NCBI GenBank assembly: GCA_014192425.1
Contig: BJHK01000002.1
Location: forward strand, 112,147 to 176,146
From: Planctomycetia bacterium
GTDB taxonomy: Bacteria > Planctomycetota > Planctomycetia > Pirellulales > UBA1268
Direction: 5' to 3'
Length of the DNA stretch: 64,000 bases
Shown: positions 1-64,000 of the stretch, one piece after another
How the letters are laid out: each line of letters opens with the position of its first letter
Numbering within the stretch: position 1 is the stretch's first letter
Program-made: the position numbers and the translations under genes
The notes under the pieces: model-generated
The model's input: the letters and a program-made list of their open reading frames with translations, nothing else
What the model was told of the DNA's origin: nothing
Databases searched by the model: none

Positions 1-2130
1 CCCTGCACCTGAAACTCCGTCGCCGCGTCCTCCAGATACAGCGATGAGCGGGTGTCGCGCGGCGGGCTCAAAAACCAGTGCACCGGGTCGATGTTCACCC
101 GGATGTCGATCGCGTGGGGCTTGAGCCTCTCTCGCCGAAGAGGAGGCCACGAGGCCGGCCCGCTCCGTGCCCCGCCGCTGCCGCCGGATCCACCGCCGCG
201 CCGCCCGCATGCTCCGCGTGAGCACGATTGGGTAGTGGTCGCGAAACTCCGCGAAGAGCTCGCGGCCGAGCTCCGCCTCACCGTCGAGAAGGGCCTTCAC
301 GAAGCGGGAGACGTGTTCCGCGCGGAAGGAACGCATCGAGGTGGAGAGGTGGAGGGCGGGGTGGGTGGTGAGGGTGCCGGGGGTGGCGCCGGCGCCGGAA
401 AAGGTGTCGGCGACCGTTTTCGGGGCTAAGCCGGAAAAGGTGCCAGCCACCATTTCCGGGGCGGAAATGGGTGCAGGCACCGTTTCCTCGTCAAACGTGG
501 GGGCAGGCAGCGTTTCCTCGTCGAACGTGGGGGCAGGCACCGTTTTCGCTCGCGATTTCGAAAGCCGGTCGAGGGCGCCCGAGGCCGCGTACTCGGAGTC
601 GGTGAGATGCGGCGAAATGAAGACGTCCCAGCCGGCAAAAAGCGTGCGGACGCCGTCGAGCCAGGCGCTGATGCCCGCCTCGCCCGTGTTGATCTCCTGG
701 CCGCCCCCCACGAGACACACCACCACCGCCCAGTCGGCATGCCGCTCCATCGCGCCGATGAGCAGCTCCGGCTCCGTCTGCGTGAACCCCGGCAGCCCCT
801 TCTTCCGCTTCATGAAGCTCGCCAGCTGCCGCGCGTCCCACGCCCGCTGGGCCTCGTCGAACACCACGACGTGGTCCACAGGGGCTGACCTGTCGCGGAG
901 CGTGGCGTCGCGGAAGTGATGGACGTTTTGAATGAAGGCCTTCACGGCGGAGCGGCAGAGGCCGATGCGGGGTGGGCCGGAGACGGAGGCGGAAAAGGTG
1001 CCAGCCACCATTTCCGGGGCGGAAATGGGTGCAGGCACCGTTTCCTCGTCGAACGTGGGTGCAGGCACCGTTTCCTCGTCGAACGTGGTGGCAGAGACCT
1101 TTTCCTTCTTGCGACGTTCCAGCTCGTCGCGGGCCAGGGCCTCCCGCAGCACCGCCACCAGCGGCCCATTGCCCGACAGAAAGACGGCATGGGCCGCGTC
1201 GTCGCGCGAGCCGTGACGCGTAGCCACGTTCAGGCCCACGAGCGTTTTGCCGGCCCCGGGCACGCCCGTCACAAACACGATCGCCTTCCGCCGCCGCTCG
1301 CGGGCTCCGGCAATGATCCGCTCCACCGCGGCGCTCGTGACCGCGAGGTTCACGGCCCCCGCGTCGCTGCGGGTGATGTCGTGCACCGTGTGGCGGGCGT
1401 AGAGCGACCGGGCCGCCTCGATGATCGTGGGCGTGGGGGAATAAGAGCCAGTGCCCCAGGTGGATGGGGTGAGGGCACCGGAAAAGGTGCCAGCCACCAT
1501 TTCCGGGGCGGAAATGGGTGCAGGCACCGTTTCCTCGTTCAACGCCAGGGCGATCGCGGGGCCGAGGCCGGCGGCATTGCAGCACAACGGCGGGCGGACG
1601 CCGTCGGCGTGGGGCGGCTTCCAGCGGCGGTCGCTCTTCGGGGCCTCGGTGGCACAGAGGATCGGGAAGATCGCCGCGGCGTGGCTCGGGGCGTGGAAGT
1701 TCTTGAGGTCGAGGCCATAGTCCCAGGCCTGCTCGTAGTCGAGCTGCTCGAACTTCTTCGCCCCCACCTTGAACTCGATCGGAATCACGGCCGTGGACGT
1801 GACGAGCACGGCATCCACCCGCCGGCCGAGCCGCGGGATGTCGAACTCGAGGTGGATCCAGGGGACAGGATGAAAAAGGTGACATCCAGCTTTTTCGCCG
1901 CGGAAAAGGTGGCTGTCACCTTTTTCATCGGCCAAGGCGGCGCGGAGCACGGGCAGCTGCAGCCGCCACGCGGAGAGCTGCTCGGGGGCGAGCGTGTAGC
2001 CATGCGGACTCGCGAGCGGGGCGTAGACCTCGTCGTCGGAGGCGCGGAGGAACGCGGCGACCGAGTCGGCATAGAAGGCGGCGTTGAGGCGCGGGCCGGG
2101 CTGGCCCGGGGCGGCGGTCGCGGAGGACAT
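1..2130 (-). CDS. DUF2075-type P-loop ATPase, 3' end off the left edge, frameshifted near base 130, carrying in-frame palindromic repeats
   Basis: Read on the minus strand from ATG at 2130, the frame stays open to about base 136. It shows a Walker A motif FVTGVPGAGKTLVGLN (about 1240-1285), a Walker B-like VVVFDEAQRAWD (about 850-880), and the family's C-terminal block with DPVHWFL and SSLYLEDAATEF (bases 1-125). That block is only read after a one-base shift at about 126-136, in a CT-rich run, so the gene is either frameshifted or carries a sequencing error. DUF2075 proteins resemble superfamily 1 helicases and often sit in accessory regions; the substrate is unknown. Four palindromic insertions add peptides such as EETVPAPISAPEMVAG without breaking the frame. 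The N-terminus lies inside the first 113-bp repeat. The family is fairly sure; function is not. Confidence 0.75.
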   Translation of the reverse strand, partial: MSSATAAPGQPGPRLNAAFYADSVAAFLRASDDEVYAPLASPHGYTLAPEQLSAWRLQLPVLRAALADEKGDSHLFRGEKAGCHLFHPVPWIHLEFDIPRLGRRVDAVLVTSTAVIPIEFKVGAKKFEQLDYEQAWDYGLDLKNFHAPSHAAAIFPILCATEAPKSDRRWKPPHADGVRPPLCCNAAGLGPAIALALNEETVPAPISAPEMVAGTFSGALTPSTWGTGSYSPTPTIIEAARSLYARHTVHDITRSDAGAVNLAVTSAAVERIIAGARERRRKAIVFVTGVPGAGKTLVGLNVATRHGSRDDAAHAVFLSGNGPLVAVLREALARDELERRKKEKVSATTFDEETVPAPTFDEETVPAPISAPEMVAGTFSASVSGPPRIGLCRSAVKAFIQNVHHFRDATLRDRSAPVDHVVVFDEAQRAWDARQLASFMKRKKGLPGFTQTEPELLIGAMERHADWAVVVCLVGGGQEINTGEAGISAWLDGVRTLFAGWDVFISPHLTDSEYAASGALDRLSKSRAKTVPAPTFDEETLPAPTFDEETVPAPISAPEMVAGTFSGLAPKTVADTFSGAGATPGTLTTHPALHLSTSMRSFRAEHVSRFVKALLDGEAELGRELFAEFRDHYPIVLTRSMRAARRWIRRQRRGTERAGLVASSSAREAQAPRDRHPGEHRPGALVFEPAARHPLIAVSGGRGDGVSGAG
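397..549. repeat. REP-like palindromic cluster 1 inside the DUF2075 gene
   Basis: Contains the core palindrome: a 25-base arm beginning ggaaaaggtgcc, a ggggc loop, and a second 25-base arm ending ggcaccgtttcc, with about 21 of 25 positions complementary. Extra half-units follow (tcgtcgaacgtgggggcagg) together with a diverged unit at 397-425. On the gene strand it is translated in frame as Thr/Pro/Glu-rich peptide (PAPTFDEETLPAPTFDEE). Confidence 0.85.
991..1110. repeat. REP-like palindromic cluster 2 inside the DUF2075 gene
   Basis: Has the same core palindrome as the 397-549 cluster, followed by two half-units (tcgtcgaacgtgggtgcagg). It sits between the Walker A and Walker B motifs of the host gene and is read in frame as TFDEETVPAPTFDEETVPAP. 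Its length keeps the frame, so the ATPase stays open. Confidence 0.85.
1480..1537. repeat. REP-like palindrome 3 inside the DUF2075 gene
   Basis: A single copy of the core palindrome (ggaaaaggtgccagccacc arm, ggggc loop, ggaaatgggtgcaggcacc arm). It lies between the N-terminal nuclease-like part and the ATPase domain and is translated in frame as EETVPAPISAPEMVAGTFSG. Confidence 0.85.
1870..1928. repeat. Second-type palindromic element inside the DUF2075 gene
   Basis: Perfect 15-base terminal inverted repeats, atgaaaaaggtgaca at 1870-1884 and tgtcacctttttcat at 1914-1928, enclose a centre with a ctttttcgccgcggaaaag stem. It is related in style to the ggaaaaggtg family but has a different sequence. 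It too is read through in the host frame (DEKGDSHLFRGEKAGCHLFH). Confidence 0.8.
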
Positions 2131-2205
2131 GGCGGGCAGCCTACCAGACCGGGGGGACAACCTTGGTCCCGGCGGGATTGACAGAAGAATGTACATGCGT
2201 ATACT
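2093..2205 (+). repeat. 113-bp direct repeat, copy A (5' end of the DUF2075 gene plus promoter)
   Basis: Aligns without gaps to 2784-2896, with about 16 mismatches by hand count; the first 37 bases are identical. It covers the start codon region of the leftward DUF2075 gene and, facing right, a -35/-10 promoter for the first toxin-antitoxin-like pair. Confidence 0.9.
2178..2205 (+). promoter_or_regulatory. Sigma-70-type promoter for the DUF4258 pair
   Basis: TTGACA at 2178-2183, a 16-base spacer, and TATACT at 2200-2205. Transcription would start near 2212, which rules out the upstream ATG at 2163 and supports the GTG start at 2247. Confidence 0.7.
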
Positions 2206-2246
2206 ATTTGGCGTGGCCGGCTGACAGTCGTCTGCGGATTCAAACC

Positions 2247-2552
2247 GTGCCCCAACTCTTCGACGAAATCTGCCGGCTTGTGGCTGAGGGCTACTACCTG
2301 ATCGGCGACCATGCGTGGGAGCGGCTTTTGGAACGCGGTATCATGGAATGGCAGATCATCGCTGGGATGGCAGAAGCACGGCTGATCACGGAACGGCGGC
2401 TCGCCCGTCCAAACCCGATCGTCGAAATGCGGTTGCCGCTGCCCAACGGAGATGATTGCAAGGTCGTCTGGAGCCTGCTGCGACGCGAGGGCGTAGCCAA
2501 GCTGGTAACGGCACATCTTCGCGGTGACGAAAACCTTTTCGAAGAGAGCTGA
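2247..2552 (+). CDS. DUF4258-like protein, probable toxin of a toxin-antitoxin pair
   Basis: A 101-residue protein starting at GTG 2247. It has the DUF4258 pattern: an early GDHAWERLLERGI motif, then alternating strand-like segments (VEMRLPLPNGDDCKVVW). DUF4258 proteins are small and RelE-like in size, and are often found beside antitoxins. The stop is followed three bases later by the next start, so the two are co-translated. An in-frame ATG at 2163 lies upstream of the likely -10 box and is less likely. Toxin activity is inferred from family and context only. Confidence 0.7.
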   Translation: MPQLFDEICRLVAEGYYLIGDHAWERLLERGIMEWQIIAGMAEARLITERRLARPNPIVEMRLPLPNGDDCKVVWSLLRREGVAKLVTAHLRGDENLFEES

Positions 2553-2555
2553 CCA

Positions 2556-2783
2556 ATGCGTATAGCCGGACAACGCGTGAAGCGCACAAGGCTCGTGCAG
2601 ACGGACCGACTGATCGTGGCAGTCGAAGTGGAGATGGTGATCCCCGAGTCTGATCCGAGCGAACCATGCCTCGAGTCGGAGATGGTCGAACTACTCCGCG
2701 AAGTGCATGAGCACGCGGTCGAAGGCGATATCGCCTGGCTCAAGACCAAAGGAAAGGTCTATCAACTCGTCGACGCGGCTTGA
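2556..2783 (+). CDS. Small acidic protein, probable antitoxin partner of the DUF4258 protein
   Basis: A 75-residue acidic protein rich in Glu, Val and Leu with no recognised domain. It begins three bases after the DUF4258 stop and ends at the edge of the second 113-bp repeat. Its size, charge and tight coupling fit an antitoxin, but no DNA-binding fold can be seen. The family is not recognised. Confidence 0.6.
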   Translation: MRIAGQRVKRTRLVQTDRLIVAVEVEMVIPESDPSEPCLESEMVELLREVHEHAVEGDIAWLKTKGKVYQLVDAA

Positions 2784-2896
2784 GGGCCGGGCTGGCCCGG
2801 GGCGGCGGTCGCGGAGGACAAAGCGGACAGCCTACCAAACCGGGGGGACAACCTTGGTCCTGGGCGGGTTGCCGAATAAATGTACGGCCGTATACT
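2784..2896 (+). repeat. 113-bp direct repeat, copy B (promoter of the PIN-domain pair)
   Basis: Gap-free match to 2093-2205. The former DUF2075 start codon is mutated here (cat to caa on the plus strand), so this copy keeps only promoter function. Confidence 0.9.
2869..2896 (+). promoter_or_regulatory. Promoter for the PIN-domain pair, weaker -35
   Basis: TTGCCG at 2869-2874, a 16-base spacer, and TATACT at 2891-2896, at the same positions within the repeat as the promoter at 2178-2205. The -35 box is degraded relative to the other copy. Confidence 0.55.
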
Positions 2897-2929
2897 TTTC
2901 GCCGAGTTGCGGTCGCAGCAAAGGCATCC

Positions 2930-3415
2930 ATGGCACGAATCTGCGTCGAAACCACGATTCCGAGTTTCTACTTCGACATCCGCTCGGCGGCGGAAATGGT
3001 GGCACGGCGCAACTGGACCCGACGGTGGTTTGATGCCGCACGGCAATCCAGCGACGAGCTCGTAACCAGCCTGGCTGTGGAAGCGGAGTTACGGAACGGG
3101 GATTATCCGGCACGGCAGGAAGCCATGACGCTGATCGGCGGGCTCGCCCTCCTGGATCTTGACGAAGCGGTTGCCGAGATCGTCGATGCCTACATTGCCC
3201 ACCGACTGATGCCGAGAGATCCCGCCGGTGACGCGCTGCACCTTGCCGCTGCGTCGTATCACCGGTGTGATTTTCTGGTAACGTGGAACTGTGAGCATCT
3301 CGCAAATGCCAACAAATTCGGGCATATTCGCCGCATCAATACAATGCTTGGGATAGGTTGCCCGGTGCTCGTTACGCCCCTGGAACTCTTGGAAGAGGGA
3401 ACCGACGATGAGTAG
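2930..3415 (+). CDS. PIN-domain protein, VapC-like toxin
   Basis: A 161-residue PIN-domain protein. The N-terminal ICVETTIPSFYFD strand has Glu/Thr in place of the usual first Asp. Later acidic positions include VEAELRNGD and DPAGDALHLAAA, and the ending DFLVTWNCEHLAN is typical of this branch. PIN toxins are metal-dependent RNases. AAAGG lies about six bases before ATG 2930. The gene overlaps the next by eight bases, which is usual for toxin-antitoxin pairs, though here the toxin comes first. Confidence 0.8.
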   Translation: MARICVETTIPSFYFDIRSAAEMVARRNWTRRWFDAARQSSDELVTSLAVEAELRNGDYPARQEAMTLIGGLALLDLDEAVAEIVDAYIAHRLMPRDPAGDALHLAAASYHRCDFLVTWNCEHLANANKFGHIRRINTMLGIGCPVLVTPLELLEEGTDDE

Positions 3416-3620
3416 CCTCAGCGAGGTGCGAAAGGTTCGCAAGGCAATGTCAGCCGCCGCGGGGCACGATGTTCGCAAACTCATCGCCCAACTGAACGCG
3501 GGGCGGGAGGAGGTGCGTGCCAGAATCATCTCCCCCGGCGCATGTGCTGAATCCTGCGGCAGTTCGCAAGGCCCACAGAAGACCACATCGGCGGCTGACG
3601 CGGACAAACCGGCAGCGTGA
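3408..3620 (+). CDS. Small protein coupled to the PIN toxin, probable antitoxin
   Basis: A 70-residue protein whose ATG (3408) lies inside the last codons of the PIN gene. The N-terminal half (EVRKVRKAMSAAAGHDVRKL) is predicted helical and basic; the C-terminal half looks disordered. Antitoxin function is inferred from the overlap and size alone. Confidence 0.6.
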   Translation: MSSLSEVRKVRKAMSAAAGHDVRKLIAQLNAGREEVRARIISPGACAESCGSSQGPQKTTSAADADKPAA

Positions 3621-3698
3621 CGGTTAGCGCAACATAGTTTCTGTAAATCGGAAACGCCTGCCGGATCGCTGGGCGTCGTGAAGGACGCGGAAACTCAG

Positions 3699-3771
3699 TA
3701 CCCCCGACAGGGATCGAACCTGTGACCTACGGTTTAGGAAACCGTCGCTCTATCCACTGAGCTACGGGGGC
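3699..3771 (-). tRNA. tRNA-Arg, anticodon CCU
   Basis: A 73-base cloverleaf on the minus strand: acceptor GCCCCCG pairing with CGGGGGU, a D-arm with AGCTCAGTGG, anticodon loop TTCCTAA giving anticodon CCT, and T-arm ACAGG-TTCGATC-CCTGT. The discriminator base is A. CCA is not encoded; the plus strand reads cag next to the 3' end. It reads AGG codons and marks the boundary between the accessory patch and the lipid operon. Confidence 0.95.
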
Positions 3772-3895
3772 CCGCCACGCACGCCGCCGCCCAGGAACGA
3801 CGGCCGCGCACGACGCGAGCAGGCGATGATACGACCCGCCGGCACCGCCAACAAGCAACCGCCCGGCAGGCGGCGTCACCGCGCGGCCGTGACCG

Positions 3896-4555
3896 CTAGG
3901 CCGCCGCGGCCTTGCCCGCGGCGTAGACGTGCGGGTTCAACGTCGGGTCGTTGTACATCTTCATCTGGCGGAACACCCGCAGCGGCCGCGCACCGGCGTA
4001 GATCTCCGCCAGCAGCCGCTCCAGCGCGACCACGAGATGGTCGCGCTGCGCGTCCAGCACCTCCAGCCGGGCCGCCGCCTTCGACCGATGCTCCGGCGTC
4101 GCGTCGGATCGCTCCGCCTGCTCGCGCATGTGATACCGCCGGAGCTCGAGGATCGACAGCCGGTCGATCGCCGCGCCCGGCGTCTCCGTCGCCGCCGGAG
4201 CCACGGCCGGGGCCGCGATGCCGCTGGCAGCGAGATCGGCGATCAGCCAGTCGTCCACCTTCTCGATCGCGTCGTTACGGGCCTGGTTGTAGCGGTCGAT
4301 CGCCCGCTTCACCTGCGCGATCCGAGCGTCGGTCACCGCCGGCGACCGGGCCACGTCCTCCTCGTGCCAGAGGAGGAAGTTGTACTGGTGCAGGTCGCAG
4401 ATCCGACCCCGCAGGCCCTCCTCGTCATGCTCCGGCTCGAAGTCATGCCAGTGGCCGACGAGGTGCGTGAGCAGGGCGTCGATCGTGCGCACCTCGAGCG
4501 GCGGTCCCGAGCGGGGCGCTGTGCCGGGGCTCATCTGCAGGGTCGCGGGCGTCAT
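3896..4555 (-). CDS. DUF4254 domain protein
   Basis: A 219-residue soluble protein. It carries the DUF4254 hallmarks NFLLWHEEDVARS, KRAIDRYNQARNDAIE, ETPGAAIDRLSILELR, YHMREQAE and FRQMKMYNDPTLNPHVY. The start at ATG 4555 has GGAG nine bases upstream; an in-frame TTG at 4570 has no such site. It is the last gene of the ACP/ketosynthase operon, after a 93-base gap. The biochemical role of DUF4254 is not established. Its His-rich helical core and its position suggest something tied to the acyl product, but that is inference. Confidence 0.8.
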   Translation of the reverse strand: MTPATLQMSPGTAPRSGPPLEVRTIDALLTHLVGHWHDFEPEHDEEGLRGRICDLHQYNFLLWHEEDVARSPAVTDARIAQVKRAIDRYNQARNDAIEKVDDWLIADLAASGIAAPAVAPAATETPGAAIDRLSILELRRYHMREQAERSDATPEHRSKAAARLEVLDAQRDHLVVALERLLAEIYAGARPLRVFRQMKMYNDPTLNPHVYAAGKAAAA

Positions 4556-4648
4556 GGCGGCGTTCTCCAAGAGGGTGTGCGGGGAAACGAAGGCGTGGCT
4601 TGTGGTCGGGTGTCGTGGGGATTGCAGAGGGACTGGAGGCGGACCGGC

Positions 4649-5902
4649 TCAGGCCGCCCCGCGGATCACGAGGCACAGGTTCGAGCCGCCGAAGCCGAAC
4701 GAATTGCTCGCCGCCACCCGGACGCGGCGCGGACGGTGGACGTGCGGCACATGGTCGAGCCGGCAGCGCTCGTCGGGCTCGTCGAGGTTCACCGTCGGCG
4801 GCACGGCCTGCCGCTCGACCGCCGCCAGGCAGGCGAGCAGTTCGAACGCCGCCGCGCCGCTCACCAGGTGCCCCGACATGCTCTTCGTCGAACTCACCGG
4901 CACGGAATCGGTCGCGGCCCCGAGCGCCAGCCGGATCGCCGCCGCCTCGGCGACGTCTCCCACCGGCGTGCCGGCGGCATGGGCGTTGACGTAGTCGACC
5001 TCCTCGGGAGCCACGCCGGCATCCTCCAGCGACTTCGCCAGCGCCCGGGCCGCATTGGTCGGATCGCTGCTCGGAATCACCATGTGGGCGCCGTCGCTCG
5101 ACATCCCCACACCAGCCAGCTCACACCGCAGCCGGGCACCACGGGCCAGGGCGGCCGACCGGCGCTCGAGCACGAAGAATGCCCCGCCCTCGCCCATCAC
5201 GAACCCGTCGCGGCCCCGGTCGAACGGCCGCGAGGCCCGGGCCGGGTCGTCGCTGCGCCGGGACAAGGCACGGAGGTTGTAGAAGGCGGCGATGCTCGTC
5301 GGACTGAGGATGTCGCAGCCACCCGCCAGGCAGGCGTCCACCCAGCCGGCATCGAGCCACGTGCGGGCCATCGCCAGGGCGTAGCCGCTCGACGCACAGG
5401 CCGCGGCCACGGTCACCACCGGCCCGTCGAGCCGCAAGAGCCGGGCAAGCGCATGCACGATCGTCCGGTCGCGACGCGGCTCGAACACGCTCGTGCCCCC
5501 GGAGAGGAAGTCGTCCTCCCAACGCTTGAGGTGCTCGGCACCGAGCCCGAGCACGAGCCCGATCCGCGGCACCCGGTCACGCGGCGCAGTCGCACCGCGC
5601 AGGCCGGAGTCGGCCAGCGCCGCCGCCAGCGGACCGAGCTGAATCCGCTCCAGCCGGTCGAGCGCCGCGAAACCCTCCGCCGCCAGCCCGCAGCCCGCGC
5701 CCGGATAGGGAATGGCCGCCACCGGCGCTGCGAACTGGCGCGCGCCGTGCGGGCCGACCGTTTCAATTTCACGGATGCCCGATCGCCCGGCCAGCAGGCC
5801 GGAGGCGATCTCGTCGAAGTTCGTGCCGAGCGGCGACACCGCTCCCAGGCCCGTGATCACCACGGGCTCGCGGCCGCTCCGCGGACCGGACGCCTGGCTC
5901 AT
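4649..5902 (-). CDS. Beta-ketoacyl-ACP synthase (KAS II/FabF-like)
   Basis: A 417-residue thiolase-fold condensing enzyme. The nucleophile Cys lies in VAAACASSGYALAM and the two catalytic His lie in NAHAAGTPVGD and KSMSGHLVSGAA; a C-terminal SFGFGGSN motif is also present. It would condense an acyl chain with malonyl-ACP. ATG 5902 overlaps the stop of the upstream ketosynthase-like gene as ATGA, so the two products are probably made in step and may form a heterodimer. Its sequence is diverged enough from housekeeping FabF to suggest a dedicated pathway. Confidence 0.85.
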   Translation of the reverse strand: MSQASGPRSGREPVVITGLGAVSPLGTNFDEIASGLLAGRSGIREIETVGPHGARQFAAPVAAIPYPGAGCGLAAEGFAALDRLERIQLGPLAAALADSGLRGATAPRDRVPRIGLVLGLGAEHLKRWEDDFLSGGTSVFEPRRDRTIVHALARLLRLDGPVVTVAAACASSGYALAMARTWLDAGWVDACLAGGCDILSPTSIAAFYNLRALSRRSDDPARASRPFDRGRDGFVMGEGGAFFVLERRSAALARGARLRCELAGVGMSSDGAHMVIPSSDPTNAARALAKSLEDAGVAPEEVDYVNAHAAGTPVGDVAEAAAIRLALGAATDSVPVSSTKSMSGHLVSGAAAFELLACLAAVERQAVPPTVNLDEPDERCRLDHVPHVHRPRRVRVAASNSFGFGGSNLCLVIRGAA

Positions 5903-6765
5903 GCCGCCTCCCGCAGGCCGGTTGACGATGAAAACACGCGGGCCGACGCCGGCCGACGGCAGACGCGAAACTCGACCCCGCCGGGCGCGGAGAACGCCCA
6001 CGACACGATCGGCCCACCCTCGGCGCACACGGCCAAGGCCCGGGCAACATCCTCGAACCGCGCCGGCTCGGACGCTTCCCCGTGGCAGGCGACCTGTGGA
6101 CCTCGCGGCATCCGGACCGCAAGCGTGGGCACCGGCAGGTCCGCGGCGTGACCGGTCGCGGACAACGTGAAGGCCAGGGCACGGCACACCGGATCGTCAG
6201 ACACCGACCCGTCGGCGCCGAGTGCGGGCTCGGCCGCCCACTCGGAAAACACCACCCAGACGCCGGGCAGATCGTCACCACAGCCCTCCAGCAGACTGAC
6301 GGCGGCGATGATCCCCTCGCCGATCGCGTCGGGCCCGCCACTGACGCCGAGATGCGGACCGTGCATCCCCAGCCCCACGCTCACGGCCCCGGCGATCGAA
6401 TGCAGCGATGCCTGGGGAACGATGTGCGGCGACACCGTCAGCGGACCGCCGTCGCGGAGGAGGACGAGCGCACGGGCCGCAGCGATGCGCCCCACTTGGC
6501 AGGATGCGGCCACGATCCCGTGCCGCGCATGGGTCCCTTCGTGGGGATGGGCCGCCATCGCCCGGAGGACGGCATGCATGCCGACGACCGTCTGCTCGTC
6601 GCAGTGCCGGAGGAATCGGGCCGGCAGCGCGGGAACGCCCGGCACCGGCTCCAGGTCGCGCAGGCCGTCGATCTCCGCCGCGCGGGCCTCGACGACCGCG
6701 TGGGTCGCCACGGCGAACGGCCGCGGCTCGTTCGCCTGCAACAGCCTGGAAATGCGCATGCTCAT
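5899..6765 (-). CDS. Ketosynthase-like protein without the active-site Cys (chain-length-factor-like)
   Basis: A 288-residue protein with KAS N-terminal-like features (PHIVPQASLHSIAGAVS, then LGVSGGPDAIGEG). Where active enzymes have the Cys of TACASG, this reads VSGGPD, and the C-terminal His motifs are absent. It is also shorter than a full ketosynthase. Non-catalytic partners of this kind pair with an active ketosynthase in type II polyketide and related systems. It is translationally coupled to the active ketosynthase by ATGA. A regulatory or scaffolding role is inferred. Confidence 0.65.
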   Translation of the reverse strand: MSMRISRLLQANEPRPFAVATHAVVEARAAEIDGLRDLEPVPGVPALPARFLRHCDEQTVVGMHAVLRAMAAHPHEGTHARHGIVAASCQVGRIAAARALVLLRDGGPLTVSPHIVPQASLHSIAGAVSVGLGMHGPHLGVSGGPDAIGEGIIAAVSLLEGCGDDLPGVWVVFSEWAAEPALGADGSVSDDPVCRALAFTLSATGHAADLPVPTLAVRMPRGPQVACHGEASEPARFEDVARALAVCAEGGPIVSWAFSAPGGVEFRVCRRPASARVFSSSTGLREAA

Positions 6766-6802
6766 CGAAGCCGCCGGTCAGCCGACCGGCCCTGCAAACG
6801 GG

Positions 6803-7069
6803 TCAGGCGGCCTGCCGGCCCGCCTTGGCGGCCAGCTTCTGGCCAATCACGTCGAGGATGTCGCCGATCGTCCCGATCCGCTCGAGCAGCTCGGTCTCGA
6901 TCTGGATGCCGAACCGGCTCTCGATGTGGAGGACGAGCCCCGCCATGTCGAGCGAATCGAGGTTCAGCCCCTCCCGCAGGGTGGTCGCGTCGGTGAGATC
7001 CTTGTAGGTCTCCCCGGTCTCCTTCTCGAGAAGTTCGAGAACGATCGCCGACAGTTCCGTTCGTTCCAT
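6803..7069 (-). CDS. Acyl carrier protein
   Basis: An 88-residue acidic helical protein. The phosphopantetheine attachment Ser is in NLDSLDMAGLV. AGGGAGAG precedes ATG 7069. It opens the ketosynthase operon and probably carries the growing chain for it. It is longer at the C-terminus (GQKLAAKAGRQAA) than housekeeping AcpP and has no fabD/fabG/fabF neighbours, so it is likely a dedicated carrier. Confidence 0.88.
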   Translation of the reverse strand: MERTELSAIVLELLEKETGETYKDLTDATTLREGLNLDSLDMAGLVLHIESRFGIQIETELLERIGTIGDILDVIGQKLAAKAGRQAA

Positions 7070-7261
7070 GACCCAAACTCTCCCTGTGCTCGTAACCCTT
7101 CCCGGCATTCGGGAACGGGGGCGGGAGAGTAGCGGATCGGTCTTCGGCCGCGAAGGCCAAAAACGGGTATAGTTCCGGGTGTTTTCACCTTCCTGCGGGC
7201 CGACCGAAGCCTGCATCGCCCACCTGCCCATGAGTAAGCGTCGGCACTGCCGGCCTCCTCG

Positions 7262-7708
7262 ATGGCCCCATCATCCCCCCTTGCAGCCGCCCGCATCCTC
7301 GCCGCCCGCGTGCTCGGCGGCGCCACGGCCGCCTACGTGGTCGTGCTCGTCTTCGCCACGCACTACCCGAAGCCGGAGCGGTTTCTGCCCTCGGCCGCGA
7401 CGAGCGACAAAATGCTCCATTTCCTCGCCTACGGCCTGCTCGCCGCGCTCGCGGGCGGGGCGGTCGCGGCGGCCGGCAGATGGACGCTCAAGCGGGCGGC
7501 CCTCCTCGCCGTCGGCCTCTTTGTCTTCGCCGCACTCGACGAGGTCACGCAGCCCTTCTTTCCGCCGCGAATGGCCGAGCCACTCGACTGGGTGGCCGAC
7601 TGCGTCGGGATCGTGATCGGGCTCCTCGGCATCGCGCTGGTCGTGATGGTCGCCCGCCGGCTACGGCCGGCCGCCGGTCAGCGCCAGTTGGGCGTCGGCG
7701 CCCGGTAA
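7262..7708 (+). CDS. VanZ-family membrane protein
   Basis: A 148-residue protein with about four membrane segments. It has the VanZ signature [15 protein letters not shown], then [12 protein letters not shown] and [14 protein letters not shown]. The VanZ family is named after the teicoplanin-resistance protein, but most members have no known function. Its last 31 bases overlap the convergent UDP-glucuronate decarboxylase gene. Confidence 0.85.
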
Positions 7709-8655
7709 CTGTCGACGTCGATCGAGCGGAACCACGCGATCGTCCGCGCGAGCCCCTCGCGAAGCGGCACCTGCGGCTCCCAGCCGAGCCGCTCCCGGGC
7801 CAGCGAGATGTCGGGGCGGCGGCGCTCGGGGTCATCGGTCGGCAAGGGCCGCTCCACCAGCGGCACCCGCGAACCGGTCAACTCACAGGTCAGTTCGGCG
7901 AGCTCGCGGATCGTAAACTCCCCCGGGTTGCCGATGTTCACCGGGCCCGTGAAATCGTCCGGCGCGTCCATCATCCGGATCATGCCCTCGACGAGGTCGT
8001 CGCGGTAGCAGAAGCTCCGCGTCTGGTTGCCGCTACCGAAGATCGTGATCGGCTCCCCGGCGACCGCCTGGCGGATGAACGTGCTCACCACCCGGCCATC
8101 ATAAGGATGCATCCGCGGGCCGTACGTGTTGAAGATCCGCACGATGCGGACGTTGACGCCGTTGGCCCGGTGGTAGTCCATGAACAGCGTCTCGGCCGCC
8201 CGCTTCCCCTCGTCGTAGCAGGCCCGCGGCCCGATCGGGTTCACCGCCCCGCGGTAGCTCTCCGGCTGCGGATGGACCTCCGGATCGCCGTAGACCTCGC
8301 TCGTGGACGCCTGGAGCACCTTCGCCCGACAGCGCCGGGCCATGCCGAGAACGTTGATCGACCCGATGACGCTCGTCTTCAGGGTCTTGATCGGGTTGAA
8401 CTGGTAATGCCCGGGGGCCGCCGGACAGGCGAGGTTGTAGATCTCGTCCACCTCCAACCAGAGCGGATGGATGATGTCGTGGCGGATGAGCTCGAAGTTG
8501 CCCTGGCCGAGGAGGTGGGCGACGTTCGACTTCTGGCTGGTGTAGAAGTTGTCGACGCAGACGACGTCGTGGCCGGCCGCGACCAGCCGGTCGCAGAGGT
8601 GGCTGCCGAGGAAGCCGGCGCCGCCGGTGACGAGAATCCGCTTCACGGACGCCAT
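7678..8655 (-). CDS. UDP-glucuronate decarboxylase (UDP-xylose synthase), extended SDR
   Basis: A 325-residue enzyme with the NAD-binding [14 protein letters not shown] at residues 10-23, the catalytic Ser in [10 protein letters not shown], and the YxxxK motif in CYDEGKR. Typical UXS blocks are present: [29 protein letters not shown] and [11 protein letters not shown]. It converts UDP-glucuronate to UDP-xylose for extracellular polysaccharide or glycan synthesis. It lies downstream of rpmI by about 100 bases on the same strand, where rplT would be expected. Confidence 0.92.
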
Positions 8656-8757
8656 CGCAGGCCCCCCGGGCCCGGGACGGCCTTCAACGCGGCGGCCACG
8701 CCCCCCGGGTGAGGACGGGCCGCCGAACCGCCGCCCAGCGGACGGTCAGGGGGGCGA

Positions 8758-8961
8758 TCAGTAGGAATACTTGCCGAGGGCCTCGCGGATCTTGCCCACC
8801 TCGGGCGTGGCCAGCACATCGGTGCCGCGCAGATTGCGCTTCCGCTTGCTGGTGAGCCGGACCTGGAGGTGGCTCGTGCCCGCGCGGCGGTGCTTCACCT
8901 TGCCGTTGGCCGTGAGCCGAAAACGCTTCTTCACGCCCTTGTGGGTCTTCTGCTTCGGCAT
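8758..8961 (-). CDS. rpmI: Large ribosomal subunit protein bL35
   Basis: A 67-residue basic protein beginning [14 protein letters not shown] and ending ALGKYSY. It has the bL35 pattern [13 protein letters not shown] and the RKRNLRG segment. AAGGAG lies about seven bases before ATG 8961. It follows infC as usual. bL20 (rplT), normally next, is missing here. Confidence 0.95.
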
Positions 8962-8988
8962 CGTCTGCTCCTTGTCTTTCGGGTCGTC

Positions 8989-9036
8989 GTGCGGGGGGAG
9001 GAACGTGATCGTGTGCGGGGGGAGGAACGTGATCGT
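8989..9036. repeat. 24-bp tandem duplication in the infC-rpmI spacer
   Basis: Two exact copies of gtgcggggggaggaacgtga plus tcgt, followed by a partial third copy (gtgcggg). They lie within the 109-base spacer between infC and rpmI, upstream of the rpmI ribosome-binding site. Being a multiple of three, they keep a short frame open in line with rpmI, but that extension does not resemble bL35. Confidence 0.8.
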
Positions 9037-9070
9037 GTGCGGGACGGGATGCGGCCCGCGTGGCGGTGGG

Positions 9071-9574
9071 TCACTGCTTCGGCGCAACCGTGCAGACGAG
9101 CCGCCGGCCCATCTGCTGCGGCGGCGCTTCGACCTTGCCGACCGGATCGAGGTGCTGGAGGATGCTCGTCATCACGCGGCGGCCTTCGTCGATGTGGGCG
9201 AGTTCGCGGCCGCGGAACACGACCGACACCACCACCTTGTCCTTGTGAAGCAGGAAGCCCTTGGCCTGGTTCACCTTGAACTCGATGTCGTGCTCGCCCG
9301 TCTTGGGACGAAGGCGGATCTCCTTGATCTTCGTATGGTGAACGTGCGTCTTGTGCTGCTTCTTCTTCTGCTGATACTTGAACTTGCCGAAGTCCATGAT
9401 CCGGCAGACGGGCGGCTTCTCGTTGGGTGCCACCTCCACCAGGTCGAGACCAGACTCTCGGGCGAGGGTCAACGCCTGCTCGGTGGGGATGATGCCGAGC
9501 TGGCCCCCTTCCGCTGAGATGACCCGAATCGGAGTGATCCGGATCTGCTCGTTGATACGGTGATTCTTCTCGAT
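9071..9574 (-). CDS. infC: Translation initiation factor IF-3, probable AUC start codon
   Basis: A 167-residue IF-3: N-terminal [16 protein letters not shown], central [18 protein letters not shown]-terminal [17 protein letters not shown] and VFRGRELAH. No ATG, GTG or TTG stands at the homologous start. The codon there is AUC at 9574, with GGAG nine bases upstream. The extra 58 residues from an in-frame ATG at 9748 (Pro/Arg/Ser-rich) do not look like IF-3. Rare start codons in infC are an established feature that lets IF-3 repress its own translation. Start choice is inferred from homology and the SD site. Confidence 0.92.
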
Positions 9575-9757
9575 GGCTCGCGACTCCGGGCGCCGGCAGG
9601 TCGCCGGCGGCCGGGAAGAATCCGTTGTTCTTCGCTCGTCGGGCCGTCGGCTCCCCGTGTTGTATGCGGCATGCCAGCCGGCACAGAAGCCGGGCGGCAG
9701 GCAGACTCTCGAAAGGGAGATGATCCCAGCAGAAACGGCCAGCGTCAAGGACAGGCA

Positions 9758-11386
9758 TCAGGGAAGGGACGTTTCCCGGGGGAGCCGGGCCTCCCGGTCC
9801 GCAGGGTCGTCCGGCTTCCCGGCAGTTGGCCCGGCCACGACCGCCGGGGACACACACCGCAGGCCCGCGATCAGGTCGGCGTCCGTGCCGCCGAATCGCT
9901 CGGCGAGCGGCTCCTCGACCATGAACGCCGCAGCCGCCCGCTGCCCGAGCGGGTCGGTGATGACGTGATGAATCCAGCGGAACGGGAGGTCTCCCGCCCG
10001 GCCGGCCGACACGACGCGGATCACGCGGACACCGTCGTCTCGGACCGACTCGGCCGCCTCCACGAACTGGCCGAATTGGCTGCCGAGCGCGGCCTCCACG
10101 TCGCGTTGCACCGCGGCGACAGTGGTGGCCGCCGTCGGATCGACCCGCGGCAGCGCCGTGATCGAGCACTGCCCGACGAGTGTCCCACGATCGACCAGCC
10201 GGAATACCGACCCGGCGTCCCCCTCCTCGACCAGCCGCCAGCGGGCATCGTGGACGAGGTCATAGCGGCCCGCCGGGTCGCGGTACCAGATCCTGCCCGG
10301 GCCGCCGCCGGCAGGCCGCGCCGCCCCCCCGAGCCCCGCGGCCACCGCGCCGGCTCCTTCGCTCTGCGTGGCCGGCTGTCCTGTGCCCGGCCGACGCGAC
10401 ACGGAGACCCGCGCCTCGAGTTCGAATCCCGGGGCGACGTGGCTGGCCTGCCGATGCTCGCGGATCGTGGCGGTCCACTGGTCATGAGGCCCGGCAAACT
10501 GCCAGCGCGTCGCCACGTCGCCGACTACCGTTTGCCCCGCCCCCGCCGCGACTGATTCGGTCGGCTCTGCCGACGCGTCCGGCTGGGCATCGACCCTACC
10601 ATCGACATCCGCTGCAAGGGGTGCAGCATCGACCCCCCGCACTGGCACGCTGCCGACCGCCTCGACGACCAGTCTGGTCGGCACGCCGTCGACCGCCCCT
10701 TCGATCGTCCCGCTGATCCGGAGCGTACCCCGGCCAGCGGTGATTTCGGCGATTTCCCCGGCGAGTTCACCCGTCTCGATCGTGTCGATCGCCAGCAACC
10801 CCGCGGCAATGTCGGCCCCGACCTTCCAGGCCATCCCCACAACCGGATTCCCGGCGGGCCGCAACCCGTCGAGCAGCAGCGGGTCGAACGGCACGTCGAG
10901 CAGGTCGGCTTCGTCGCGGGTCAGGGAGGCGTCGGCCAGGTGGGGCGACGGGGCCGTGCCCTGCATCGCCACCTGAACCGTTCGGGCGTCGGGGCCGAGC
11001 AGGCTCCGCGTCGCGACACCGTCGATTTTCAGATCGGCGACGGCGTCGAGATACCGGCGCACAACCAGCGATTTTGCCGGGGAATTCGCCGGTTCCTGGC
11101 CCGAAGATGCCTGTCCTTTGGCCTCCGAAGATGCCTGTCCTTTGGGGGCGGGTTCCTCGACGAAGTCGAACCGGCCCGTCACCGTGATCGGCCGGCGGAC
11201 AGGCTCGGCACCCCGGCCCGCAGGTGCGAAAATCTGCCCCTCCACGTCGAGCGTCTGCCGTACGCGAATCGGCTCCGCACCCACGCCCGACACTGCCCAC
11301 ACCGAAAGACCAACCGCACAAACCCCAGGCACTAAAAGGCAGGCCGGCACAACCAACCGTCGCTTCAAACGCCCCAAGTTTCCCAT
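9758..11386 (-). CDS. Secreted or membrane-anchored hypothetical protein
   Basis: A 542-residue protein. After ATG 11386 it has a basic stretch (RLKRRL) and a hydrophobic segment (VVPACLLVPGVCAVGLSVWAV), giving a signal peptide or anchor. No domain is recognised. Features include a low-complexity PKGQASSEAKGQASSGQ, two Pro/Ala linkers, and a C-terminal region with YDLVHDARWRLVEEGD and FRWIHHVITDPLGQRAAA. The C-terminal third resembles a module that assesses retention of a soluble parameter, but no name can be given. A farther ATG at 11512 is less likely because the signal would then be internal. Confidence 0.7.
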   Translation of the reverse strand: MGNLGRLKRRLVVPACLLVPGVCAVGLSVWAVSGVGAEPIRVRQTLDVEGQIFAPAGRGAEPVRRPITVTGRFDFVEEPAPKGQASSEAKGQASSGQEPANSPAKSLVVRRYLDAVADLKIDGVATRSLLGPDARTVQVAMQGTAPSPHLADASLTRDEADLLDVPFDPLLLDGLRPAGNPVVGMAWKVGADIAAGLLAIDTIETGELAGEIAEITAGRGTLRISGTIEGAVDGVPTRLVVEAVGSVPVRGVDAAPLAADVDGRVDAQPDASAEPTESVAAGAGQTVVGDVATRWQFAGPHDQWTATIREHRQASHVAPGFELEARVSVSRRPGTGQPATQSEGAGAVAAGLGGAARPAGGGPGRIWYRDPAGRYDLVHDARWRLVEEGDAGSVFRLVDRGTLVGQCSITALPRVDPTAATTVAAVQRDVEAALGSQFGQFVEAAESVRDDGVRVIRVVSAGRAGDLPFRWIHHVITDPLGQRAAAAFMVEEPLAERFGGTDADLIAGLRCVSPAVVAGPTAGKPDDPADREARLPRETSLP

Positions 11387-11465
11387 TCTCACCAGCCCCC
11401 TTGGCTTTCGAGACCGAAGGCCATCCCCCAACCAAGGTCCAGTCCCCTGATTCGCGGCCACAACC

Positions 11466-11486
11466 ACCCTCTTCTCAGAGGGTTTT
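11466..11486 (+). terminator. Hairpin with short T-run between divergent genes
   Basis: Stem ACCCTCT/AGAGGGT with a four-base loop, followed by TTT. It lies in the 545-base spacer between the leftward secreted-protein gene and the rightward sigma gene. No rightward gene ends just upstream, so it may instead act in a leader. The rest of the spacer shows no convincing gene; a weak TATAAC -10 candidate lies at about 11754. Confidence 0.3.
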
Positions 11487-11931
11487 CGACAGAACGGCCA
11501 CCCGGCCCCCAACTTGACTCCGGCCCTCGGACACCAAGTGTCTGCTTGGCCTGCGAGTCCGCCACGTTCCCAAAACGGCCCGCGGGCAATGCCCCGCCCG
11601 AGCCGGTCCCACCACCTCGATCGGGCCTCGCAAGTGCAACGCCACCAGAGAGTTGCGGATGGAAGCCGCCTGCCGGGAGGGTGCCGACTAAAACGCCCCG
11701 GAGAAAAACCTTCAAGATTTTCCCGTTCCAGTGAACACTTGGTTTTGGTGTGCGTATAACTCTCGCGTCCTTCGGATTGGTGCGACGGGGGTTATGGATG
11801 ACCCCCAGGGACGTGGCCGGCTTCGGCCGGCGAGTGGTCGCTTCAGGGTGTGGGGTCGAGCCGGAACAAGCCGGTGCGACACGAGTCCTTACGACAGCCT
11901 TCGGCATCGGATGCCGAACAGGAGAAACGTC

Positions 11932-13473
11932 ATGCGTGCCAACGATTCGGGTTCTCTCGTCCATCTGTTCGGTGGTGAGCGTGCCGGGGTTGATCAGGGG
12001 ATTCCGTATCCCCGTCACGCCGACGCGGGCATGGGGTCCGACTGTGGGGCCGCCGGCGAGCCGGCACCGGGCATCGACTCGACGCCCGCCCCCGGCGACG
12101 AGGTGCTCTCCATCGAGGACCTCGCCCGCCGGTTCAACGTCTCCACCAAGACCATCTCGCGCTGGCGGTCGCACGGCCTCGTCGCGCAGCGTTACGTCGT
12201 CGACGGCCGGCGCCGGGTCGGGTTCCTCGCCAGTACCGTCGACCGCTTCATGCACGACAACCCACTGCGGATCGAGCGCGGCGCCAAGTTCAGCCAGCTC
12301 TCGGGAGATGAGCACGACAAGATCATGGGCTGGGCCAAGCGGCTGGCGGTGGCCGGCGCCTGCCCGGCCGACGTCCACCGGCGGATCGCCCAGCGGCTCG
12401 GCCGCAGCGTGGAGACGATCCGCTACACGATCAAGCGGCACGACCAGGAGCATCCCGATGCGGCCGTCTTCCCGGCGGCTGACGGCCGGCTCCGCCCGGA
12501 GAGCTGCGCCCGGATCTACCAGCACCACCTGCGGGGCGAGGCGGTGGACTCGATCGCCCGGCGCTACAACCGCTCCAAGGCGAGCATCTACCGGGTGATC
12601 CTCACACAGCGGGCCGAGCACATCCAGCAGCTGCCGCTCGACTTCATGCCCAACGCCCTGTTCGCGCGCACGAGCGCCGAGAAGGTGGTCAACCAGCCGT
12701 TCCCCGGACTCACCGATGCGAAGCGGGTCCGCCGGCCGACCGGCCTGCCCGCCTACCTCGCCAGCCTGTACGAGGTGCCGCTCCTGACACGCGAGCAGGA
12801 GGTGTGGCTGTTCCGCAAGTTCAACTACCTGAAGTTCAAGGCCAGCAAGCTCCGCGAGCAGCTCGATGCCGAGAACCCGAGCGGCCGGATGATGGACCAC
12901 ATCGAACGGCTCTACGACGAGATCGTCGAGATCAAGAACCGGATCGTGCGAGCCAACCTGCGGCTCGTGGTCTCGATCGCCAAGCGCCGGGTGTCGGCCG
13001 GTGACAGCTTCTTCGACCTGGTCAGCGACGGCAACATGTCACTGATCCGCGCGGTCGAGAAGTTCGATTACGCCCGCGGCAACAAGTTCAGCACCTACGC
13101 GTCGTGGGCGATCATGAAGAATTACGCCCGCACGATCCCCGACGAGCACAAGCGCCGGGATCGGTTCCGGGCCGCCGACATGGAGCTGCTCCATGAGGCC
13201 GCCGACAAGCGGGCCGACGAGTACCAGCAGCGGATCGCCGCCAGCGACCGGCTCCAGCAGGTGGGCAAGTTCCTCGACCGGCTCGACCAGCGGGAGCAGA
13301 CGATCATCATTCGCCGCTACGGGCTCGACCACGAGCACGCGCCGCAGACCCTCAAGGAGGTCGGCTGCGCCCTCGGCGTCACCAAGGAGCGGGTCCGCCA
13401 GATCGAGGCCAAGGCGATCGAGAAGCTCCGCGAGGCCGCGGCGGCCGAGGCGATGCTCCCCGAGCTCGAGTGA
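11932..13473 (+). CDS. Sigma-70 family RNA polymerase sigma factor with HTH-rich N-terminal extension
   Basis: A 513-residue factor starting at ATG 11932 with AGGAG seven bases upstream. Residues about 59-105 form a MerR/excisionase-like HTH (EDLARRFNVSTKTISRWRSHG). Two more helix-turn-helix stretches follow (HRRIAQRLGRSVETIRY and VDSIARRYNRSKASIYRV). From about residue 280 come sigma regions 1.2-2.4 (NRIVRANLRLVVSIAKRR, FDYARGNKFSTYASWAI) and at about 471 region 4.2 (GVTKERVRQIEAKAIEKLR). Region 3 is very short. It probably directs a group-2-like regulon. The N-terminus, in place of region 1.1, suggests extra DNA contacts or auto-regulation. Confidence 0.9.
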   Translation: MRANDSGSLVHLFGGERAGVDQGIPYPRHADAGMGSDCGAAGEPAPGIDSTPAPGDEVLSIEDLARRFNVSTKTISRWRSHGLVAQRYVVDGRRRVGFLASTVDRFMHDNPLRIERGAKFSQLSGDEHDKIMGWAKRLAVAGACPADVHRRIAQRLGRSVETIRYTIKRHDQEHPDAAVFPAADGRLRPESCARIYQHHLRGEAVDSIARRYNRSKASIYRVILTQRAEHIQQLPLDFMPNALFARTSAEKVVNQPFPGLTDAKRVRRPTGLPAYLASLYEVPLLTREQEVWLFRKFNYLKFKASKLREQLDAENPSGRMMDHIERLYDEIVEIKNRIVRANLRLVVSIAKRRVSAGDSFFDLVSDGNMSLIRAVEKFDYARGNKFSTYASWAIMKNYARTIPDEHKRRDRFRAADMELLHEAADKRADEYQQRIAASDRLQQVGKFLDRLDQREQTIIIRRYGLDHEHAPQTLKEVGCALGVTKERVRQIEAKAIEKLREAAAAEAMLPELE

Positions 13474-13514
13474 GCGGGGAGCGGCCGGCCGCCGCCTGCC
13501 AGGCGACTGGTCCC

Positions 13515-13582
13515 GCGGCGCGATTCGCCCCGCGGCGCGATTCGCCCCGCGGCGCGATTCGCCCCGCGGCGTGATTCGCCCC
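13515..13582. repeat. 17-bp tandem repeat, four copies
   Basis: Unit gcggcgcgattcgcccc repeated four times, the last copy with one change (gtgatt). It lies just downstream of the sigma-factor gene and abuts the MITE-like element. Confidence 0.9.
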
Positions 13583-13589
13583 GCGGCTC

Positions 13590-13730
13590 AGGCTCTGTCT
13601 GAAAACGTTGCTCGGCAGTTCTTCGTTGACTTCGCCAGCCGTATCGCCTTGATACGGCTTGGCTCAGCCGCCTCGATCCGCTCAAAAATCCGCGCCGCAG
13701 CCAATCCCGCCCAGTTTTCAGACAGAACCT
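13590..13730. mobile_element. MITE-like element with 17-bp terminal inverted repeats
   Basis: The ends are aggctctgtctgaaaac (13590-13606) and gttttcagacagaacct (13714-13730), complementary with one mismatch. The 141-bp interior has no frame of its own but contains gccgtatcgccttgatacggc, a nested hairpin. This is the look of a non-autonomous derivative of an insertion sequence. No clear target-site duplication is visible. Its right end supplies part of the stop codon of the neighbouring leftward gene. Confidence 0.65.
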
Positions 13731-14496
13731 AGCGGGTGCGGCTGTCGCGCCGGGCCTGCGACCGCTGGCCACGGGCCAGCATGTGGCCGCCGCGGCGGGT
13801 GGTCTGGCCGTCGAACTTGAGCCGGGCCACCGTCGCCGCCGCCCGCGCCTTGCGCTGCTTGGCCACGTCGAAGCCGATGAGCTGACCCGTGCCCTGAGCG
13901 GCGAGCTTCTTCCCCGACGCCACCTTGGCGGGCTTGACGAGCGTGCGGCCTGCCGACTTCTTCCGGCCCGCGGCAGCGGCCGGCACGACCGGTGTTGGCG
14001 CGGACTTCGCCGGCTTCAGCGTTGCCGGCTTCAGCGCCGGCTTCAGAGCCGCCGGCTTCTTGGCCAGCGCCGCGGCCGTCTGCGTCATCTCCGCCCGCAG
14101 CCCGGCCCGTGCCGAGCGATGCGTCGCCTGCCGGGCGGCCTTGCCAGTGGCCCGCGCGGCGACACCCTTGACCGTGGCCGCGACCGTGCCGCCGAACTCC
14201 GCAAGCCGGGCCTCGAGCCGGGCCACGGCGCCGCGGAAGAGTTCGTGCTTCTCCCGGCTGCGGGCGTTGGCCGCGCCGCGGTCCTTCGTCCGCTTGTTCG
14301 AACGGCTCTGCGACTCGTGCAGGCCGCGCCACTTGTCGCTGAGTTCGCGGGTCTGCTTGATGAGTTTCTGCACCTCCTGCTGCGTCGCCTTGGCGAGCGC
14401 CGACCCGGTCGTGGCCTCGAGCACCCCGCGCTCGGCGGAGGTGAGCAGGCCGCGCAGGGCGGCGATCGGGCTGGTGGGACGGGAGGACGAGGCCAT
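13729..14496 (-). CDS. Basic Ala/Lys-rich protein of unknown function
   Basis: A 255-residue protein. Residues 1-95 are helical and charged (ATQQEVQKLIKQTRELSDKW, then SNKRTKDRG). The middle is Lys/Pro/Ala-rich (KKPAALKPALKPATLKPAK), like histone-H1-type tails, and the end is Arg-rich. A nucleic-acid-associated or ribosome-associated protein is plausible, but no family is recognised. The stop codon (13729-13731) straddles the MITE-like element boundary, so the C-terminus may have been trimmed by its insertion. Confidence 0.7.
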   Translation of the reverse strand: MASSSRPTSPIAALRGLLTSAERGVLEATTGSALAKATQQEVQKLIKQTRELSDKWRGLHESQSRSNKRTKDRGAANARSREKHELFRGAVARLEARLAEFGGTVAATVKGVAARATGKAARQATHRSARAGLRAEMTQTAAALAKKPAALKPALKPATLKPAKSAPTPVVPAAAAGRKKSAGRTLVKPAKVASGKKLAAQGTGQLIGFDVAKQRKARAAATVARLKFDGQTTRRGGHMLARGQRSQARRDSRTR

Positions 14497-14599
14497 GAGT
14501 CGAGTTCCTTGTCAGGTGCGAAATGAGTGCGATGCCACGTGGCACGCCCAAGAATAGCAGACGGAGGCCGGCTGAGGCGGCGCGGCCGGCGGCGCGGCC

Positions 14600-15664
14600 T
14601 CAGCCGGCCCGCACGGCCTCGACGACGTGGTAGGTCTTGACCTCCTCGCGGGCCACGCCGGTCCACATCCGCGGCAGGTGCTCGAGGTACCACGTGGGCT
14701 GCTTGGTGACGACCAGCAGCGTCCCTCCCGGCGCCAGGGCCATCCGCGCCGCCTCGACGAACAGCTCCGCGAGCCGGAACTCGGAGTAGTAGGGGGGGTT
14801 GGTGAGGGCCAGGTCCCAGGTACCCGGCTCCGGCACCCGCCCCTCGGCCTCGAGGGCCACGCTCAGGTTGCCGAGGCCGTTGACCGTGGCCCCGTGCCGC
14901 GTGCACTCCACGGCCCGGGCGGACGAGTCGAGGGCATGAACCCGCAGCGACGGGTCGCGGGCCGCGATCCCGATCGCCACGCAGCCCGAGCCGCAGCCGA
15001 TGTCGAGGACCCGCGTTTCCGGGGCCACATCCACGGCATTGAGCAGGTGGCGGGCACCGGGATCGATCCGCCGATGGGCAAAGACGCCAGGACGGCTGCG
15101 GGCGTGGAGCAGCCGTTCGCGGTCACGAAACACGAAGTCACAGCTGAAATCGCGGACCCGGGCGGGCTCCCGCGTCTTCTCCACGACGTAGGCCACCGTG
15201 GCCGGCCGCGCTCCCTCGGCAGGCCGGACGCTGACCGTCTCACCGGTGGCGGCGAGCTGCTCGCGCAGCCACTTGTCGCGCGGGTTGTCGATCGCCGTCA
15301 CCAGCCTGCCGCCGATCGCGAGCTGCAGGAACGCCGCCTGGAGAAGGTCGCGGGAGAGCTCCGCCTCGCCTGCCTTTGCCAACGGCACGACGGCCAGGTC
15401 GTAGGGCCCCGGCGGCATGTCGGCGACGCAGGCCACGGCGAGGTTCGCCGGCGACGGCGCCCAGGCGGCCTCTGCAGCCGCGCAGGCGGCCCGATCGAGG
15501 AACCAGGCGCTGACCGCCGCCGCGGGCCGCTCGACGGCCAGCGCATGGGCGGCCTGACCGCGGCCGACGGTCGTGCAGACGATCCGTTCGCCCGGCAGCG
15601 TCCGGGCGACGGCAAGGGCATGGGCTTCGGCGGGGCGGGGGGGGAGGAGGGCGGGTTCGGTCAT
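14600..15664 (-). CDS. RsmC-like class I SAM-dependent methyltransferase
   Basis: A 354-residue, two-domain protein as in RsmC/RlmG. The N-terminal pseudo-methyltransferase half lacks a glycine motif. The C-terminal half has LDIGCGSGCVAIGIAARDP for SAM, the catalytic-type NPPYYSEF loop, and PGGTLLVVTKQPTWY. RsmC-type enzymes methylate the N2 of a guanine in 16S or 23S rRNA; the exact target cannot be told. ATG 15664 gives the usual family length. Confidence 0.8.
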   Translation of the reverse strand: MTEPALLPPRPAEAHALAVARTLPGERIVCTTVGRGQAAHALAVERPAAAVSAWFLDRAACAAAEAAWAPSPANLAVACVADMPPGPYDLAVVPLAKAGEAELSRDLLQAAFLQLAIGGRLVTAIDNPRDKWLREQLAATGETVSVRPAEGARPATVAYVVEKTREPARVRDFSCDFVFRDRERLLHARSRPGVFAHRRIDPGARHLLNAVDVAPETRVLDIGCGSGCVAIGIAARDPSLRVHALDSSARAVECTRHGATVNGLGNLSVALEAEGRVPEPGTWDLALTNPPYYSEFRLAELFVEAARMALAPGGTLLVVTKQPTWYLEHLPRMWTGVAREEVKTYHVVEAVRAG

Positions 15665-15756
15665 CGTCGCCCGAGCATACACCCTGCCCAGGAGTCCCGC
15701 TGCCGATCGGGCCGCGTGCCGACGCGGTCCGGCCGGTGCGCCGGCCGGTGCGCCGG

Positions 15757-16602
15757 TCAGGGCGCCGCCGCGGCGGGCTGCTTCCTCTGTTTCCGCGCGC
15801 CGTCGGCCGCGGCCGGCCCGGCTGCCAGTGCCGCCGCGATCTCGCCGACAAACCACTCCGCCGCCTTGTCGGGACGGCTGTCGTGCCCCATGCCGGGGAC
15901 CATTTTCTTCGTGAAGTGGGGCGCCTTGACAGCCTCGAAGAACTGCAGCTGCCGGGGGGCGTCGATCTGGAGGATCACAGGGTGATCCTTCTCACCGTAG
16001 AAGAAATAAAAGTGGACGTTGGCCACCGCGGCATCGATGCTCCGGGCCAGCTGCGGCTGCGTCGCCGCCTGCTGGCGGGCCGCGGCGATGATCGGCGCCG
16101 GAAAGTTTCCGCACCGGGAGCAGACGAAGCGGAACATGTCGGGGCGCAGCAGGCCCGCGGTGTAGGAGGGCAGGCCGCCCCCCGAGAATCCAGTCGCCAT
16201 GATGAACCGCTCGTCGATGCCGCGCTTCTCCTCGAGCATCTGTACGACGGCGACCGCGTCCTCCAGCTCCCTGAGCGGCCCCAGCGGCCGCTTGTCGTCG
16301 GCCGGCCGATCACCGCCGGCGAAGTACGACTTCGGGCAGGCCACCGCGAAGCCGTGTTTCTCGGCGAGCTCAAGCCAGATCCCGATCTCGCCCTGGTTGT
16401 TGCCCCCCTTGCCGTGATAGCTGATCACGAGCGGGACGCTGTCCTTGGTGGCGCTCGACGCCGGCACGTACCAGGAGAGCGGCATCTTGTGCACGGGCGT
16501 CTCGCCATGCGCGACCTCCGCGCGGGCCGGCGGTGCGGCGCGGGCGACCGGCACCGTGCTCGCCAAAAGAATTGCGGCAGCGATCGGCCCGAGGCGGCTC
16601 AT
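15757..16602 (-). CDS. Secreted alpha/beta hydrolase, esterase-like
   Basis: A 281-residue protein with a signal peptide (AAAILLASTVPVARA). It has an oxyanion YHGKGGNNQ, nucleophile Ser in GFSGGG, and a late His in MVPGMGHDSRPDKAAEW. It resembles PHB-depolymerase or feruloyl-esterase-like hydrolases; the substrate is unknown. Its ATG overlaps the M16 stop as ATGA. The C-terminus ends in a basic KQRKQPAAAAP tail. Confidence 0.8.
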   Translation of the reverse strand: MSRLGPIAAAILLASTVPVARAAPPARAEVAHGETPVHKMPLSWYVPASSATKDSVPLVISYHGKGGNNQGEIGIWLELAEKHGFAVACPKSYFAGGDRPADDKRPLGPLRELEDAVAVVQMLEEKRGIDERFIMATGFSGGGLPSYTAGLLRPDMFRFVCSRCGNFPAPIIAAARQQAATQPQLARSIDAAVANVHFYFFYGEKDHPVILQIDAPRQLQFFEAVKAPHFTKKMVPGMGHDSRPDKAAEWFVGEIAAALAAGPAAADGARKQRKQPAAAAP

Positions 16603-18293
16603 GGCTTCGTTGCGGCGGGCGGCAGGGGCTCGAGCGTGAGCGGGTCTCGAAGCGGCAGCTGCTTCACCGTGCCGCCAAAGAATTCGCCCATGCTGGCCCG
16701 CTTCCCCAGGTCGCCGGGGGCGATCTCCTTCCAGTCGCCGACGACGAGGATCGCCATCTTCTCCGGGTCGAGATGCTTCCGGGCCACCCGGAGGAGTTCG
16801 TCGGCGGTCACCGCATCGACACGGCTGCGGAACGTCTTCCAGTAGTCGGCCGGCCGCTTCGTCCACTCGTCGTTGACGAACAAGCGCAGCATCTGCGGCT
16901 TGCTCTCGAACTGCCGCGGAAAGGTCTCGATCAGCGACCGCTTGGCGGTCTCGAGTTCGTCGGCCGTGACCGGCTCGGCGCGGATCTTGCGGATCTGCTC
17001 GAGGACGATCTTCGTGGCCAGGGCCACGGTCGCGTTCTTGCTCTCGAAGCCGGCGCGGAAGTCGCCCGGGTAGGTGACCTTCGGCGTCAGCGCCGAGCGG
17101 ACCGAGTAGGCCAGCCCCTCGTTGCTCCGCACCTGCTGCATCAAACGGCTCGTGAACCCGCCGGCCCCGAGGATCTCGTTGAGCAGGAGGAGCGGAATCA
17201 TGTCGGGGTCGTCGCGTTCAATGCACCGGCAGCCGAGCACCACCTTGCCCTGGGGAATCTCCTTGGGGACGTGGTACAGGCCGGGCTCGAGCACGGCGGT
17301 CGGCGCGGGGGGGTCGTCGACGCCGGGACCGCGTTCCCAGCCGGTGAGGGCCTTCGACAACTTGGCGAGCATCTCGGCCTCGTCGAAGTCGCCCGACACG
17401 GCGACGATCGCGTTGCCGGGGTGGACGATCCGCGTGTGCATCGCCGCCAGCCCCGCCGGCGTGATCGCCGCCAGGCTCTTGTCGGTCGGCTCCGCAGACT
17501 CGAAGTGGTTCGTTCCGTAGACGAGCCGCTTCCACTCGCGGCCGATGATCGACGAGGCGTCGTCGTTCCGCTGCTTGAGGGCCTCGAGTGCCCGGGCCTT
17601 GGCCGTGTCGAGCCGCTTGGTGTCGAAGCCGGGCGACCGCAGCATGTCGACGAACAGCCCCAGGCTCTCGTCGAACGTGCTCTTCAGGCAGTTCATCGTG
17701 GCGACGGTGAATGTGTCGTTGGCCGAGACGGCGACCTCCGTGGCGAGGAAGTCGAGCGTCTCGTCGAACGCCGCCGGCTCCAGCTTCGCCGCCCCCCCCT
17801 CGCGGATCATGCGGGCGGTCATGGCGGCGAGGCCGGGGATGTCGGCCGGATCGAGGGCCGCGCCCCCCTTGAACGTGATCGACAGGTTGACGAGGGGAAA
17901 CTCCCGGGACGGCGCCAGGTAGACGACGGTGCCGTCGGGGAGCGTGCGCCGGAAGCGGGCAGCCTCGGGGGGCTCGTAGGCCAGTGGCGCGAACTCGATC
18001 TTCTCGGGCCGGTCGGGGAGATCGGCGGCCCGAGCGGCCGGAGACTGTGCCTGCGCCTGCCCGGAAGAGGAATCCTCGACCGGCGCAGGTGCCGCAGCCT
18101 GCGGGGCGGCCGGCGGCTTCGGGGCCGCAGGCTGCTGAGCTGCGGGCGCCTGCTGCGCGACGGGCATCTGCTGCGCGACGGGCGCCTGCTGAACGCACCC
18201 GGTCACCGTGAAGCCGAGGAACAGGGCCAGGTACAGGGCCAGGACAAGGGCCGGGCACGCGCCAGCCGGCGGAAGGGAGCGGCGGATCGTCAT
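16599..18293 (-). CDS. M16-family peptidase-like subunit lacking the zinc motif, lipoprotein
   Basis: A 564-residue protein. The N-terminus has a hydrophobic stretch ending FTVTGC, a lipobox-like site, then a Gln/Ala/Pro linker (about residues 35-95). The body is M16: PLVNLSITFKGGAALDP, LNEILGAGGFTSRLMQQVR, EGLAYSVRSAL. Where active subunits have HxxEH, it reads MTARMIREGG, so it cannot bind zinc. It would be the partner of the active subunit encoded just upstream, as in other bacterial M16 heterodimers. Confidence 0.85.
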   Translation of the reverse strand: MTIRRSLPPAGACPALVLALYLALFLGFTVTGCVQQAPVAQQMPVAQQAPAAQQPAAPKPPAAPQAAAPAPVEDSSSGQAQAQSPAARAADLPDRPEKIEFAPLAYEPPEAARFRRTLPDGTVVYLAPSREFPLVNLSITFKGGAALDPADIPGLAAMTARMIREGGAAKLEPAAFDETLDFLATEVAVSANDTFTVATMNCLKSTFDESLGLFVDMLRSPGFDTKRLDTAKARALEALKQRNDDASSIIGREWKRLVYGTNHFESAEPTDKSLAAITPAGLAAMHTRIVHPGNAIVAVSGDFDEAEMLAKLSKALTGWERGPGVDDPPAPTAVLEPGLYHVPKEIPQGKVVLGCRCIERDDPDMIPLLLLNEILGAGGFTSRLMQQVRSNEGLAYSVRSALTPKVTYPGDFRAGFESKNATVALATKIVLEQIRKIRAEPVTADELETAKRSLIETFPRQFESKPQMLRLFVNDEWTKRPADYWKTFRSRVDAVTADELLRVARKHLDPEKMAILVVGDWKEIAPGDLGKRASMGEFFGGTVKQLPLRDPLTLEPLPPAATKP

Positions 18294-18352
18294 CGTTGGG
18301 GTCCGAGGGTGGGGGAACGGGCGTGGAGCCGGGCAACGCGAAGGCGGCCCGG

Positions 18353-19921
18353 TCACTTCTCCTTGCGCCGGAAGGTGGCGACGCTGCGATTCGATTCCTT
18401 GAAGTATTTGTTCACGACCCGGCGGATGTCGGCCGCCGTCACGGCCTCGTACTTCGCCGGGCCGTCGTTGATCTCGCGCCAGTCGAGAACCGCTTCGGTG
18501 ACCGCGAGCTGGATGAGGAGCGACATGTTGTTCTCCAGCCGGCGGTAGTTCTGGGCCGCGACCCGGTTCTTGACCTTGCGCAGTTCGCGCTCGGGAACGT
18601 CCTCCGCCTGGAGCTTTGCCAGCTCCTCGTACCAGGCCTCCTCCAGGGCCTCGGGCGTGGCCGCGCCGCGGGCCTGGACCGAGACCGCGAACAGCCCGGC
18701 GTACTTGCGGGTGTCGGACGACGCCTGGACGGCACCGGCGATGCCGCGGCCCTCGACGAGCCCCCGATAGAGCCGGCCGGTCCGCTCGTTGAGCAGTTCG
18801 GCGAGCATGTCGAGCGGATAGCTGTCGACGTGCCCGACCGGCACCGTGTGGTAGCGGACCTCGATCCCCGGGGGGAATTCGCCGACCGCGTTCATCCGCT
18901 GCTCGGCCAGCTGATCGACCTCCAGCGTCACCACCGGCGGCGGCTTCCGGGTCCCCGGGTCGAGCCGGGAGAAATATCGCCGGATCAGCGCCCGGGCCTG
19001 GGCCGGATCGAAGTCGCCGACGATCACGCCACACAGGTTGCCCGGCCGGTAGTAGACGTTCCAGTAGTCGAGCGCCTGCTCGAAGGTGTAGCTGTTCAGG
19101 TCGCTCGGCCAGCCGATCACCGGCCACGAGTAGCCGCTCGACGCCCAGAACATGGCATCGAACTGCTCGTCGAACTTGCCCGTGGGGGTGCTGTCTGTCC
19201 GCAACCGGCGCTCCTCGTGGACGACGTCCCGCTCGGAATAAAACTCCCGGAACGTGCTGTCGTCGAGCCGGTCGCTCTCCATCCAGGCCCAGAGCTCGAG
19301 CTTGTTGGAGGGGACGGTGATGAAGTAGCAGGTCAGGTCGTAACTGGTGAAGGCGTTCATGGCGCTCCCCCCGGCCCGCGTGTAGACCTGGTCGAACTCG
19401 TCCTTGACGATCGTGGCCGCGGCCGGGCCCTGCGGCCCGCGGCCCTGCTGGGCCTTGATCAGGTCGTCGAGCCGGCCGCGCAGGGCCTTCAACTCGGGGG
19501 TGTCGTTGGCGGGGTTCCACGGGTCGTCGATCTCGCCGCGGAAGAACCGCTCGTACTGCCGCGACCAGACGAGCCGGTTGATCTCGTCGCGAAGCGTTTT
19601 CTGCTCGGCCCGGTAGCGGGCGTCCTTGGCGGGGTCGCGGGTGCCGATCGTGTCGGTGCCCTTGAACATCATGTGCTCGAAGAAGTGGCTGATCCCGGTG
19701 ATCCCCGGCCGCTCGTTGACGCTGCCGACGCGGGCCACCCAGCCGGCGCTGACGACGTTGGGCTGGTCGCGCCGGGGCACGAGCAAAAACTGCATGCCGT
19801 TGTCGAGGGTGAACTCCTCGACGGCGACCTGCTGGCCGTGGGCCGTGCACGCCAGGGCGATGAGCCCGCAGGCGACGAGGAACCGCGACCCGCCACACCA
19901 CTTCCGATACGCCGCGCGCAT
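18353..19921 (-). CDS. M16-family zinc metallopeptidase, active subunit, secreted
   Basis: A 522-residue protein with a signal peptide (FLVACGLIALACTAHG). The zinc motif HxxEH is in GISHFFEHMMFKGT, with the distal Glu expected near YTRAGGSAMNAFTSYD. The second half has the family's RPGNLCGVIVGDF and ERTGRLYRGLVEGRG blocks. It degrades peptides in the periplasm or at the membrane. It begins the four-gene leftward run peptidase, partner, esterase. About 60 bases separate it from its partner. Confidence 0.88.
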   Translation of the reverse strand: MRAAYRKWCGGSRFLVACGLIALACTAHGQQVAVEEFTLDNGMQFLLVPRRDQPNVVSAGWVARVGSVNERPGITGISHFFEHMMFKGTDTIGTRDPAKDARYRAEQKTLRDEINRLVWSRQYERFFRGEIDDPWNPANDTPELKALRGRLDDLIKAQQGRGPQGPAAATIVKDEFDQVYTRAGGSAMNAFTSYDLTCYFITVPSNKLELWAWMESDRLDDSTFREFYSERDVVHEERRLRTDSTPTGKFDEQFDAMFWASSGYSWPVIGWPSDLNSYTFEQALDYWNVYYRPGNLCGVIVGDFDPAQARALIRRYFSRLDPGTRKPPPVVTLEVDQLAEQRMNAVGEFPPGIEVRYHTVPVGHVDSYPLDMLAELLNERTGRLYRGLVEGRGIAGAVQASSDTRKYAGLFAVSVQARGAATPEALEEAWYEELAKLQAEDVPERELRKVKNRVAAQNYRRLENNMSLLIQLAVTEAVLDWREINDGPAKYEAVTAADIRRVVNKYFKESNRSVATFRRKEK

Positions 19922-20186
19922 GCAACATGACCCCGGAGGAATGGAAACCAAACTGTTATAGACCAGCCCCGCCTCCGGCTGCCAGTCGGCTCATGGCCGC
20001 ATCAACCCGGAAATCACTCTTCAGGACAGACAGCGATGGCGGGACGTGCCGGAGGACGAGGCTCGGGGGTCGGCGAACGCTCGATGAGCGTTGGGCCGCT
20101 GCGGCCCACAGCGACAATCCGCAGGACCGCGCAGCGGCGACTTTTGCCGCTCCCGAGCCGGCGAACCTGCCCCAGACCCTAGCGCT

Positions 20187-21092
20187 CTAATGTCCGCGCG
20201 CGCCGAGCCACCACTGCACCAGTGTCAGGCCGATCTCGAACACGATCAGCCCCACGATCGCCCACTCGACCCGCAACGACCGCCGATTCTGCAGCAGATC
20301 GAGCGCCGTCTCGGCGGTCCGCGAGATCAGGGCCAGCTTGGAGTGCAGGGCCGCGAACCGCTCGCGGATCTCGAACTCGTCGCGGAGCCGGGCCCAGAGC
20401 CGCTCCAGTTCCGGATGGTCCCAGAGCAGCTCGGGAGCGTCGTCGACGCGCGTGCCGGCCACGACGCGGTGCTCCGCGAGCAGGGCGGCGCCGAGGTGCT
20501 GGAGCAGTTCCGGCGCGGCCCGGCCGCCACGGCCCCACTGGACGAGGTCGGCGGCGAAGGGCTCGATCCGCTCGAACTGCCGGTCGATGCCGCGCTCGTG
20601 GTGCGCCAGCGACACGCTCTTGGCCATGATGTCGGCGACGAGCTGGAGTTTTTCCAGGGACGCGTCGGCGAGCACGAGCGCGTTCCCCTCGATCGCCTCC
20701 TTGGCACCCGGCTCGACGCGGATCTCGAGCAGCTCCGTCTCGCGGTCGGCCTGCGGCAGCGGCTGGCGGATGCAGCCATCGATCTGGCGCAGATAGTCGC
20801 CGGCGGCCGCGGGGGAGGCGCCGAAGAACACGACGGCGCCGGAACGGAAAAGCACCGCCAGGCCGGAGCCGCTCGGCCGGCTGCCGGCCAGCGTGCCGCC
20901 GGTGAGCGTGCCGCCGAGTTCCACGACCAGCGGCGCGCCGGCCGTGCGGTCGGTGGCCCCGAGCGCGGCGAGGTCGATCCCCACGCCGGCGAGGATCGCC
21001 CGGGCCTGGAAACTGCTGCGGTCGCCGCTGGGAAGCTGCACCCCAGTCCGCGGTGCGGCGGCGGACGCGGTCGTGATGGATGGATCGCTCAT
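20187..21092 (-). CDS. RMD1/YagE (DUF155) family protein
   Basis: A 301-residue protein. The middle has VLADASLEKLQLVADIMAKS and LAHHERGIDRQFERIEP; the C-terminus has the family's single anchor (VEWAIVGLIVFEIGLTLVQWWL). DUF155 members include yeast Rmd1 and Sif2/Sif3; their bacterial role is unknown. The window between this and the M16 gene (19922-20186) holds no supported gene. Confidence 0.8.
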   Translation of the reverse strand: MSDPSITTASAAAPRTGVQLPSGDRSSFQARAILAGVGIDLAALGATDRTAGAPLVVELGGTLTGGTLAGSRPSGSGLAVLFRSGAVVFFGASPAAAGDYLRQIDGCIRQPLPQADRETELLEIRVEPGAKEAIEGNALVLADASLEKLQLVADIMAKSVSLAHHERGIDRQFERIEPFAADLVQWGRGGRAAPELLQHLGAALLAEHRVVAGTRVDDAPELLWDHPELERLWARLRDEFEIRERFAALHSKLALISRTAETALDLLQNRRSLRVEWAIVGLIVFEIGLTLVQWWLGARGH

Positions 21093-21252
21093 GGCCGGCT
21101 GCCGCTCGGGTCCGCGGCGAAGGTGTCCAGGGGCCGCTGCCGCCGCCGCCGGCCGTAAACCGGGCGCGCGCCGCGGCCGCCGTCTGTCAGCCTACTCTTC
21201 CCCACCGGGACCGAAGCACGGAATTCCGAACCGCACACGACGGAGACTTGTG

Positions 21253-21711
21253 ATGGCGGGCTTAAACAGGGCTGATCCGGTCATCATGGGGCACATCCTT
21301 TCCCAGCACCGTGAACTGCACGAGTTGCTCGTGACCGTGCGGCACGCGTTCGCCGCGTCGTCGGCCGCCGTGCCCGACCGGCCGGCGATCCTGCACGACC
21401 GGCTCGTCGAGCTTCGCGACCATATCCAGGGCCACTTTCGCCAAGAGGAGGCGGGCGGCTTCATGGAGGAGTCGCTCGCGCGCATGCCGCGGCTCGCCCG
21501 CGCGGCGCGGGACGTTCTCGGCCAGCATCGCGGGCTGCTCACCGAGATCGACCGGCTGATCGCGACGCTGCCCGCATCCGACGCCCCGCCGTCCGAATGG
21601 ACCCAGGCAGCGGCCGACTTCGAGCTGCTCACCACCCACCTCCTCGACCATGAACGGCAGGAGAACGCCGTGGTGCAGGAAGGCTACAACGAGGACCTGG
21701 GCCTGGGGTGA
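21253..21711 (+). CDS. Hemerythrin-like cation-binding protein
   Basis: A 152-residue four-helix protein. The His/acid ladder of hemerythrin domains is visible: HRELHELL, DHIQGHFRQEEAGG, GQHRGLLTEID and HLLDHERQEN. These bind a di-iron centre used for oxygen or nitric-oxide sensing or storage. ATG 21253 is chosen; a GTG sits one codon earlier. Confidence 0.8.
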   Translation: MAGLNRADPVIMGHILSQHRELHELLVTVRHAFAASSAAVPDRPAILHDRLVELRDHIQGHFRQEEAGGFMEESLARMPRLARAARDVLGQHRGLLTEIDRLIATLPASDAPPSEWTQAAADFELLTTHLLDHERQENAVVQEGYNEDLGLG

Positions 21712-21754
21712 GCCGACCCGCGACCGCGATGCTGCCGGCAGGTTCCCGCCGCCC

Positions 21755-22021
21755 GTGGCCGCTCAGACTGGCCCGTTGCAGCGGTCGACATCGACTGCAG
21801 GTCGATCTGCGGAGGTCGCGCGGCGGATGCTCGTCCGCCACGGCATCCGTGATCCGGGCGCGGTGGACGACACCATGTCGCTGGTCTTCGATCACCTGCG
21901 CCGCCTTTCACGCCGCGAACGCCTGGTCTGCGCCTGTTGCTCGACGGCCGCGGGGCGGGCCCGGAACACCGCCGGCGCATCCTCCGAAGGGGCGGGTTGT
22001 TTTCCCGGACACCCGATGTAG
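21755..22021 (+). CDS. Possible small protein or relic, family unknown
   Basis: An 88-residue frame from GTG 21755. It contains SAEVARRMLVRHGIRDPGAVDDTMSLVFDHLRR in sections that look like real protein (amphipathic helices), then a Cys/Arg/Gly tail that does not. It may be a fragment of a sigma-factor-like or other helical protein. Nothing else is seen in the 370 bases after the hemerythrin gene except an AT-rich stretch at about 22018-22080 that is likely the promoter of the next gene. Confidence 0.3.
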   Translation: MAAQTGPLQRSTSTAGRSAEVARRMLVRHGIRDPGAVDDTMSLVFDHLRRLSRRERLVCACCSTAAGRARNTAGASSEGAGCFPGHPM

Positions 22022-22081
22022 ATTTACATTGGTGTGATGTTTCATATGATCCCGCGATGTTTCAAGGAGATTTCAAAAACG

Positions 22082-22450
22082 ATGTCGGAGAAGAAAGTGC
22101 AGAAGCCCGCCAAGGCCGAGACGGGCACGAACAAGTCCGAGGAGATCCGCAAGGTCGCCAGAGCGATGCAGGCGAAGGGGGAAAAACCCCGACCGATCAC
22201 GATCATCGCCGTGCTCGAGAAGCAGGGCGTCGAGGTCTCCTCCCCGCAGGTCAGCATGGTGCTGAAGCGGATGGGATTCCGTCCGCGCCGGCGCAGGTCC
22301 GCCAAGGGTGCCAGCCCCGTCACCAAGGCGGCCAAGCCGAAGCGCGTCTCGGTGGATGATCTCGTGGCGGCCAAGAAACTCGTCAGTCACTTCGGCGGGA
22401 CGACGCGGGCCATCGCCGCCCTCGAGGCCCTGCAGCAGTTCGAACCGTGA
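22082..22450 (+). CDS. Small winged-helix-like planctomycete protein
   Basis: A 122-residue protein with a basic N-terminus (KSEEIRKVARAMQAKGEKPR). The predicted winged-helix core PITIIAVLEKQGVEVSSPQVSM is followed by the basic linker RPRRRRSAKGAS, then a helical VDDLVAAKKLVSHFGGTTRA. Proteins of this pattern are numerous in Planctomycetes and are presumed to bind DNA. AAGGAG lies 12 bases before ATG 22082. Confidence 0.75.
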   Translation: MSEKKVQKPAKAETGTNKSEEIRKVARAMQAKGEKPRPITIIAVLEKQGVEVSSPQVSMVLKRMGFRPRRRRSAKGASPVTKAAKPKRVSVDDLVAAKKLVSHFGGTTRAIAALEALQQFEP

Positions 22451-22672
22451 GCCGAGAGGCCCTTTCCTCGCCGGCATGGCGCTGAGGAATCACCGGCATG
22501 TCGTTCCGAACCGGGGGCGGGGCAGACCAGCCCCCGGTTCGACGGCCTGCCGGATCGGGCCGACCCTGCCCGCGGCCGGCCAACGTTGCCGGGCGAACCG
22601 AAGGGCCTAAAATGGATGCGTTGCGAAACCCCCAATCCGTCGCGCGGGGAATCTTTCGAGGAGCCCGGGTTC

Positions 22673-23926
22673 GTGATCAAGGCAGCGGATCCTGACGTCA
22701 TCGTGATCGGCGGCGGTCCCGCCGGCGCCACCGTGGCGTCGCTCGTCGCCGGCAGCGGCGGTTCGGTCGTGCTCCTGGAGCGCGACCGGTTCCCCCGGTA
22801 TCACATCGGCGAGTCGTTGATCCCCGAGACCTTTTGGGTGCTCGAACGGCTGGGGATGCTGGGAAAACTCCGCGGCAGCCGGTTCGTCGAGAAGCACAGC
22901 GTGCAGTTCGTCTCCGAGCAGGGGAAGCTTTCCGAGCCGTTTTACTTCGCCGATTACAAGCCGCATGAAAGCTCGCGGACCTGGCAGGTGAGCCGGGCGG
23001 ACTTCGACCGGCTCATGCTCGACAACGCCCGCGAGCGTGGGGTGGACGTCCGCGAGGGAGTCCGCGTGTTGGAGGTGCTGTTCGAGGAGCGGCGGGCGGT
23101 GGGCGTGCGCTGCGTGGACGAGTCGGGCACGGAGCGGGTGATCCGCTGCCGCGTCGTCGTCGATGCCGCCGGACAGAGCTGCCTGATCCAGGACCGGCTC
23201 GGCCTTCGGCAGTGGGATCCGCTCCTCAAGAAGGCGGCGATCTGGACTTACTGGAAGGGGGCGCAGCGGGACGGCGGCCGCGACGCCGGCGCCACGCTCG
23301 TCATGCAGACCGCCGGCAAGAAGGGCTGGTTCTGGTTCATCCCGCTGCACGACGACATCACGAGCGTCGGCGTGGTCGCGTCGTATGACTACCTCTTCAA
23401 GGAACAGCCGGGCCGGGACGCGGAGGCGATCTTCTCCGCGGAGGTGGACCGCTGCCCCGGGCTCCAACCGCGGCTCGTCGGCGCCGAGCGGACCGGCCCG
23501 TTTCGCGTCGCCAAGGAATACTCCTACCGGTCCCGCGAGGTCGCCGGGAACGGCTGGGTGCTCGTCGGCGATGCCTTCGGGTTTCTCGACCCGCTCTACT
23601 CCTCGGGCATCCTCCTCGCGCTCAAGAGCGGGGCGCTGGCGGCGGACGCGATCGTGGCCGCACTCGCCGCCGGCGACACGTCAGCCGCCCGGCTCGGCGC
23701 CTGGGGCCCGGGGTACATCGCCGGCATGGACCGGATGCGAAAACTGGTCTGCGCCTTCTACGACGGCCTCAACTTCGGCAAACTCGTCCGCCGCCATCCC
23801 GACCGCAAGCCGCTGATCACCGACATCCTCATCGGCGACCTGTTCAAGGACGACATCGACACGCTCTGGCCGCTGCTCGACGCCCAGCGGGCCGAGGAAG
23901 CGGCGCCCGCCGCCGCGGTCTCCTGA
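22673..23926 (+). CDS. FAD-dependent oxidoreductase of the flavin halogenase/geranylgeranyl reductase type
   Basis: A 417-residue protein. It has the dinucleotide-binding VIVIGGGPAGATVASLVA, the halogenase-type signature RFPRYHIGESLIPETFW, a GWFWFIP motif close to halogenase WxWxIP, and the second FAD motif GDAFGFLDPLYSSGI. It resembles the CmlS-like branch often annotated as tryptophan halogenase. It could equally be a reductase of isoprenoids or acyl chains, and the substrate cannot be told. GTG 22673 has GAGGAG nine bases upstream; an ATG at 22616 is the alternative. Confidence 0.8.
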   Translation: MIKAADPDVIVIGGGPAGATVASLVAGSGGSVVLLERDRFPRYHIGESLIPETFWVLERLGMLGKLRGSRFVEKHSVQFVSEQGKLSEPFYFADYKPHESSRTWQVSRADFDRLMLDNARERGVDVREGVRVLEVLFEERRAVGVRCVDESGTERVIRCRVVVDAAGQSCLIQDRLGLRQWDPLLKKAAIWTYWKGAQRDGGRDAGATLVMQTAGKKGWFWFIPLHDDITSVGVVASYDYLFKEQPGRDAEAIFSAEVDRCPGLQPRLVGAERTGPFRVAKEYSYRSREVAGNGWVLVGDAFGFLDPLYSSGILLALKSGALAADAIVAALAAGDTSAARLGAWGPGYIAGMDRMRKLVCAFYDGLNFGKLVRRHPDRKPLITDILIGDLFKDDIDTLWPLLDAQRAEEAAPAAAVS

Positions 23927-24089
23927 CGCGGCTCCCCGTGCCGGCGACACCGGCCGCACAACCGGCACGATCGCACGGCGGGGTGCGGGAATCGCGGTGT
24001 ATGCTTGGCAGACGGGGGCGCTGCCGGAAAAGTCGCCGCAGTTCGCCCCGTCGTGCCCTGCCCGCCCCTCGCGTCCCGCTTTCGCCGGC

Positions 24090-26414
24090 ATGAACGACAA
24101 CCGGGAATTCATCGCCGAGTTTCTCGTCGAGTCGGTCGAGAACCTCGACCAGCTCGACCGCGACCTGCTCGCGCTCGAGGAGCGGCCCGACGATCCCGAC
24201 CGCGTGGCGAGCATCTTCCGCGCCGTCCACACCATCAAGGGCAACAGCGGCTTCTTCGGGTTCTCAAAGCTCGGGGCCCTGACCCATAGCGGGGAGCACC
24301 TGCTCGGCCGGCTCCGGGATGGGAAGCTCTCGCTCGACGGCCGCGTCACGGGCTCGCTGTACTCGATGGTCGATGCCGTGCGGTCGATCCTCAGGTCGAT
24401 CGAGGAGACCGGCGCCGAGGGCGACCACGACTTCCGCGAACTCTCGCGGACGCTCGCGACCGTGGCGACCGCGGAGGCCGCAACCGCCCGTGATGCGGCG
24501 GCTTCCGCCAGCTCCGCCATGCCAGCCTCGACCCCGACGCCCAAGCCGCAGTCCGCGGACGAACCCGCGCCGACACCGCCCGTGTTGGTCGCGCCCCTGC
24601 CCGTCGCGCCCCTGCCCGTCGCGCCCCTGCCCGTCGCGCCCCTGCCCGTCGCGCCCCTGCCCGTCGCGCCCCTGCCCGTCGCGCCCCTGCCCGTCGCGCC
24701 CCTGCCCGCCGCGCCAGCGCCCGCCGCGCCAGCGGCCGCCGCGCCAGCGGCCGTCACCGAGAGCACGATCCGCGTCGACGTCGGTCTCCTCGCCTCGATC
24801 CTCGACCTCGTCGGGGAGCTCGTGCTGGCCCGCAACCAGTTGCGCAGCATCGACACCCCCGACCCGGCGATCCAGGCCGTCTCGCAGCGGATCAACGCCG
24901 TCACGACCGCCCTCCAGGAAACAGCCGTCAAGACGCGGATGCAGCCGATCGACCACGTGTTCAGCAAGTTCCCACGGACCGTCCGCGACCTCGCCGTGGC
25001 CTGCGGCAAGGAGGTGCAGTTTCAGATCGACGGCGCCGACACCGAACTCGACCGGACGCTCGTGGAGAGCATCCGCGACCCGCTCACACACCTGATCCGC
25101 AATGCCGTCGATCACGGCATCGAGCCCCCCGACGTCCGCGCGGCGGCGGGCAAGCCGCGGGCCGGCCGGCTCCGGCTCCGGGCCTTCCAGGAGAGCGGCC
25201 AGGTGGTGATCGAGGTCGCCGACGACGGTGCCGGGATCGCCGTCGAGGCGGTGCGCGCCAAGGCCGTCGCCCGCGGGCTCGTCAGCGCGGACCAGGCGGC
25301 GACGCTGCCCGAGGACCGGGTGCTGCAGTTCATCTTCGAGCCCGGCTTCTCCACGGCCGCCCAGGTGACGAGTGTCTCGGGCCGCGGCGTCGGCATGGAC
25401 GTGGTGCGCACGAACATCGAGGCGATCAGCGGGACGGTCGACATCCAGAGCGTGGCCGGCCGGGGGACCACCGTCCGCGTCCGCGTGCCGCTCACGCTGG
25501 CGATCGTGCCGGCGCTCATCGTGCGCTGCGCCGGGGAACGGTTCGCGATCCCGCAGGTGGCGGTGACCGAGCTCGTCCGGCTCCGGCCGGGAGCGGCCGG
25601 GCCGCGGATCGAGGGCCTCGCCGACGCGCCGGTGATGCGGGTCCGGGGCCGGCTCGTGCCGGTCGTGTTCCTCGACCAGTTCCTCGGCCTGCGGCCGGCC
25701 GGCACCGAAAGCCGCGCGGAGGGGACCGTGGTCCTCATCCGCGTCGACGATCGCGAGTTCGGCCTCGTCGTCGACGGCATGAAGTCGGCCGGCGCCGAGA
25801 GCCGCGACCTGCGCGACGCCGCCAGCCTGTCCACGATCGTCGTCAAGCCGATCGGCGGGCTGCTCGCGGGACTGGGGATCTACTCCGGAGCCTCGATCCT
25901 CGGCGACGGGGGCCTGGTGCTGATCCTCGACCTGCGCGGCGTGCACCGGGTCGCCCGGCTGCCGGCGCTGGACCGCGCGGCCGAGACCGACACGGAACCG
26001 ACCGCACCCCCGGCGGCCCGGTATCTCGTCTGCGGCACACCCGCCGGCCACCGCGTGGCGGTGCCGCTGGCCGAGGTGGTCCGCCTCGAGCGCCACCGGC
26101 GCGACCAACTGCAGCGGGTCGGCAGCATGGCGGTCGTCAAGCGCGGAACCGGATTCACTCCCGTCGCCGACGTGGACGCGGTCATGGGCCGGCCGGGGTC
26201 GTCCGCGGACGACTCCCTGAGCCTCGTGGTCGTCGCCGGTGACGAGAGCGGCCTCGGCCTGGCCGTGAGCTCGATCGTCGACGTCTTCGCCGCCGAGTCG
26301 ACGCTGCAGCCGGCGACCGGGGCCGGTGTTGCCGGCATTCTCTCGCTCGGCGGCGTGGCCACCGAGGTGCTCGACCTCCGGGCCGCCCGGTCATGCGCGG
26401 CGGCGGGGAACTGA
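24090..26414 (+). CDS. cheA: Chemotaxis histidine kinase CheA with a repeat linker and two CheW domains
   Basis: A 774-residue kinase. P1 (HPt) is at 1-110, with phospho-acceptor His47 in AVHTIKGNSGFFGF. A linker at about 140-225 holds eight VAPLP repeats in place of P2. The dimerisation domain P3 begins at STIRVDVGLL. The ATPase P4 has HLIRNAVDHGIE, DDGAGIAVEAV and GRGVGMDVVRTN. The C-terminus has two CheW-like units (IVRCAGERFAIPQ and YLVCGTPAGHRVAVP), where CheA usually has one. No receiver domain is present. It is the first gene of the chemosensory operon. Confidence 0.95.
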   Translation: MNDNREFIAEFLVESVENLDQLDRDLLALEERPDDPDRVASIFRAVHTIKGNSGFFGFSKLGALTHSGEHLLGRLRDGKLSLDGRVTGSLYSMVDAVRSILRSIEETGAEGDHDFRELSRTLATVATAEAATARDAAASASSAMPASTPTPKPQSADEPAPTPPVLVAPLPVAPLPVAPLPVAPLPVAPLPVAPLPVAPLPVAPLPAAPAPAAPAAAAPAAVTESTIRVDVGLLASILDLVGELVLARNQLRSIDTPDPAIQAVSQRINAVTTALQETAVKTRMQPIDHVFSKFPRTVRDLAVACGKEVQFQIDGADTELDRTLVESIRDPLTHLIRNAVDHGIEPPDVRAAAGKPRAGRLRLRAFQESGQVVIEVADDGAGIAVEAVRAKAVARGLVSADQAATLPEDRVLQFIFEPGFSTAAQVTSVSGRGVGMDVVRTNIEAISGTVDIQSVAGRGTTVRVRVPLTLAIVPALIVRCAGERFAIPQVAVTELVRLRPGAAGPRIEGLADAPVMRVRGRLVPVVFLDQFLGLRPAGTESRAEGTVVLIRVDDREFGLVVDGMKSAGAESRDLRDAASLSTIVVKPIGGLLAGLGIYSGASILGDGGLVLILDLRGVHRVARLPALDRAAETDTEPTAPPAARYLVCGTPAGHRVAVPLAEVVRLERHRRDQLQRVGSMAVVKRGTGFTPVADVDAVMGRPGSSADDSLSLVVVAGDESGLGLAVSSIVDVFAAESTLQPATGAGVAGILSLGGVATEVLDLRAARSCAAAGN
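24588..24707 (+). repeat. 15-bp tandem repeat, eight copies, encoding VAPLP
   Basis: Unit gtcgcgcccctgccc repeated eight times without a change, then decaying to AAPAP and AAPAA codons. It forms the CheA linker. DNA identity across all copies suggests recent expansion or slippage. Confidence 0.95.
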
Positions 26415-26415
26415 C

Positions 26416-26886
26416 ATGGACGCGACATCTCCCCTCCGCTGCTGCACGTTTCGCATCGGCCCCGCCTGCTTCGCGATCCCGACCACGAGTGTCGTCGAGG
26501 TGCTGCGCGGCAGCCGGCTCACGCGGGTGCCGCAGGCGCCCGAGAGCGTTCTCGGCCTCATGCACCTGCGCGGCAGGATCGTGCCCGTCGTCGATCCCGC
26601 CGCCCGCCTCGGCATCGACAGGCCCGTGCCGGCCGGGGCCGCGCACCTCGTGATCGCGGTCCAGGAGGACTGGTACGCCCTGGCGATCGACGAAATGCTC
26701 GACGTGGCAGAGATTCCCGCGGCGGAGATCGAGCCTTCTGCCGGCGAGACGACGGTGGACGCCATTGCCGGCGTCCACGCCGCCCCGGACCGGCTCGTGC
26801 ATCTGCTCGATCCGGGGCGCATGATCCACTCACTGGTGCGGTCGCGGCCGCAAACTGAAAGGCAGGGTTCCCTTGGCAAAACGTGA
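26416..26886 (+). CDS. cheW: Chemotaxis coupling protein CheW
   Basis: A 156-residue SH3-like coupling protein: [21 protein letters not shown] at the start, then [20 protein letters not shown] and VDPAARLGI. It links the receptor to CheA. It starts one base after the cheA stop, and its last 14 bases overlap the receptor gene. Confidence 0.92.
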
Positions 26887-29014
26887 TCATTCCGCTGCCA
26901 CCGGCTCGTGGCGGTCGTTTCTCACCAATCCGCTCCTCCTCGCCCTGCTCGGGGTGTCGCTGATCCCGATGCTCTTCATGGGCATCATGAGCTACCGGAC
27001 CGCGGCGGCGGCGCTCGAGCAGCAGGCCTTCAAGCAGTTGGAGACCGTCAATACCGTCACCGGCAAGGCGGTGGAGCGGTATTTTGACACGCTGCACCAA
27101 GAAATCGCCGTGCTCGCCGAGGCGGAGACGAGCCGGGAGGCGCTCCGCGAGTTCACCGCCGGCATGGCGACGCTGCTGACCGACGACAAGGTCACCGACG
27201 CGGGCCTGGCCGCGGCCCGGCGCGAACTGGAAGCGTTCTACACCGGCGATTTCGCCACCGAGTACGAGAAGCGCACCGGCACGCCCAAGGACATGCGTCC
27301 GCTCGCCGAAGTTCTCGACGACGACGCGGCCTACGCCCAGTATCTCTACCTCCGCACCAACCCCAACCCGATCGGCTCGAAGCACCTCCTCGACGCCGCG
27401 GCCGACAACTCGGCCTACACGAAGGCCCACGCCCGCTGGCACCCCTTCTTCCGGAGCCTGAAGGAGAAATACGGCGTCTCCGACGTGTTCCTCATCGACG
27501 CCTCCCAGGGCCGCGTCGTCTACAACGCCTCCAAGGAAGTCGACTTCTGCGTCTCGATGCGGACCGGGCCGCTGGCCCAGTCGAACCTCGCCGCCGCCTT
27601 CCAGCAGGTGGCGGCGGCCGGCCGGCGCGGGGCCGTGACGTTCGGCCGCTTCCAACGCTACCTGCCGTCGTGCGATGCGCCGGCCGCCTTCCTCATGGCC
27701 TCGATCCACGACGGACGGACGTTCGTGGGAGCGCTGGCCTTCCAATTGCCGCTCGACCAGATCGACCGCATCGTCGGCGAGACGACCGGCATGGGGCGGA
27801 CCGGCGAGACGTACGCGATCGGGCCGGACCGGGAGTTCCGCAGCAACTCCCGATTCGCGGCGGAGATGGGGGTCAAGACGACGGTCATCAACGGCAAGTT
27901 CAAGGTCGACACGCCGGCCGTGAAGGCGGCGCTCGATCAGGGGACGGCCGGCACGGGGCTCCAGACGGGGCACCGCGGCAAGCCCGCGCTCGTCTCCTGG
28001 CGGCCGGTCACGGTGCACCGGGACGCCGGCGGGGGCGGCAACGACCTCCGCTGGGCGCTCGTCTCCGAGATCGACGCGGTCGAGGTCCGGGAGCCGATCA
28101 GCCGGCTGCTGCGGCTCGGCCTGACCGTGTTCGGCCTGACGGCCGCCGCAGTCCTCGCCGTCTCCTCGCTCATCGCCCGGCGGCTGACCAGCGAGTCGCG
28201 CCGGCAGGCGACCCTCGTCGGCGGCATCGTCGACAACACGCACGCCCTGGCCAGCGCCTCCGAGGAACTGACGAGCGTCAGCCAGCAGATGAGCGCCGCG
28301 GCCGAAGAGACCACCGCCCAGGCCAACCTCGTGTCGGCCGCCGCCGAGCAGGTCAGCGGCAACGCCCGTACCGTGTCGGGATCGATCGAGAACCTCGTGG
28401 CCAGCATCCACGACATCGCCCGCAACGCCCAGTCGGCGGCGACGACGGCCCGCCAGGCGGTGGACATGGCGACCACGACTTCGACAACGATGAACGCCCT
28501 GGGCCACTCCAGCAACGAGATCGGCGCCGTCGTCAAGGTGATCAACTCGATCGCCGAGCAGACGAACCTCCTCGCCCTCAACGCCACGATCGAGGCGGCG
28601 CGGGCCGGTGAGGCGGGCAAGGGGTTCGCCGTCGTCGCCAACGAGGTCAAGGAGCTGGCCCGCGAGACGGCCAAGGCGACCGAGGATATCGGCGGCCGGA
28701 TCGAGGGCATGCAGGGGGAGGCACGGCGGGCGGTCGAGGCGATCGCCGAGATCGGCTCCGTGATCGAGAAGATCGACGCCCTGCAGACGAAGATCGCCGC
28801 GGCCGTCGAGGAGCAGTCGGTGACCACCGGGGAGATCGGCCGCAACATCGCCGAGGCCACGACCGGCTCAGCGGAGATCGCCGAGAACATCGTCCAGGTC
28901 GCCCGGGCGGCACAGAGCACGGCCGAGGGGGCGGCCAACACGCAGGTCTCGTCGCAGGAACTGTCGCGGATGGCCCAGGCCCTGCAGCGGCTGGTCGAGG
29001 ACTACAGGAAGTGA
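26873..29014 (+). CDS. Methyl-accepting chemotaxis protein
   Basis: A 713-residue receptor using a TTG start at 26873, inside cheW, with AAAGGCAGGG upstream. TM1 is at about 20-42. A large periplasmic Cache-type sensor spans 45-410 and includes [17 protein letters not shown]2 is at about 418-440. The cytoplasmic part has no clear HAMP domain. The signalling tip is [21 protein letters not shown] followed by [15 protein letters not shown]. The ligand is unknown. It is the only receptor in the operon. Confidence 0.93.
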
Positions 29015-29060
29015 TCCGCGCGGCACGGCCGAGGGCCGGACCGCCGCGGGGGAGAGCAGG

Positions 29061-30524
29061 ATGCGGGCGCTCGTCGTCGACGACTCGAAGCCGGTGCGGA
29101 GCATCGTGGCACGGACGCTCCGTGAGCTGCGGTTCGACTGCACCGAGGCGAGCAACGGCGTCGAGGCCCTCGACGCGATCGCGGCCTCTGGCCCGCCCGA
29201 CCTGGTGACGGTCAACTGGCACATGCCGGTCATGGACGGCCTGGAACTCGTCCGCCGGCTGCGGCGTGACCCGGCCCACCGCCACCTGCCGCTGCTCATG
29301 ATCTCCACGGAGCACGAGCGGGAGCGGATCGCGCTGGCCCTGGAGGCGGGCGTCGACGACTACCTCGCCAAGCCGTTCACGCCCGCGTCGCTGGCCCGCA
29401 AGCTGGTGGCCATCGGCGTCTGCTCCGAGTCGGCGGCCGCGGGCCGGCGACCGATCCGTGTGCTCGTCTGCGACGACTCGCTGACGATCCGCACCGTCCT
29501 CACGACGACGCTCGGTGCGGACGCCGACCTGGAGATCGCGGGCACGGCGATCAACGGCCAGGCCTGCCTCGACGCGCTGGCCGCCGACCTGCCCGACCTC
29601 GTCGTCCTCGACGTCGAGATGCCGGTCATGGACGGGATCAGCGCCCTGCGCGAGATCCGCCGGCGGCATGCGAAGCTCCCGGTGGTGATGTTCTCGAGCC
29701 TCACCGAGCGCGGGGCGCAGGCGACGGTCGACGCGCTCCTGGCCGGCGCCAACGACTACGTCGCCAAGCCGGCCGGCCTCAATCCGGCCGAGGTCGGCGC
29801 CCGGATCCGCGACGACCTCGTCGGCCGGATCAAGGCCCTCGTGCCCCGGCTGCGCCCGGCGGCCCCCGAGGCACTCCCGCGCGGATCGACGCCGACGCCG
29901 CCGGCGCCGATCGTGGCACGGCCGCGGCCGGCGGGGATGCGCGCGCCGATCCGGGGCGTCGTGATCGCGGTCTCGACCGGCGGCCCGGCGGCTCTCGCCG
30001 AGATGCTGCCCGCCTGCGTGGCCGGGGCCGGCGTGCCGATCCTGATCGTGCAGCACATGCCGGCATTCTTCACGGCCCAACTCGCCGAGCGGCTGGGAAA
30101 GATCTGCGCCGTCCCGGTCCGCGAGGCGACCGACGGGATGCTGGTGACGCCGGGCACGGTGCTCCTCGCTCCCGGCGGCCGCCACATGGAACTTGTGGGT
30201 GATCCGCTCATGCCGCGGATCAGGCTCGGCGACGGACCGCCGGAGAACTCCTGCCGGCCGTCGGCCGACGTGCTCTTCCGCTCGGCGGCCCGGCTCTGGG
30301 CCGCCGGCACGCTCGGCGTGGTGCTCACCGGCATGGGTCGCGACGGCCTGGCGGGCTCGCGGGCGATCGTCGAGGCGGGGGGCGGCATCATCGCCCAGGA
30401 CGAGTTTTCCAGCGTCGTCTGGGGCATGCCGGGCGAGGTCGTCCGCGCGGGGCTCGCCGACGCGGTGCTGCCCGTGGCGCAGATCGGCGTCGAGGTCGCC
30501 CTGCGGCTCAAGAGGCGCGGCTGA
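29061..30524 (+). CDS. cheB: CheY-like pseudo-receiver fused to CheB methylesterase
   Basis: A 487-residue fusion in three parts. Residues 1-120 are a CheY-type receiver: Asp7/Asp8 and the conserved Lys in LAKPF are kept, but the phospho-acceptor position is Asn52 (VTVNWHMP). Residues about 132-255 are the CheB receiver, with Asp184 intact in VVLDVEMP. Residues about 300-485 are the methylesterase, with catalytic Ser in VSTGGPAAL, His in QHMPAFFTAQLA and Asp in TGMGRDGLAG. CheB removes methyl groups from the receptor. The fused domain cannot be phosphorylated at the normal site. Confidence 0.9.
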   Translation: MRALVVDDSKPVRSIVARTLRELRFDCTEASNGVEALDAIAASGPPDLVTVNWHMPVMDGLELVRRLRRDPAHRHLPLLMISTEHERERIALALEAGVDDYLAKPFTPASLARKLVAIGVCSESAAAGRRPIRVLVCDDSLTIRTVLTTTLGADADLEIAGTAINGQACLDALAADLPDLVVLDVEMPVMDGISALREIRRRHAKLPVVMFSSLTERGAQATVDALLAGANDYVAKPAGLNPAEVGARIRDDLVGRIKALVPRLRPAAPEALPRGSTPTPPAPIVARPRPAGMRAPIRGVVIAVSTGGPAALAEMLPACVAGAGVPILIVQHMPAFFTAQLAERLGKICAVPVREATDGMLVTPGTVLLAPGGRHMELVGDPLMPRIRLGDGPPENSCRPSADVLFRSAARLWAAGTLGVVLTGMGRDGLAGSRAIVEAGGGIIAQDEFSSVVWGMPGEVVRAGLADAVLPVAQIGVEVALRLKRRG

Positions 30525-30544
30525 CGCCGCCCCAGGGAACGCCC

Positions 30545-31372
30545 ATGAAGGTCGCCGAGCCGCAGTTCGCCTATCTCCGCGACCTGCTCAAGCGCCGCAC
30601 CGGAGTGTGCATCGACGATTCGAAGCATTACCTCGTCGTCGCCCGCCTCCTGCCGCTGGTGCGGCAGCGGAAGCTGCCGAGCATCGAAACGCTCCTCGAC
30701 CGGGTCCGGCAGGGAACCGACAAGACGCTCGAGCCGCAGGTGCTCTGTGCACTGATGACGCACGAGACCTCGTTCTTTCGCGACCGGGCCCCGTTCGACA
30801 CGCTCGTTCGGCTCATCACCGAGCTCGTGCCGCGCCGGGCTGCGAAGCGGCAGCTCGTCATTTGGTCGGCCGCCTGCGCGACCGGCCAGGAGCCGTACAG
30901 CATCGCGATGACGCTCCTCGAGCACTTTCGCGACCTGCTCGCCACGTGGCGTGTGCGGATCATCGCCACCGACTTCTCCGAGCAGGCCCTGGAGCGGGCC
31001 CGGGCGGGACTGTTCAGCGAACTGGAGACGGCCCGGGGGATGCCGCCGCCGATGCTGCACAAGTATTTCCGCCAGCTGCAGGGGAGCTGGAGCATCGTCC
31101 AGGAGGTCCGCCAGTTGGTGGAGTTTCGGCAGCTGAATCTCAACGCCGCCTGGCCGATCCTCCCGACCTGCGATGTGATCTTCCTCCGGAACGTGATGCT
31201 GTATTTCGACGTCCCGACGCGGGCGGCGCTCGTGCAACGGGTCCGCCGGCAGCTCGAGCCCGACGGCGGCCTGTTCCTCGGCGGCGCCGAGACGCTTATC
31301 GGCATCGACACCGGCTACGACCGCGTCGCCGGCGTCGGCTGCAGCTACTACCGACCCAAGGCCCGCGGCTGA
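30545..31372 (+). CDS. cheR: Chemotaxis protein methyltransferase CheR
   Basis: A 275-residue SAM-dependent methyltransferase: an N-terminal helical domain, then THETSFFRD, the SAM-binding WSAACATGQEPYSIAM, ATDFSEQALERAR and the CDVIFLRNVMLYF block. It methylates the receptor's Glu residues. It closes the operon, 20 bases after cheB. No separate functional CheY was found downstream. Confidence 0.95.
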   Translation: MKVAEPQFAYLRDLLKRRTGVCIDDSKHYLVVARLLPLVRQRKLPSIETLLDRVRQGTDKTLEPQVLCALMTHETSFFRDRAPFDTLVRLITELVPRRAAKRQLVIWSAACATGQEPYSIAMTLLEHFRDLLATWRVRIIATDFSEQALERARAGLFSELETARGMPPPMLHKYFRQLQGSWSIVQEVRQLVEFRQLNLNAAWPILPTCDVIFLRNVMLYFDVPTRAALVQRVRRQLEPDGGLFLGGAETLIGIDTGYDRVAGVGCSYYRPKARG

Positions 31373-31417
31373 CGGGACCGCAGCGCGGTTCCAGCGCGAG
31401 ACGCACCGGTCGGTCTC

Positions 31418-31581
31418 ACCACTTCAAGCGATCTCCTCCTCGCCCGGACGACGTGGAGCCGGCCGTCGCAGTGGCGGGCGGCGATCTCCCTGACGATGCT
31501 CGTGAGTTCGGCGAAGTCGTCGTCAGCCTGGCGGCTGGCAACGACCTCGTGCTCCGGCAGCCGAGCGTCTCGGCCCGGCAA
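31418..31581 (-). pseudogene. Relic of a histone-deacetylase-family C-terminus
   Basis: A minus-strand fragment with DDDFAELTSIVREIAARHCDG, which closely matches the late helix of class II-type bacterial HDAC/acetoin-utilisation proteins. The LEGGYxL motif expected next is lost, and the frame then degenerates. Only about 50 residues remain. Recognition is from memory of the family. It shows that the DNA between cheR and the nucleotidyltransferase pair has been eroded. Confidence 0.4.
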
Positions 31582-31611
31582 TCCTTTATCCCGGGGTCCC
31601 GCCTGCGTGAC

Positions 31612-32190
31612 TTACGGCTCCTGCGGAGGAGCCGACGTGAGCACGCGATGCAGCCGGTTCCACGGGCCCATGTCTTCCGCGAGTTCGCAGATCGGATGGA
31701 GCGTCCCTTCCAGGTACGCGACGTCGAGCCGATCGCCATGCCTGCGAACCACGCCTGCAGCGTCGAGCATGTCCTTGTCGCGACCGGAGAGCACCTTGAA
31801 GAGGATCAGGTCTTCCGGGCTGGGAAACGGAAGGCGGATGCCGAACAGTTCGTGGAAGCTTGCCCGCTCGTAGGTGGCGTCCTCGAAGGGCAGGGAGGCC
31901 GTGATCAGGTCGATCTGAAACCGCCCCCGCCGAAAGCGCAACGTCCCGGTGGCGGAGAGCCGCTCCCGCTCGACCTCTTCCCGAACCTCGAAGCCTGCAG
32001 CTGCAGCCCGGCCGATGAGTGACTCGGCCTCGGCCTGCGAGACGAACACGATCGCGTCGGCATCAGCCGTGGTTCGCGGCTCGCCCACGACCACGACCGC
32101 CAAGCCGCCGACGACCAGGAAACGAATTCTCTCCCCCTCGAGAAACGAGAAGGCGAACCGGCAGAAGTCGTCGAACTCACTCTCTGCCAT
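31612..32190 (-). CDS. Nucleotidyltransferase, AbiEii/MNT-like probable toxin
   Basis: A 192-residue protein. The nucleotidyltransferase signature is GGLAVVVVGEPRTTADADAIVF (Gly-Gly, then Asp-x-Asp spacing). Later come FQIDLITASLPFEDA, with the third acid, and FPSPEDLILFKVLSGRDKDMLD. Such proteins act as toxins in type IV-like or MNT/HEPN-type modules by adding nucleotides to RNA or protein. Its ATG (32190) lies 14 bases inside the upstream partner. Confidence 0.75.
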   Translation of the reverse strand: MAESEFDDFCRFAFSFLEGERIRFLVVGGLAVVVVGEPRTTADADAIVFVSQAEAESLIGRAAAAGFEVREEVERERLSATGTLRFRRGRFQIDLITASLPFEDATYERASFHELFGIRLPFPSPEDLILFKVLSGRDKDMLDAAGVVRRHGDRLDVAYLEGTLHPICELAEDMGPWNRLHRVLTSAPPQEP

Positions 32191-32410
32191 CACGGCACGT
32201 CCAGCGACGGGCGGCGGCTTTGGCATCGATGCCCAACGCGATCGCGAGGCTGCGGGGGCGGTCGTGTTCCGGGAAGACCGCTAGCCGCATGAGGTCCGAG
32301 GTCAGGAGCGCCTCGCCGATCGCGATCGACTCCGCGACGCTCATCCGATGGAGCACGGCCCGGGCCTCCTCGTCGGCCTGAAGGCGATACACGGCTTCGT
32401 TGCGAATCAT
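32177..32410 (-). CDS. Small protein upstream of the nucleotidyltransferase, probable antitoxin
   Basis: A 77-residue protein (MIRNEAVYRLQADEEARAV at the start) with two predicted helices and no clear DNA-binding fold. It overlaps the nucleotidyltransferase by 14 bases and is transcribed first. Antitoxin role is inferred from this arrangement. The start at 32410 lies about six bases from a -10-like TATACT, implying a leaderless message. Confidence 0.6.
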   Translation of the reverse strand: MIRNEAVYRLQADEEARAVLHRMSVAESIAIGEALLTSDLMRLAVFPEHDRPRSLAIALGIDAKAAARRWTCRDGRE

Positions 32411-32416
32411 CACCAC

Positions 32417-32422
32417 AGTATA
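32417..32422 (-). promoter_or_regulatory. -10 box of the nucleotidyltransferase pair
   Basis: TATACT on the minus strand, six bases before ATG 32410. No good -35 is visible. The same -10 sequence is used by the two toxin-antitoxin-like pairs near 2.2 and 2.9 kb. Confidence 0.4.
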
Positions 32423-32499
32423 CCGCACCGGCGGGGCTCTGCTCGCGGCGTCACGCGGGATCCCTGATGCCGACATGCCGAGAGCCGCCCGCCCGCGAC

Positions 32500-33083
32500 T
32501 CGGTGGCATCTCCTTCCTGCACCGCTTCGGCTCAGCGCTCAACCACCATGTCCACCTCCACGCCTCGAGTCACCGACGGCGTCTTCGTGCCGGCTGCTGC
32601 CGAAGCAGGGCGCGACGCACCGCCGACGTTCCTGCCGGCCCGGCCGATTACCGCCGCAGACTTGGCCGCGCTCACCGAGCGGGTGCGGCGTCGCGTGATC
32701 CGCTTCCTTCCGGCTCACTCGCCTGCTCGACGCCGCGGCCGCCGCCGACATGCGCGCCTGGGAGAACAGCGGGTTTTCGGTCGATGCGAGCGTCCGGATC
32801 ACGCTCTTACCGCCCCAATTGCGTGTCTACAGCCAGCCTCTCGAACACTTGCTGAGATACTGCGCCCGGCCCCCCTTCGCGCTCGAACGACTGTCCGTGA
32901 TCCGCGGCCCAGCCGGCCGGATCGCCCGCATCCGTTACGTGCTGCCCAGACACAAAGCCGCCAACTGGGTCGGGCCCGGCCGCTCGCGAACGTCCACGCG
33001 GCCGGGGGCCAATGGCGTCGTCGAGCTCACGCCGTTTGAGTTCCTCGACAGGCTCGCCGATCTCGTCCCGCCGCCGCTCTCGC
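32500..33083 (+). pseudogene. IS91-type (Y2-transposase-like) transposase fragment, frameshifted
   Basis: Three frames together read like one transposase segment: SFLHRFGSALNHHVHLHA (His-hydrophobic-His motif of this family) in one frame, DGVFVPAAAEAG and PITAADLAALTERVRRRVIR in a second, and AWENSGFSVDASVRITL, LLRYCARPPFALERL, HKAANWVGPG and FEFLDRLADLVPPP in a third. The N-terminus and C-terminus are missing. It is a dead remnant of a rolling-circle-type element. The 33084-33507 stretch after it holds no supported gene apart from a hairpin and a dispersed repeat. Confidence 0.7.
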
Positions 33084-33200
33084 CCGCTCGAGGCCCGCCG
33101 ACCGACCAGGGCGAGCTCGTCCAGGCATCTGATACGGGTCACACTTGACCCTCGCGCGGTTCGCTGGTCGGGGTTACCCATGCCCCAGCGCCGGACGTTC

Positions 33201-33223
33201 GCGGATGCCATCGTGGCATCCGC
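33201..33223. repeat. Perfect 10-bp hairpin downstream of the transposase relic
   Basis: gcggatgcca, loop tcg, tggcatccgc. It has no T-run. It lies between the transposase relic and the dispersed 45-bp repeat. Confidence 0.7.
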
Positions 33224-33256
33224 TCACTCAGACCGGCCCGCGCTTCGGCATCCTGC

Positions 33257-33301
33257 CTTCGCTTGGCCGCTCAAGCCGGCTCCTGGGCCATGGGCAACCC
33301 C
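33257..33301 (+). repeat. Dispersed repeat, copy 1
   Basis: A 45-bp segment ending ctgggccatgggcaacccc. It aligns with 47699-47742 with a few changes. A partial inverted partner (ggggttacccatgccccag) lies at about 33172-33190, giving a palindromic unit of about 130 bp. Confidence 0.55.
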
Positions 33302-33507
33302 GCCCGATCCGATGGTTCAGCAGGATCGTTTGGGGCGCGAGGATCAAGTGGGCGCCGTATGACAAGGGCGACGTCTTCCGGGCATCGCCCGATGAGCTGC
33401 CCGCGATCGACATTCACAGCCTCTGAGCGGTGCCGGACGCGACCCCGGCCCAAGGCCCGCGGCGGATTGGTCGGCCCGGCATGATTCCCACCTTCGCGGG
33501 GACCGCA

Positions 33508-36500
33508 TCACATCCCCACGGGCTCGAACTGCACCGCCGACCCAGCCGGCTTGCGAAGCTCGACCCGGATGGCCGGTTCGGAGCCGGCGGCCGGTGCATC
33601 CTGCGCGGCGGGGACCTGCACGCGCACCTGCACCTCGTGCCGGCCGGAAGAAACCGTGACCGGCACCTCCGCACGCGGGCCGACGACCTCCAGCGGCCGG
33701 CCGTCGAGAAACCAGCGGGCATCGGCCGGCCCCGCCACCGCGAGCAGGAGCGGGCCGGCCTGCGTGACGGCGATCTCCCCGCGCAGCACGACCGCCGCTG
33801 GCAGTGCAGGCCGCGAGGAGGCGGCACCGTTGTCGCCGGGCCCGCGGACCGCAGCCGCCGCCTCGGCAACGGGCAGCGACCCGTCGTGGTAGGCAAGGAT
33901 CGTCGCCGCTGCAGCGGCGGGTGGTTTGTCCGGAGGACTCTGGGCCGCGGTGGCGCCATCGGCCGCAGCCACCAGCCAGCGCTGGATCGTCGGCGCCGCG
34001 GGCAACGCATAGCGGCCCGGCCGGCCGAGCTCGGCGAGGAATTTCACGAGGTCGAGGAGTTCATCGCGCGTCAGCAACCGTGTCAGCCCCTGCGGCATCA
34101 GCGAGCGGCCCTCGGCCTCCTCCTCGATCTCCTCCACCGGGATCGTGATCAGCCGGCCGGTCGCGTCGCGCAGGTTCAACCGCTCGGCGTTGCGATCCAC
34201 GACGATGCCGGTGAACGCCTCCCCCTGCGCGGTGACGATGACGCGGGTGATGTACTGCTCCTTGATCGCCGCGTCCGGATCGAGCACGGCCGCGGCGAGA
34301 TACTCGACCGGGGAGATCGACCCGATCGTCGTCAACTCCGGCCCGATGACGCCCCCGGCCCGGTTGATCGCGTGGCAGGTGGTGCACTTGAGCTCGGCAC
34401 GGCGGAAGACCCGCTCGCCGCGGACCGCATCGCCCAGGCCGGCCGCGTCGGCGGCGATGCGCCGAATCTCATCGGCTGACGGCGGCCCGGCCGCGGCCGC
34501 CACGCCGGCAGCGGCAGCGAGCACGCCGGTGAGTTCCGCGTCGGAACGGCCGGCCCCGTCGAGGTGCCGCAGCGCCAGCTTCGCCGTGTCGGCGTTCAGC
34601 GGCCGCTGCGCCAGCTTCGCTCCAAGCAGCGCTGGCCCCTTCTTCAACTGCAGGAAGGCGTCGAGCACATCCCCGATCCGGTCGCCCGGGCCGGCCTCGG
34701 AGAGTGTTCCGGCCGCCGCGCCCGCCGCCGACTCCGGAGCCACCTTCGCGTAGGCCGCCACCGCCTGCAGCCGGACCCGCATCGAGGGCGCCTCGCGGCC
34801 GGTCAGTTCCTTGAGCAGGTCGCGGGCCGCCGGATCGTCGAGGGCCGCGAGGTCGCCGGCCGCGCCGCGGATCGACTCGTCGTCGGCCCGCGGATCGAGG
34901 AGCACCCGGCGCAGGTTGGCCGTGACCGAGGCTACCTGCCAGATCGCCCCCAGCCGGCGCAGGCCGCGCTCCAGCCGCTGGTCGGCCCCTGCCGCGGCGC
35001 TGTCGAGCAGCCGCTCGAGCGCCGGCCCCTCGCCCGCAGGTCGCAGCTTGCGGGTGGTCGCCGCATCGACGAGCGATTCCACGATCGTCCCCTTGAGATC
35101 GGCCGGCTGGTCGCCCGCGGCGAGGAACGTCTCGAACACGAAGGCCAGGTCGGCCGCGTGGCCATGCTGGCAGATGAGTTCGACCGCGAACGGCACCTGC
35201 TGCTGCGGCACCTGCCCCGCTCGCAGCCGATCGACGAGCGGCTTCACCGACAGCGAGGGGGCCGCCGGATCGGGATGCCCGCCGGGCACCGGCGCTGGTA
35301 CGGTCGTTGTGGCCGCAGTCATCGCGGCACGGATGCGATCATCGAGCGTCGCCCACGTCTCGCGCACGACGTACCGCAGATGCTCGTCGAGCGGCTGCGT
35401 GACCGCATCGGCGGCGATCTCGAGCGCCCGCGGGGCGTCCGCGCCGCGGAAGAAACTCGCCGCCCGCACCGTCTCCAGGCGAACCCGCGGATGCTCGTCG
35501 CGGACGGCCTTGCCCAGCCGGTCGAGCGGGTCGGCGAGCCGGTCGCGCCACAGGCCGAGCACCCGCACCGCCGCCGCCCGGGCCCGCGGCTCGGGCGAGG
35601 CGAGCACCCGGTCGAGCAGCCGCGCGTCGACGTCGTCGTGCTGCTGCCGCAGCCAGAGCATCTCCAGCCGCTGGTGCTCGCCGTCGGCGGCATCGGCTCC
35701 GAGAGCGGCGAGCCGCGCGTCGGCGGCCGCGCGAACCGCGGCCGCGTCCCGGCTGCGAAGCTCCATCCGCACGCGGCTGCAAGTGCGGTCGTCGGGCGCC
35801 GCGCAGAGCAGGTCGATCAGTTCCGAGGTCGGCCGGCCGACGATCCGGGCTGGCGTGACGAGCGGCCTGTGGGTCGAGTGCACCCGCCAGATCCGCCCGC
35901 GGGAACGGTCGCGGCTCGGGTCGCGGATCGAGTGCTGCATGTGGCCCACGAGGGGGTTGTACCAGTCGCAGATGTAGAGCGATCCGTCGGGGCCAAACTC
36001 CAGGTCCACCGGCCGGAAGTTCGGATCGCTGGACGAAAGCAGCGGGTCGGCCGCCTGCCCGGCCACGGCCGAGCCGTCGTCCCGCAGCCGGTAGCGGAGC
36101 ACACCCTGGAAGCCGATCACGTTGCAGAGCAGATAGTCCCCCTGCATGTCGTCGGGAAAGTTACCGCTCGACACGAGCTCGCAGGCCGCCGTCGGTCGCC
36201 ACTGCTTGGGGAACAACTGCGGCGCGGTGCCGTGCTTGCGCGGATAGTCGACGTCGCCCGAGATCGTGGCCCCGAAGTAGTTGAACCCCGGCGAGGCGTC
36301 GGCGACGTAACTCTGCCCCCAGCGGTCGAAGACGTGCCCCCACGGATTGGCGAACCGGTAGGAGACGAAGACGCCGAGCCGGCCGGTCCGCGGCTCGTAG
36401 CGGAAGACGCCGCCATCCGCCAGCCGCACCGGCCCGTAGGGGGTCTCGACCTGCGAATAGAGGAACGTCCCCTCCTGCATGTAGAGTCCGCCCCCCTGGT

Positions 36501-38025
36501 CCCAGGCGAAGGCGGAGATCGCATGGTGGCTGTCGGCGGAGTCGAAGCCGTGGAGGATCAGGTCGCGACGGTCAGCCCGATCGTCGCCGTCGCTGTCGCG
36601 GAGGAACATCAGGTTCGGCTGCTGGGCGACGTAGGCCCCGCCGTCGCCGAGCTCCAGCCCAGTCGGCAGCGAGAGGCCGGCGGCGAACACGGTCCGCTTG
36701 TCGGCCCGGCCGTCGCCGTCGGTGTCCTCGAGGATCAGGACCTTGTCGTCGGACGGCTCCCCCGGGAGGAGCTGCGGATAGGAGGGCATCGTGCAGACCC
36801 AGAGCCGGCCGCGGGCATCGAAGGCGATCTGCACCGGCTTGGCCAGTTCGGGGAACTCGACCTCGGAGGCGAACAGGCTGACCGCGAACCCGTCGGCCAC
36901 CTGCATGAGCGCCCGCGATTCCTCCGGCGTCGTCGGCGGGATCGGCGTGGTGACGTTGGTGGGGATCACCGGCAGCGTGCCGGCCTCCCGGTCGTCGACC
37001 GCGGCCGGCACGGGCCGCCCCTGGGCGATGGTCCAGATTCGCCGGTCGCGCAGGGCCGTCATCGCCCGCAGCTTGGCGAACTCCGGCGGGAAGTTGACGC
37101 TCCCGAACGGGTTGCGCCGGCCGCCGTAGATGTAGCAGCCGTTCACCGCCCGCAGGTCGTGGAAGAACGTCGTATTTTTGTCGTTCACCGCCGCGCGGAG
37201 CGGCTCGAGGGAGTCGCGCCAGGTGGCCGGAACGGCGCCGATCCGCGGCGGGCCGGCGGCGGCGGGCGCCGCGAACAGCGCCCGGTCGAGCAGTTCGGCC
37301 ACCTGCCGATCCCCCCATTCGTCGAGGTGGACGCCGTTGAACGTCCACGGCCGGGCGGCCTCCGCCATGCCGCGCCGCGATGGCGTGAAGAGATCGACGA
37401 ACCGCACGCCATGGGTGGCGGCAACCTCGCGCATCGCGGCCGTGTACCGCTCGAGGTCGGGGTTGGTGCGGGAGCCGTCGGGGAGGAAGCGGCTCTTCAG
37501 ATTCTCGTGGGCGATCGGCGAGCAGAGGACCACGGTCGGCGGCCGCGTGCCATTGAACGGCGTGGTCGTGACCTCGCCGAGCCAGCGGTCGAGGTCGGCC
37601 CGGAACCGCGGCAGGCCCGCCGCGCCGGCGAACGACTCGTTGAAGCCGAACATCGCCACGAGGACGTCCGGACGATGGTCGGCGAGCGTGTGGCCGTGGG
37701 CGGCGAAATTCTGCGATCGGGGGCGCAGGTCGACCTCGTCCGCCGACCAGCCGAGGTTGCGGACGACGAGTTCGTGCCGCGGGAAGCGGTCGTGGAGGAG
37801 CGTCTCCCAGTGACCGAAGTATTGCATCCGCTCCGCGAGCGTGTTGCCGACGATCACGACCCGGGCGTGCGGCTCGATCTGCAAGGGCCCCGACGGCTCC
37901 GCCGCCGCACATGACAGCGGGACGACCAGGGCGATCGCCGCCGCGACCAAGGCCGCCGACAGGCGCGGCCGCGCGGTGGATGACGACCCGCTGGCAATGG
38001 AAAACGACCGCGATGTTCCGTTCAT
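33508..38025 (-). CDS. Giant secreted SGNH hydrolase + PVC-type dehydrogenase + cytochrome c fusion
   Basis: A 1505-residue protein with a signal peptide (LVAAAIALVVPLSCAAA). Residues about 50-270 are SGNH/GDSL-like (VVIVGNTLAERMQYFG, later NGVHLDEWGDRQ). Residues about 390-760 are the PVC-type beta-propeller (VADGFAVSLFA, DTDGDGRADKRTVFA, FGPDGSLYICDWYNPLVGH). HEAT-like helices follow. At about 1211 a single heme site CTTCH, with Met ligand in EGRSLMPQGLT, forms a cytochrome c domain. It probably oxidises a sugar or related substrate in the periplasm. ATG 38025 lies just after the trpC stop. Confidence 0.88.
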   Translation of the reverse strand: MNGTSRSFSIASGSSSTARPRLSAALVAAAIALVVPLSCAAAEPSGPLQIEPHARVVIVGNTLAERMQYFGHWETLLHDRFPRHELVVRNLGWSADEVDLRPRSQNFAAHGHTLADHRPDVLVAMFGFNESFAGAAGLPRFRADLDRWLGEVTTTPFNGTRPPTVVLCSPIAHENLKSRFLPDGSRTNPDLERYTAAMREVAATHGVRFVDLFTPSRRGMAEAARPWTFNGVHLDEWGDRQVAELLDRALFAAPAAAGPPRIGAVPATWRDSLEPLRAAVNDKNTTFFHDLRAVNGCYIYGGRRNPFGSVNFPPEFAKLRAMTALRDRRIWTIAQGRPVPAAVDDREAGTLPVIPTNVTTPIPPTTPEESRALMQVADGFAVSLFASEVEFPELAKPVQIAFDARGRLWVCTMPSYPQLLPGEPSDDKVLILEDTDGDGRADKRTVFAAGLSLPTGLELGDGGAYVAQQPNLMFLRDSDGDDRADRRDLILHGFDSADSHHAISAFAWDQGGGLYMQEGTFLYSQVETPYGPVRLADGGVFRYEPRTGRLGVFVSYRFANPWGHVFDRWGQSYVADASPGFNYFGATISGDVDYPRKHGTAPQLFPKQWRPTAACELVSSGNFPDDMQGDYLLCNVIGFQGVLRYRLRDDGSAVAGQAADPLLSSSDPNFRPVDLEFGPDGSLYICDWYNPLVGHMQHSIRDPSRDRSRGRIWRVHSTHRPLVTPARIVGRPTSELIDLLCAAPDDRTCSRVRMELRSRDAAAVRAAADARLAALGADAADGEHQRLEMLWLRQQHDDVDARLLDRVLASPEPRARAAAVRVLGLWRDRLADPLDRLGKAVRDEHPRVRLETVRAASFFRGADAPRALEIAADAVTQPLDEHLRYVVRETWATLDDRIRAAMTAATTTVPAPVPGGHPDPAAPSLSVKPLVDRLRAGQVPQQQVPFAVELICQHGHAADLAFVFETFLAAGDQPADLKGTIVESLVDAATTRKLRPAGEGPALERLLDSAAAGADQRLERGLRRLGAIWQVASVTANLRRVLLDPRADDESIRGAAGDLAALDDPAARDLLKELTGREAPSMRVRLQAVAAYAKVAPESAAGAAAGTLSEAGPGDRIGDVLDAFLQLKKGPALLGAKLAQRPLNADTAKLALRHLDGAGRSDAELTGVLAAAAGVAAAAGPPSADEIRRIAADAAGLGDAVRGERVFRRAELKCTTCHAINRAGGVIGPELTTIGSISPVEYLAAAVLDPDAAIKEQYITRVIVTAQGEAFTGIVVDRNAERLNLRDATGRLITIPVEEIEEEAEGRSLMPQGLTRLLTRDELLDLVKFLAELGRPGRYALPAAPTIQRWLVAAADGATAAQSPPDKPPAAAAATILAYHDGSLPVAEAAAAVRGPGDNGAASSRPALPAAVVLRGEIAVTQAGPLLLAVAGPADARWFLDGRPLEVVGPRAEVPVTVSSGRHEVQVRVQVPAAQDAPAAGSEPAIRVELRKPAGSAVQFEPVGM

Positions 38026-38030
38026 GATGC

Positions 38031-38807
38031 TCACGCCCCCAGGAGTGCCGCCGCAGCCCGACCCGGATCGGGCTGCACGAGGAGCGACTCCCCGACCAGC
38101 AGCGCGTCGACCCCGGCCGCCGCCAACCGCTCCACGTCGGCCCGCGTGCGGATGCCGCTCTCCGCCACGAGCAGCACGTCGTCCGGCACCTGCTCGCGCA
38201 GCCGGAGGACGTGGCCGAGATCGGTTTTCATCGTGCGCAGGTCGCGGTTGTTGACGCCGACGAGCGTGGCCCCGAGGTCGAGGACGCGCGGCAGGTTGGC
38301 GGCGTCGTGGAGTTCCACGAGCGGCGTCATGCCGAGGTCGAGGACGGCACGGTACAGGCTGCGCAGCCGGCAGTCGTCGAGGCACTCGGCGATGAGCAGC
38401 ACGGCGTCGGCACCGTGGGCCCGGGCCTCCGCCACCTGGTAGGCGTCGACGACGAACTCCTTCCGCAGCACCGGCAGCGGCACGGCGATCCGCGCCGACT
38501 CGAGGTCGACGAGGCTGCCGCCGAAGCCGGGGCCGTCGGTGAGGATCGACAGGCAGGCGGCGCCGGCCGCGGCGTAGCCGCGGACCACCTCCTCGACGGT
38601 CGCGCCGGGGCGGATCTCGCCGGCTGACGGGCTGCGCCGCTTGAACTCGGCGATCAGCCTCGTGCCCGGTGCCGAGACGGCCGCGAAGAAGTCGCGGACC
38701 GGCGGCGCGGTGGCCAGCCGTCCCTCGAGCGCAGCCGTCGGCACCCGCTGCCGGGCGGCCTCGACCTCGCGGCGCTTGCGGACGACGATCTCGTCGAGAA
38801 TGGTCAC
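38031..38807 (-). CDS. trpC: Indole-3-glycerol phosphate synthase
   Basis: A 258-residue TIM barrel. It has the N-terminal KRREVEAARQRVP, catalytic-type LIAEFKRRSPSAGEIRP, LPVLRKEFVVDAYQV, LVGVNNRDLRTMKTDL and LLVAESGIRTRADVERL. It makes indole-3-glycerol phosphate in tryptophan synthesis. No other trp gene is nearby, which is common in planctomycetes. Its stop lies five bases before the start of the giant PVC gene. Confidence 0.95.
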   Translation of the reverse strand: MTILDEIVVRKRREVEAARQRVPTAALEGRLATAPPVRDFFAAVSAPGTRLIAEFKRRSPSAGEIRPGATVEEVVRGYAAAGAACLSILTDGPGFGGSLVDLESARIAVPLPVLRKEFVVDAYQVAEARAHGADAVLLIAECLDDCRLRSLYRAVLDLGMTPLVELHDAANLPRVLDLGATLVGVNNRDLRTMKTDLGHVLRLREQVPDDVLLVAESGIRTRADVERLAAAGVDALLVGESLLVQPDPGRAAAALLGA

Positions 38808-39043
38808 GGCGGGCTTCCGGAGGCCGACACACTATACCCCGCGCGCGACGCGCCGGCCGCCGGCGGCCGGCGGCCGCGGGCCGGTCGTGACGGCTGCGCT
38901 GATCCCGCGGCCAGATCGGGCATGCACCCCGCCGGTCGGGCGGTCTCGGTGCCCCGCGTGCCGGCCGCACGGCGCCCGATCGCGAACTACGGTTCCCTCG
39001 CCGGTGGGATGTCGTGGCCCATCGAGAACGTGGTGGAGGCGGG

Positions 39044-39136
39044 ATGTTCGACGCGTTGGCAGCCGCGCTGATCGCGGCCTGGTTCGTGGCCGGCACGTGG
39101 CTCGTGATCGGCTCGGTCGTCGGCCGCCGATCGTAG
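39044..39136 (+). CDS. 30-residue membrane microprotein
   Basis: ATG 39044 is preceded by GGAGG four bases away. The product begins MFDALAAALIAAWFVAG and continues through TWLVIGSVVGRRS: one hydrophobic helix followed by a basic end, a type I-like orientation. It sits divergent to trpC in a spacer otherwise holding only a GC-rich palindromic stretch (about 38848-38885). No homologue is recognised. Confidence 0.45.
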   Translation: MFDALAAALIAAWFVAGTWLVIGSVVGRRS

Positions 39137-39222
39137 CGACCCCGGTTCGGAGCCGGGATTTCGCGATTGGGCGGACCGCCCCGGGCTGGTACCCTCCCCA
39201 CCCCGCTTCGGAGGCCCGGCCC

Positions 39223-40074
39223 ATGATCTGCCCGCATGCATGGCGAATCGTGCATCTTGTCTGCGCCTGCGTCCTCGCCCTCGGCGGTCGGGCCGCGACG
39301 GCGGCGGACCGTTCCTGCACGATGCGGGTGGAGAGCGACCTGTTCGCCGATGGCGCGGACGCGCCGGTCGCCCGCAGCCTGACCCTCTTCGAGAACGGGG
39401 TCGCCTGGGACTTCCTCGAACTCTCGACGCCGGGCGAAGGCACGGCCGCCGACACGCCGACGCTGCAGCTCGCCGAGATCGTCCTGCACGATCCGGCCCG
39501 GCAGCGGGTCGTGGTCATCGATCCGCAGCGCGACGTGAAGACGCAGGTCGAGACGCTGCGGCTGGAGCGACTCAGCGTGTCGTTGGCCCGTTGGGCCCGC
39601 AACGCCGACGACCGGCTCGTGCGCTGGGCCGGCGGCCCGGACTTCGACGCCGGACTCACCGAGAAGACGGACGAGCTGGAACTGGTCGGCCCGCGGGTCC
39701 GCTACGCCGTCGCCTACGGCGCAGCCCCGTCGCCGGAGGCCGCCGCCATGTATCGTGAGTTCGCCGACACGGCCCTCCTGCTCAAGGCGCTCCTGCACCC
39801 CGGCGGCATCCCGCCGTTTCCGCGGCTGGCCCTCAATCGTCGGCTGGAGGCGGCCGATGCGATCCCGGCGGAAGTCACGCTGGAGATCGACCCGAAACTC
39901 GCGCTCCTGCCGGGCGCGAGCCGACTGCGGTCCGTGCACCGCACGCACCCACGGCTGCTGGCGGCCGACGCCAAGCGGATCGAGGAGGCACAGACCAGGA
40001 TCGCATCGGCAGCCAGCGTGGACATCGCCACGTTCGTCGACCGCGGCCAGGACTCAGACCGCGGCCGGGACTGA
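39223..40074 (+). CDS. Secreted hypothetical protein
   Basis: A 283-residue protein with a signal peptide (IVHLVCACVLALGGRAATA). The body has ARSLTLFENGVAWDFLEL, QLAEIVLHDPARQRVVVIDP and AMYREFADTALLLKALLHP. No family is recognised. It starts at ATG 39223 after a GGAGG-like stretch. The 312 bases between this and csrA hold the csrA promoter and no gene. Confidence 0.75.
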   Translation: MICPHAWRIVHLVCACVLALGGRAATAADRSCTMRVESDLFADGADAPVARSLTLFENGVAWDFLELSTPGEGTAADTPTLQLAEIVLHDPARQRVVVIDPQRDVKTQVETLRLERLSVSLARWARNADDRLVRWAGGPDFDAGLTEKTDELELVGPRVRYAVAYGAAPSPEAAAMYREFADTALLLKALLHPGGIPPFPRLALNRRLEAADAIPAEVTLEIDPKLALLPGASRLRSVHRTHPRLLAADAKRIEEAQTRIASAASVDIATFVDRGQDSDRGRD

Positions 40075-40318
40075 CAGGCCCCGGCGCCCAGCGGTCCGGA
40101 ACTGCACCGCGGCCCGGCGCGGAGGCATGACCCGCACAGGCCGTCCGGTCGGTGCGGCTTCGCAGCCGGACAAGAAAGTCCGCCTGACCGGACGATATCT
40201 CCCTTGTCCCACGTCTTGCCTAACCGGTCATCTCGGGGCGGGTTCAGGGCGGGACGGGAGCGGGGGTCGCCGGTCCACGACGGCGGCATGCCGCGGCCAT
40301 CGGGCCGAGGCAAAGTGA

Positions 40319-40347
40319 TTGACATCTGTACATATGCCCGCTAGATT
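40319..40347 (+). promoter_or_regulatory. csrA promoter
   Basis: TTGACA at 40319-40324, a 17-base spacer, TAGATT at 40342-40347. The local sequence is AT-rich against the GC-rich background. The leader to csrA is about 33 bases. Confidence 0.7.
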
Positions 40348-40386
40348 CAGCGAATTCACTTCATCCATCAAGAACGGAGGCTCTCG

Positions 40387-40608
40387 ATGCTCGTGCTTTC
40401 AAGGAAGCAGAACGAACGGATTCGGGTGGGAGACTCGGTGGTCGTGACGGTAGTACGGGTCAGTGGCGACAAGGTGCGTATCGGGATCGAGGCGCCCTCC
40501 AACGTCCGGGTGCTGCGGGACGAACTGGAGGATGAGAGCGTGGGCACGGTGACGCTGGAGCCGACCGCGGAACTGCCGATTCCGCGGCTCTTCGGCTTCG
40601 CGGGCTGA
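40387..40608 (+). CDS. csrA: Carbon storage regulator, RNA-binding
   Basis: A 73-residue protein: MLVLSRKQNERIRVGD, then VVRVSGDKVRIGIEAPSNVRVLRDE, which is the CsrA fold with its RNA-binding first and fifth strands, plus a longer C-terminal tail (PTAELPIPRLFGFAG). It represses or stabilises mRNAs by binding GGA hairpin loops. The ribosome-binding site ACGGAGG (40374-40380) itself fits the CsrA target ANGGA, and AAGGA recurs at codons 5-7. The operon continues with the anchored hypothetical gene seven bases on. Confidence 0.95.
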   Translation: MLVLSRKQNERIRVGDSVVVTVVRVSGDKVRIGIEAPSNVRVLRDELEDESVGTVTLEPTAELPIPRLFGFAG

Positions 40609-40614
40609 CCCAGC

Positions 40615-41376
40615 GTGGCTCCCGCCGCCGCCACCGGGAATACCGCCGTCCCGGAAGCAACAGGGCCGTCGCAGTCACCATGGCGCGGGTGGCTGCGACG
40701 GCTCACGCGGCGCGATGGCCTGCGACGGCTCACGCGGCGCGGGTGGGTCGTCGGCGGCGCCGTCCTCACCGTGCTCGTCGTCACGCTCGGCCACGTGCCG
40801 CGGTTCTATCGCGGCTGTCGCCAGGGGAGCGACGCGGACGGCCGACGCCTGATCTCGAAGGTCGCCACGCTCGGCTCCGCGATCGGCCGGCCTGGCCGCT
40901 GGGGTTCTGCGCTGACCGAGGAGGAGATCAACGGGTGGCTGCGGACCGATCTCCCGCGCAACCACGCCGGCCTGCTTCCGGCTGGCGTGACGCACCCGCG
41001 GATGGCGCTGGCGAACGACGTCGTCCGCGTGGGTGCCAGGCTCGGGTGGGGCCCGGTCGCGACGGTCGCATCGGCAGACCTGAAACTCGATCCGCTCGAC
41101 GCCGGCCGGCTGCGGGCCGACGTACTCGCGGTGCGGCTGGGAGCCCTGCCGCTCCCCAGCGGCCCCGTCGTCCACGCCCTGGGCCGCTGGCTGACCACGG
41201 TCGGGCTGCCGAATGAACTGCGCCGGCTGGATGGCAGGACCGCGATTGTGGTCTACATTTCAGGGGCCGGCGAGGCGGCCGGGAAGGTCCACCGTCTCGA
41301 CGCGCTCGACGTTCGGGACGGTGAGCTGCTCTTCGCGGGCGAAACGCTCCCAGCGCCGGAGTCGCAGCGCCGCTGA
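40615..41376 (+). CDS. Membrane-anchored hypothetical protein
   Basis: A 253-residue protein from GTG 40615. It has a Pro/Ser start, a basic stretch with two near-identical nine-residue blocks (RRLTRRDGL then RRLTRRGWV), one membrane helix (VVGGAVLTVLVVTLGHV), and a periplasmic body (SALTEEEINGWLRTDLP, DGELLFAGETLPAPE). The body somewhat resembles proteins that bind lipids or polymers, but no family is named. Confidence 0.7.
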   Translation: MAPAAATGNTAVPEATGPSQSPWRGWLRRLTRRDGLRRLTRRGWVVGGAVLTVLVVTLGHVPRFYRGCRQGSDADGRRLISKVATLGSAIGRPGRWGSALTEEEINGWLRTDLPRNHAGLLPAGVTHPRMALANDVVRVGARLGWGPVATVASADLKLDPLDAGRLRADVLAVRLGALPLPSGPVVHALGRWLTTVGLPNELRRLDGRTAIVVYISGAGEAAGKVHRLDALDVRDGELLFAGETLPAPESQRR

Positions 41377-41436
41377 CCCGGCGGACAGGTCGCGGTGGTC
41401 GGGTTCGGGCACGAGGCGGACGCAGGAGGCGGCGAC

Positions 41437-42828
41437 ATGGCACGAATCAGGTTCCTCGGGGCGGCAAGCGTGGTGTCGGGATCGCGGCACCTCGTCGAGG
41501 GGGACGAGGCCCGCGTGCTCGTCGACTGCGGGCTGTTCCAGGGGGAGAAGGAGCTCCGCGAGCGGAACTGGGACCGGTTCGCCGTTCCCCCGGACTCGAT
41601 CGACGCGGTCGTGCTCACGCACGGCCACATCGACCACTCCGGCTGGCTGCCCCGGCTGGTGCGCGACGGCTTCAAGGGCACGATCTGGACCTCCCCCGCC
41701 ACCGCTGATTTGCTCGGCATCCTCCTGTACGACTCCGCCAAGTGCCAGGCGGAAGACGCTGAATACGCCAACCGCAAGGGCTACGCCAAGCACCACCCCG
41801 CCCTGCCGCTGTACGAGGAACGCGATGTCGACCGCGCCCTGCGGCTGGTCCGCAAGGTGTCGCGCGAGGAGTGGTTCGATCCGGCCGGCGGGTTCCGCTG
41901 CCGGTTCCACGAGGCGGGCCACATGCTGGGCAGCTCGTTCGTCGAGATGGAGGTGGCGACCGCCGGCAGCAGCCCGAAGCGGATCGTTTTCTCCGGCGAC
42001 GTCGGCCGGTACGATGCGCCGCTCTACAAGGACCCGATCGGCCCGCCCCCCTGCGACTACCTGCTCTGCGAGAGCACCTACGGCGACCGCGACCACACGC
42101 CGAGCCGGCCGCTCGACGAGCTCGAGAAGGTCACCAAGGAGGCAATCGCCCGCGGCGGCCTGATGCTCGTGGCCTCGTTCGCCATCGGCCGCTGCCAGCA
42201 GCTCGTCTACCTGCTGCGGACGCTGATGGCCGCCGGCCGGCTGCCCGAGGTGCCGGTGTGGGTCGATTCGCCGATGGCGGTCGACGCCATGGAGGTGTTT
42301 CGCCGGCACGGGACGGAGCACGACTTCAGCGAGGCGAAGATGCAGGGCGTCGCGGAGTCGCTCGCCAGCCCGTTCGTGCGCATGGCGAAGACGGCCAACG
42401 AGTCGAAGGCGATCAATAGCCACGACGGCCCCGGGATCGTCATCGCCTCCAGTGGCATGATGAACGGCGGTCGGATCCTCCACCATCTGTCGCGCCGGCT
42501 GCCCGACCCGAAGACGACCGTGCTCGTGGCGGGATTCCAGGCGGCTGGCACCCGCGGCCGGAGCCTCGTCGACGGCGCCCGGTTCCTCAAGATCCACGGC
42601 CGTGACATTCCTGTGAAGGCGGCCGTCCGCCGCGTCGATGCCCTCTCCGGTCACGCCGACCGCAGTGAGATCGGCCGCTGGCTCGCCGACCTACCGGCGC
42701 CGAAGCGGACGTTCCTGATCCACGGCGAGCCGCCGGCCGCCAACGGCATGGCCGAGTTCCTGCGCACGACCCGCGGCTGGACCGTGCAGGTGCCGAAGAT
42801 CGGCGACACCTTCGAGCTGGAAACCTGA
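41437..42828 (+). CDS. Beta-CASP metallo-beta-lactamase-fold RNA nuclease
   Basis: A 463-residue protein. It has the metallo-beta-lactamase motif LTHGHIDHSGWLP, metal ligands in FHEAGHMLGSSF and VFSGDVGRYDAP, the beta-CASP helicase-like cap (LVASFAIGRCQQLVYLL), and the C-terminal VDALSGHADRSEI and IHGEPPAANGM. Family members (Ysh1/CPSF73-like) cut RNA. AGGAGG lies a few bases before ATG 41437. Substrate RNA is unknown. Confidence 0.9.
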   Translation: MARIRFLGAASVVSGSRHLVEGDEARVLVDCGLFQGEKELRERNWDRFAVPPDSIDAVVLTHGHIDHSGWLPRLVRDGFKGTIWTSPATADLLGILLYDSAKCQAEDAEYANRKGYAKHHPALPLYEERDVDRALRLVRKVSREEWFDPAGGFRCRFHEAGHMLGSSFVEMEVATAGSSPKRIVFSGDVGRYDAPLYKDPIGPPPCDYLLCESTYGDRDHTPSRPLDELEKVTKEAIARGGLMLVASFAIGRCQQLVYLLRTLMAAGRLPEVPVWVDSPMAVDAMEVFRRHGTEHDFSEAKMQGVAESLASPFVRMAKTANESKAINSHDGPGIVIASSGMMNGGRILHHLSRRLPDPKTTVLVAGFQAAGTRGRSLVDGARFLKIHGRDIPVKAAVRRVDALSGHADRSEIGRWLADLPAPKRTFLIHGEPPAANGMAEFLRTTRGWTVQVPKIGDTFELET

Positions 42829-42861
42829 CCGCGCATTCCCTTCCCCACTGCGAGCCCCACC

Positions 42862-43824
42862 ATGGCGAAGAAACCGCGACCCGCTTCCCCTGCCGCCGGC
42901 CAGCCGGCCACGTCCCCTGCCGGTGAGCCGAAGCCGAAGGCCTGCAGCATCCTTCCCGACACCGTGCTCGGCGACGACGTGGCCCTCGTCGCGGAAAACA
43001 TGGAGCGGATCCTGTCCGCGCCGAGCTACTCGCTGGCGATGGAGGATCCGGCCCTCCTCCAGAAGGTCGAGATGCGTGGCGTGCGGATGCTGCTCGAGCT
43101 CGGCAAGCCCGAACTCGCACTCCAGGCCGACAACATCGTCTCCACGGTGATCGTCTTCGGCGGCACGCAGATCGTCGAGCGGGGCGCGGCCACCCGCCGG
43201 CTCTCCGAGGCCCGCCGCGCCGCCGACGCCGCGCCGCACGACAAGCGGCTCACCCGCGAGCTGGACCGCAGCCGGCGGCTCCTCGACTTCAGCCACTTCT
43301 ACGACGAGGCCCGGGAGTTCGCCCGCATCGTCTCGATCGACAACCAGTGCGACGACAAGCGCGACTACGTCGTCGTCACCGGCGGCGGCCCGGGGATCAT
43401 GGAGGCCGCCAACCGCGGCGCCTTCGACGTCGGCTGCAAGTCGATCGGGCTGAACATCAAGCTTCCCGCCGAGCAGCAGCCCAACCCGTTCATCACGCCC
43501 GAGCTGTGCTTCCAGTTCAAGTATTTCGCCCTGCGGAAGTTCCACTTCATCCTCCGCGCGGCGGCGGTCGTGCTCTTCCCCGGTGGCTTCGGCACGCTCG
43601 ACGAGATGTTCGAGACGCTCACGCTCCGGCAGACGCACCGCATGCAGCCGGTGCCGATCATCCTCTACGGCCGCGACTACTGGTCGAAGGTGGTCGACTT
43701 CCAGCACCTCGCCGACTGCGGTGTGATCAGCGACGCCCACCTCGACCTGTTCACCTACGCCGAGACGCCGCTGGAAGCCTGGGAGCAGATCCTCGCCTTC
43801 CACGCCCGGCCGCATCCGGCCTGA
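42862..43824 (+). CDS. LOG-family protein (TIGR00730-like)
   Basis: A 320-residue protein. The lysine-decarboxylase-like Rossmann fold has VTGGGPGIMEAANRGAFD and LFPGGFGTLDEMFETLTL, the LOG active-site motifs. The N-terminus carries a long Pro/Ala extension. LOG enzymes release cytokinin bases from nucleotides or hydrolyse AMP-like nucleotides; the exact activity is unknown. Confidence 0.88.
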   Translation: MAKKPRPASPAAGQPATSPAGEPKPKACSILPDTVLGDDVALVAENMERILSAPSYSLAMEDPALLQKVEMRGVRMLLELGKPELALQADNIVSTVIVFGGTQIVERGAATRRLSEARRAADAAPHDKRLTRELDRSRRLLDFSHFYDEAREFARIVSIDNQCDDKRDYVVVTGGGPGIMEAANRGAFDVGCKSIGLNIKLPAEQQPNPFITPELCFQFKYFALRKFHFILRAAAVVLFPGGFGTLDEMFETLTLRQTHRMQPVPIILYGRDYWSKVVDFQHLADCGVISDAHLDLFTYAETPLEAWEQILAFHARPHPA

Positions 43825-43861
43825 CGAAAAAGCGGCACGCATTCCGAGCAGCAGGCGGCCC

Positions 43862-44584
43862 ATGCCCGACCATCCACCCGGACTCGATCTCACCCCCGGC
43901 ACCGTCGCGGCGGCGACCGGGCAGGTGGCGCTCGTCCTCGGCGGCACGGGCCGGCTGGGTTCGGCCGTGGTCCGGAGCCTGGCCGGACGCGGGTTTTCGC
44001 TCGCGATCCATGGTCATCGCGGTCTGGTGGCGGCCCGCGCCGCCGCCGAGTCGCTCACGGCGGCCGGGCTGCCGAGCCTCGCCGTGACGGCGAACCTTCG
44101 CGACGAGGGGGCGACCCGGACCGCCGTGCACCGCGTCGCCGGTCACTTCGGCCGGCTCGACGTGCTCGTGAACTGCGCCGGGATGCACCGGGCGGTCGCG
44201 ATCGACGACCTCTCGGCCGACGACCTGCATGCCCACTACGACGTCAACGTGGTCGCCCCCTTCCTGGCGGCGGCCGAGGCGGGCCGGCTGATGGCACGAC
44301 AGCCGGACGGCGGCGCGATCGTGCTCGTGGCCGCCGGCTGCTCCGGCAAGGTTCCGCCGGGTGCGACGGCGGCGCTTGCGAGTCAGGCCGCCGTGCCCGT
44401 GCTGGCACGGGCGCTGGCCGGCGAATATGCGACGATCGGCGGTCCGGTCAGGGTGAACTGCGTCCTCTGGAACGGGTCGGCCGAGAGCGGCCCGGAGCCG
44501 ACCCCGGTCATCGACGCGACCGCGCAGGCGATCGTCGCGATCGTCGAGAATCGCGGCCTGTCGGGAAGTTGCCTGACGCTGTGA
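43862..44584 (+). CDS. Short-chain dehydrogenase-like protein lacking the catalytic Tyr/Lys
   Basis: A 240-residue Rossmann protein. It has glycine motif LVLGGTGRLGSAVVRSLAG, LDVLVNCAGMHRAV (NNAG-like) and a Ser region VLVAAGCSGK. The YxxxK motif is absent: the stretch GATAALASQAAVPVLARAL has Ala where Tyr should be and Gln for Lys. It is likely enzymatically dead or altered, and may bind NAD(P) as a sensor or partner. It overlaps nothing and ends 10 bases before the convergent phoR-like gene. Confidence 0.75.
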   Translation: MPDHPPGLDLTPGTVAAATGQVALVLGGTGRLGSAVVRSLAGRGFSLAIHGHRGLVAARAAAESLTAAGLPSLAVTANLRDEGATRTAVHRVAGHFGRLDVLVNCAGMHRAVAIDDLSADDLHAHYDVNVVAPFLAAAEAGRLMARQPDGGAIVLVAAGCSGKVPPGATAALASQAAVPVLARALAGEYATIGGPVRVNCVLWNGSAESGPEPTPVIDATAQAIVAIVENRGLSGSCLTL

Positions 44585-44594
44585 CGGGCCGGCG

Positions 44595-46391
44595 TCAGGA
44601 CCGCTCGAGCGGCAGGCGGATCGTGAACGTCGTGCCGACCTGCGGCTCGCTCTCCACGCCGATCGTGCCGGCGTGGGCCTGGACGATGTGCTTGACGATC
44701 GCCAGCCCGAGGCCGGTACCCCCCTGGGCGCGGCTGCGGGCCTTGTCCACGCGGTAGAACCGCTCGAAGAGCCGCGGCAGGTGCTCGGCCGCGATGCCGC
44801 AGCCCTGGTCGCGGACGCGGATCGACAGGCCACCCGGATGCCCGGCACCGTCCGGCGCCCGCGCCGCCGCCAGCCAGATCGTCTTGCCGGGATCGCTGTA
44901 CTTGATCGCGTTGTCGACGAGGTTGATGAGCGCCTGCTCGAGCAGCGGCGGATTGACCTCCGCGACCAGGTCCTCCGGACAGGCGCACTCCACCGCGATC
45001 CCCCGCTCGGCCGCCCGCGGCTCGCAGTCGGCGACCGCCGCGGCGAGCAGGTCGGCGATCCGCGCCTCCTCCAGCGGCAGGTTGCCCGCCCCCTCGCGCT
45101 GCTCGATCCGCGACAGGGCGAGCAGGTCCTCGATGATCGCGGCCAGCCGGTCGGACTGGCGGGCGATGATCCCGAGGAACCGTCGGTTCGCCTCCGGGTC
45201 GTCCGCCGCACCGTCGAGCAGCGTCTCGACGAACCCCTTGATCGAGGCGATCGGCGTCTTCAGTTCGTGCGACACGTTGGCCACGAAGTCACGGCGCACG
45301 TTCTCCAGCCGCTGCACGTCGGTGACGTCGTTGAGCACGATCACCGCGCCTCCCTCGCCGGAGGCATCGCGGAGGGCGGTGCCGCGCAGGCGGATCGTTC
45401 GGTCCCGGACTCCGTGGATGACGAGGTCGTCCTCCACCGGCTCCCGGCAGTCGATGGCCCGCAGCGCGAACCGACGCAGGTCGGGGTTCCGCACCACCTC
45501 CTGCAGCGAGCGGCGGGCCACGTCGTCGAGGTCGAGGCCGAGCAGGTCGGCGGCGGCCCGGTTGATGCCCACGATCCGCTGTCGGGCGTCGATGGCCAGC
45601 ACCCCCTCGATCATGCTCCCCAGCACCGCTTCCTGCTGCGTGCCCTGGCGGCCGATCGTGATCCCGCGCTCGACGAGCTGCTCGCGCAGCCCGGCGAGCG
45701 CCGCTGCGAGGTCGGCGAGTTCGGCCGACTCGGCGGCCGGCAGCGGCGCTTCCACGTCACCGGCGGCGAGACGGCCGGCGGCGGTGGACAGTTCCCGGAT
45801 CGGTTGGGCGGACCGGCGGGCGAGCAGATATCCGGCGCCGAGGGCGGCGAGTCCGCAGGCCACGGCCCCGACGAGGAGCGTCCGCTGGCCGCGGCCGAGC
45901 GCCTTGTCGAGGCCCGTGGAGACGTCGGTGACGCGCAGGATTGATCGTTCAGCGCCCGACGGCTCGAGCGGCACGGCAAGGGCCAGCAGCCTGCGGCCGC
46001 TGGCGACATCGTAGTGGCTCGCGGCGGCCGGCCTGCCCGTCCGCGTCGCCTCCACGACCTCCGGCTCGGCGGCCGCGCCGCCCGCCGGTGCGGTGCTCGT
46101 TTCGTCGGCCGTCGTCGCCACGACCGCCCCATCGCGGCCGAGGATCTCGATCACCATCCGCCCCTGCCTGTGCTGTCGCGCCGCCTCGAGAAACGCGCCG
46201 GGGGTGACCTGTTCACCCTTCGGCAGCAGTTGGGCCACGCGGTCGGCGACGTCGAGGAGCCGGCGCCGCTGTGCCTCCTCGGCAAGCCGGGCGAGCTGCA
46301 CCGACGACAGCCAGAAGCAGCCCGCCAGCAGGGCGGCGACGAGGCCACACCAGCCCGCGAAGATGTGCCAGACGAGCGGTGTTCGGGGCAT
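44595..46391 (-). CDS. PhoR-like membrane sensor histidine kinase
   Basis: A 598-residue protein. TM1 is LVWHIFAGWCGLVAALLAGCFWL; a periplasmic sensor follows, then TM2 (LLVGAVACGLAALGAGYLL). A HAMP domain follows (RRSAQPIRELSTAAGRLA), then PAS (QEAVLGSMIEGVLAIDARQRI) and HisKA, with His in ANVSHELKTPIASIKGF. The ATPase has NLVDNAIKYSDPG and GGTGLGLAIVKHIV. It pairs with the response regulator 24 bases upstream. It may sense phosphate limitation, but no phosphate-transport genes are nearby. Confidence 0.88.
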   Translation of the reverse strand: MPRTPLVWHIFAGWCGLVAALLAGCFWLSSVQLARLAEEAQRRRLLDVADRVAQLLPKGEQVTPGAFLEAARQHRQGRMVIEILGRDGAVVATTADETSTAPAGGAAAEPEVVEATRTGRPAAASHYDVASGRRLLALAVPLEPSGAERSILRVTDVSTGLDKALGRGQRTLLVGAVACGLAALGAGYLLARRSAQPIRELSTAAGRLAAGDVEAPLPAAESAELADLAAALAGLREQLVERGITIGRQGTQQEAVLGSMIEGVLAIDARQRIVGINRAAADLLGLDLDDVARRSLQEVVRNPDLRRFALRAIDCREPVEDDLVIHGVRDRTIRLRGTALRDASGEGGAVIVLNDVTDVQRLENVRRDFVANVSHELKTPIASIKGFVETLLDGAADDPEANRRFLGIIARQSDRLAAIIEDLLALSRIEQREGAGNLPLEEARIADLLAAAVADCEPRAAERGIAVECACPEDLVAEVNPPLLEQALINLVDNAIKYSDPGKTIWLAAARAPDGAGHPGGLSIRVRDQGCGIAAEHLPRLFERFYRVDKARSRAQGGTGLGLAIVKHIVQAHAGTIGVESEPQVGTTFTIRLPLERS

Positions 46392-46415
46392 GCTGGGGCG
46401 GTTGCCGCTCGAGGA

Positions 46416-47168
46416 TCACGCCCGGAACCGGTAGCCGACGCCACGCACGGTCTCGATGTAGTCGCCAAACAAACCGAGCTTCTTGCGGAGTCCGGCGACC
46501 TGCACGTCCACCGACCGCTCGGTGACCGGATAGTCCTCTCCCTTCACCGCGTCGACGATCTGCGTCCGCGTGTAGGCCCAGCCGGGACGCTTGGCGAGGA
46601 ACTGGAGGAGGGCGAACTCCGTGTAGGTGAGTTCCAGCGGCGCCCCGGCAAGCGTCACCTCGTGGCGGCCGGGATGAATGGACAACTTGTGGACGTCGAT
46701 CGTCGTCTCCTGCTCGGCCCGGCGCTGGGCCCCCTTGCGGCGCAGCAGGGCGCGGACGCGGGCCGTCAGCACCCGGGGGCTGAACGGCTTGGCGATGTAG
46801 TCGTCGGCACCGCGCTCCAGCCCGGCGATCATGTCGCTCTCCTCGCTCTTGGCGGTGAGCATGATGATCAGCACCTCGCGGGTCTTCGACTCCGCCTTGA
46901 GCCGGCGGCAGACCTCGAGGCCGTCCACCGCGGGAAGCATCAGGTCGAGCACGATCAGGTCCGGGGGCTCGCGCCGGGCCGACCGCAGGGCATCCTCGCC
47001 GCTGTCGACGCACTCGACGACGTAGCCCTCCTTGGTGAGGTTGTAGCGGACGAGTTCGAGCAGGTCCTCCTCGTCGTCCACGACGAGGATCCGCGGCGGA
47101 TCGGAATCCGGCTGGGTGGCCTTCCCCTTGGCGGGAGTCGGTCTGGCGTATTCGCCCTGGTTCGGCAT
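46416..47168 (-). CDS. PhoB-like winged-helix response regulator
   Basis: A 250-residue OmpR-family regulator. The receiver has VVDDEEDLLELVRYNL, Asp in LIVLDLMLPAVDGLE, and Lys in YIAKPFSPRVL. The DNA-binding domain has LTYTEFALLQFLAKRPG and RSVDVQVAGLRKKLG, ending RGVGYRFRA. The N-terminus carries a 25-residue extension with basic and Pro residues. It is first in the two-gene unit with the histidine kinase. Confidence 0.9.
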   Translation of the reverse strand: MPNQGEYARPTPAKGKATQPDSDPPRILVVDDEEDLLELVRYNLTKEGYVVECVDSGEDALRSARREPPDLIVLDLMLPAVDGLEVCRRLKAESKTREVLIIMLTAKSEESDMIAGLERGADDYIAKPFSPRVLTARVRALLRRKGAQRRAEQETTIDVHKLSIHPGRHEVTLAGAPLELTYTEFALLQFLAKRPGWAYTRTQIVDAVKGEDYPVTERSVDVQVAGLRKKLGLFGDYIETVRGVGYRFRA

Positions 47169-47448
47169 GACGCTGGAAAACCCCGGTGACGGCGATGCAC
47201 CCCTGCATCGCCGCCGGATTATCGCCGCCGGCCGCGGATCGTGAAAGCGTGAGAATTCGGTGAGACCTGACGCCGCCGGGCCGGTCTGGGGGCAGTCCCA
47301 GACACAAGCCTTGACGCCTTGACTTTGTGCCATGCGGGCCAGCCACCACAGATGGGCAAGGTGGCTCAGAAGCTTGCGCAGCCTTCCTCGATTCGTTGGC
47401 TGGCACCTCTGCTATTTGGAGAGAGCAGCACCGTTTTCCTCGCAGGAT

Positions 47449-47679
47449 TCACGCCGGCTTGGAGGCTGGAACGCCGGCCGCGGTGGCGGCCGCAGCCAGT
47501 CTGGCGTCGAGCGTTGCCAGCGGAAGGCCATGCCTGAGCGCGAGCTCCAGGTAAGTCGCGTCATAGACCGAGAGTCGGTGCGATCGGGCCAGATGCAACG
47601 ATTGCAGCCATGCCCGACTCGCCGTCTCGTCATCCAGAGCGATCGGAAGGGCTGCGAGCAGGCGCAGGAATGTCGTCAC
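47449..47679 (-). pseudogene. VapC PIN-domain toxin remnant, N-terminus lost
   Basis: 76 residues remain of the PIN C-terminus: DDETASRAWLQSLHLA, then SVYDATYLELALRHGLPLATLD and KLAAAATAAGV-type ending. The N-terminal half, with the first catalytic Asp, is missing. In its place, 47680-47800 carries out-of-frame sequence with a TAG/TGA and a copy of the dispersed 45-bp repeat. It follows vapB in the normal order. Confidence 0.65.
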
Positions 47680-47698
47680 CTTGGCCTCCGTCGCACGG

Positions 47699-47742
47699 CT
47701 TCGCTGGCCACCTACGCCGGCTCCCTGGGCATGGGCAACCCC
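47699..47742 (+). repeat. Dispersed repeat, copy 2, in the broken vapC
   Basis: A 44-bp segment ending ccctgggcatgggcaacccc. It aligns with 33257-33301. Here it lies where the N-terminal part of vapC should be, so it marks the disruption point. Confidence 0.55.
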
Positions 47743-47801
47743 TCACGGATTCCGCCGTCAAAAACGTCAACTACAATGTGCTCTCGGCAGGAAAAGCCGC
47801 G

Positions 47802-48047
47802 TCAGAATCGCCGGCCTTCCTCGATCAAGTCGCGAATCGTCACGCCTTTCCCGAGTGTGTTGCCTCGCCTCAGCGCCTTGATTTCGGCAATCACTGCCGT
47901 GACGTCTTTGGCAGCCTCGTCAGGTGGCGGCGTCAGCAGGGCAGCGGGGCGGCCGTGGCGGGTAATCAGAATGCGTTTTCCCTGCGCCACCTGGTCGAGC
48001 AGTTCGGAGAAATGGGTTCTGGCTTCGTAATCGCTGATCGACGACAT
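47802..48047 (-). CDS. Phd/YefM-family antitoxin (VapB-like)
   Basis: An 81-residue antitoxin. The Phd/YefM start SDYEARTHFSELLDQVAQGK is followed by ILITRHGRPAALLTPP, and the C-terminal acidic/helical tail ends VTIRDLIEEGRRF. It binds its promoter as a dimer and neutralises a PIN toxin. The toxin gene downstream is broken, so it may be an orphan. It ends 31 bases from the SNF2 helicase stop on the same strand. Confidence 0.85.
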   Translation of the reverse strand: MSSISDYEARTHFSELLDQVAQGKRILITRHGRPAALLTPPPDEAAKDVTAVIAEIKALRRGNTLGKGVTIRDLIEEGRRF

Positions 48048-48078
48048 GCAGCCGGCACGTCGAGCTGGTTCGTGAGCG

Positions 48079-51000
48079 TCACGACAGCAGGAGCTCGACG
48101 TCCTCGGCCGTCAGGCTGCCGATCATCCCCTCGTCGGCGCGGACGATCGAATCGGCGAGGTCGCGTTTCCGGTCCTGAAGGGCCACGATCTTCTCCTCCA
48201 CCGTGTCGCGGGCGATGAGCCGGTAGGCGAACACCCGCCGCGTCTGCCCGATGCGATGCGCCCGATCGACGGCCTGGGCCTCCACCGCCGGATTCCACCA
48301 CGGATCGAGGATGTAGATGTAGTCGGCGGCGGTCAGGTTGAGACCCTGGCCCCCCGCCTTGAGGCTGACGAGAAACAGCCGGCAGTCCGGATCCTCCTGG
48401 AAGCGGGCGACCCGGGCCTGGCGGTCGGTCGTGCGGCCGTCGAGATACTCGTAGACGATGCCCCGCTCCTCGAGCTGCCGGCGCAGGATGGCGAGGAAGC
48501 TGGTGAACTGGCTGAAGACGAGCACCTTGTGCCCCTCGTCGATCACCTCGTCGAGCTGCGCGAGCAGCGTCTCCAGCTTGGCGGCGGGATCGGTGATGCG
48601 GGCCGCGTCCACGAGACCCGGATGGCAGGCCGTCTGCCGCAGGCGCAGGAGGGCCTCGAGGACGGCGATCCGCGACCGGCCGATCCCCATCCGGCCGATG
48701 CGGCCGGTGAGCTCGCGCCGGTAGTGCTCGCGCAGCTCGTCGTAGGCCTTGCGCTGCGCCTCGCCGAGTTCCACGAACAGCGTCTGCTCCGTCTTCTCCG
48801 GCAGATCGGAGAGCACCTGGGCCTTCGTGCGGCGCAGCAGGTAGGGGCGGACGGCACGGGCCACGACGTCGGTGCTGCCCCGGCCGTCGGCGAGGAACTT
48901 TCGCAGCCGGGTGGCGCTGCCGAGCTGGCCCGGATTGAGGAACTCGAAGATGCTCCACAACTCGCCGATGTGGTTCTCGACCGGCGTGCCGGTGAGCGCC
49001 AGCCGATGCCGGGCACGGAGCAGCCGGCAGGCCTTGGCCGCCTGGCTGGCGGCGTTCTTGATCGACTGCGCCTCGTCGAGCACGACGTAGTCGAACTCGA
49101 TCTCGCGGTGCCGGACGATGTCGCGTCGTAGCGTGCCGTAGGTCGTGATCACCAGGTCCTGGCCGGTGAGGTCGTCGAGGACCTCCGTCCGCGCGGTGCC
49201 GGTGAGGTTCGCCACCCGCAATTCCGGCGCGAACCGCTTCGCCTCCTCGATCCAGTTGAAGACCAGACTCTTGGGAACGACGACCAGCGACGGCCGCTGG
49301 GCGATCCCCGTCTCGCGGACGATGGCCAGCCGGCGGACGAACATCGCCAGCACCTGGATCGTCTTGCCGAGGCCCATGTCGTCGGCGAGGCAGCCGCCGA
49401 GGCCGAGCCGCTCCAAGAACGTGAGCCAGCCGAGCCCCTCGCGCTGGTAGTGGCGGAGCGTACCGCGGAATCCCTCCGGCTCGTCCTCGGCCTCCGGCCG
49501 CTCGCCGCTGGCGAGCTCCGCGCGGAGTTTCTCGAACGCCTCGTCGACGTGGGCCCGGGGCTGGCCGGCGAGCAGCGCGTCGAGCAACGCCACCTGGATG
49601 CGGCCGTACCGCAGCCGGCCGTCGTGCCGCTGGGCGAGCGCGGCCAGCGGGGCGAACTGGGCGATGAGCGACTCGGGAAGGATGCCGACCGAGCCGTCGG
49701 CCAGCGTCAGCGACCGGTCGCCGCGGGCCAGGGCCTCGAGGAGCGCCGGAAAATCGGCCGACACGCCGCCGAAGTCCACATCGGCCGAAAGCTCGAACCA
49801 GTCGATGCCGCTGGTGACGTTCCACGACACGCTCCCCGCCGGGCGATACCGGCGGCCCGCCACCTCGACGGCCCAGCCGCTGGACGCGAGTTGGGCCACC
49901 GAGCCGTCGAGCCGGTTGCGGGCGATCTCCACGTGGTGCGGCCCGGCCCCTTCGTCGAGCGACGTGCCGCGCGGCGGCGTGACCCCATGCCGCGGCAGCA
50001 CCGCCAGCGCCTCCCGCTCCGCGACTCGGTCGCGGCGCACGAAGATTCGCCGGGCCGGATCGGCGGCGCCGCCGGCGGGATCATCGGCGGCGATCTGGAT
50101 GCCGGCGTAGTCGAACCAGATTCGGCCGGCGAGCTGGACCCGCGGCTGGCTGCGGCGCTTCGTCGCGCGGCCTGCCGCCGGAGCGTCGTCGGCGACGATC
50201 GTGGGCGAGTCGTCGAGGACGAGTTTCGGAAGCGGCACCCCCGACTCGATCCGCCAGCCAGTCCATGCCGGGAGCACGACCGTGGGCACGTCGGCCAGCC
50301 CCGCCAGCCGCTCGATGAGTCCGTCCACGTGGGCGCCCGCCACCTGGATCGGCCCGCGCCGTTCGAACTGGTCGATCCAGCCGGTGATCGACGCCCCGGC
50401 GCCACCCACGTCGGGGAGCGACAGCCGGGCGATCCGGTCGGCGAAGACCACGAGCCCGCAGCGCAGAATGGCCCGCGGCGCGTCGAGTCCCTTGCGCTGG
50501 CTGCCGCGGACGAGCATGCCGCAGAGCGTCCCCTTCGCGGGCCGCGGCAGGGCGTCGTCCTCGCCGGTGCCGGTCACGGTGCGGGCGGGCCGCACGTCCT
50601 CGTCGTCGGGCTCGAGGACGAAGGCGAACTCCCAGGGCCGCGAGCCGTCCCAGGCGAGCGCGACCACGTGCTCCGGCTGCCGCCGCGGCTCCGGCTGAAG
50701 AATCAGTCTGCCGGTCTCGCAGAGCAGGGCGACGTGCGCCGCTACCGCGTGCGCGCCGACGACGATCCGAGAGATCCGCCTGCGGTCCAGCGGCTCGACG
50801 ACGACCGTATCGCCGACGGCCGCAGCCCCGGCAAGCTGCTCGATGATCCGGCGCTCGTCGGGAGGCAGCTCGGCGAACTCGACCTCCCCGGCGCCGATGA
50901 CGATCGTCCGCGGCCGACCGACGAAGTCCCCTCCGTCGGTGGACATCAGACAGGGGACGAGCACGACGGCCCGTGCATCGGCCGAGGCGGCGAGATCGAG

Positions 51001-51591
51001 CAGGAACAGGAGCGTGCCCGCGCCGCGGCGACCTTCGGGAATGACGAGTTCGCCCGCCCGCACCGCCGGCTCGACGAGGCGGCGCCGCTCCTCGAGCTCG
51101 GCCGCCCAGGTCGGCAGCCGGCCGGAGCCGGTTCGCATCGGCGCAGGATCGACCGGTGCCGCGACCGATCCGGAGGCGGGGGCCGGGCTGCCAGCAGAGA
51201 CAGCCCGCGGCACGGGCCGGGGTCCGACCTGCGGAGCGGCGGCCGCGGCCGCCTCGTCGCTGGGGATGACTTCCAGCGCCACCGGCGTCTGGTCGTGAAC
51301 GCCGGCAAGCAGGCCGCGACGATCGACCTCGAGGAGCACGGCGGCGAGGATCGCGCACGGCTCGCCCGCCTGCCCCGAGGAGGACGAGCAGCGGGTCTCG
51401 AGCATCATCCCGCCACGGCGCTGGGCCGAGAGCTCGAGCGTCACCTCGTGCTCCGCGCCGGCCTCGTCACGGACAGTCGCCCGGACGTGGCCGACCCGCG
51501 GGCAGGAGACCGACGTCGGCGTGATGCTCCGAGCCCGGGCGACGTCGGCCGACGAGAAGCGATGAAAGAGCCGCTGTTCGAATGTTTTCAT
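48079..51591 (-). CDS. SNF2-family DEAD/DEAH-like helicase/ATPase
   Basis: A 1170-residue protein. The N-terminus has a SWIM-like zinc region that is degenerate (CSSSSGQAGEPCAILAAV; no His). A long bacterial SNF2-associated region follows. The ATPase has CLADDMGLGKTIQVLAMF (Walker A), VVLDEAQSIKNA (Walker B), ALTGTPVENHIGELWSIFEFL, VFSQFTSFLAIL, YLDGRTTDRQARV, and the final AVDRAHRIGQTRRVFAYRL. It moves along DNA and may remodel nucleoid or repair complexes. The N-terminus is unusually long. Confidence 0.9.
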   Translation of the reverse strand: MKTFEQRLFHRFSSADVARARSITPTSVSCPRVGHVRATVRDEAGAEHEVTLELSAQRRGGMMLETRCSSSSGQAGEPCAILAAVLLEVDRRGLLAGVHDQTPVALEVIPSDEAAAAAAPQVGPRPVPRAVSAGSPAPASGSVAAPVDPAPMRTGSGRLPTWAAELEERRRLVEPAVRAGELVIPEGRRGAGTLLFLLDLAASADARAVVLVPCLMSTDGGDFVGRPRTIVIGAGEVEFAELPPDERRIIEQLAGAAAVGDTVVVEPLDRRRISRIVVGAHAVAAHVALLCETGRLILQPEPRRQPEHVVALAWDGSRPWEFAFVLEPDDEDVRPARTVTGTGEDDALPRPAKGTLCGMLVRGSQRKGLDAPRAILRCGLVVFADRIARLSLPDVGGAGASITGWIDQFERRGPIQVAGAHVDGLIERLAGLADVPTVVLPAWTGWRIESGVPLPKLVLDDSPTIVADDAPAAGRATKRRSQPRVQLAGRIWFDYAGIQIAADDPAGGAADPARRIFVRRDRVAEREALAVLPRHGVTPPRGTSLDEGAGPHHVEIARNRLDGSVAQLASSGWAVEVAGRRYRPAGSVSWNVTSGIDWFELSADVDFGGVSADFPALLEALARGDRSLTLADGSVGILPESLIAQFAPLAALAQRHDGRLRYGRIQVALLDALLAGQPRAHVDEAFEKLRAELASGERPEAEDEPEGFRGTLRHYQREGLGWLTFLERLGLGGCLADDMGLGKTIQVLAMFVRRLAIVRETGIAQRPSLVVVPKSLVFNWIEEAKRFAPELRVANLTGTARTEVLDDLTGQDLVITTYGTLRRDIVRHREIEFDYVVLDEAQSIKNAASQAAKACRLLRARHRLALTGTPVENHIGELWSIFEFLNPGQLGSATRLRKFLADGRGSTDVVARAVRPYLLRRTKAQVLSDLPEKTEQTLFVELGEAQRKAYDELREHYRRELTGRIGRMGIGRSRIAVLEALLRLRQTACHPGLVDAARITDPAAKLETLLAQLDEVIDEGHKVLVFSQFTSFLAILRRQLEERGIVYEYLDGRTTDRQARVARFQEDPDCRLFLVSLKAGGQGLNLTAADYIYILDPWWNPAVEAQAVDRAHRIGQTRRVFAYRLIARDTVEEKIVALQDRKRDLADSIVRADEGMIGSLTAEDVELLLS

Positions 51592-51797
51592 GCTGCCGCG
51601 CGAGGGAGGGTGGGCGTGCGCGGATCGACCGACGGAATCGCGGCGGCGCAACACGCTGTTGTACCCCGCCGGGTGCCGGCGTGGCGAGGGGGACGCGGTG
51701 TTGGCTGGCCGGCCATGGAAAAGCGGGCCGCGCAGACCGGCGCCGGCACGGGCTTGGAAACGCCCTGGCTGGCGACCGCGCGACTAACGCTGCGCCG

Positions 51798-54080
51798 CTA
51801 CGGGCGCCACGAATCGTCCCGCCGGACCGCCACCCGGCTCCGGCTTTCGGTCACGGCTCCATTGGCCGGGCGGCCCGCCGTGATCAGGGCGGCGACGTCG
51901 GCGCCGATTTCGCCGTGGGCCCAAAAGCTGAAGGCCAGCCCCACGAGACCGGCGCAGGTGAGCAGTACCAAGGCCGGCCGGTCGTCGGACCCGAGCAGAA
52001 ACATCAGGCCCATCGTCAGGAGCGGTCCGCCCCCGGCCATCAGCAGATACCAGCCGCTGCGACGGCCGACGGCGACGAGCGCGGCCTCGTCGTCGTGGTC
52101 GGTCGCGCGATCGAGCAGCGCCGGGTAGAACGACCGCAGCACGAGCAGAGTCACCAGGAAGAAGGTATAGGCCGCCGCCATCAGCGCGCAGACGGACGCC
52201 GACTGCAGAAACAGCCAGCGCATCGGCAGCGGCGGCCAGCCCACCTGCGCGGCGAACAGGATCAGGCCGCCGACCCCGCAGGCGATCCACAGGCTGACCG
52301 CGATCCAGGTCAACCGGTCGGCGCAGAAAAGGGTCCGGCGCCGCAGTCGCTCGAGCTCCGCCGCATCGATGGGCGGCGCGGTGCCCCGCAGCCGCGGCAC
52401 GATCCCGGCCCACACGCGCCAGCCGATCCAGATCGCCAGCGGAATCACGATCACGTTGACGATCGCCCCGGCAACGTGGAAGGCCCGCAGCGCATCGGCG
52501 TGCCGCGGCGCGAGGTCCGCAGTCGCGTAGCTGGCGTCGATGATCCGACGCTGGTGCATGTTGTTGGCGATCGCCATGATCAGGTTGGGCAGCGTCATGC
52601 ACGCGCTCGCCGCGACGAATGGCCGCGCGCGGGCGAACCGGCGCCAGCCTCCGCGCGGCAGGCCGAGCAGGCCGCGGGCCCGCGGCTGGCCCACGAGCGC
52701 GAGCCGCCGCGCCATCTCGCGCCCCGACCCCGGCCGGCACTCACGGTCGGCCGCCAGGCACTCTCCGAGCAGTTCGGCGAGCGCCACGGCCGCGGGATCG
52801 GCCGCCGCGACGTCGATCGTGTGCTCCCCACGCTGCCGGCGGGCGAGCATGTCGGCGATGGCCCCTGACACGTCGCCGCCGGCCGGCGCATCCTGGAACG
52901 GCCGCCGGCCGGTGAGCAGTTCGGCGAGCAGGGCGGCGAGCGAAAACAGGTCGGTCCGCCCGTCGAGTTCGTCCGGCGACCGCTCGTGCCCCGGGTCGAA
53001 GGCCTCGAGGTGCTCGGGCGACATGTAGGCCAGGCTGCCCCCGAAGTAGGCGGCCGGGCCGTGCGCCGGATGGCTGGCCAGGGAGCTCGTGTTGAAGTCG
53101 CCGAGGTGCACGCTGCCGTCGGCACCGAGCAGGACGTTGGCCGGCTTGACGTCGCGGTGCAGGACACCCGCCGCGTGCGCGTGCGCGAGCGCGTCGGCGA
53201 GCTGGATGCCGATGCGGACGACCACGGCCGGCCACGACGTCCGGGCGCTGGCCGCCAGCGTCGGCGAATCGCTGGCCAGCCCGAGCCCCGAACTCGCGGC
53301 GGCCTCCCGCACCGCCTCGACGAGGATCGCGCCACAGCGATCACGGGCTGGTGTGCGCCGCACCCGGTCCACGACCTGGGCGAGCGTGCCGCCGGGCAGG
53401 AACTGCTCGTAGACCAGCCGCATCCGTGGGCGATCGGCGGCGGCCTCGAGCCGCCGCTGGTCGTAGATCCGCACGATGTGCGGATGGTCGAGCTGGGCGA
53501 GCGTACGGGCTTCGTCGCCCCGGTCGCCCGAGACCTTGAGGGCCACGATCCGGCCGATCGAGATCTGACGGGCCAGGTAGACGGTGGCGAAGGCTCCGCG
53601 CCCGACCTCGGCGAGCACATGAAAGTCGTCCACGGTATGGCCGGGCTGGAATTCCGCGCGGACGATGTCGGCCGCGAGGCTCGTCGTGATCGTCCGCTCG
53701 GTCCCCGCCAGCCAGCGTCTCAGTTCCGCCGCGCGGCCGGGGAACCGCCCGCAGAGCTCGGCGAGGTCGATCCCTTCACCCCGGGACTTGCGCAGGTGAT
53801 ACTCCTCGCAGACGAGTTCGACGGGCGGGCCCGCGGCATCGGCGATCTCCGGATGATCGGCGAGGTAGTCCTCGACCCGGGCCGCCCGGCCGCTGCGAAT
53901 CCGAAAGTCGAGATCGACCTTCACGAGTTCGACGAGCACGAGCCGGCGCAGAGTTGGGGACGCCTCCGGGAGAAATGGGGCCAGCGCCGGCTCGGAGCCG
54001 GATTCCCAGGCGGCGATGAAGGCCTCGAGCCGCTCGGCCACCACGTTCCAGGCGGCGGTCTGTTCGATCGCGACGGTCAC
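51798..54080 (-). CDS. Membrane Ser/Thr protein kinase with DFN in place of DFG
   Basis: A 760-residue kinase from GTG 54080. Residues about 1-150 are an N-terminal unit common in planctomycete kinases (FLPEASPTLRRLVLVELVKVD). The kinase domain has EVGRGAFATVYLARQ, the VALKVS Lys, catalytic HRDVKPANVLL, then GDFNTSSLAS instead of DFG, and YMSPEHLEAFD. The C-terminus has about six membrane segments (IVNVIVIPLAIWIGWRVW and others). It is divergent to an ECF sigma gene 130 bases away. Substrates are unknown. Confidence 0.88.
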   Translation of the reverse strand: MTVAIEQTAAWNVVAERLEAFIAAWESGSEPALAPFLPEASPTLRRLVLVELVKVDLDFRIRSGRAARVEDYLADHPEIADAAGPPVELVCEEYHLRKSRGEGIDLAELCGRFPGRAAELRRWLAGTERTITTSLAADIVRAEFQPGHTVDDFHVLAEVGRGAFATVYLARQISIGRIVALKVSGDRGDEARTLAQLDHPHIVRIYDQRRLEAAADRPRMRLVYEQFLPGGTLAQVVDRVRRTPARDRCGAILVEAVREAAASSGLGLASDSPTLAASARTSWPAVVVRIGIQLADALAHAHAAGVLHRDVKPANVLLGADGSVHLGDFNTSSLASHPAHGPAAYFGGSLAYMSPEHLEAFDPGHERSPDELDGRTDLFSLAALLAELLTGRRPFQDAPAGGDVSGAIADMLARRQRGEHTIDVAAADPAAVALAELLGECLAADRECRPGSGREMARRLALVGQPRARGLLGLPRGGWRRFARARPFVAASACMTLPNLIMAIANNMHQRRIIDASYATADLAPRHADALRAFHVAGAIVNVIVIPLAIWIGWRVWAGIVPRLRGTAPPIDAAELERLRRRTLFCADRLTWIAVSLWIACGVGGLILFAAQVGWPPLPMRWLFLQSASVCALMAAAYTFFLVTLLVLRSFYPALLDRATDHDDEAALVAVGRRSGWYLLMAGGGPLLTMGLMFLLGSDDRPALVLLTCAGLVGLAFSFWAHGEIGADVAALITAGRPANGAVTESRSRVAVRRDDSWRP

Positions 54081-54212
54081 ACGCAGACTTCCGACGTCGG
54101 TGCTGGAGGGGGGCGTGCGGTCCAGGCCTGCGGCGGGGGGGGCGGCGGTGCCGCACGCCCACCGGACGCGGGTTCCCCGGATGATACCCCCGCGCCGGAG
54201 GGCGACGGTAGC

Positions 54213-54827
54213 ATGGCGGGCATGGAGCCCGTGGAAGAACCTGTCCGGTGGAGCGACCCCCGCGCCGTGGCAGCCTGCGTCGAGGCGCATCGTCCCCGGC
54301 TGGTGGCCTTCATCGCCCAGCGGATGTCGCCGGGCCTGCGGCAGCGGCTCGACCCCGACGACGTCGTCCAGGAGGTGAGCCTGGCGGCGGTGCGGCCGGC
54401 CGACGCCGCCGCGCCCCTCGACGGCCCGCGCCGGGATCCCTTCGGCTGGCTCTGCCACGTGGCCGAGCAGCGGATCATCGACGCCCACCGGCGACACTTC
54501 GGCGCCGCCAAGCGGGATGCCGGCCGCGAGATCTCGATCAACGCGCCGCTGCGGGGTGCCGACGGCGACGAGGCCGGAGGGCTGGCGTCGCTCCTGGCCG
54601 TGAGCATGACCACGCCGAGCCAGGCGTTTTCCCGCGATGCCCGCGAGTATCGGCTCAAGCGGGTGATCGAAACGCTGCCCGAAGAACAGCAGGCGGCGAT
54701 CCGCATGCGGTATGTGGACGGCCTGACCACGAAGGACATCGCCGGGCGGATCGGCAAGTCGGACGTGGCCGTCCGCGTGATGCTGTCGCGGACCGTGCAG
54801 AAGCTCCAGCAGCTCCTTGGGGAATGA
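54213..54827 (+). CDS. ECF-type RNA polymerase sigma factor
   Basis: A 204-residue factor. Region 2 has RLVAFIAQRMSPGLRQRLDPDDVVQEV, with FGWLCHVAEQRIIDAHRRH; region 4 has LPEEQQAAIRMRYVDGLTTKDIA and GKSDVAVRVMLSRTVQKLQ. GGAGG lies 11 bases before ATG 54213. It is next to the kinase gene, as is frequent for planctomycete ECF factors controlled by kinases. The last 73 bases are duplicated at 56170. Confidence 0.9.
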   Translation: MAGMEPVEEPVRWSDPRAVAACVEAHRPRLVAFIAQRMSPGLRQRLDPDDVVQEVSLAAVRPADAAAPLDGPRRDPFGWLCHVAEQRIIDAHRRHFGAAKRDAGREISINAPLRGADGDEAGGLASLLAVSMTTPSQAFSRDAREYRLKRVIETLPEEQQAAIRMRYVDGLTTKDIAGRIGKSDVAVRVMLSRTVQKLQQLLGE

Positions 54828-54958
54828 GCGGGGCGCGAGGTGCGGCTCGCGGCTCGCGGGGTGCGACATGGGGCGGCGGAAAACTCGTGTTCCGCTCCGA
54901 GCCACACCTGTGTATCACACGCTTGGAGATCGAGCGGGTTCACTCAGGAGAAAGCGCG

Positions 54959-55489
54959 ATGAACGAGATCGTGAAGCGGATGACGGGCGGAGGGTTGGTC
55001 CTGCTGGTGACGGCTGTCGCGACGATCGCGCAGGCCGGGCCACCCATGCTCAGCACCAATCCCGGCAGTCTCGCGATCTTTCCCGCCAAGGGGCAGAGCC
55101 CGGAGCAGCAGAAGGCCGACGAGGCGGCCGCCTATGATTGGGCCACGAAGCAGACCGGCTGGGATCCCTATCAGGCCAAGGCCGTTTTGGATCAGCAGAC
55201 CCATGCTTCGGCCGCAGCGGCCGGAGCCGCTCGGGGCGGCGCCTTCAAGGGGGCGGCCGGCGGCGCCGCGGCGGGCGCGGCCATCGGCGCCATCGCCGGC
55301 GATGCCGGCAAGGGCGCGGCGATCGGTTCGGCGGCGTTGGGCATGACGGGGGGCGTGCGGTCGCGGCGCGCGATGCGGGCGGCCGGCGGTGCCTCCGATG
55401 CCACCGTGGCCGCGTATCAGCAGCAGTTCCAGGTGTGGAACCGGAACTTCATGGCGGCGCTCGAGGCGAAGGGCTACACCGTGCGGTGA
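54959..55489 (+). CDS. Secreted glycine-zipper protein
   Basis: A 176-residue protein. It has a signal peptide (LVLLVTAVATIAQAG), a helical part (SPEQQKADEAAAYDWATKQ), and a glycine zipper (GGAFKGAAGGAAAGAAIGAI). A charged C-terminus (VAAYQQQFQVWNRNFMAAL) follows. Glycine-zipper proteins sit in the envelope or form pores. AGGAG is eight bases before ATG 54959. Confidence 0.8.
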   Translation: MNEIVKRMTGGGLVLLVTAVATIAQAGPPMLSTNPGSLAIFPAKGQSPEQQKADEAAAYDWATKQTGWDPYQAKAVLDQQTHASAAAAGAARGGAFKGAAGGAAAGAAIGAIAGDAGKGAAIGSAALGMTGGVRSRRAMRAAGGASDATVAAYQQQFQVWNRNFMAALEAKGYTVR

Positions 55490-55568
55490 AGCCCGACACG
55501 CGGCGGCGGCCCGGGTACGGAAGCGCCGGCGGAACTTGACACCTTTCACATCCCAAGGAGACGGAATC

Positions 55569-55985
55569 ATGATCCTGCGAACCCTGACGATCGGCGTGGC
55601 AGTGATGATCGCGGCATTGGCGGTGGGCGACGACGCATGGGCCGGCCAGACCTGGCTGTGTTCGATCGCGTCGGCCGTCGCGGTGGACGAGGACGGCACC
55701 ATCGGTCCGCCCGATCTCGGTGACCGCGAGCGACCCACGTTCTTCCGCGTGGATGCCGAGAAAAAGGAACTGACGCTGCTCGGCCCCGACTCACGCCGTG
55801 GCGAGGTGACGAAATTGGAGTCGGTGAAGGAGATCGACGGGCAGCACGTGTTCAGCGGCGTGGAGAATGGCCGCGTCATCAGCGTGATCATCACCAAGGA
55901 TGGCCGGATGACACTGTCGGTCATGAGCGACGGCGTCGTCTGGTCGGTTTTCGGGCACGCGCTGCGGGACGAAGACAGGAAGTGA
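55569..55985 (+). CDS. Small secreted hypothetical protein
   Basis: A 138-residue protein. It has a signal peptide (LTIGVAVMIAALAVGDDAWA), then the body QTWLCSIASAVAVDEDG, PDSRRGEVTKLESVKEIDG and SVIITKDGRMTLSVMSDG. AAGGAG is eight bases before ATG 55569. The family is not recognised. It lies between the two copies of the sigma 3' sequence. Confidence 0.75.
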   Translation: MILRTLTIGVAVMIAALAVGDDAWAGQTWLCSIASAVAVDEDGTIGPPDLGDRERPTFFRVDAEKKELTLLGPDSRRGEVTKLESVKEIDGQHVFSGVENGRVISVIITKDGRMTLSVMSDGVVWSVFGHALRDEDRK

Positions 55986-56169
55986 CGCGGGCGGCGAGCG
56001 GCATGGCGGACCGGCGCTTTTTTGCCATGTGAGGGTCGAATAGGGCCGGTTGGCAGTGCCGTCGCTTGGTCGTGGATTTCGATCTGCGCGGATCACGGAA
56101 CAGGTAGCACCGAGAGCATCCAATAGTTGACACAACGAGCCGATGGTTCAGGGCTGCATCGACGGCAGC

Positions 56170-56256
56170 GCCGGGCGGATCGGCAAGTCGGACGTGGCCG
56201 TCCGCGTGATGCTGTCGCGGACCGTGCAGAAGCTCCAGCAGCGTCTCGGAAAATGA
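56170..56256 (+). pseudogene. Duplicated 3' end of the ECF sigma gene
   Basis: The first 73 bases match 54741-54813 exactly by eye. The frame continues AGRIGKSDVAVRVMLSRTVQ and ends LQQRLGK-stop (TGA 56254). Only sigma region 4.2 remains, without a start. It is preceded by a stretch with no gene (55986-56169). Confidence 0.85.
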
Positions 56257-56258
56257 AC

Positions 56259-56293
56259 GGGTCGCGGGATCCGACATGCGGACCCCGCGACCC
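56259..56293. terminator. GC hairpin between convergent ends
   Basis: GGGTCGCGGG and CCCGCGACCC form a perfect 10-base stem with a 15-base loop. There is no T-run. It lies between the sigma relic and the convergent leftward gene that ends at 56312, and may act as a transcription block. Confidence 0.4.
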
Positions 56294-56311
56294 GCGGGAC
56301 TCGATCACGAA

Positions 56312-57661
56312 TCACTTGGCGGCGCCGGCCGCCTTCTTGGCGGGGAGCAGCTCGACGGGAACGACGGCCGCGACGGTGCCGTCGGCGAGGGCCACGATGA
56401 GGTCGGCCTTCGTCGCGGCATCGAGCGTCGCCGCCGGCACGGTCGCCTGCAGTCCGGCCTCGGTCCACGTGCGCACCACGCACTCGAGGATCACAACCCC
56501 GACCTTGACCGCCACCCGGCCCTGCGTACCGCCGAGGCCCTGTGCCGGCAGTTCGAAGCCCTCACCCACCCGCAGCTGCGGGAGCGGCTCGGCCTGCGTC
56601 GCGGCAGCGGGCTTGCCGACGACCACGGCGGACTCCGTGGTGGCGACCGTCTCCTCGATCACGACCGGCTGTGCCGGAGCGACGGGCTCCGAGTACACGA
56701 CGATCGGATCGGCCGGCACGGTCCGCACGAAGGGCCGCTCGATCACGACCCCGTCGCCCGCGTAGCAGCCGCCGTGTCGGCCACCGAGGCCGTCGGCGAA
56801 GGCGGCGGCGGACAGGCCGATGGCGACCCAGTCCCAGGCGGTCGGCCCGGGTCCGACCACGGGAGGGGCAGGATCGGCGGGCATGTCGGCACCGGGCGCT
56901 CCGTCGCCGGGCGCCGGCTCGCCGGGTGCCGGATCCCTGGGTGCCGGATCCCTGGGTGCCGGATCCCTGGGTGCCGGATCCCTGGGTGCCGGATCCCCGG
57001 CACCGCCGCCGGCGTCCCGCCCGCCCGCGAAGTCGAAGGCACCGGGACGCACGCGTTCAATGTCGCGGATGTCGGCGATCCCGTCGCGGTCCGAGTCCCG
57101 CAGGCCGAGCCGGGTGCCGTCGGGCCCCACACCGGGGATCCGATCCCGAGGCGGGGTGTCGCGCCGCCCAGCGATGGGCAGCCGCTCGCCCCGCACGACC
57201 TCTCGCGGCAGGATCTGCAACGGCTTGAGGGCCGTCATCGGGGCCTTGAGGCCCGGATTCGCAGGCGCGACGAGCGTCGCCGGAGGCGTGAGAGCCACGC
57301 TGCCGGGCTTGCCAGGCTTCAAGGCCGCCGGCGGCGGGGTGAAGGCCGGTGTCGGTGACCGGAGCGACGTCACCGGTGGCCGGACCACCGCCGCCGGCGG
57401 GTTGAAGACAGCAACCGGGGGCTTGGCCGTGATCGCAGGCCTGCCGCTGCCGGCGGGGAACAGGCTGCGGCCGCCGCCGAACGTCTGCGGCGGCACGAAT
57501 CGGGCGGGCGACTGAACGGCGGCAGGGCGACCGCCCGACGCGGACCGCGGGGCCAACAGGGCCCGGGGCTGCTGATTGAACGTTGCCGGCGGCACGGCAT
57601 GAACCGGGGACACGACGGCGACCGCGAGGGTCAGGCTGAGGATGGGACGAGTGACGTGCAT
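56312..57661 (-). CDS. Secreted Pro-rich protein with DPAPR repeats
   Basis: A 449-residue protein with a signal peptide (ILSLTLAVAVVSPVHA). A long Pro/Ala region is followed by a calcium-type DSDRDGIADIRDIERV at about 205, five 15-bp repeats (DPAPR), a hydrophobic WDWVAIGLSAAAFADGLGG, and a globular C-terminal domain (LRVGEGFELPAQGLGGTQGRV). It is likely a surface or envelope protein; no family is recognised. Confidence 0.75.
   Translation of the reverse strand: MHVTRPILSLTLAVAVVSPVHAVPPATFNQQPRALLAPRSASGGRPAAVQSPARFVPPQTFGGGRSLFPAGSGRPAITAKPPVAVFNPPAAVVRPPVTSLRSPTPAFTPPPAALKPGKPGSVALTPPATLVAPANPGLKAPMTALKPLQILPREVVRGERLPIAGRRDTPPRDRIPGVGPDGTRLGLRDSDRDGIADIRDIERVRPGAFDFAGGRDAGGGAGDPAPRDPAPRDPAPRDPAPRDPAPGEPAPGDGAPGADMPADPAPPVVGPGPTAWDWVAIGLSAAAFADGLGGRHGGCYAGDGVVIERPFVRTVPADPIVVYSEPVAPAQPVVIEETVATTESAVVVGKPAAATQAEPLPQLRVGEGFELPAQGLGGTQGRVAVKVGVVILECVVRTWTEAGLQATVPAATLDAATKADLIVALADGTVAAVVPVELLPAKKAAGAAK
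56924..56998 (-). repeat. 15-bp tandem repeat, five copies, encoding DPAPR
   Basis: On the plus strand the unit gggtgccggatccct is repeated four times, with a fifth copy changed by one base. It codes for Asp-Pro-Ala-Pro-Arg. Confidence 0.95.
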
Positions 57662-57818
57662 GGCTGGGCTCCTGGGAGGCGGGAGCCGGCTCGATGTGAG
57701 CCGGCGTCGATCCCGCCAGAGGCTCGAGCGCAGGCCGGGCGAAAGTGTTACAGGGCGTCCCGATCCTCCCGGAAAATTCGTTGGTCCCGATCGAGCGGGG
57801 TGATCCCTCCACCTGCAG

Positions 57819-58001
57819 TCATGCCCCCCGCGGCTTGCGTTTTGCGGCCCGGGATTCCGCGCTCCACTTGTAGGGCGGCCGTATCGTCCCGCCGTGTCCC
57901 TCGCGGAGGGCGGCGATCACATCGGCGAACCCGCGATGTGCATCGAGGGTTGCAGCCAGGCCGAGCAACCGTCGGTCTGGCCGGCGGGCGTCATGTGCCA
58001 C
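57819..58001 (-). pseudogene. Possible fragment resembling the Mfd N-terminus
   Basis: A frame from GTG 58001 reads LLGLAATLDAHRGFADVIAA then LREGHGGTI, which is like the opening of planctomycete transcription-repair coupling factors (an AHxGFADVxAAL...GT pattern). It then switches to an unrelated basic tail (PPYKWSAESRAAKRKPRGA). Recognition is from memory and weak. It could instead be a short unknown gene that overlaps nothing. Confidence 0.3.
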
Positions 58002-58039
58002 GCGAAAGGTTTGGACTCGTTCTGCTGCCGGCTGACGCG

Positions 58040-59080
58040 TCAGTCGGGCTTCGCCTGGAGGAAGGCGAACGGCTCGGCCGGTTTCAGCGTTTCTGACGCG
58101 TCGCCGCTGTAGGTTTCGCCAGCCTTGAGGGCAAGCCGCTTCACCGGGGCACCGGCGTCGAACGAGAGGCTCTCGAGCGGCAGCCAAAACACCGTGGGGC
58201 TGGTCGCCGAATCGAAGTACATCACACGGTCCTTGTGGTCATACACCGTGCGCCAGATCGTGCTGGCGATGTTGGGCTTGTCGGGGACGGTGAATCCGAG
58301 CGGCACCGACACCCCGCGGATCACGCTGAAGATCTGGGCGACGGCCCGCTTCGGGTCGGCGGTCTGCGGGAGGTTCGTCACATAGAACGATGCCCGAGCG
58401 AACCGGTCGGCCGCCCGATTGGTTCCGGGGAGCATCGTCAGGCCGCCGATCTCCTTCCAATAGGCGTTGAGGGAGAGCTGCTGGTCGAACGTGGGCGAGT
58501 TAGTCATCACCTGGAACTGCCGGCCGTGATGGACGACGAGTTTCCCCTTCACGTATTCAAGGATCGCCGAGTCGCCCGTGGGGTCCGAGATCGCCATGTG
58601 GCCAACACCGGGTTCGCCGTTGGGGAGGATCGGGGCGACGACCGTAAACGGTTCCTTCTCAAGCGCCGCCACGGCCTCCTTCACCGTAGCGAATGAGTCG
58701 AGCACGTACTGCGTCCAGCAGGCGATCGACATGGTGGGCCGGCCGGCCACACGCTTGCCGTAGTCACTCTCGACGAGGTAGAGCGTGTTGGCAACGAGCC
58801 CCTTCTCATTCATGCCGTCCACGCTGGCGATCCCATAGAAAGAGACGACAGCCGAGCCATAGCGGCTCGTCCATTCAAGCGAGCCTGGGCCGGCGGTACC
58901 GTTCCGCTTCATGCCACGGGGAAACACCCACACTTCGGAGCCGGGGTCCTCGACCCAGTCCATCGATCGGGCCACCATCACGGTGTCGTTCGGTCCGAGA
59001 TAGACACACCGCGTGCATGCCTGGGCGGCGGTGGCGAGGGCACTGAGCACAGCGGCGGCGACAAGGAACTGACGAGGCAT
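58040..59080 (-). CDS. Secreted linear-amide C-N hydrolase (choloylglycine-hydrolase family)
   Basis: A 346-residue Ntn hydrolase with a signal peptide (FLVAAAVLSALATAAQA) and the nucleophile Cys right after it (ACTRCVYLG). It has the family's VARSMDWVEDPGSEVWVFP, VDGMNEKGLVANTLYL, GDSAILEYVKGKLVVHHG and VMTNSPTFDQQL. It cleaves an amide such as a conjugated bile salt, penicillin V or acyl-homoserine lactone; the natural substrate here is unknown. Confidence 0.9.
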   Translation of the reverse strand: MPRQFLVAAAVLSALATAAQACTRCVYLGPNDTVMVARSMDWVEDPGSEVWVFPRGMKRNGTAGPGSLEWTSRYGSAVVSFYGIASVDGMNEKGLVANTLYLVESDYGKRVAGRPTMSIACWTQYVLDSFATVKEAVAALEKEPFTVVAPILPNGEPGVGHMAISDPTGDSAILEYVKGKLVVHHGRQFQVMTNSPTFDQQLSLNAYWKEIGGLTMLPGTNRAADRFARASFYVTNLPQTADPKRAVAQIFSVIRGVSVPLGFTVPDKPNIASTIWRTVYDHKDRVMYFDSATSPTVFWLPLESLSFDAGAPVKRLALKAGETYSGDASETLKPAEPFAFLQAKPD

Positions 59081-59221
59081 GGAAGGAACTCCCGGGTTGA
59101 GCGAATCCAAGGCAGTGTATCGCTCCGATAGGTGGTGGGCGCCGCCGCCGGGCCGGCGGTACTCTCCGCGAGAGGCAGCCCTCCACCAGCGAACCGCGCG
59201 AGGCTCAGGTGTGAGCCCGGC

Positions 59222-60817
59222 TCAGTCGCCCTTCCCTTCCACCATCAGCTTGATGATTTCATCGACGTTGAACTTGGCCGGCTTCTGCCGCGGGGGAAAC
59301 TCGGCGAACGTCTTGAGGAAGTCCGCCACGATGGCCTGCGTCGGCATCGCCACCCACGCCCGTTCCAAATACCACCGGTTGTAGTTGTTGGAATCGGTGT
59401 CGGCCCGCTCGAACGGATCCGAACGGAGATTGAAGAGCTTCGGTGCCCGGAGCATCACGAACGGCTCCGTCCAGACCTGCAGCTGCCGGGCCCGCTGCTC
59501 CGCGAACACCAGCTTCCACTGGGCACGACGCAGGGCCACCAGCTGGGCGTCGTCGCTGAAGTAGAAGAACTCCTCACGCGGGCCCTTCTTGGTCTCGCCC
59601 GTCAGGTGCGGCAGGAAGTTGTAGCCGTCGAGGTGGGCCTTGTAGGTCGTGCCGCCGATATCGTGCCCCGCGCGAAGCTTGTCCTTGATCGCCGGATCAC
59701 CGACGGCCGCCAGCAGCGTCGGCACCCAGTCGAGGTGCGACATGATCTCGTTGGAGACCGTTCCGGCCTTGATCCTGCCGGGCCAGCGGACGAGCCCCGC
59801 CACGCGGTAGCCTCCCTCCCAGTTGGTGTTCTTCTCGCTGCGGAACCAGGTGTTGCCGCCGTCCGGCCATTCGTTGAAGTGCGGGCCGTTGTCGCAGGTG
59901 TACACGACGATGGTGTTGTCGGCGATCTTCAGTTCCTCGAGCAGGTCGAGCAGTTCGCCGACGTGCTTGTCGTGCTCCACCATGCCGTCCGCGTACAGAC
60001 CCAGCCCGGTGACGCCCTGGCTCTCCTTCTTCAAGTGCGTGAAGAAGTGCATCCGCGACGTGTTCATCCAGGTCATCCACGGCTTGCCCGACTCGTGGTT
60101 CGTGCGGATGAACTTTTTGGCCCGCTGCAGGCAGTCCTCGTCGATCGTCTCCATCCGCTTGCGCGTGAGCGGACCGGTGTCCTTGATGACCTGCCGACCG
60201 ACGCGGCCGAACCGCGGGTCGACGGTCGGATCGTCCTTGTCCGCGGCCTGGGTGTCGAGCACGCCCCGCGGCCCGAACCGGGCCCGAAACGCCGGATCCT
60301 TCGGGTAATCCTCGTTCTCCGGCTCCTCCTCGGCGTTGAGGTGATAGAGGTTGCCGAAGAAGTCGTCAAAGCCGTGGACGGTCGGCAGGAACTCGTTGCG
60401 GTCGCCGAGATGATTCTTGCCGTACTGTCCCGACACGTACCCGTGCGGCTTGAGGAGTTCGGCGAGCGTCGGGTCCTTGGCGGAGATGCCGATGGCTGAG
60501 CCGGGCAGGCCGACCTTGGTCAGGCCCGTGCGGACCGGATGGATCCCGGTGAGGAAGGCGGAACGCCCCGCCGTGCAGCTCTGCTCGGCGTAGTAATCGG
60601 TGAACAGCATGCCTCCCTTCGCGATGCGGTCGATGTTCGGCGTCTGGTAACCGACGAGCCCCATGCTGTAGGCACTGATGTTCGCGAGGCCCACGTCGTC
60701 GCTCATGATGACGAGGATATTGGGCTTCGCTGCCTGGGCGGACACCGGCAGCGCTACGCATACGCAGCACGCCGCGACCACGCCGACGATGGCCCGGACA
60801 AATAGGGGCTGCTTCAC
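59222..60817 (-). CDS. Secreted sulfatase (formylglycine-dependent, arylsulfatase type)
   Basis: A 531-residue sulfatase. GTG 60817 has AGGAG eight bases upstream. A signal peptide (VGVVAACCVCVALPVSAQA) is followed by NILVIMSDDVGLANIS (metal ligands). The formylglycine motif Cys-Thr-Ala-Gly-Arg in SCTAGRSAFLTG fits C-x-A-x-R. Later motifs are TCDNGPHFNEWPDGGN and FRSEKNTNWEGGYRVAGLV. It removes sulfate from polysaccharides or aryl esters. Planctomycetes carry many such enzymes. Confidence 0.92.
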   Translation of the reverse strand: MKQPLFVRAIVGVVAACCVCVALPVSAQAAKPNILVIMSDDVGLANISAYSMGLVGYQTPNIDRIAKGGMLFTDYYAEQSCTAGRSAFLTGIHPVRTGLTKVGLPGSAIGISAKDPTLAELLKPHGYVSGQYGKNHLGDRNEFLPTVHGFDDFFGNLYHLNAEEEPENEDYPKDPAFRARFGPRGVLDTQAADKDDPTVDPRFGRVGRQVIKDTGPLTRKRMETIDEDCLQRAKKFIRTNHESGKPWMTWMNTSRMHFFTHLKKESQGVTGLGLYADGMVEHDKHVGELLDLLEELKIADNTIVVYTCDNGPHFNEWPDGGNTWFRSEKNTNWEGGYRVAGLVRWPGRIKAGTVSNEIMSHLDWVPTLLAAVGDPAIKDKLRAGHDIGGTTYKAHLDGYNFLPHLTGETKKGPREEFFYFSDDAQLVALRRAQWKLVFAEQRARQLQVWTEPFVMLRAPKLFNLRSDPFERADTDSNNYNRWYLERAWVAMPTQAIVADFLKTFAEFPPRQKPAKFNVDEIIKLMVEGKGD

Positions 60818-60831
60818 GACTGCTCTCCTCT

Positions 60832-60866
60832 GGGGGGTGGACGGGGGGGGGGGTGGGAGTGGGGGG
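60832..60866 (+). other. G-run cluster, potential G-quadruplex
   Basis: Four G-runs of at least three (six, eleven, three and six G) within 35 bases, just upstream of the sulfatase start, on the non-coding strand of that gene's leader. Confidence 0.6.
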
Positions 60867-61070
60867 CGCCGAAAACTACGGCCGTCTGCAACACACACAG
60901 CCTCTTGACCGCGCGTTGCGACCGCGAACTCGACGTCCGGCATGGTAGGGCAGGCGCGTTTCAGCCGCAACCAGCCCGCCGTTTTCGCCGAGACACTCCC
61001 GCAGCGGGGCCGTCGGCGCACGCGGCCCGCGAAGAAGCAGCCGCGCCCCGCTCTTGGAACGCGGCGGAGG

Positions 61071-62339
61071 TCACGTGGTGGGCCGCCGCCCCGGGGCTCG
61101 CGACATCGACTGATCGAAATGCCAAGTGAAGCCGAGGCCGATCCAGTAACTGGCGACGCTCACCGACGTGAAGGGGCCGACGGCCTCCGCGGCGGGAAAC
61201 ATGCCGCCAGCGAACGCGTCGAAGTCGAGGCCTTGCATGAACAGGTCGCGGATTCCGATGCCCCCGCTCATTCGGTGCTCGTTGACGACGGCGAATTGCG
61301 ACTGGACGTAGCGGGCGGAGGGAATTCCGCCGGGCACCGGGATCGGGCCGATCGAAGTGCCAAAGGAGTTGTTGAGCGGGTTTTGGGCATACGCATAGCC
61401 CAGCCGCAGCGACAGCCGGTCGGTCGCGCGGTACTGCGTCCCGAGCTGCATCACCCACTGGCCCACATAGATGCTCTTGAACAGGGCGGCGCTCCGCCAG
61501 TCGAGAAACAGGGCGTCGGCCGCGAGCAGGAGTCGGCCGTCGAGCAGCGACTCGTTGGCGATGCCAAGGCCGACCTGCTGCGGCAGCCCGATGTCGACGT
61601 CCCGCGCCTGGCCGCCAGGGATCAGAACGACCTGATTCTGGAAGCGAAAATCCTGGTTTGTCTGGTAATAGGCCCCCAGCCAGGTCGCGTCACCCAGCTG
61701 GTAGTCGAGGCCGAATCCGCCGCGCAGCGCGTAGGCGTTGGTCATGACGCTCTTGCCGAGAAGCGGTCCGGAGGAGTATCCGTCGCCGATGAACATCGTG
61801 GCGCCGATCGACAGGCGGTCGGTCAGCTCGACGGCGACGCTCGGTGCGAACTGGAGGAGGAGCAGGTAGGCAGAGGTGCCATTGCTCGCCGGAACGTGCA
61901 TGTAGTCCGCCCCCCCTCCGGCGGCACCGAAGACGGCGAGGCCGACCGTCGTCGGGAGCGGCAGGCCGCTGACCTCCTGAGCGACGCCGATCGCCGGCAC
62001 GATCGCGCCTGGCGTGCCACTTTTGGCCGAAAATGGATCGACGCCGAGCAGCGGCAGCGGCGTTCTCTGCGCGAGGTTCACGGTGGCTTCGGCGAAGCCG
62101 CCACCGAGCGTGAAGTGGGTGCCCTCATACTGCGTCAGTGCGGCGGGGTTCGCATTGATCGCCGAGATGAAGTCCTGCGGGGCGGCCACGCTCGTGCCCG
62201 CCATCCCGCCGGACGCCGGCATCAGGGTGTTGCGAAAATCGACCCCGTACGTCTGGGCCCGGGCGACGGCCGCGTCCGCCAGCGATCCAGCCAGGCCCAG
62301 CATGACCACCACAAGCCGCATGATCTGACGTTCCGGCAT
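61071..62339 (-). CDS. Outer-membrane protein of the FadL/OmpP1 (TodX) family
   Basis: A 422-residue protein from ATG 62339 with a signal peptide (LVVVMLGLAGSLADAAVARA). It has FadL features: the N-terminal GTSVAAPQDFISAINANPAAL block, then FTLGGGFAEATVNL and the repeated beta-strands such as LSLRLGYAYAQNPL; it ends YWIGLGFTWHF. FadL-type channels pass hydrophobic substrates across the outer membrane. It stands alone, about 250 bases from the sulfatase gene on the same strand. The 392 bases from here to the next gene (62340-62731) hold no supported feature. Confidence 0.85.
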   Translation of the reverse strand: MPERQIMRLVVVMLGLAGSLADAAVARAQTYGVDFRNTLMPASGGMAGTSVAAPQDFISAINANPAALTQYEGTHFTLGGGFAEATVNLAQRTPLPLLGVDPFSAKSGTPGAIVPAIGVAQEVSGLPLPTTVGLAVFGAAGGGADYMHVPASNGTSAYLLLLQFAPSVAVELTDRLSIGATMFIGDGYSSGPLLGKSVMTNAYALRGGFGLDYQLGDATWLGAYYQTNQDFRFQNQVVLIPGGQARDVDIGLPQQVGLGIANESLLDGRLLLAADALFLDWRSAALFKSIYVGQWVMQLGTQYRATDRLSLRLGYAYAQNPLNNSFGTSIGPIPVPGGIPSARYVQSQFAVVNEHRMSGGIGIRDLFMQGLDFDAFAGGMFPAAEAVGPFTSVSVASYWIGLGFTWHFDQSMSRAPGRRPTT

Positions 62340-62731
62340 GATCGTTCGTCTCCCGTTTGCCGCTAACATCGACGCATGCCGTGCATGCCGTGAGCCCGCC
62401 TCGCCAGCCCCGTCCGCACAACCGCCCCGCCCAGGTCTTCCCAGGCCGCCCCATCCGCCGCGCGAAAGAGCATGGCTCGCACGCCAGACCTGTGCGGCGA
62501 GACCCTTCCCGTCGTTCCCGCCGGCGATCCCGAAAAGGACAAAAAGGACCGGCATAATCCTTGGGAAGAAATGCCACCGCAGGCTGTTGCTGTCTTGGTT
62601 CAGCGTGAAAGGGCATCCGCCCCCCGCCGCCCCAAACCATTCCGGCCCCGGGACGATGATCGGATCATCCTCGTGCGGCAACGCGTCGATGCCCAGCGGG
62701 CGCCGGGATCGACTGGAAATCCGCCATGCGT

Positions 62732-64000
62732 TCAGGCAAGAATATCGGCGAGCGGCCCGGCGGTGTGGATGCCCTTCAGTTCCTTGTCCGGCACCCCGAA
62801 CGTCTCACGTTCGTCGCCGACGCACCGCAACAGGGCAAGATAGAAGTCGCTCATCGTCCGGTGCCCGGGTGCACCGTACTTGGGGAGCCTCAGGAAGCGG
62901 CCGGCGGTCTTGAGCCGGCCGCCGAGATTCCCGACGAGGATCATCGGCCACTGCAGCGACGCGCCGTGGTGACTGTCGGATGAATCGCTCATCCAGACGA
63001 TGAGCGTGTTGTCCAGCATCGTGCCGCCGGCCTCCGGGATGGCAGCGAGCCGCGTGGCGATGTCCGCGACCCGGGTGGCGTGATACTGGCGGATGACGGA
63101 CTGCATCTTCAGCGACTCGGGGGTATGGGCCGAGTGTCCGATGGCATGGCCATCCGTGTTCACACCGAGTTCCTTCCAGGTTTTGTATCCGTGCGGGCCG
63201 CACGACGCATCCACGATCGCCACGTTCGTCAGGCCCGACGCAAGGGACGCGATGGCCAGCAGGGACTGGGCCTCGAACCGGTCGGTGAGCCTCTGGCCGT
63301 TGAACGCATCGATCACCGGAAGGTTGGCCTGCAGACGATCACGTATCTCGTGCACCTTGGCCTGCCGGTCTCGCATCTGCTCGAAGGTCTGGAGATACGC
63401 ATCGAGTTTCTCGCGGTCCATCGCCGGCAAGGCGGCTCGGACCCGCCGCACGTCGGCCTGGATGTAATCGAGGAGATGCTGCCGCGACTTGAAAAGTTTG
63501 GCAGCGTCGCCCTCGGCGACGCTGCCAAAGAGCGAAGCGAAGGCGACGTCCGGCCTGCAGACGATCGGCAGCGGCCGCTTGCGGTCCACGGCGGACACCG
63601 TTTGTGCGAAGACGGTGTTTGGGTCGTGGGAAATGCCCAGGCCCACGACGGGAATGATACCGGGAAGGCGTCCGGCCAGGGCGTGATCGATGGTCTGCCC
63701 AAGCGCCTCGTTGTGCGTCCCGTTGGCGAGGCCGGCGCGGGCGTTGTAGCAGCCGAGTGCACCGTAGCCCGAGCCGTGATTCGCGAAGGCCTCCCGCGAC
63801 GACAGGCCGAGGACGATCGACATCCGCTCCTTCAGCGGCGCGAGCGGCGCGAGCGGCTCGGGGAGTTCGAGATCGCTCAGCGGCAGGTCGGCCGGCGGAT
63901 CGTCCTTCGCCGACGGAGCGTTCTTGGGCTCGACCTGATTTCGCAACATTCCGTTCGACTCGAAGACGAAGACGAACCGCGGGGCGACGGCGCCGGCAGC
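62732..64000 (-). CDS. DUF1552 protein, 5' end beyond the right edge
   Basis: The frame is open from the window edge (VAPRFVFVFESNGMLRNQ) to the stop at 62732. DUF1552 features are SIVLGLSSREAFANHGSG, VVGLGISHDPNTVFAQTV, LDYIQADVRRVRAALP, TLIVWMSDSSDSHHG and WPMILVGNLGGRLKTAGRF. These proteins are usually exported and paired with DUF1592/DUF1588-type cytochrome proteins in planctomycetes; their role is unknown. The partner, if any, lies beyond the window or elsewhere. Confidence 0.88.
   Translation of the reverse strand, partial: AAGAVAPRFVFVFESNGMLRNQVEPKNAPSAKDDPPADLPLSDLELPEPLAPLAPLKERMSIVLGLSSREAFANHGSGYGALGCYNARAGLANGTHNEALGQTIDHALAGRLPGIIPVVGLGISHDPNTVFAQTVSAVDRKRPLPIVCRPDVAFASLFGSVAEGDAAKLFKSRQHLLDYIQADVRRVRAALPAMDREKLDAYLQTFEQMRDRQAKVHEIRDRLQANLPVIDAFNGQRLTDRFEAQSLLAIASLASGLTNVAIVDASCGPHGYKTWKELGVNTDGHAIGHSAHTPESLKMQSVIRQYHATRVADIATRLAAIPEAGGTMLDNTLIVWMSDSSDSHHGASLQWPMILVGNLGGRLKTAGRFLRLPKYGAPGHRTMSDFYLALLRCVGDERETFGVPDKELKGIHTAGPLADILA

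Follow-up and report, generated by a model that had tools for sequence, protein, structure and literature searches.

In-frame palindromic elements of several families recur in the linkers of a candidate phage-defence gene in a planctomycete family

Four variable linkers of one candidate phage-defence gene in a planctomycete bacterium carry in-frame insertions of a palindromic element, here designated F1, which is dispersed across the genome and associated with a RAYT-type transposase gene. The insertions are derived, and orthologues in related genomes bear other families of elements at these positions, a finding overlooked in the original prediction for this locus and the most interesting of this analysis. 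The window, i.e., the whole stretch of 64,000 nucleotides that was analysed, corresponds to G000:C2:112147-176146 of a draft genome of 3.98 Mb, 95.9% complete and in 70 contigs. We consider it probable that RAYT-type REP/MITE insertions passed through a selective filter, in which frame-keeping linker insertions alone survive. According to this explanation, F1 would be a non-autonomous REP/MITE-like palindromic element related to the ends of a RAYT (HUH Y1) element of the same genome; F1 and other families would have spread through genomes, landing in many places, and F1 copies would have entered the candidate nuclease-helicase gene repeatedly. The survivors would be in-frame insertions in four variable linkers between conserved blocks, since stop codons are largely absent from the elements and the linkers would tolerate added peptide. 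In sister lineages, the same linkers would have been filled independently by other palindromic families, and in linkers C and D the element may later have grown by 30-bp (10-codon) tandem steps.

The host gene encodes an N-terminal nuclease-like region followed by a DUF2075/SLFN-g3 helicase, and its reading frame is open over 948 amino acids, counting a 100-N gap (Table 1). The helicase domain was found in an intact orthologue (PF09848), and the PADLOC profile of the phage-defence candidate PDC-S41 aligned along the whole length of the intact orthologue L075 (residues 9-695 to profile positions 3-652 of 657, E=1.3e-258). PDC-S41 figures here simply as the host of the inserts, and its defence role is a candidate one, drawn from the profile match; no paper naming PDC-S41 turned up in our limited literature search. 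A putative PD-(D/E)xK-like motif was read by eye at the N-terminus, the host protein had no match in NCBIfam, and no sequence relative was found in the PDB. AlphaFold modelling gave mean pLDDT values of 40 for the G036 protein and 36 for that of G000, too low to show linker flexibility, and the coil seen in the linker predictions is given no weight here. The gene is patchily distributed, with matches in 17 of 72 genomes of the family and in 30 of a sample of 397 from the order; the relatives compared are MAGs, and the named orthologues are mostly MAGs filed as Planctomycetes.

Table 1. Positions within the window of the host gene, its linkers and their palindromic inserts
Feature	Positions	Strand	Basis or content
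Host gene, candidate defence protein PDC-S41	1..2130	-	PF09848, PDC-S41 match of intact orthologue, orthologue alignment
One-base frameshift relative to orthologues	120..140	-	beside assembly gap; common to two degenerate downstream copies
Linker D with inserts	355..570	-	one single palindrome (397-422), one double palindrome (433-487) and tandem 30-bp arms reaching about 545
F1 type-D double palindrome (55 bp), linker D	433..487		direct reading, repeat search, fold score
Linker C with inserts	967..1125	-	one double palindrome (991-1045) and tandem 30-bp arms reaching about 1106
F1 type-D double palindrome (55 bp), linker C	991..1045		direct reading, repeat search, fold score
Linker B with insert, joining nuclease-like and helicase parts	1459..1539	-	double palindrome 1480-1534
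F1 type-D double palindrome (55 bp), linker B	1480..1534		direct reading, repeat search, fold score
Linker A with second F1 subtype	1864..1929	-	double palindrome 1869-1929

All palindromes of the gene fall in one open frame, and the four segments between conserved blocks (66, 81, 159 and 216 nt) are all multiples of 3, in agreement with the original prediction that palindromes lie inside the DUF2075 gene and that every one keeps the reading frame. The 55-mers of linkers B, C and D are identical, and the palindrome of linker A is a related subtype. What had been described as two sequence types is really one family, with the same core and the same two-palindrome layout but different central bases; the F1 core, ggtgNCNGNcacc, set between A and T runs, is common to all four double palindromes of the gene. 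Chance does not account for them: a 25-mer of the element matched four times in the window and never in 100 shuffles, and a 22-mer consensus matched 13 times, again with none in shuffles. The DNA fold z-scores of the four main palindromes were -6.4, -6.4, -5.7 and -9.0, and the single palindrome of linker D, folded as 392-427, was weak (z -1.2). Tandem extensions of 30 bp cover positions 444-545 in linker D and 1026-1106 in linker C. The predicted enrichment of the added peptides in Pro, Glu and Thr holds at three sites (e.g., ETVPAPISAPEMVAGTFSG) and fails at linker A, where the peptide is EKGDSHLFRGEKAGCHLFH. The inserts read the element in no fewer than three different frames, and neither a target motif nor a target duplication was seen by eye beside them.

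Just beyond the window edge, the host gene runs past position 1 and is broken by the 100-bp N gap; approximately 126 bp on the left of this gap duplicate sequence on its right. The frameshift lies at the gap, downstream of all inserts, and falls within the next conserved block, about 75 codons in. The allele in the window may thus be broken (a pseudogene), or the assembly may be chimeric at the gap, and the in-frame argument therefore leans also on the intact orthologues described below.

Several further features surround the gene. Partial C-terminal copies lie in tandem in L044 2549-5500 (G000:C2 about 109550-112500), and others in G024 C19 and G010 C306; the frameshift occurs at the same codon in the main G000 copy, two degenerate copies and one G024 copy. 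A distant second homologue (35% identity) is located about 6 kb off at G000:C2:103956-105800, beside an S24-peptidase array. A conserved leader motif, GACCAAGGTTGTCCCCCCGG, precedes the start codon of the host gene closely in many orthologues (e.g., L075 1015-1027, L079 2972-2984), and is found in the window at 2149-2168 and 2840-2859. The second of these copies sits among toxin-antitoxin-like genes and is contained in a 121-bp duplication (2093-2213 / 2784-2904, 84%). These small gene pairs, which adjoin the host gene at 2163-2783 and 2930-3620, gave weak DUF4258 and PIN matches, below cutoffs.

Across the genome, the F1 consensus search returned 120 sites against 14 in the reversed control, and a stricter search returned 74 against one; the repeats are thus dispersed and not confined to the host gene. 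These sites group into about 49 clusters with several layouts, including type A, in which two inverted ends make up 66 bp (GGTGCCAGCCACCAAATCTGGG); type B, of about 93 bp with two inner hairpins; and type D, the 55-bp double palindrome; shorter forms also occur. Gene calls near F1 sites were made with a custom codon model on the stretches around the elements. On this basis, 7 of the approximately 49 clusters are inside ORFs, and the others lie in spacers or overlap gene ends; a count of coding against spacer copies had been proposed in the original prediction. None of 33 type A copies was found within a gene, compared with 7 of 17 copies of other types (p=2e-4, or 4e-4 with each set of duplicated genes taken as one). 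Outside genes, one copy, at C1:202137, shares 98% identity with the 55-mer of the host gene. Genic or not, F1 copies are nearly all stop-free in 3 to 6 of the six frames. Since the inserts moreover differ in the frame used, three or more being represented, the suggestion that open phases were selected becomes needless; its counterpart, the tolerance of insertion in linkers, suffices.

The copies within genes comprise the four host-gene sites, a tandem S24-peptidase gene and an SDR gene. In the S24-peptidase gene, F1 is present in two intact copies, and a third, frameshifted copy also has the element; the SDR gene has an in-frame insert in a loop, 14 residues longer than in MupS. The S24-peptidase tandem array spans G000:C2:92393-103767 (L043) and includes, besides the two intact copies, further degraded ones; three copies have a type-B palindrome, which in the two intact ones separates the S24 domain from the N-terminal part without shifting the frame.

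The REP-associated tyrosine transposase gene that the original prediction suggested looking for exists and carries F1 ends. It is the sole Y1 transposase gene of the genome (C4:110161-110502), scoring over the cutoff for PF01797 and slightly under it for the NCBIfam REP-associated tyrosine transposase model NF047646 (73.7 bits against 80). The gene is placed between perfect 31-bp inverted F1 ends, GAAAAGGTGCCAGCCACCAAATCTGGGTAAT, and the element begins directly at the stop codon of glyA (named from sequence). Among the 72 family genomes, the Y1 gene is present in 26 and the exact F1 core in 41; the former occurs in 16 of the 22 genomes with at least 8 F1 cores and in 10 of the 50 others (p=3.5e-5, uncorrected for relatedness). 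Inverted F1 or F1-like ends were found at most of the 20 Y1/RAYT loci examined in the family; elsewhere the ends are F4 in G026 and G005, and F3-like in G024. Since the ends of the RAYT itself are of type A and the in-gene forms (types B, D and E) match them in the outer core only, the enzyme that mobilised the latter is identified here by inference. Recognition and cleavage of the palindromes by the RAYT is putative, and this RAYT or a relative may have moved the short in-gene forms. As for F2, a family found in orthologues, no transposase could be linked to it.

Comparison with homologues indicates the derived state of the inserts. Linkers A, B, C and D measure 3-5, 12-18, 9-15 and 14 residues in 12 homologues belonging to other families within the order, against 22, 27, 54 and 72 residues in G000; the inserts are therefore derived. 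Within the family, linkers C and D are without inserts in G059, whose conserved DNA is 94.8% identical. The reading of the repeats as ancestral internal repeats of the protein, whose peptides do resemble low-complexity linker sequence, was rejected on account of these outgroups and of the extragenic copies of the same DNA genome-wide, and is scarcely credible; G059 likewise lacks the repeats at C and D. The original prediction had named orthologues without the repeats as a decisive comparison, and their short linkers show that the elements are not ancestral parts of the protein.

The same linkers hold different elements in different relatives. F2 (AAAAGGGGACGCAGCTCTTTTC, with 23-25-bp perfect arms) occupies linkers A and B of G036, F4 (AAATGGGGACGGGAGCGA) linker B of G070, and F3 (AAAAAAGGTGTCAGGAGTCGTTTC with two inner hairpins) linker D of G053; a further palindrome, CCCTCTCCCTCTGGGAGAGGG, lies at linker B of G010. 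F1 itself is found at linker D in G036 and G007, at B, C and D in G005 (C decayed), and at C in G070. F2 recurs as a dispersed repeat through the G036 genome (23 matches) and F4 through that of G070 (8 matches), with no control matches; F3 in G053 is confined to the host gene, plus an imperfect copy beside its transposase gene. The F3 copy (L100 4500-4625) has the layout of type-B F1, with end repeats around two GC-rich hairpins in a cloverleaf-like arrangement, and end sequences that differ. The same G053 gene has a further in-frame insert between two other conserved blocks (L100 3433-3546, 114 nt compared with 9 in others), which belongs to no recognised palindromic family.

In the linker C of G070, excision of the 54-nt insert restores the 39-nt empty-site length, and a target duplication is not evident. 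Insertion without target duplication is expected of Y1 elements. Altogether, about 10 insertion events, defined as site-by-family combinations, are all in frame in intact copies, and the chance of ten in a row is 1.7e-5; events were not tallied per genome, since common flanks (e.g., those of G000, G070 and G005 at linker C) suggest shared descent or exchange.

These orthologues also bear on whether the inserts simply pile up in a decaying gene on which constraint was lost. The frameshift near the gap and the degenerate partial copies beside the gene in G000, together with truncated copies in G024 and G010, are compatible with decay; however, the G036, G005 and G007 orthologues are intact and full length (740-750 residues), with conserved domains and in-frame inserts whose segments are all multiples of 3. 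Decay is thus an unlikely explanation, and the protein would still be made and active in at least some strains.

A stronger competitor to the selective filter is target bias, in which the transposases favour the host gene, or single-stranded or repeat-rich DNA there. The 2-kb host gene contains 4 F1 clusters where 0.025 are expected, and 26 kb of the region contain 9 where 0.32 are expected; the former excess is larger than uniformly random insertion would give, and may reflect local spread, target bias or benefit. Local spread is also suggested by the near-identity of the copies that three of the linkers contain. Nevertheless, the same linkers were used by at least four sequence-distinct families, a common target motif was not seen by eye beside the inserts, the conserved blocks of intact copies are insert-free, copies elsewhere lie mostly in spacers, and the regional cluster is partly due to gene duplication (three S24 copies). 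Target bias is therefore possible but rather unlikely, and we infer that selection, not target choice, keeps the inserts in linkers.

A beneficial role of the peptides is harder to sustain. They might be favoured for altering the length or composition of the linkers, e.g., through a change in activity or the avoidance of phage counter-defence, as could be suggested by the host being a defence candidate, by linkers that vary even among close relatives, and by recurrence through several families. Between families, however, the peptides have no common sequence and are read in different frames of the element, and neutral tolerance already accounts for both frame and location; we regard an adaptive use as improbable. 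We give similarly little credence to the related proposal that the linkers are evolving docking sites, at which RAYT-type families would repeatedly supply peptide and variation would be favoured because it alters how the protein works or escapes counter-defence.

In-frame elements of this kind have precedents. REPs in Planctomycetes and intragenic REPs in the PVC superphylum (Opitutus terrae, Verrucomicrobia) were reported previously, and those of the GTAG/CGTC superfamilies were described within genes of Opitutus terrae, Thauera, Xanthomonas, Rickettsia conorii and others; they are RAYT-linked and mostly extragenic, and the in-gene ones encode 20-30 residues (PMC3733652). In that study, the uvrA gene of O. 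terrae had received several REP inserts, the recB genes of two Xanthomonas species contained different REPs at about the same site, tolerance of linkers and loops was already proposed for intragenic REPs, and there was mention of RAYT elements whose terminal inverted repeats are long, as well as of the MITEs they gave rise to (PMC3733652). F1 resembles the GTAG/CGTC REPs in being a RAYT-linked palindrome that is mostly extragenic with some copies in genes. In contrast to them, neither a GTAG nor a CGTC tetranucleotide was seen by eye at the stem end in F1 elements or RAYT ends, the RAYT of F1 has long inverted ends, and at least four families of elements, in different genera of a single planctomycete family, have reused four linkers of one candidate defence gene.

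As in the long-end RAYT elements and their MITEs, a single Y1 gene lies between inverted palindromic ends and short end-to-end derivatives exist (type A, 66 bp), but the in-gene types B, D and E of F1 match the RAYT ends in the outer core alone. The comparison with the palindromic elements of Rickettsia, which are in-frame and apparently tolerated insertions in protein genes (reviewed in PMC2229807 and PMC10969869), proved apt as an analogy: in-frame insertion of a palindrome in protein genes is common to both, a shared behaviour that is no proof of membership. The Rickettsia elements measure 105-146 bp, have 12-bp end repeats and, in an intracellular lineage, are found in a wide range of unrelated genes, whereas F1 is about 25-100 bp long, RAYT-linked and mostly extragenic.

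The original prediction of novelty stands in part. In-frame intragenic REPs are known outside Rickettsia (PMC3733652); in turn, the F1 family, its planctomycete host and the multi-family reuse of four linkers in a defence candidate were not found in the literature searched. New here are F1, a planctomycete family whose RAYT has long ends, and the recurrent use of the linkers of one gene by multiple families. The kind of event is known, and the reuse of the same joints by several families makes it an unusually clear example. Taken together, these loci amount to a natural replicate experiment, with at least four distinct palindromic families in the same linkers of orthologues and empty-site relatives to compare them with; as a result, whether intragenic REPs are tolerated or useful becomes directly testable, and in a candidate defence gene. 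Our results extend RAYT-linked long-end elements, and their protein-coding insertions, to a planctomycete family.

Follow-up and report, generated by a model that had tools for sequence, protein, structure and literature searches.

In a family of planctomycete chemosensory operons, the CheY receiver has been joined to the N terminus of the methylesterase CheB and has lost its phosphoacceptor aspartate. Our comparisons, made at the level of sequence, show the fusion itself, the fixation of an asparagine at the phosphoacceptor position, purifying selection on the fused domain, the loss of cheX, and linkage to genes for a STAS protein and a REC-PP2C phosphatase. Because the Asp is missing, the fused receiver, REC1, is presumably non-phosphorylatable, and we favor as probable a model in which the fused CheY no longer serves as a diffusible output and has become a fixed adaptor or regulatory domain of CheB, output probably being relayed via REC-PP2C. 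The whole sensory pathway has apparently been rewired along with the fusion and the loss of the phosphosite.

The operon and the fusion protein

The window, a 64,000-nucleotide stretch of the genome of a Planctomycetia bacterium, contains an operon with the gene order CheA–CheW–MCP–(REC1–REC2–CheB)–CheR. Its features are as follows.

24090..26414, + strand: CheA, with Hpt, dimerisation, HATPase and CheW domains and no receiver (Pfam)
26416..26886, + strand: CheW (Pfam)
26873..29014, + strand: methyl-accepting chemoreceptor, MCP (Pfam)
29061..30524, + strand: REC1–REC2–CheB fusion gene, ATG start, 487 aa (open reading frame and Pfam)
29061..29414, + strand: REC1, CheY-derived receiver without phosphoacceptor Asp, residues 1-118 (Pfam, family alignment, outgroup comparison, fold match)
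29079..29084, + strand: Asp7 and Asp8, metal-binding acidic pair of REC1, kept (Asp7 in 50/50 and Asp8 in 48/50 of the family)
29208..29210, + strand: Thr50 of REC1, invariant in the family (50/50; Leu in 52/58 outgroup rows)
29214..29216, + strand: codon AAC, Asn52, the REC1 phosphoacceptor position, in the motif VTVNWHMP
29304..29306, + strand: Ser82, REC1 switch residue, Ser in 49/50 of the family (Thr in 54/58 outgroup rows)
29370..29372, + strand: Lys104 of REC1, invariant (50/50 of the family)
29448..29810, + strand: REC2, ordinary CheB receiver, about residues 130-250 (Asp184 codon at 29610-29612)
29958..30491, + strand: CheB methylesterase domain (PF01339, 4.4e-60)
30545..31372, + strand: CheR methyltransferase, with no cheX 3' of it here (Pfam)

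Pfam finds two Response_reg stretches in the 487-aa product, followed by CheB_methylest at residues 300-477. The C-terminal part has both hallmarks of a CheB methylesterase: the catalytic residues Ser305, His332 and Asp428, which are invariant among 44 aligned relatives, and a receiver Asp directly before the esterase domain. The latter, Asp184 of REC2, is Asp in 49/49 family members, in line with the claim of an earlier, sequence-only reading that the CheB receiver retains its Asp. The fusion thus shares REC2, the esterase, the catalytic Ser-His-Asp and the receiver Asp with E. coli/Salmonella-type CheB (PF01339, N-terminal receiver), but has an extra N-terminal CheY-type receiver without a phosphoacceptor. 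REC1 is not a single-domain CheY, as in the family members it shares an open frame with CheB and carries Asn52 in place of Asp; it has the character of an aspartate-less receiver, scoring above the PF00072 cut-off in the window's own genome.

Structure prediction agrees with these assignments. In the predicted model REC1 folds like CheY (Z about 22) and is 44% identical to the E. coli protein across 118 residues, while REC2 and the catalytic part match CheB structures 6ymz and 1a2o with Z of 39.1 and 37.9, respectively. The AlphaFold2 model of the fusion is confident for the domains individually, and its pTM of 0.59 gives no domain arrangement to rely on. Modelled REC1 differs from CheY-BeF3 by 0.9 Å and from inactive CheY by 1.1 Å, a gap too small to read and possibly a product of prediction bias.

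The sequence-only reading was correct that the operon lacks a free CheY, as no separate cheY was found in it. A stand-alone CheY-like protein with Asp is encoded elsewhere in the genome, outside the window, on contig C2 at about 196.7 kb (L006:1459-1836 (-), G000); an apparent CheD gene follows it, and a second CheB gene is nearby at C2:203.8 kb. The same reading proposed that REC1 could act as a fixed docking or inhibitory domain. A retained, non-phosphorylatable REC1 fits the sequence data, but docking via the P2 domain of CheA is unlikely, because Pfam detects no P2, the usual CheY docking site, in the CheA of the window. The CheA linker from the Hpt to the dimerisation domain (window positions 24600-24800) carries a run of PVAPL repeats, and no P2 was detected in it.

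Origin of the fusion and fixation of asparagine

The family is represented here by 50 aligned loci from separate genomes, all planctomycete MAGs of the order Pirellulales; several of its named records are Planctomycetaceae or Pirellulales, and several come from lakes. REC1 residue 52 is Asn at 48/50 loci, Asp at one and Thr at one. Both Asn codons are in use across the 48 (AAC at 34 and AAT at 14), which indicates that Asn has been held while the codon drifted and does not recur by chance. The alignment confirms AAC as the codon in question and the retention of the Asp7/Asp8 pair and the Lys, as first described, and it confirms Asn52 as a real and conserved feature of the family that, judged from the sequences, is ancestral and maintained, a stronger statement than the one originally made. 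The possibility that homologues would carry Asp, making Asn specific to one strain, did not hold within the family; Asp occurs in CheYs outside it. With Asn at so many loci from separate genomes, and with no support found for it, a strain-specific mutation or a sequencing error has a negligible probability.

The two exceptions are informative. The single Asp, encoded by GAC at L034:1492-2928 (G026), is accompanied by all other active-site residues of REC1, and because this genome is nested in a group that otherwise has Asn, the Asp is most simply a reversion, making G026 a natural revertant. The Thr occurs at locus L051 (G001), where the acidic pair is also altered. The return of Asp in one member and the presence of Thr in another count against the adaptor reading, in that loss of the phosphosite is not absolute.

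Outside the family the arrangement is different. The outgroup consisted of 12 planctomycete loci together with named records from Verrucomicrobiota, Acidobacteriota, Actinomycetota, Alphaproteobacteria and others, and 56 CheY rows were counted after removal of two family members that had been fetched twice. The phosphosite is Asp in 56/56 of these rows and Asn in 0/56, and in the 12 loci, as in the named records, cheY invariably forms a gene of its own upstream of cheB. When the class (397 genomes) and the order (396 genomes) were searched, the best full-length matches from beyond the family had their REC1 and CheB parts separated by one or two stop codons, the mark of a separate cheY ahead of cheB, and no CheY–CheB fusion was found outside the family among the 396 genomes of the order. 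Since the free outgroup CheYs carry Asp, the Asn is a derived trait of the fused form. In a tree of the shared REC2–CheB part, all fused proteins fall on one side of a branch with support of 99/96, so that a single fusion suffices to explain them, and Asn is found in both branches of the deepest split within the fused clade, which places its fixation before their last common ancestor.

Collectively, these comparisons show that a free, phosphorylatable CheY, whose gene lay between those for the receptor and CheB, was joined a single time, in the ancestor of the family, to the N terminus of CheB, and that the phosphoacceptor Asp of the fused CheY became Asn. The free CheYs of planctomycete, verrucomicrobial and acidobacterial che operons occupy the same gene position, are about 39-47% identical to REC1 and share its active-site set except for the Asp. 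In contrast to REC1, which is fused, carries Asn and has no cheX, they are separate genes with Asp and, in planctomycetes, with cheX downstream. An ancestral-type operon in G378 contains a pair of CheX genes that flank a second free CheY (Asp) (L060:11301-12943).

Selective constraint on REC1

A decaying domain is ruled out by the substitution rates: summed dN/dS over 17 close pairs is 0.12 in REC1, 0.10 in REC2 and 0.11 in the esterase domain, showing, for the coding sequences compared, that purifying selection acts on REC1 as it does on its two neighbors. Relative to outgroup CheYs, the pocket of REC1 has acquired, besides D52N, the fixed or nearly fixed changes L50T, N54H/Q, T82S and M103A, while the DD pair, the Lys and the aromatic residue at K-3 are retained in the family. 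Comparison of family with outgroup also reveals a redistribution of conservation, which has gone down at α4-β5-α5 (positions 94, 96, 98, 100, 101, 103 and 114) and up at the start of α1 (positions 10, 11, 14, 15 and 16). In CheY, α4-β5-α5 is the face for output partners, and known complexes show the kinase or Hpt domain on the side where α1 starts. Conservation in REC1 has thus moved from the CheY output face to α1, which is a shift and not proof of contact.

These patterns are consistent with REC1 acting as a fixed adaptor or regulatory domain of CheB. Such a domain would take no phosphoryl groups from CheA and so would not compete with the adjacent CheB receiver; its α1/active-site face may contact CheA, REC2 or the esterase domain and thereby place or gate the esterase, and CheB, to judge from the conservation of Asp184, would still be switched via REC2. 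Counting against this reading, CheA shows no P2 domain, and the conserved DD, Ser and Lys exceed the obvious needs of a passive docking domain. A less probable alternative, though one with an appreciable chance, is that REC1 is a passive leftover: the stop codon of cheY would have been lost once CheY output was dispensable, Asp-to-Asn would have been selected only to stop the drain of phosphate from REC2, and the domain would have been kept for the folding or stability of CheB. The loss of both cheX and a separate CheY and the relaxed constraint on the output face are what such a history would leave. The new, fixed L50T and T82S and the tightened α1 motif suggest instead a positive role, and a REC1 constrained as strongly as REC2 also argues against a leftover.

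The near-invariance of DD, Ser/Thr and Lys despite the missing Asp could also be explained if Asn52 were a precursor, the intact site (DD, Ser, Lys and metal) deamidating Asn to Asp so that the CheY domain, silent in new CheB, gains the capacity for phosphorylation as the protein ages or through regulated deamidation. The N-W context of Asn52 matches D57-W58 of E. coli CheY, which would fit such a conversion. According to PMC4395418, a 2015 paper on aspartate-less receivers that cites Wolanin 2003 on CheY, rapid reversion to Asp can occur in a receiver with Asn at the phosphosite. Four observations make the precursor reading improbable: CheX, which would reset CheY-P, has been lost; the output face is relaxed; the Asn at D+2 has become His or Gln and the switch Thr has become Ser; and Asn is kept where, were conversion usual, Asp itself would do. 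A form of this idea in which the active site of REC1 itself converts Asn52, so that a silenced receiver switches on with age as a chemical timer inside an adaptation enzyme, is marginally less probable still.

Phosphorylation of REC1 at another residue (e.g., Thr50, Ser82 or Thr83), or by a Ser/Thr kinase, is less credible than either. Thr50 is invariant and Ser82 near-invariant, as a switched residue might be, but Thr at D-2 also occurs in ordinary Asp receivers, one example being the VTLD motif in the CheB of L060, and a site like Ser56 of CheY was rejected, the equivalent residue in the family being Val, Ile or Leu. Cys27, present in 49/50 loci, was considered as a redox switch on the model of Hp1021, with its Cys at DD+19, and was also rejected, as hand alignment places it at Val33 of CheY in β2, where it is probably buried.

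Output of the pathway and relation to known systems

Two changes around the operon accompany the fusion. In 10/10 planctomycete outgroup operons with a visible flank, cheX, of the CheY-P phosphatase family (PF13690), lies directly 3' of cheR, and CheX scores above the cut-off somewhere in 11/12 planctomycete outgroup genomes; it does so in 0/19 family genomes. Sub-threshold CheX-like matches occur in three family genomes (G026:C29:21399-21596, G035:C232:4857-5057 and G033:C165:1595-1813). In addition, the family has genes for STAS and for REC-SpoIIE (PP2C, with an intact Asp) in convergent orientation to cheR. The REC-PP2C gene occupies this place in 40/45 family loci checked (for an example of the pair, see L083:10329-12160 (-)), whereas the pair is present in 0/8 outgroup loci whose flank extends beyond 2.4 kb. 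With the diffusible output of CheY gone and CheX lost, output has probably moved to other response regulators, and the linkage beside the operon suggests the REC-PP2C (SpoIIE-type) phosphatase and its STAS partner as the likeliest new route.

Counting against this model, the window's own genome has its STAS/REC-PP2C pair (79% identical) on another contig, C11 (L160:4532-6695 (+)). Another che cluster from the same class, that of G273, has a REC-PP2C gene (55% identical) directly after cheB (L074:9475-10833), which by its gene order is an independent link of che genes to a REC-PP2C phosphatase. Flagellar output was rejected for this pathway: FliM was found in 0/19 family genomes, with positive controls detected, and in only 2/12 of the outgroup genomes carrying the ancestral operon, which means that flagella need not be what the pathway controls.

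Receivers without a phosphoacceptor are known from other settings. REC1 shares with aspartate-less receivers and pseudo-receivers (ALR/PsR), such as RitR with Asn53, a receiver fold without the phospho-Asp, and Asn accounts for 16% of ALR substitutions (PMC4395418). REC1 differs in keeping DD, Ser/Thr and Lys nearly invariant, whereas among pseudo-receivers in general the DD2 position lacks an acidic residue in about 80% of cases, and T and K each survive in about 65% (PMC12632262). PleD (receiver–pseudoreceiver–GGDEF) likewise has a receiver and a pseudo-receiver in tandem ahead of an enzyme, but in the fusion the pseudo-receiver comes first and the enzyme is CheB. Thus, Asn pseudo-receivers and tandem receiver/pseudo-receivers are already known, and fusion to CheB appears to be the new part. 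No description of a CheY–CheB fusion or of a pseudo-receiver CheB was found in the open-access literature, one search being obscured by unrelated papers, and neither PMC4395418 nor PMC12632262 mentions this setting.

The origin and action of pseudo-receivers in bacteria are largely unknown (PMC12632262). In the present family, the states before and after the change survive in related genomes, in the same operon and at the same gene position, as a free CheY-Asp with CheX and a fused CheY-Asn without it, and loss of the phosphosite is placed on the branch of the fusion and tied to the loss of CheX and to the linked REC-PP2C/STAS pair. These surviving states and coupled operon changes make the route from messenger to fixed domain testable. 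If output has indeed moved to a partner-switching phosphatase, this would represent a new chemosensory wiring in planctomycetes without flagella.
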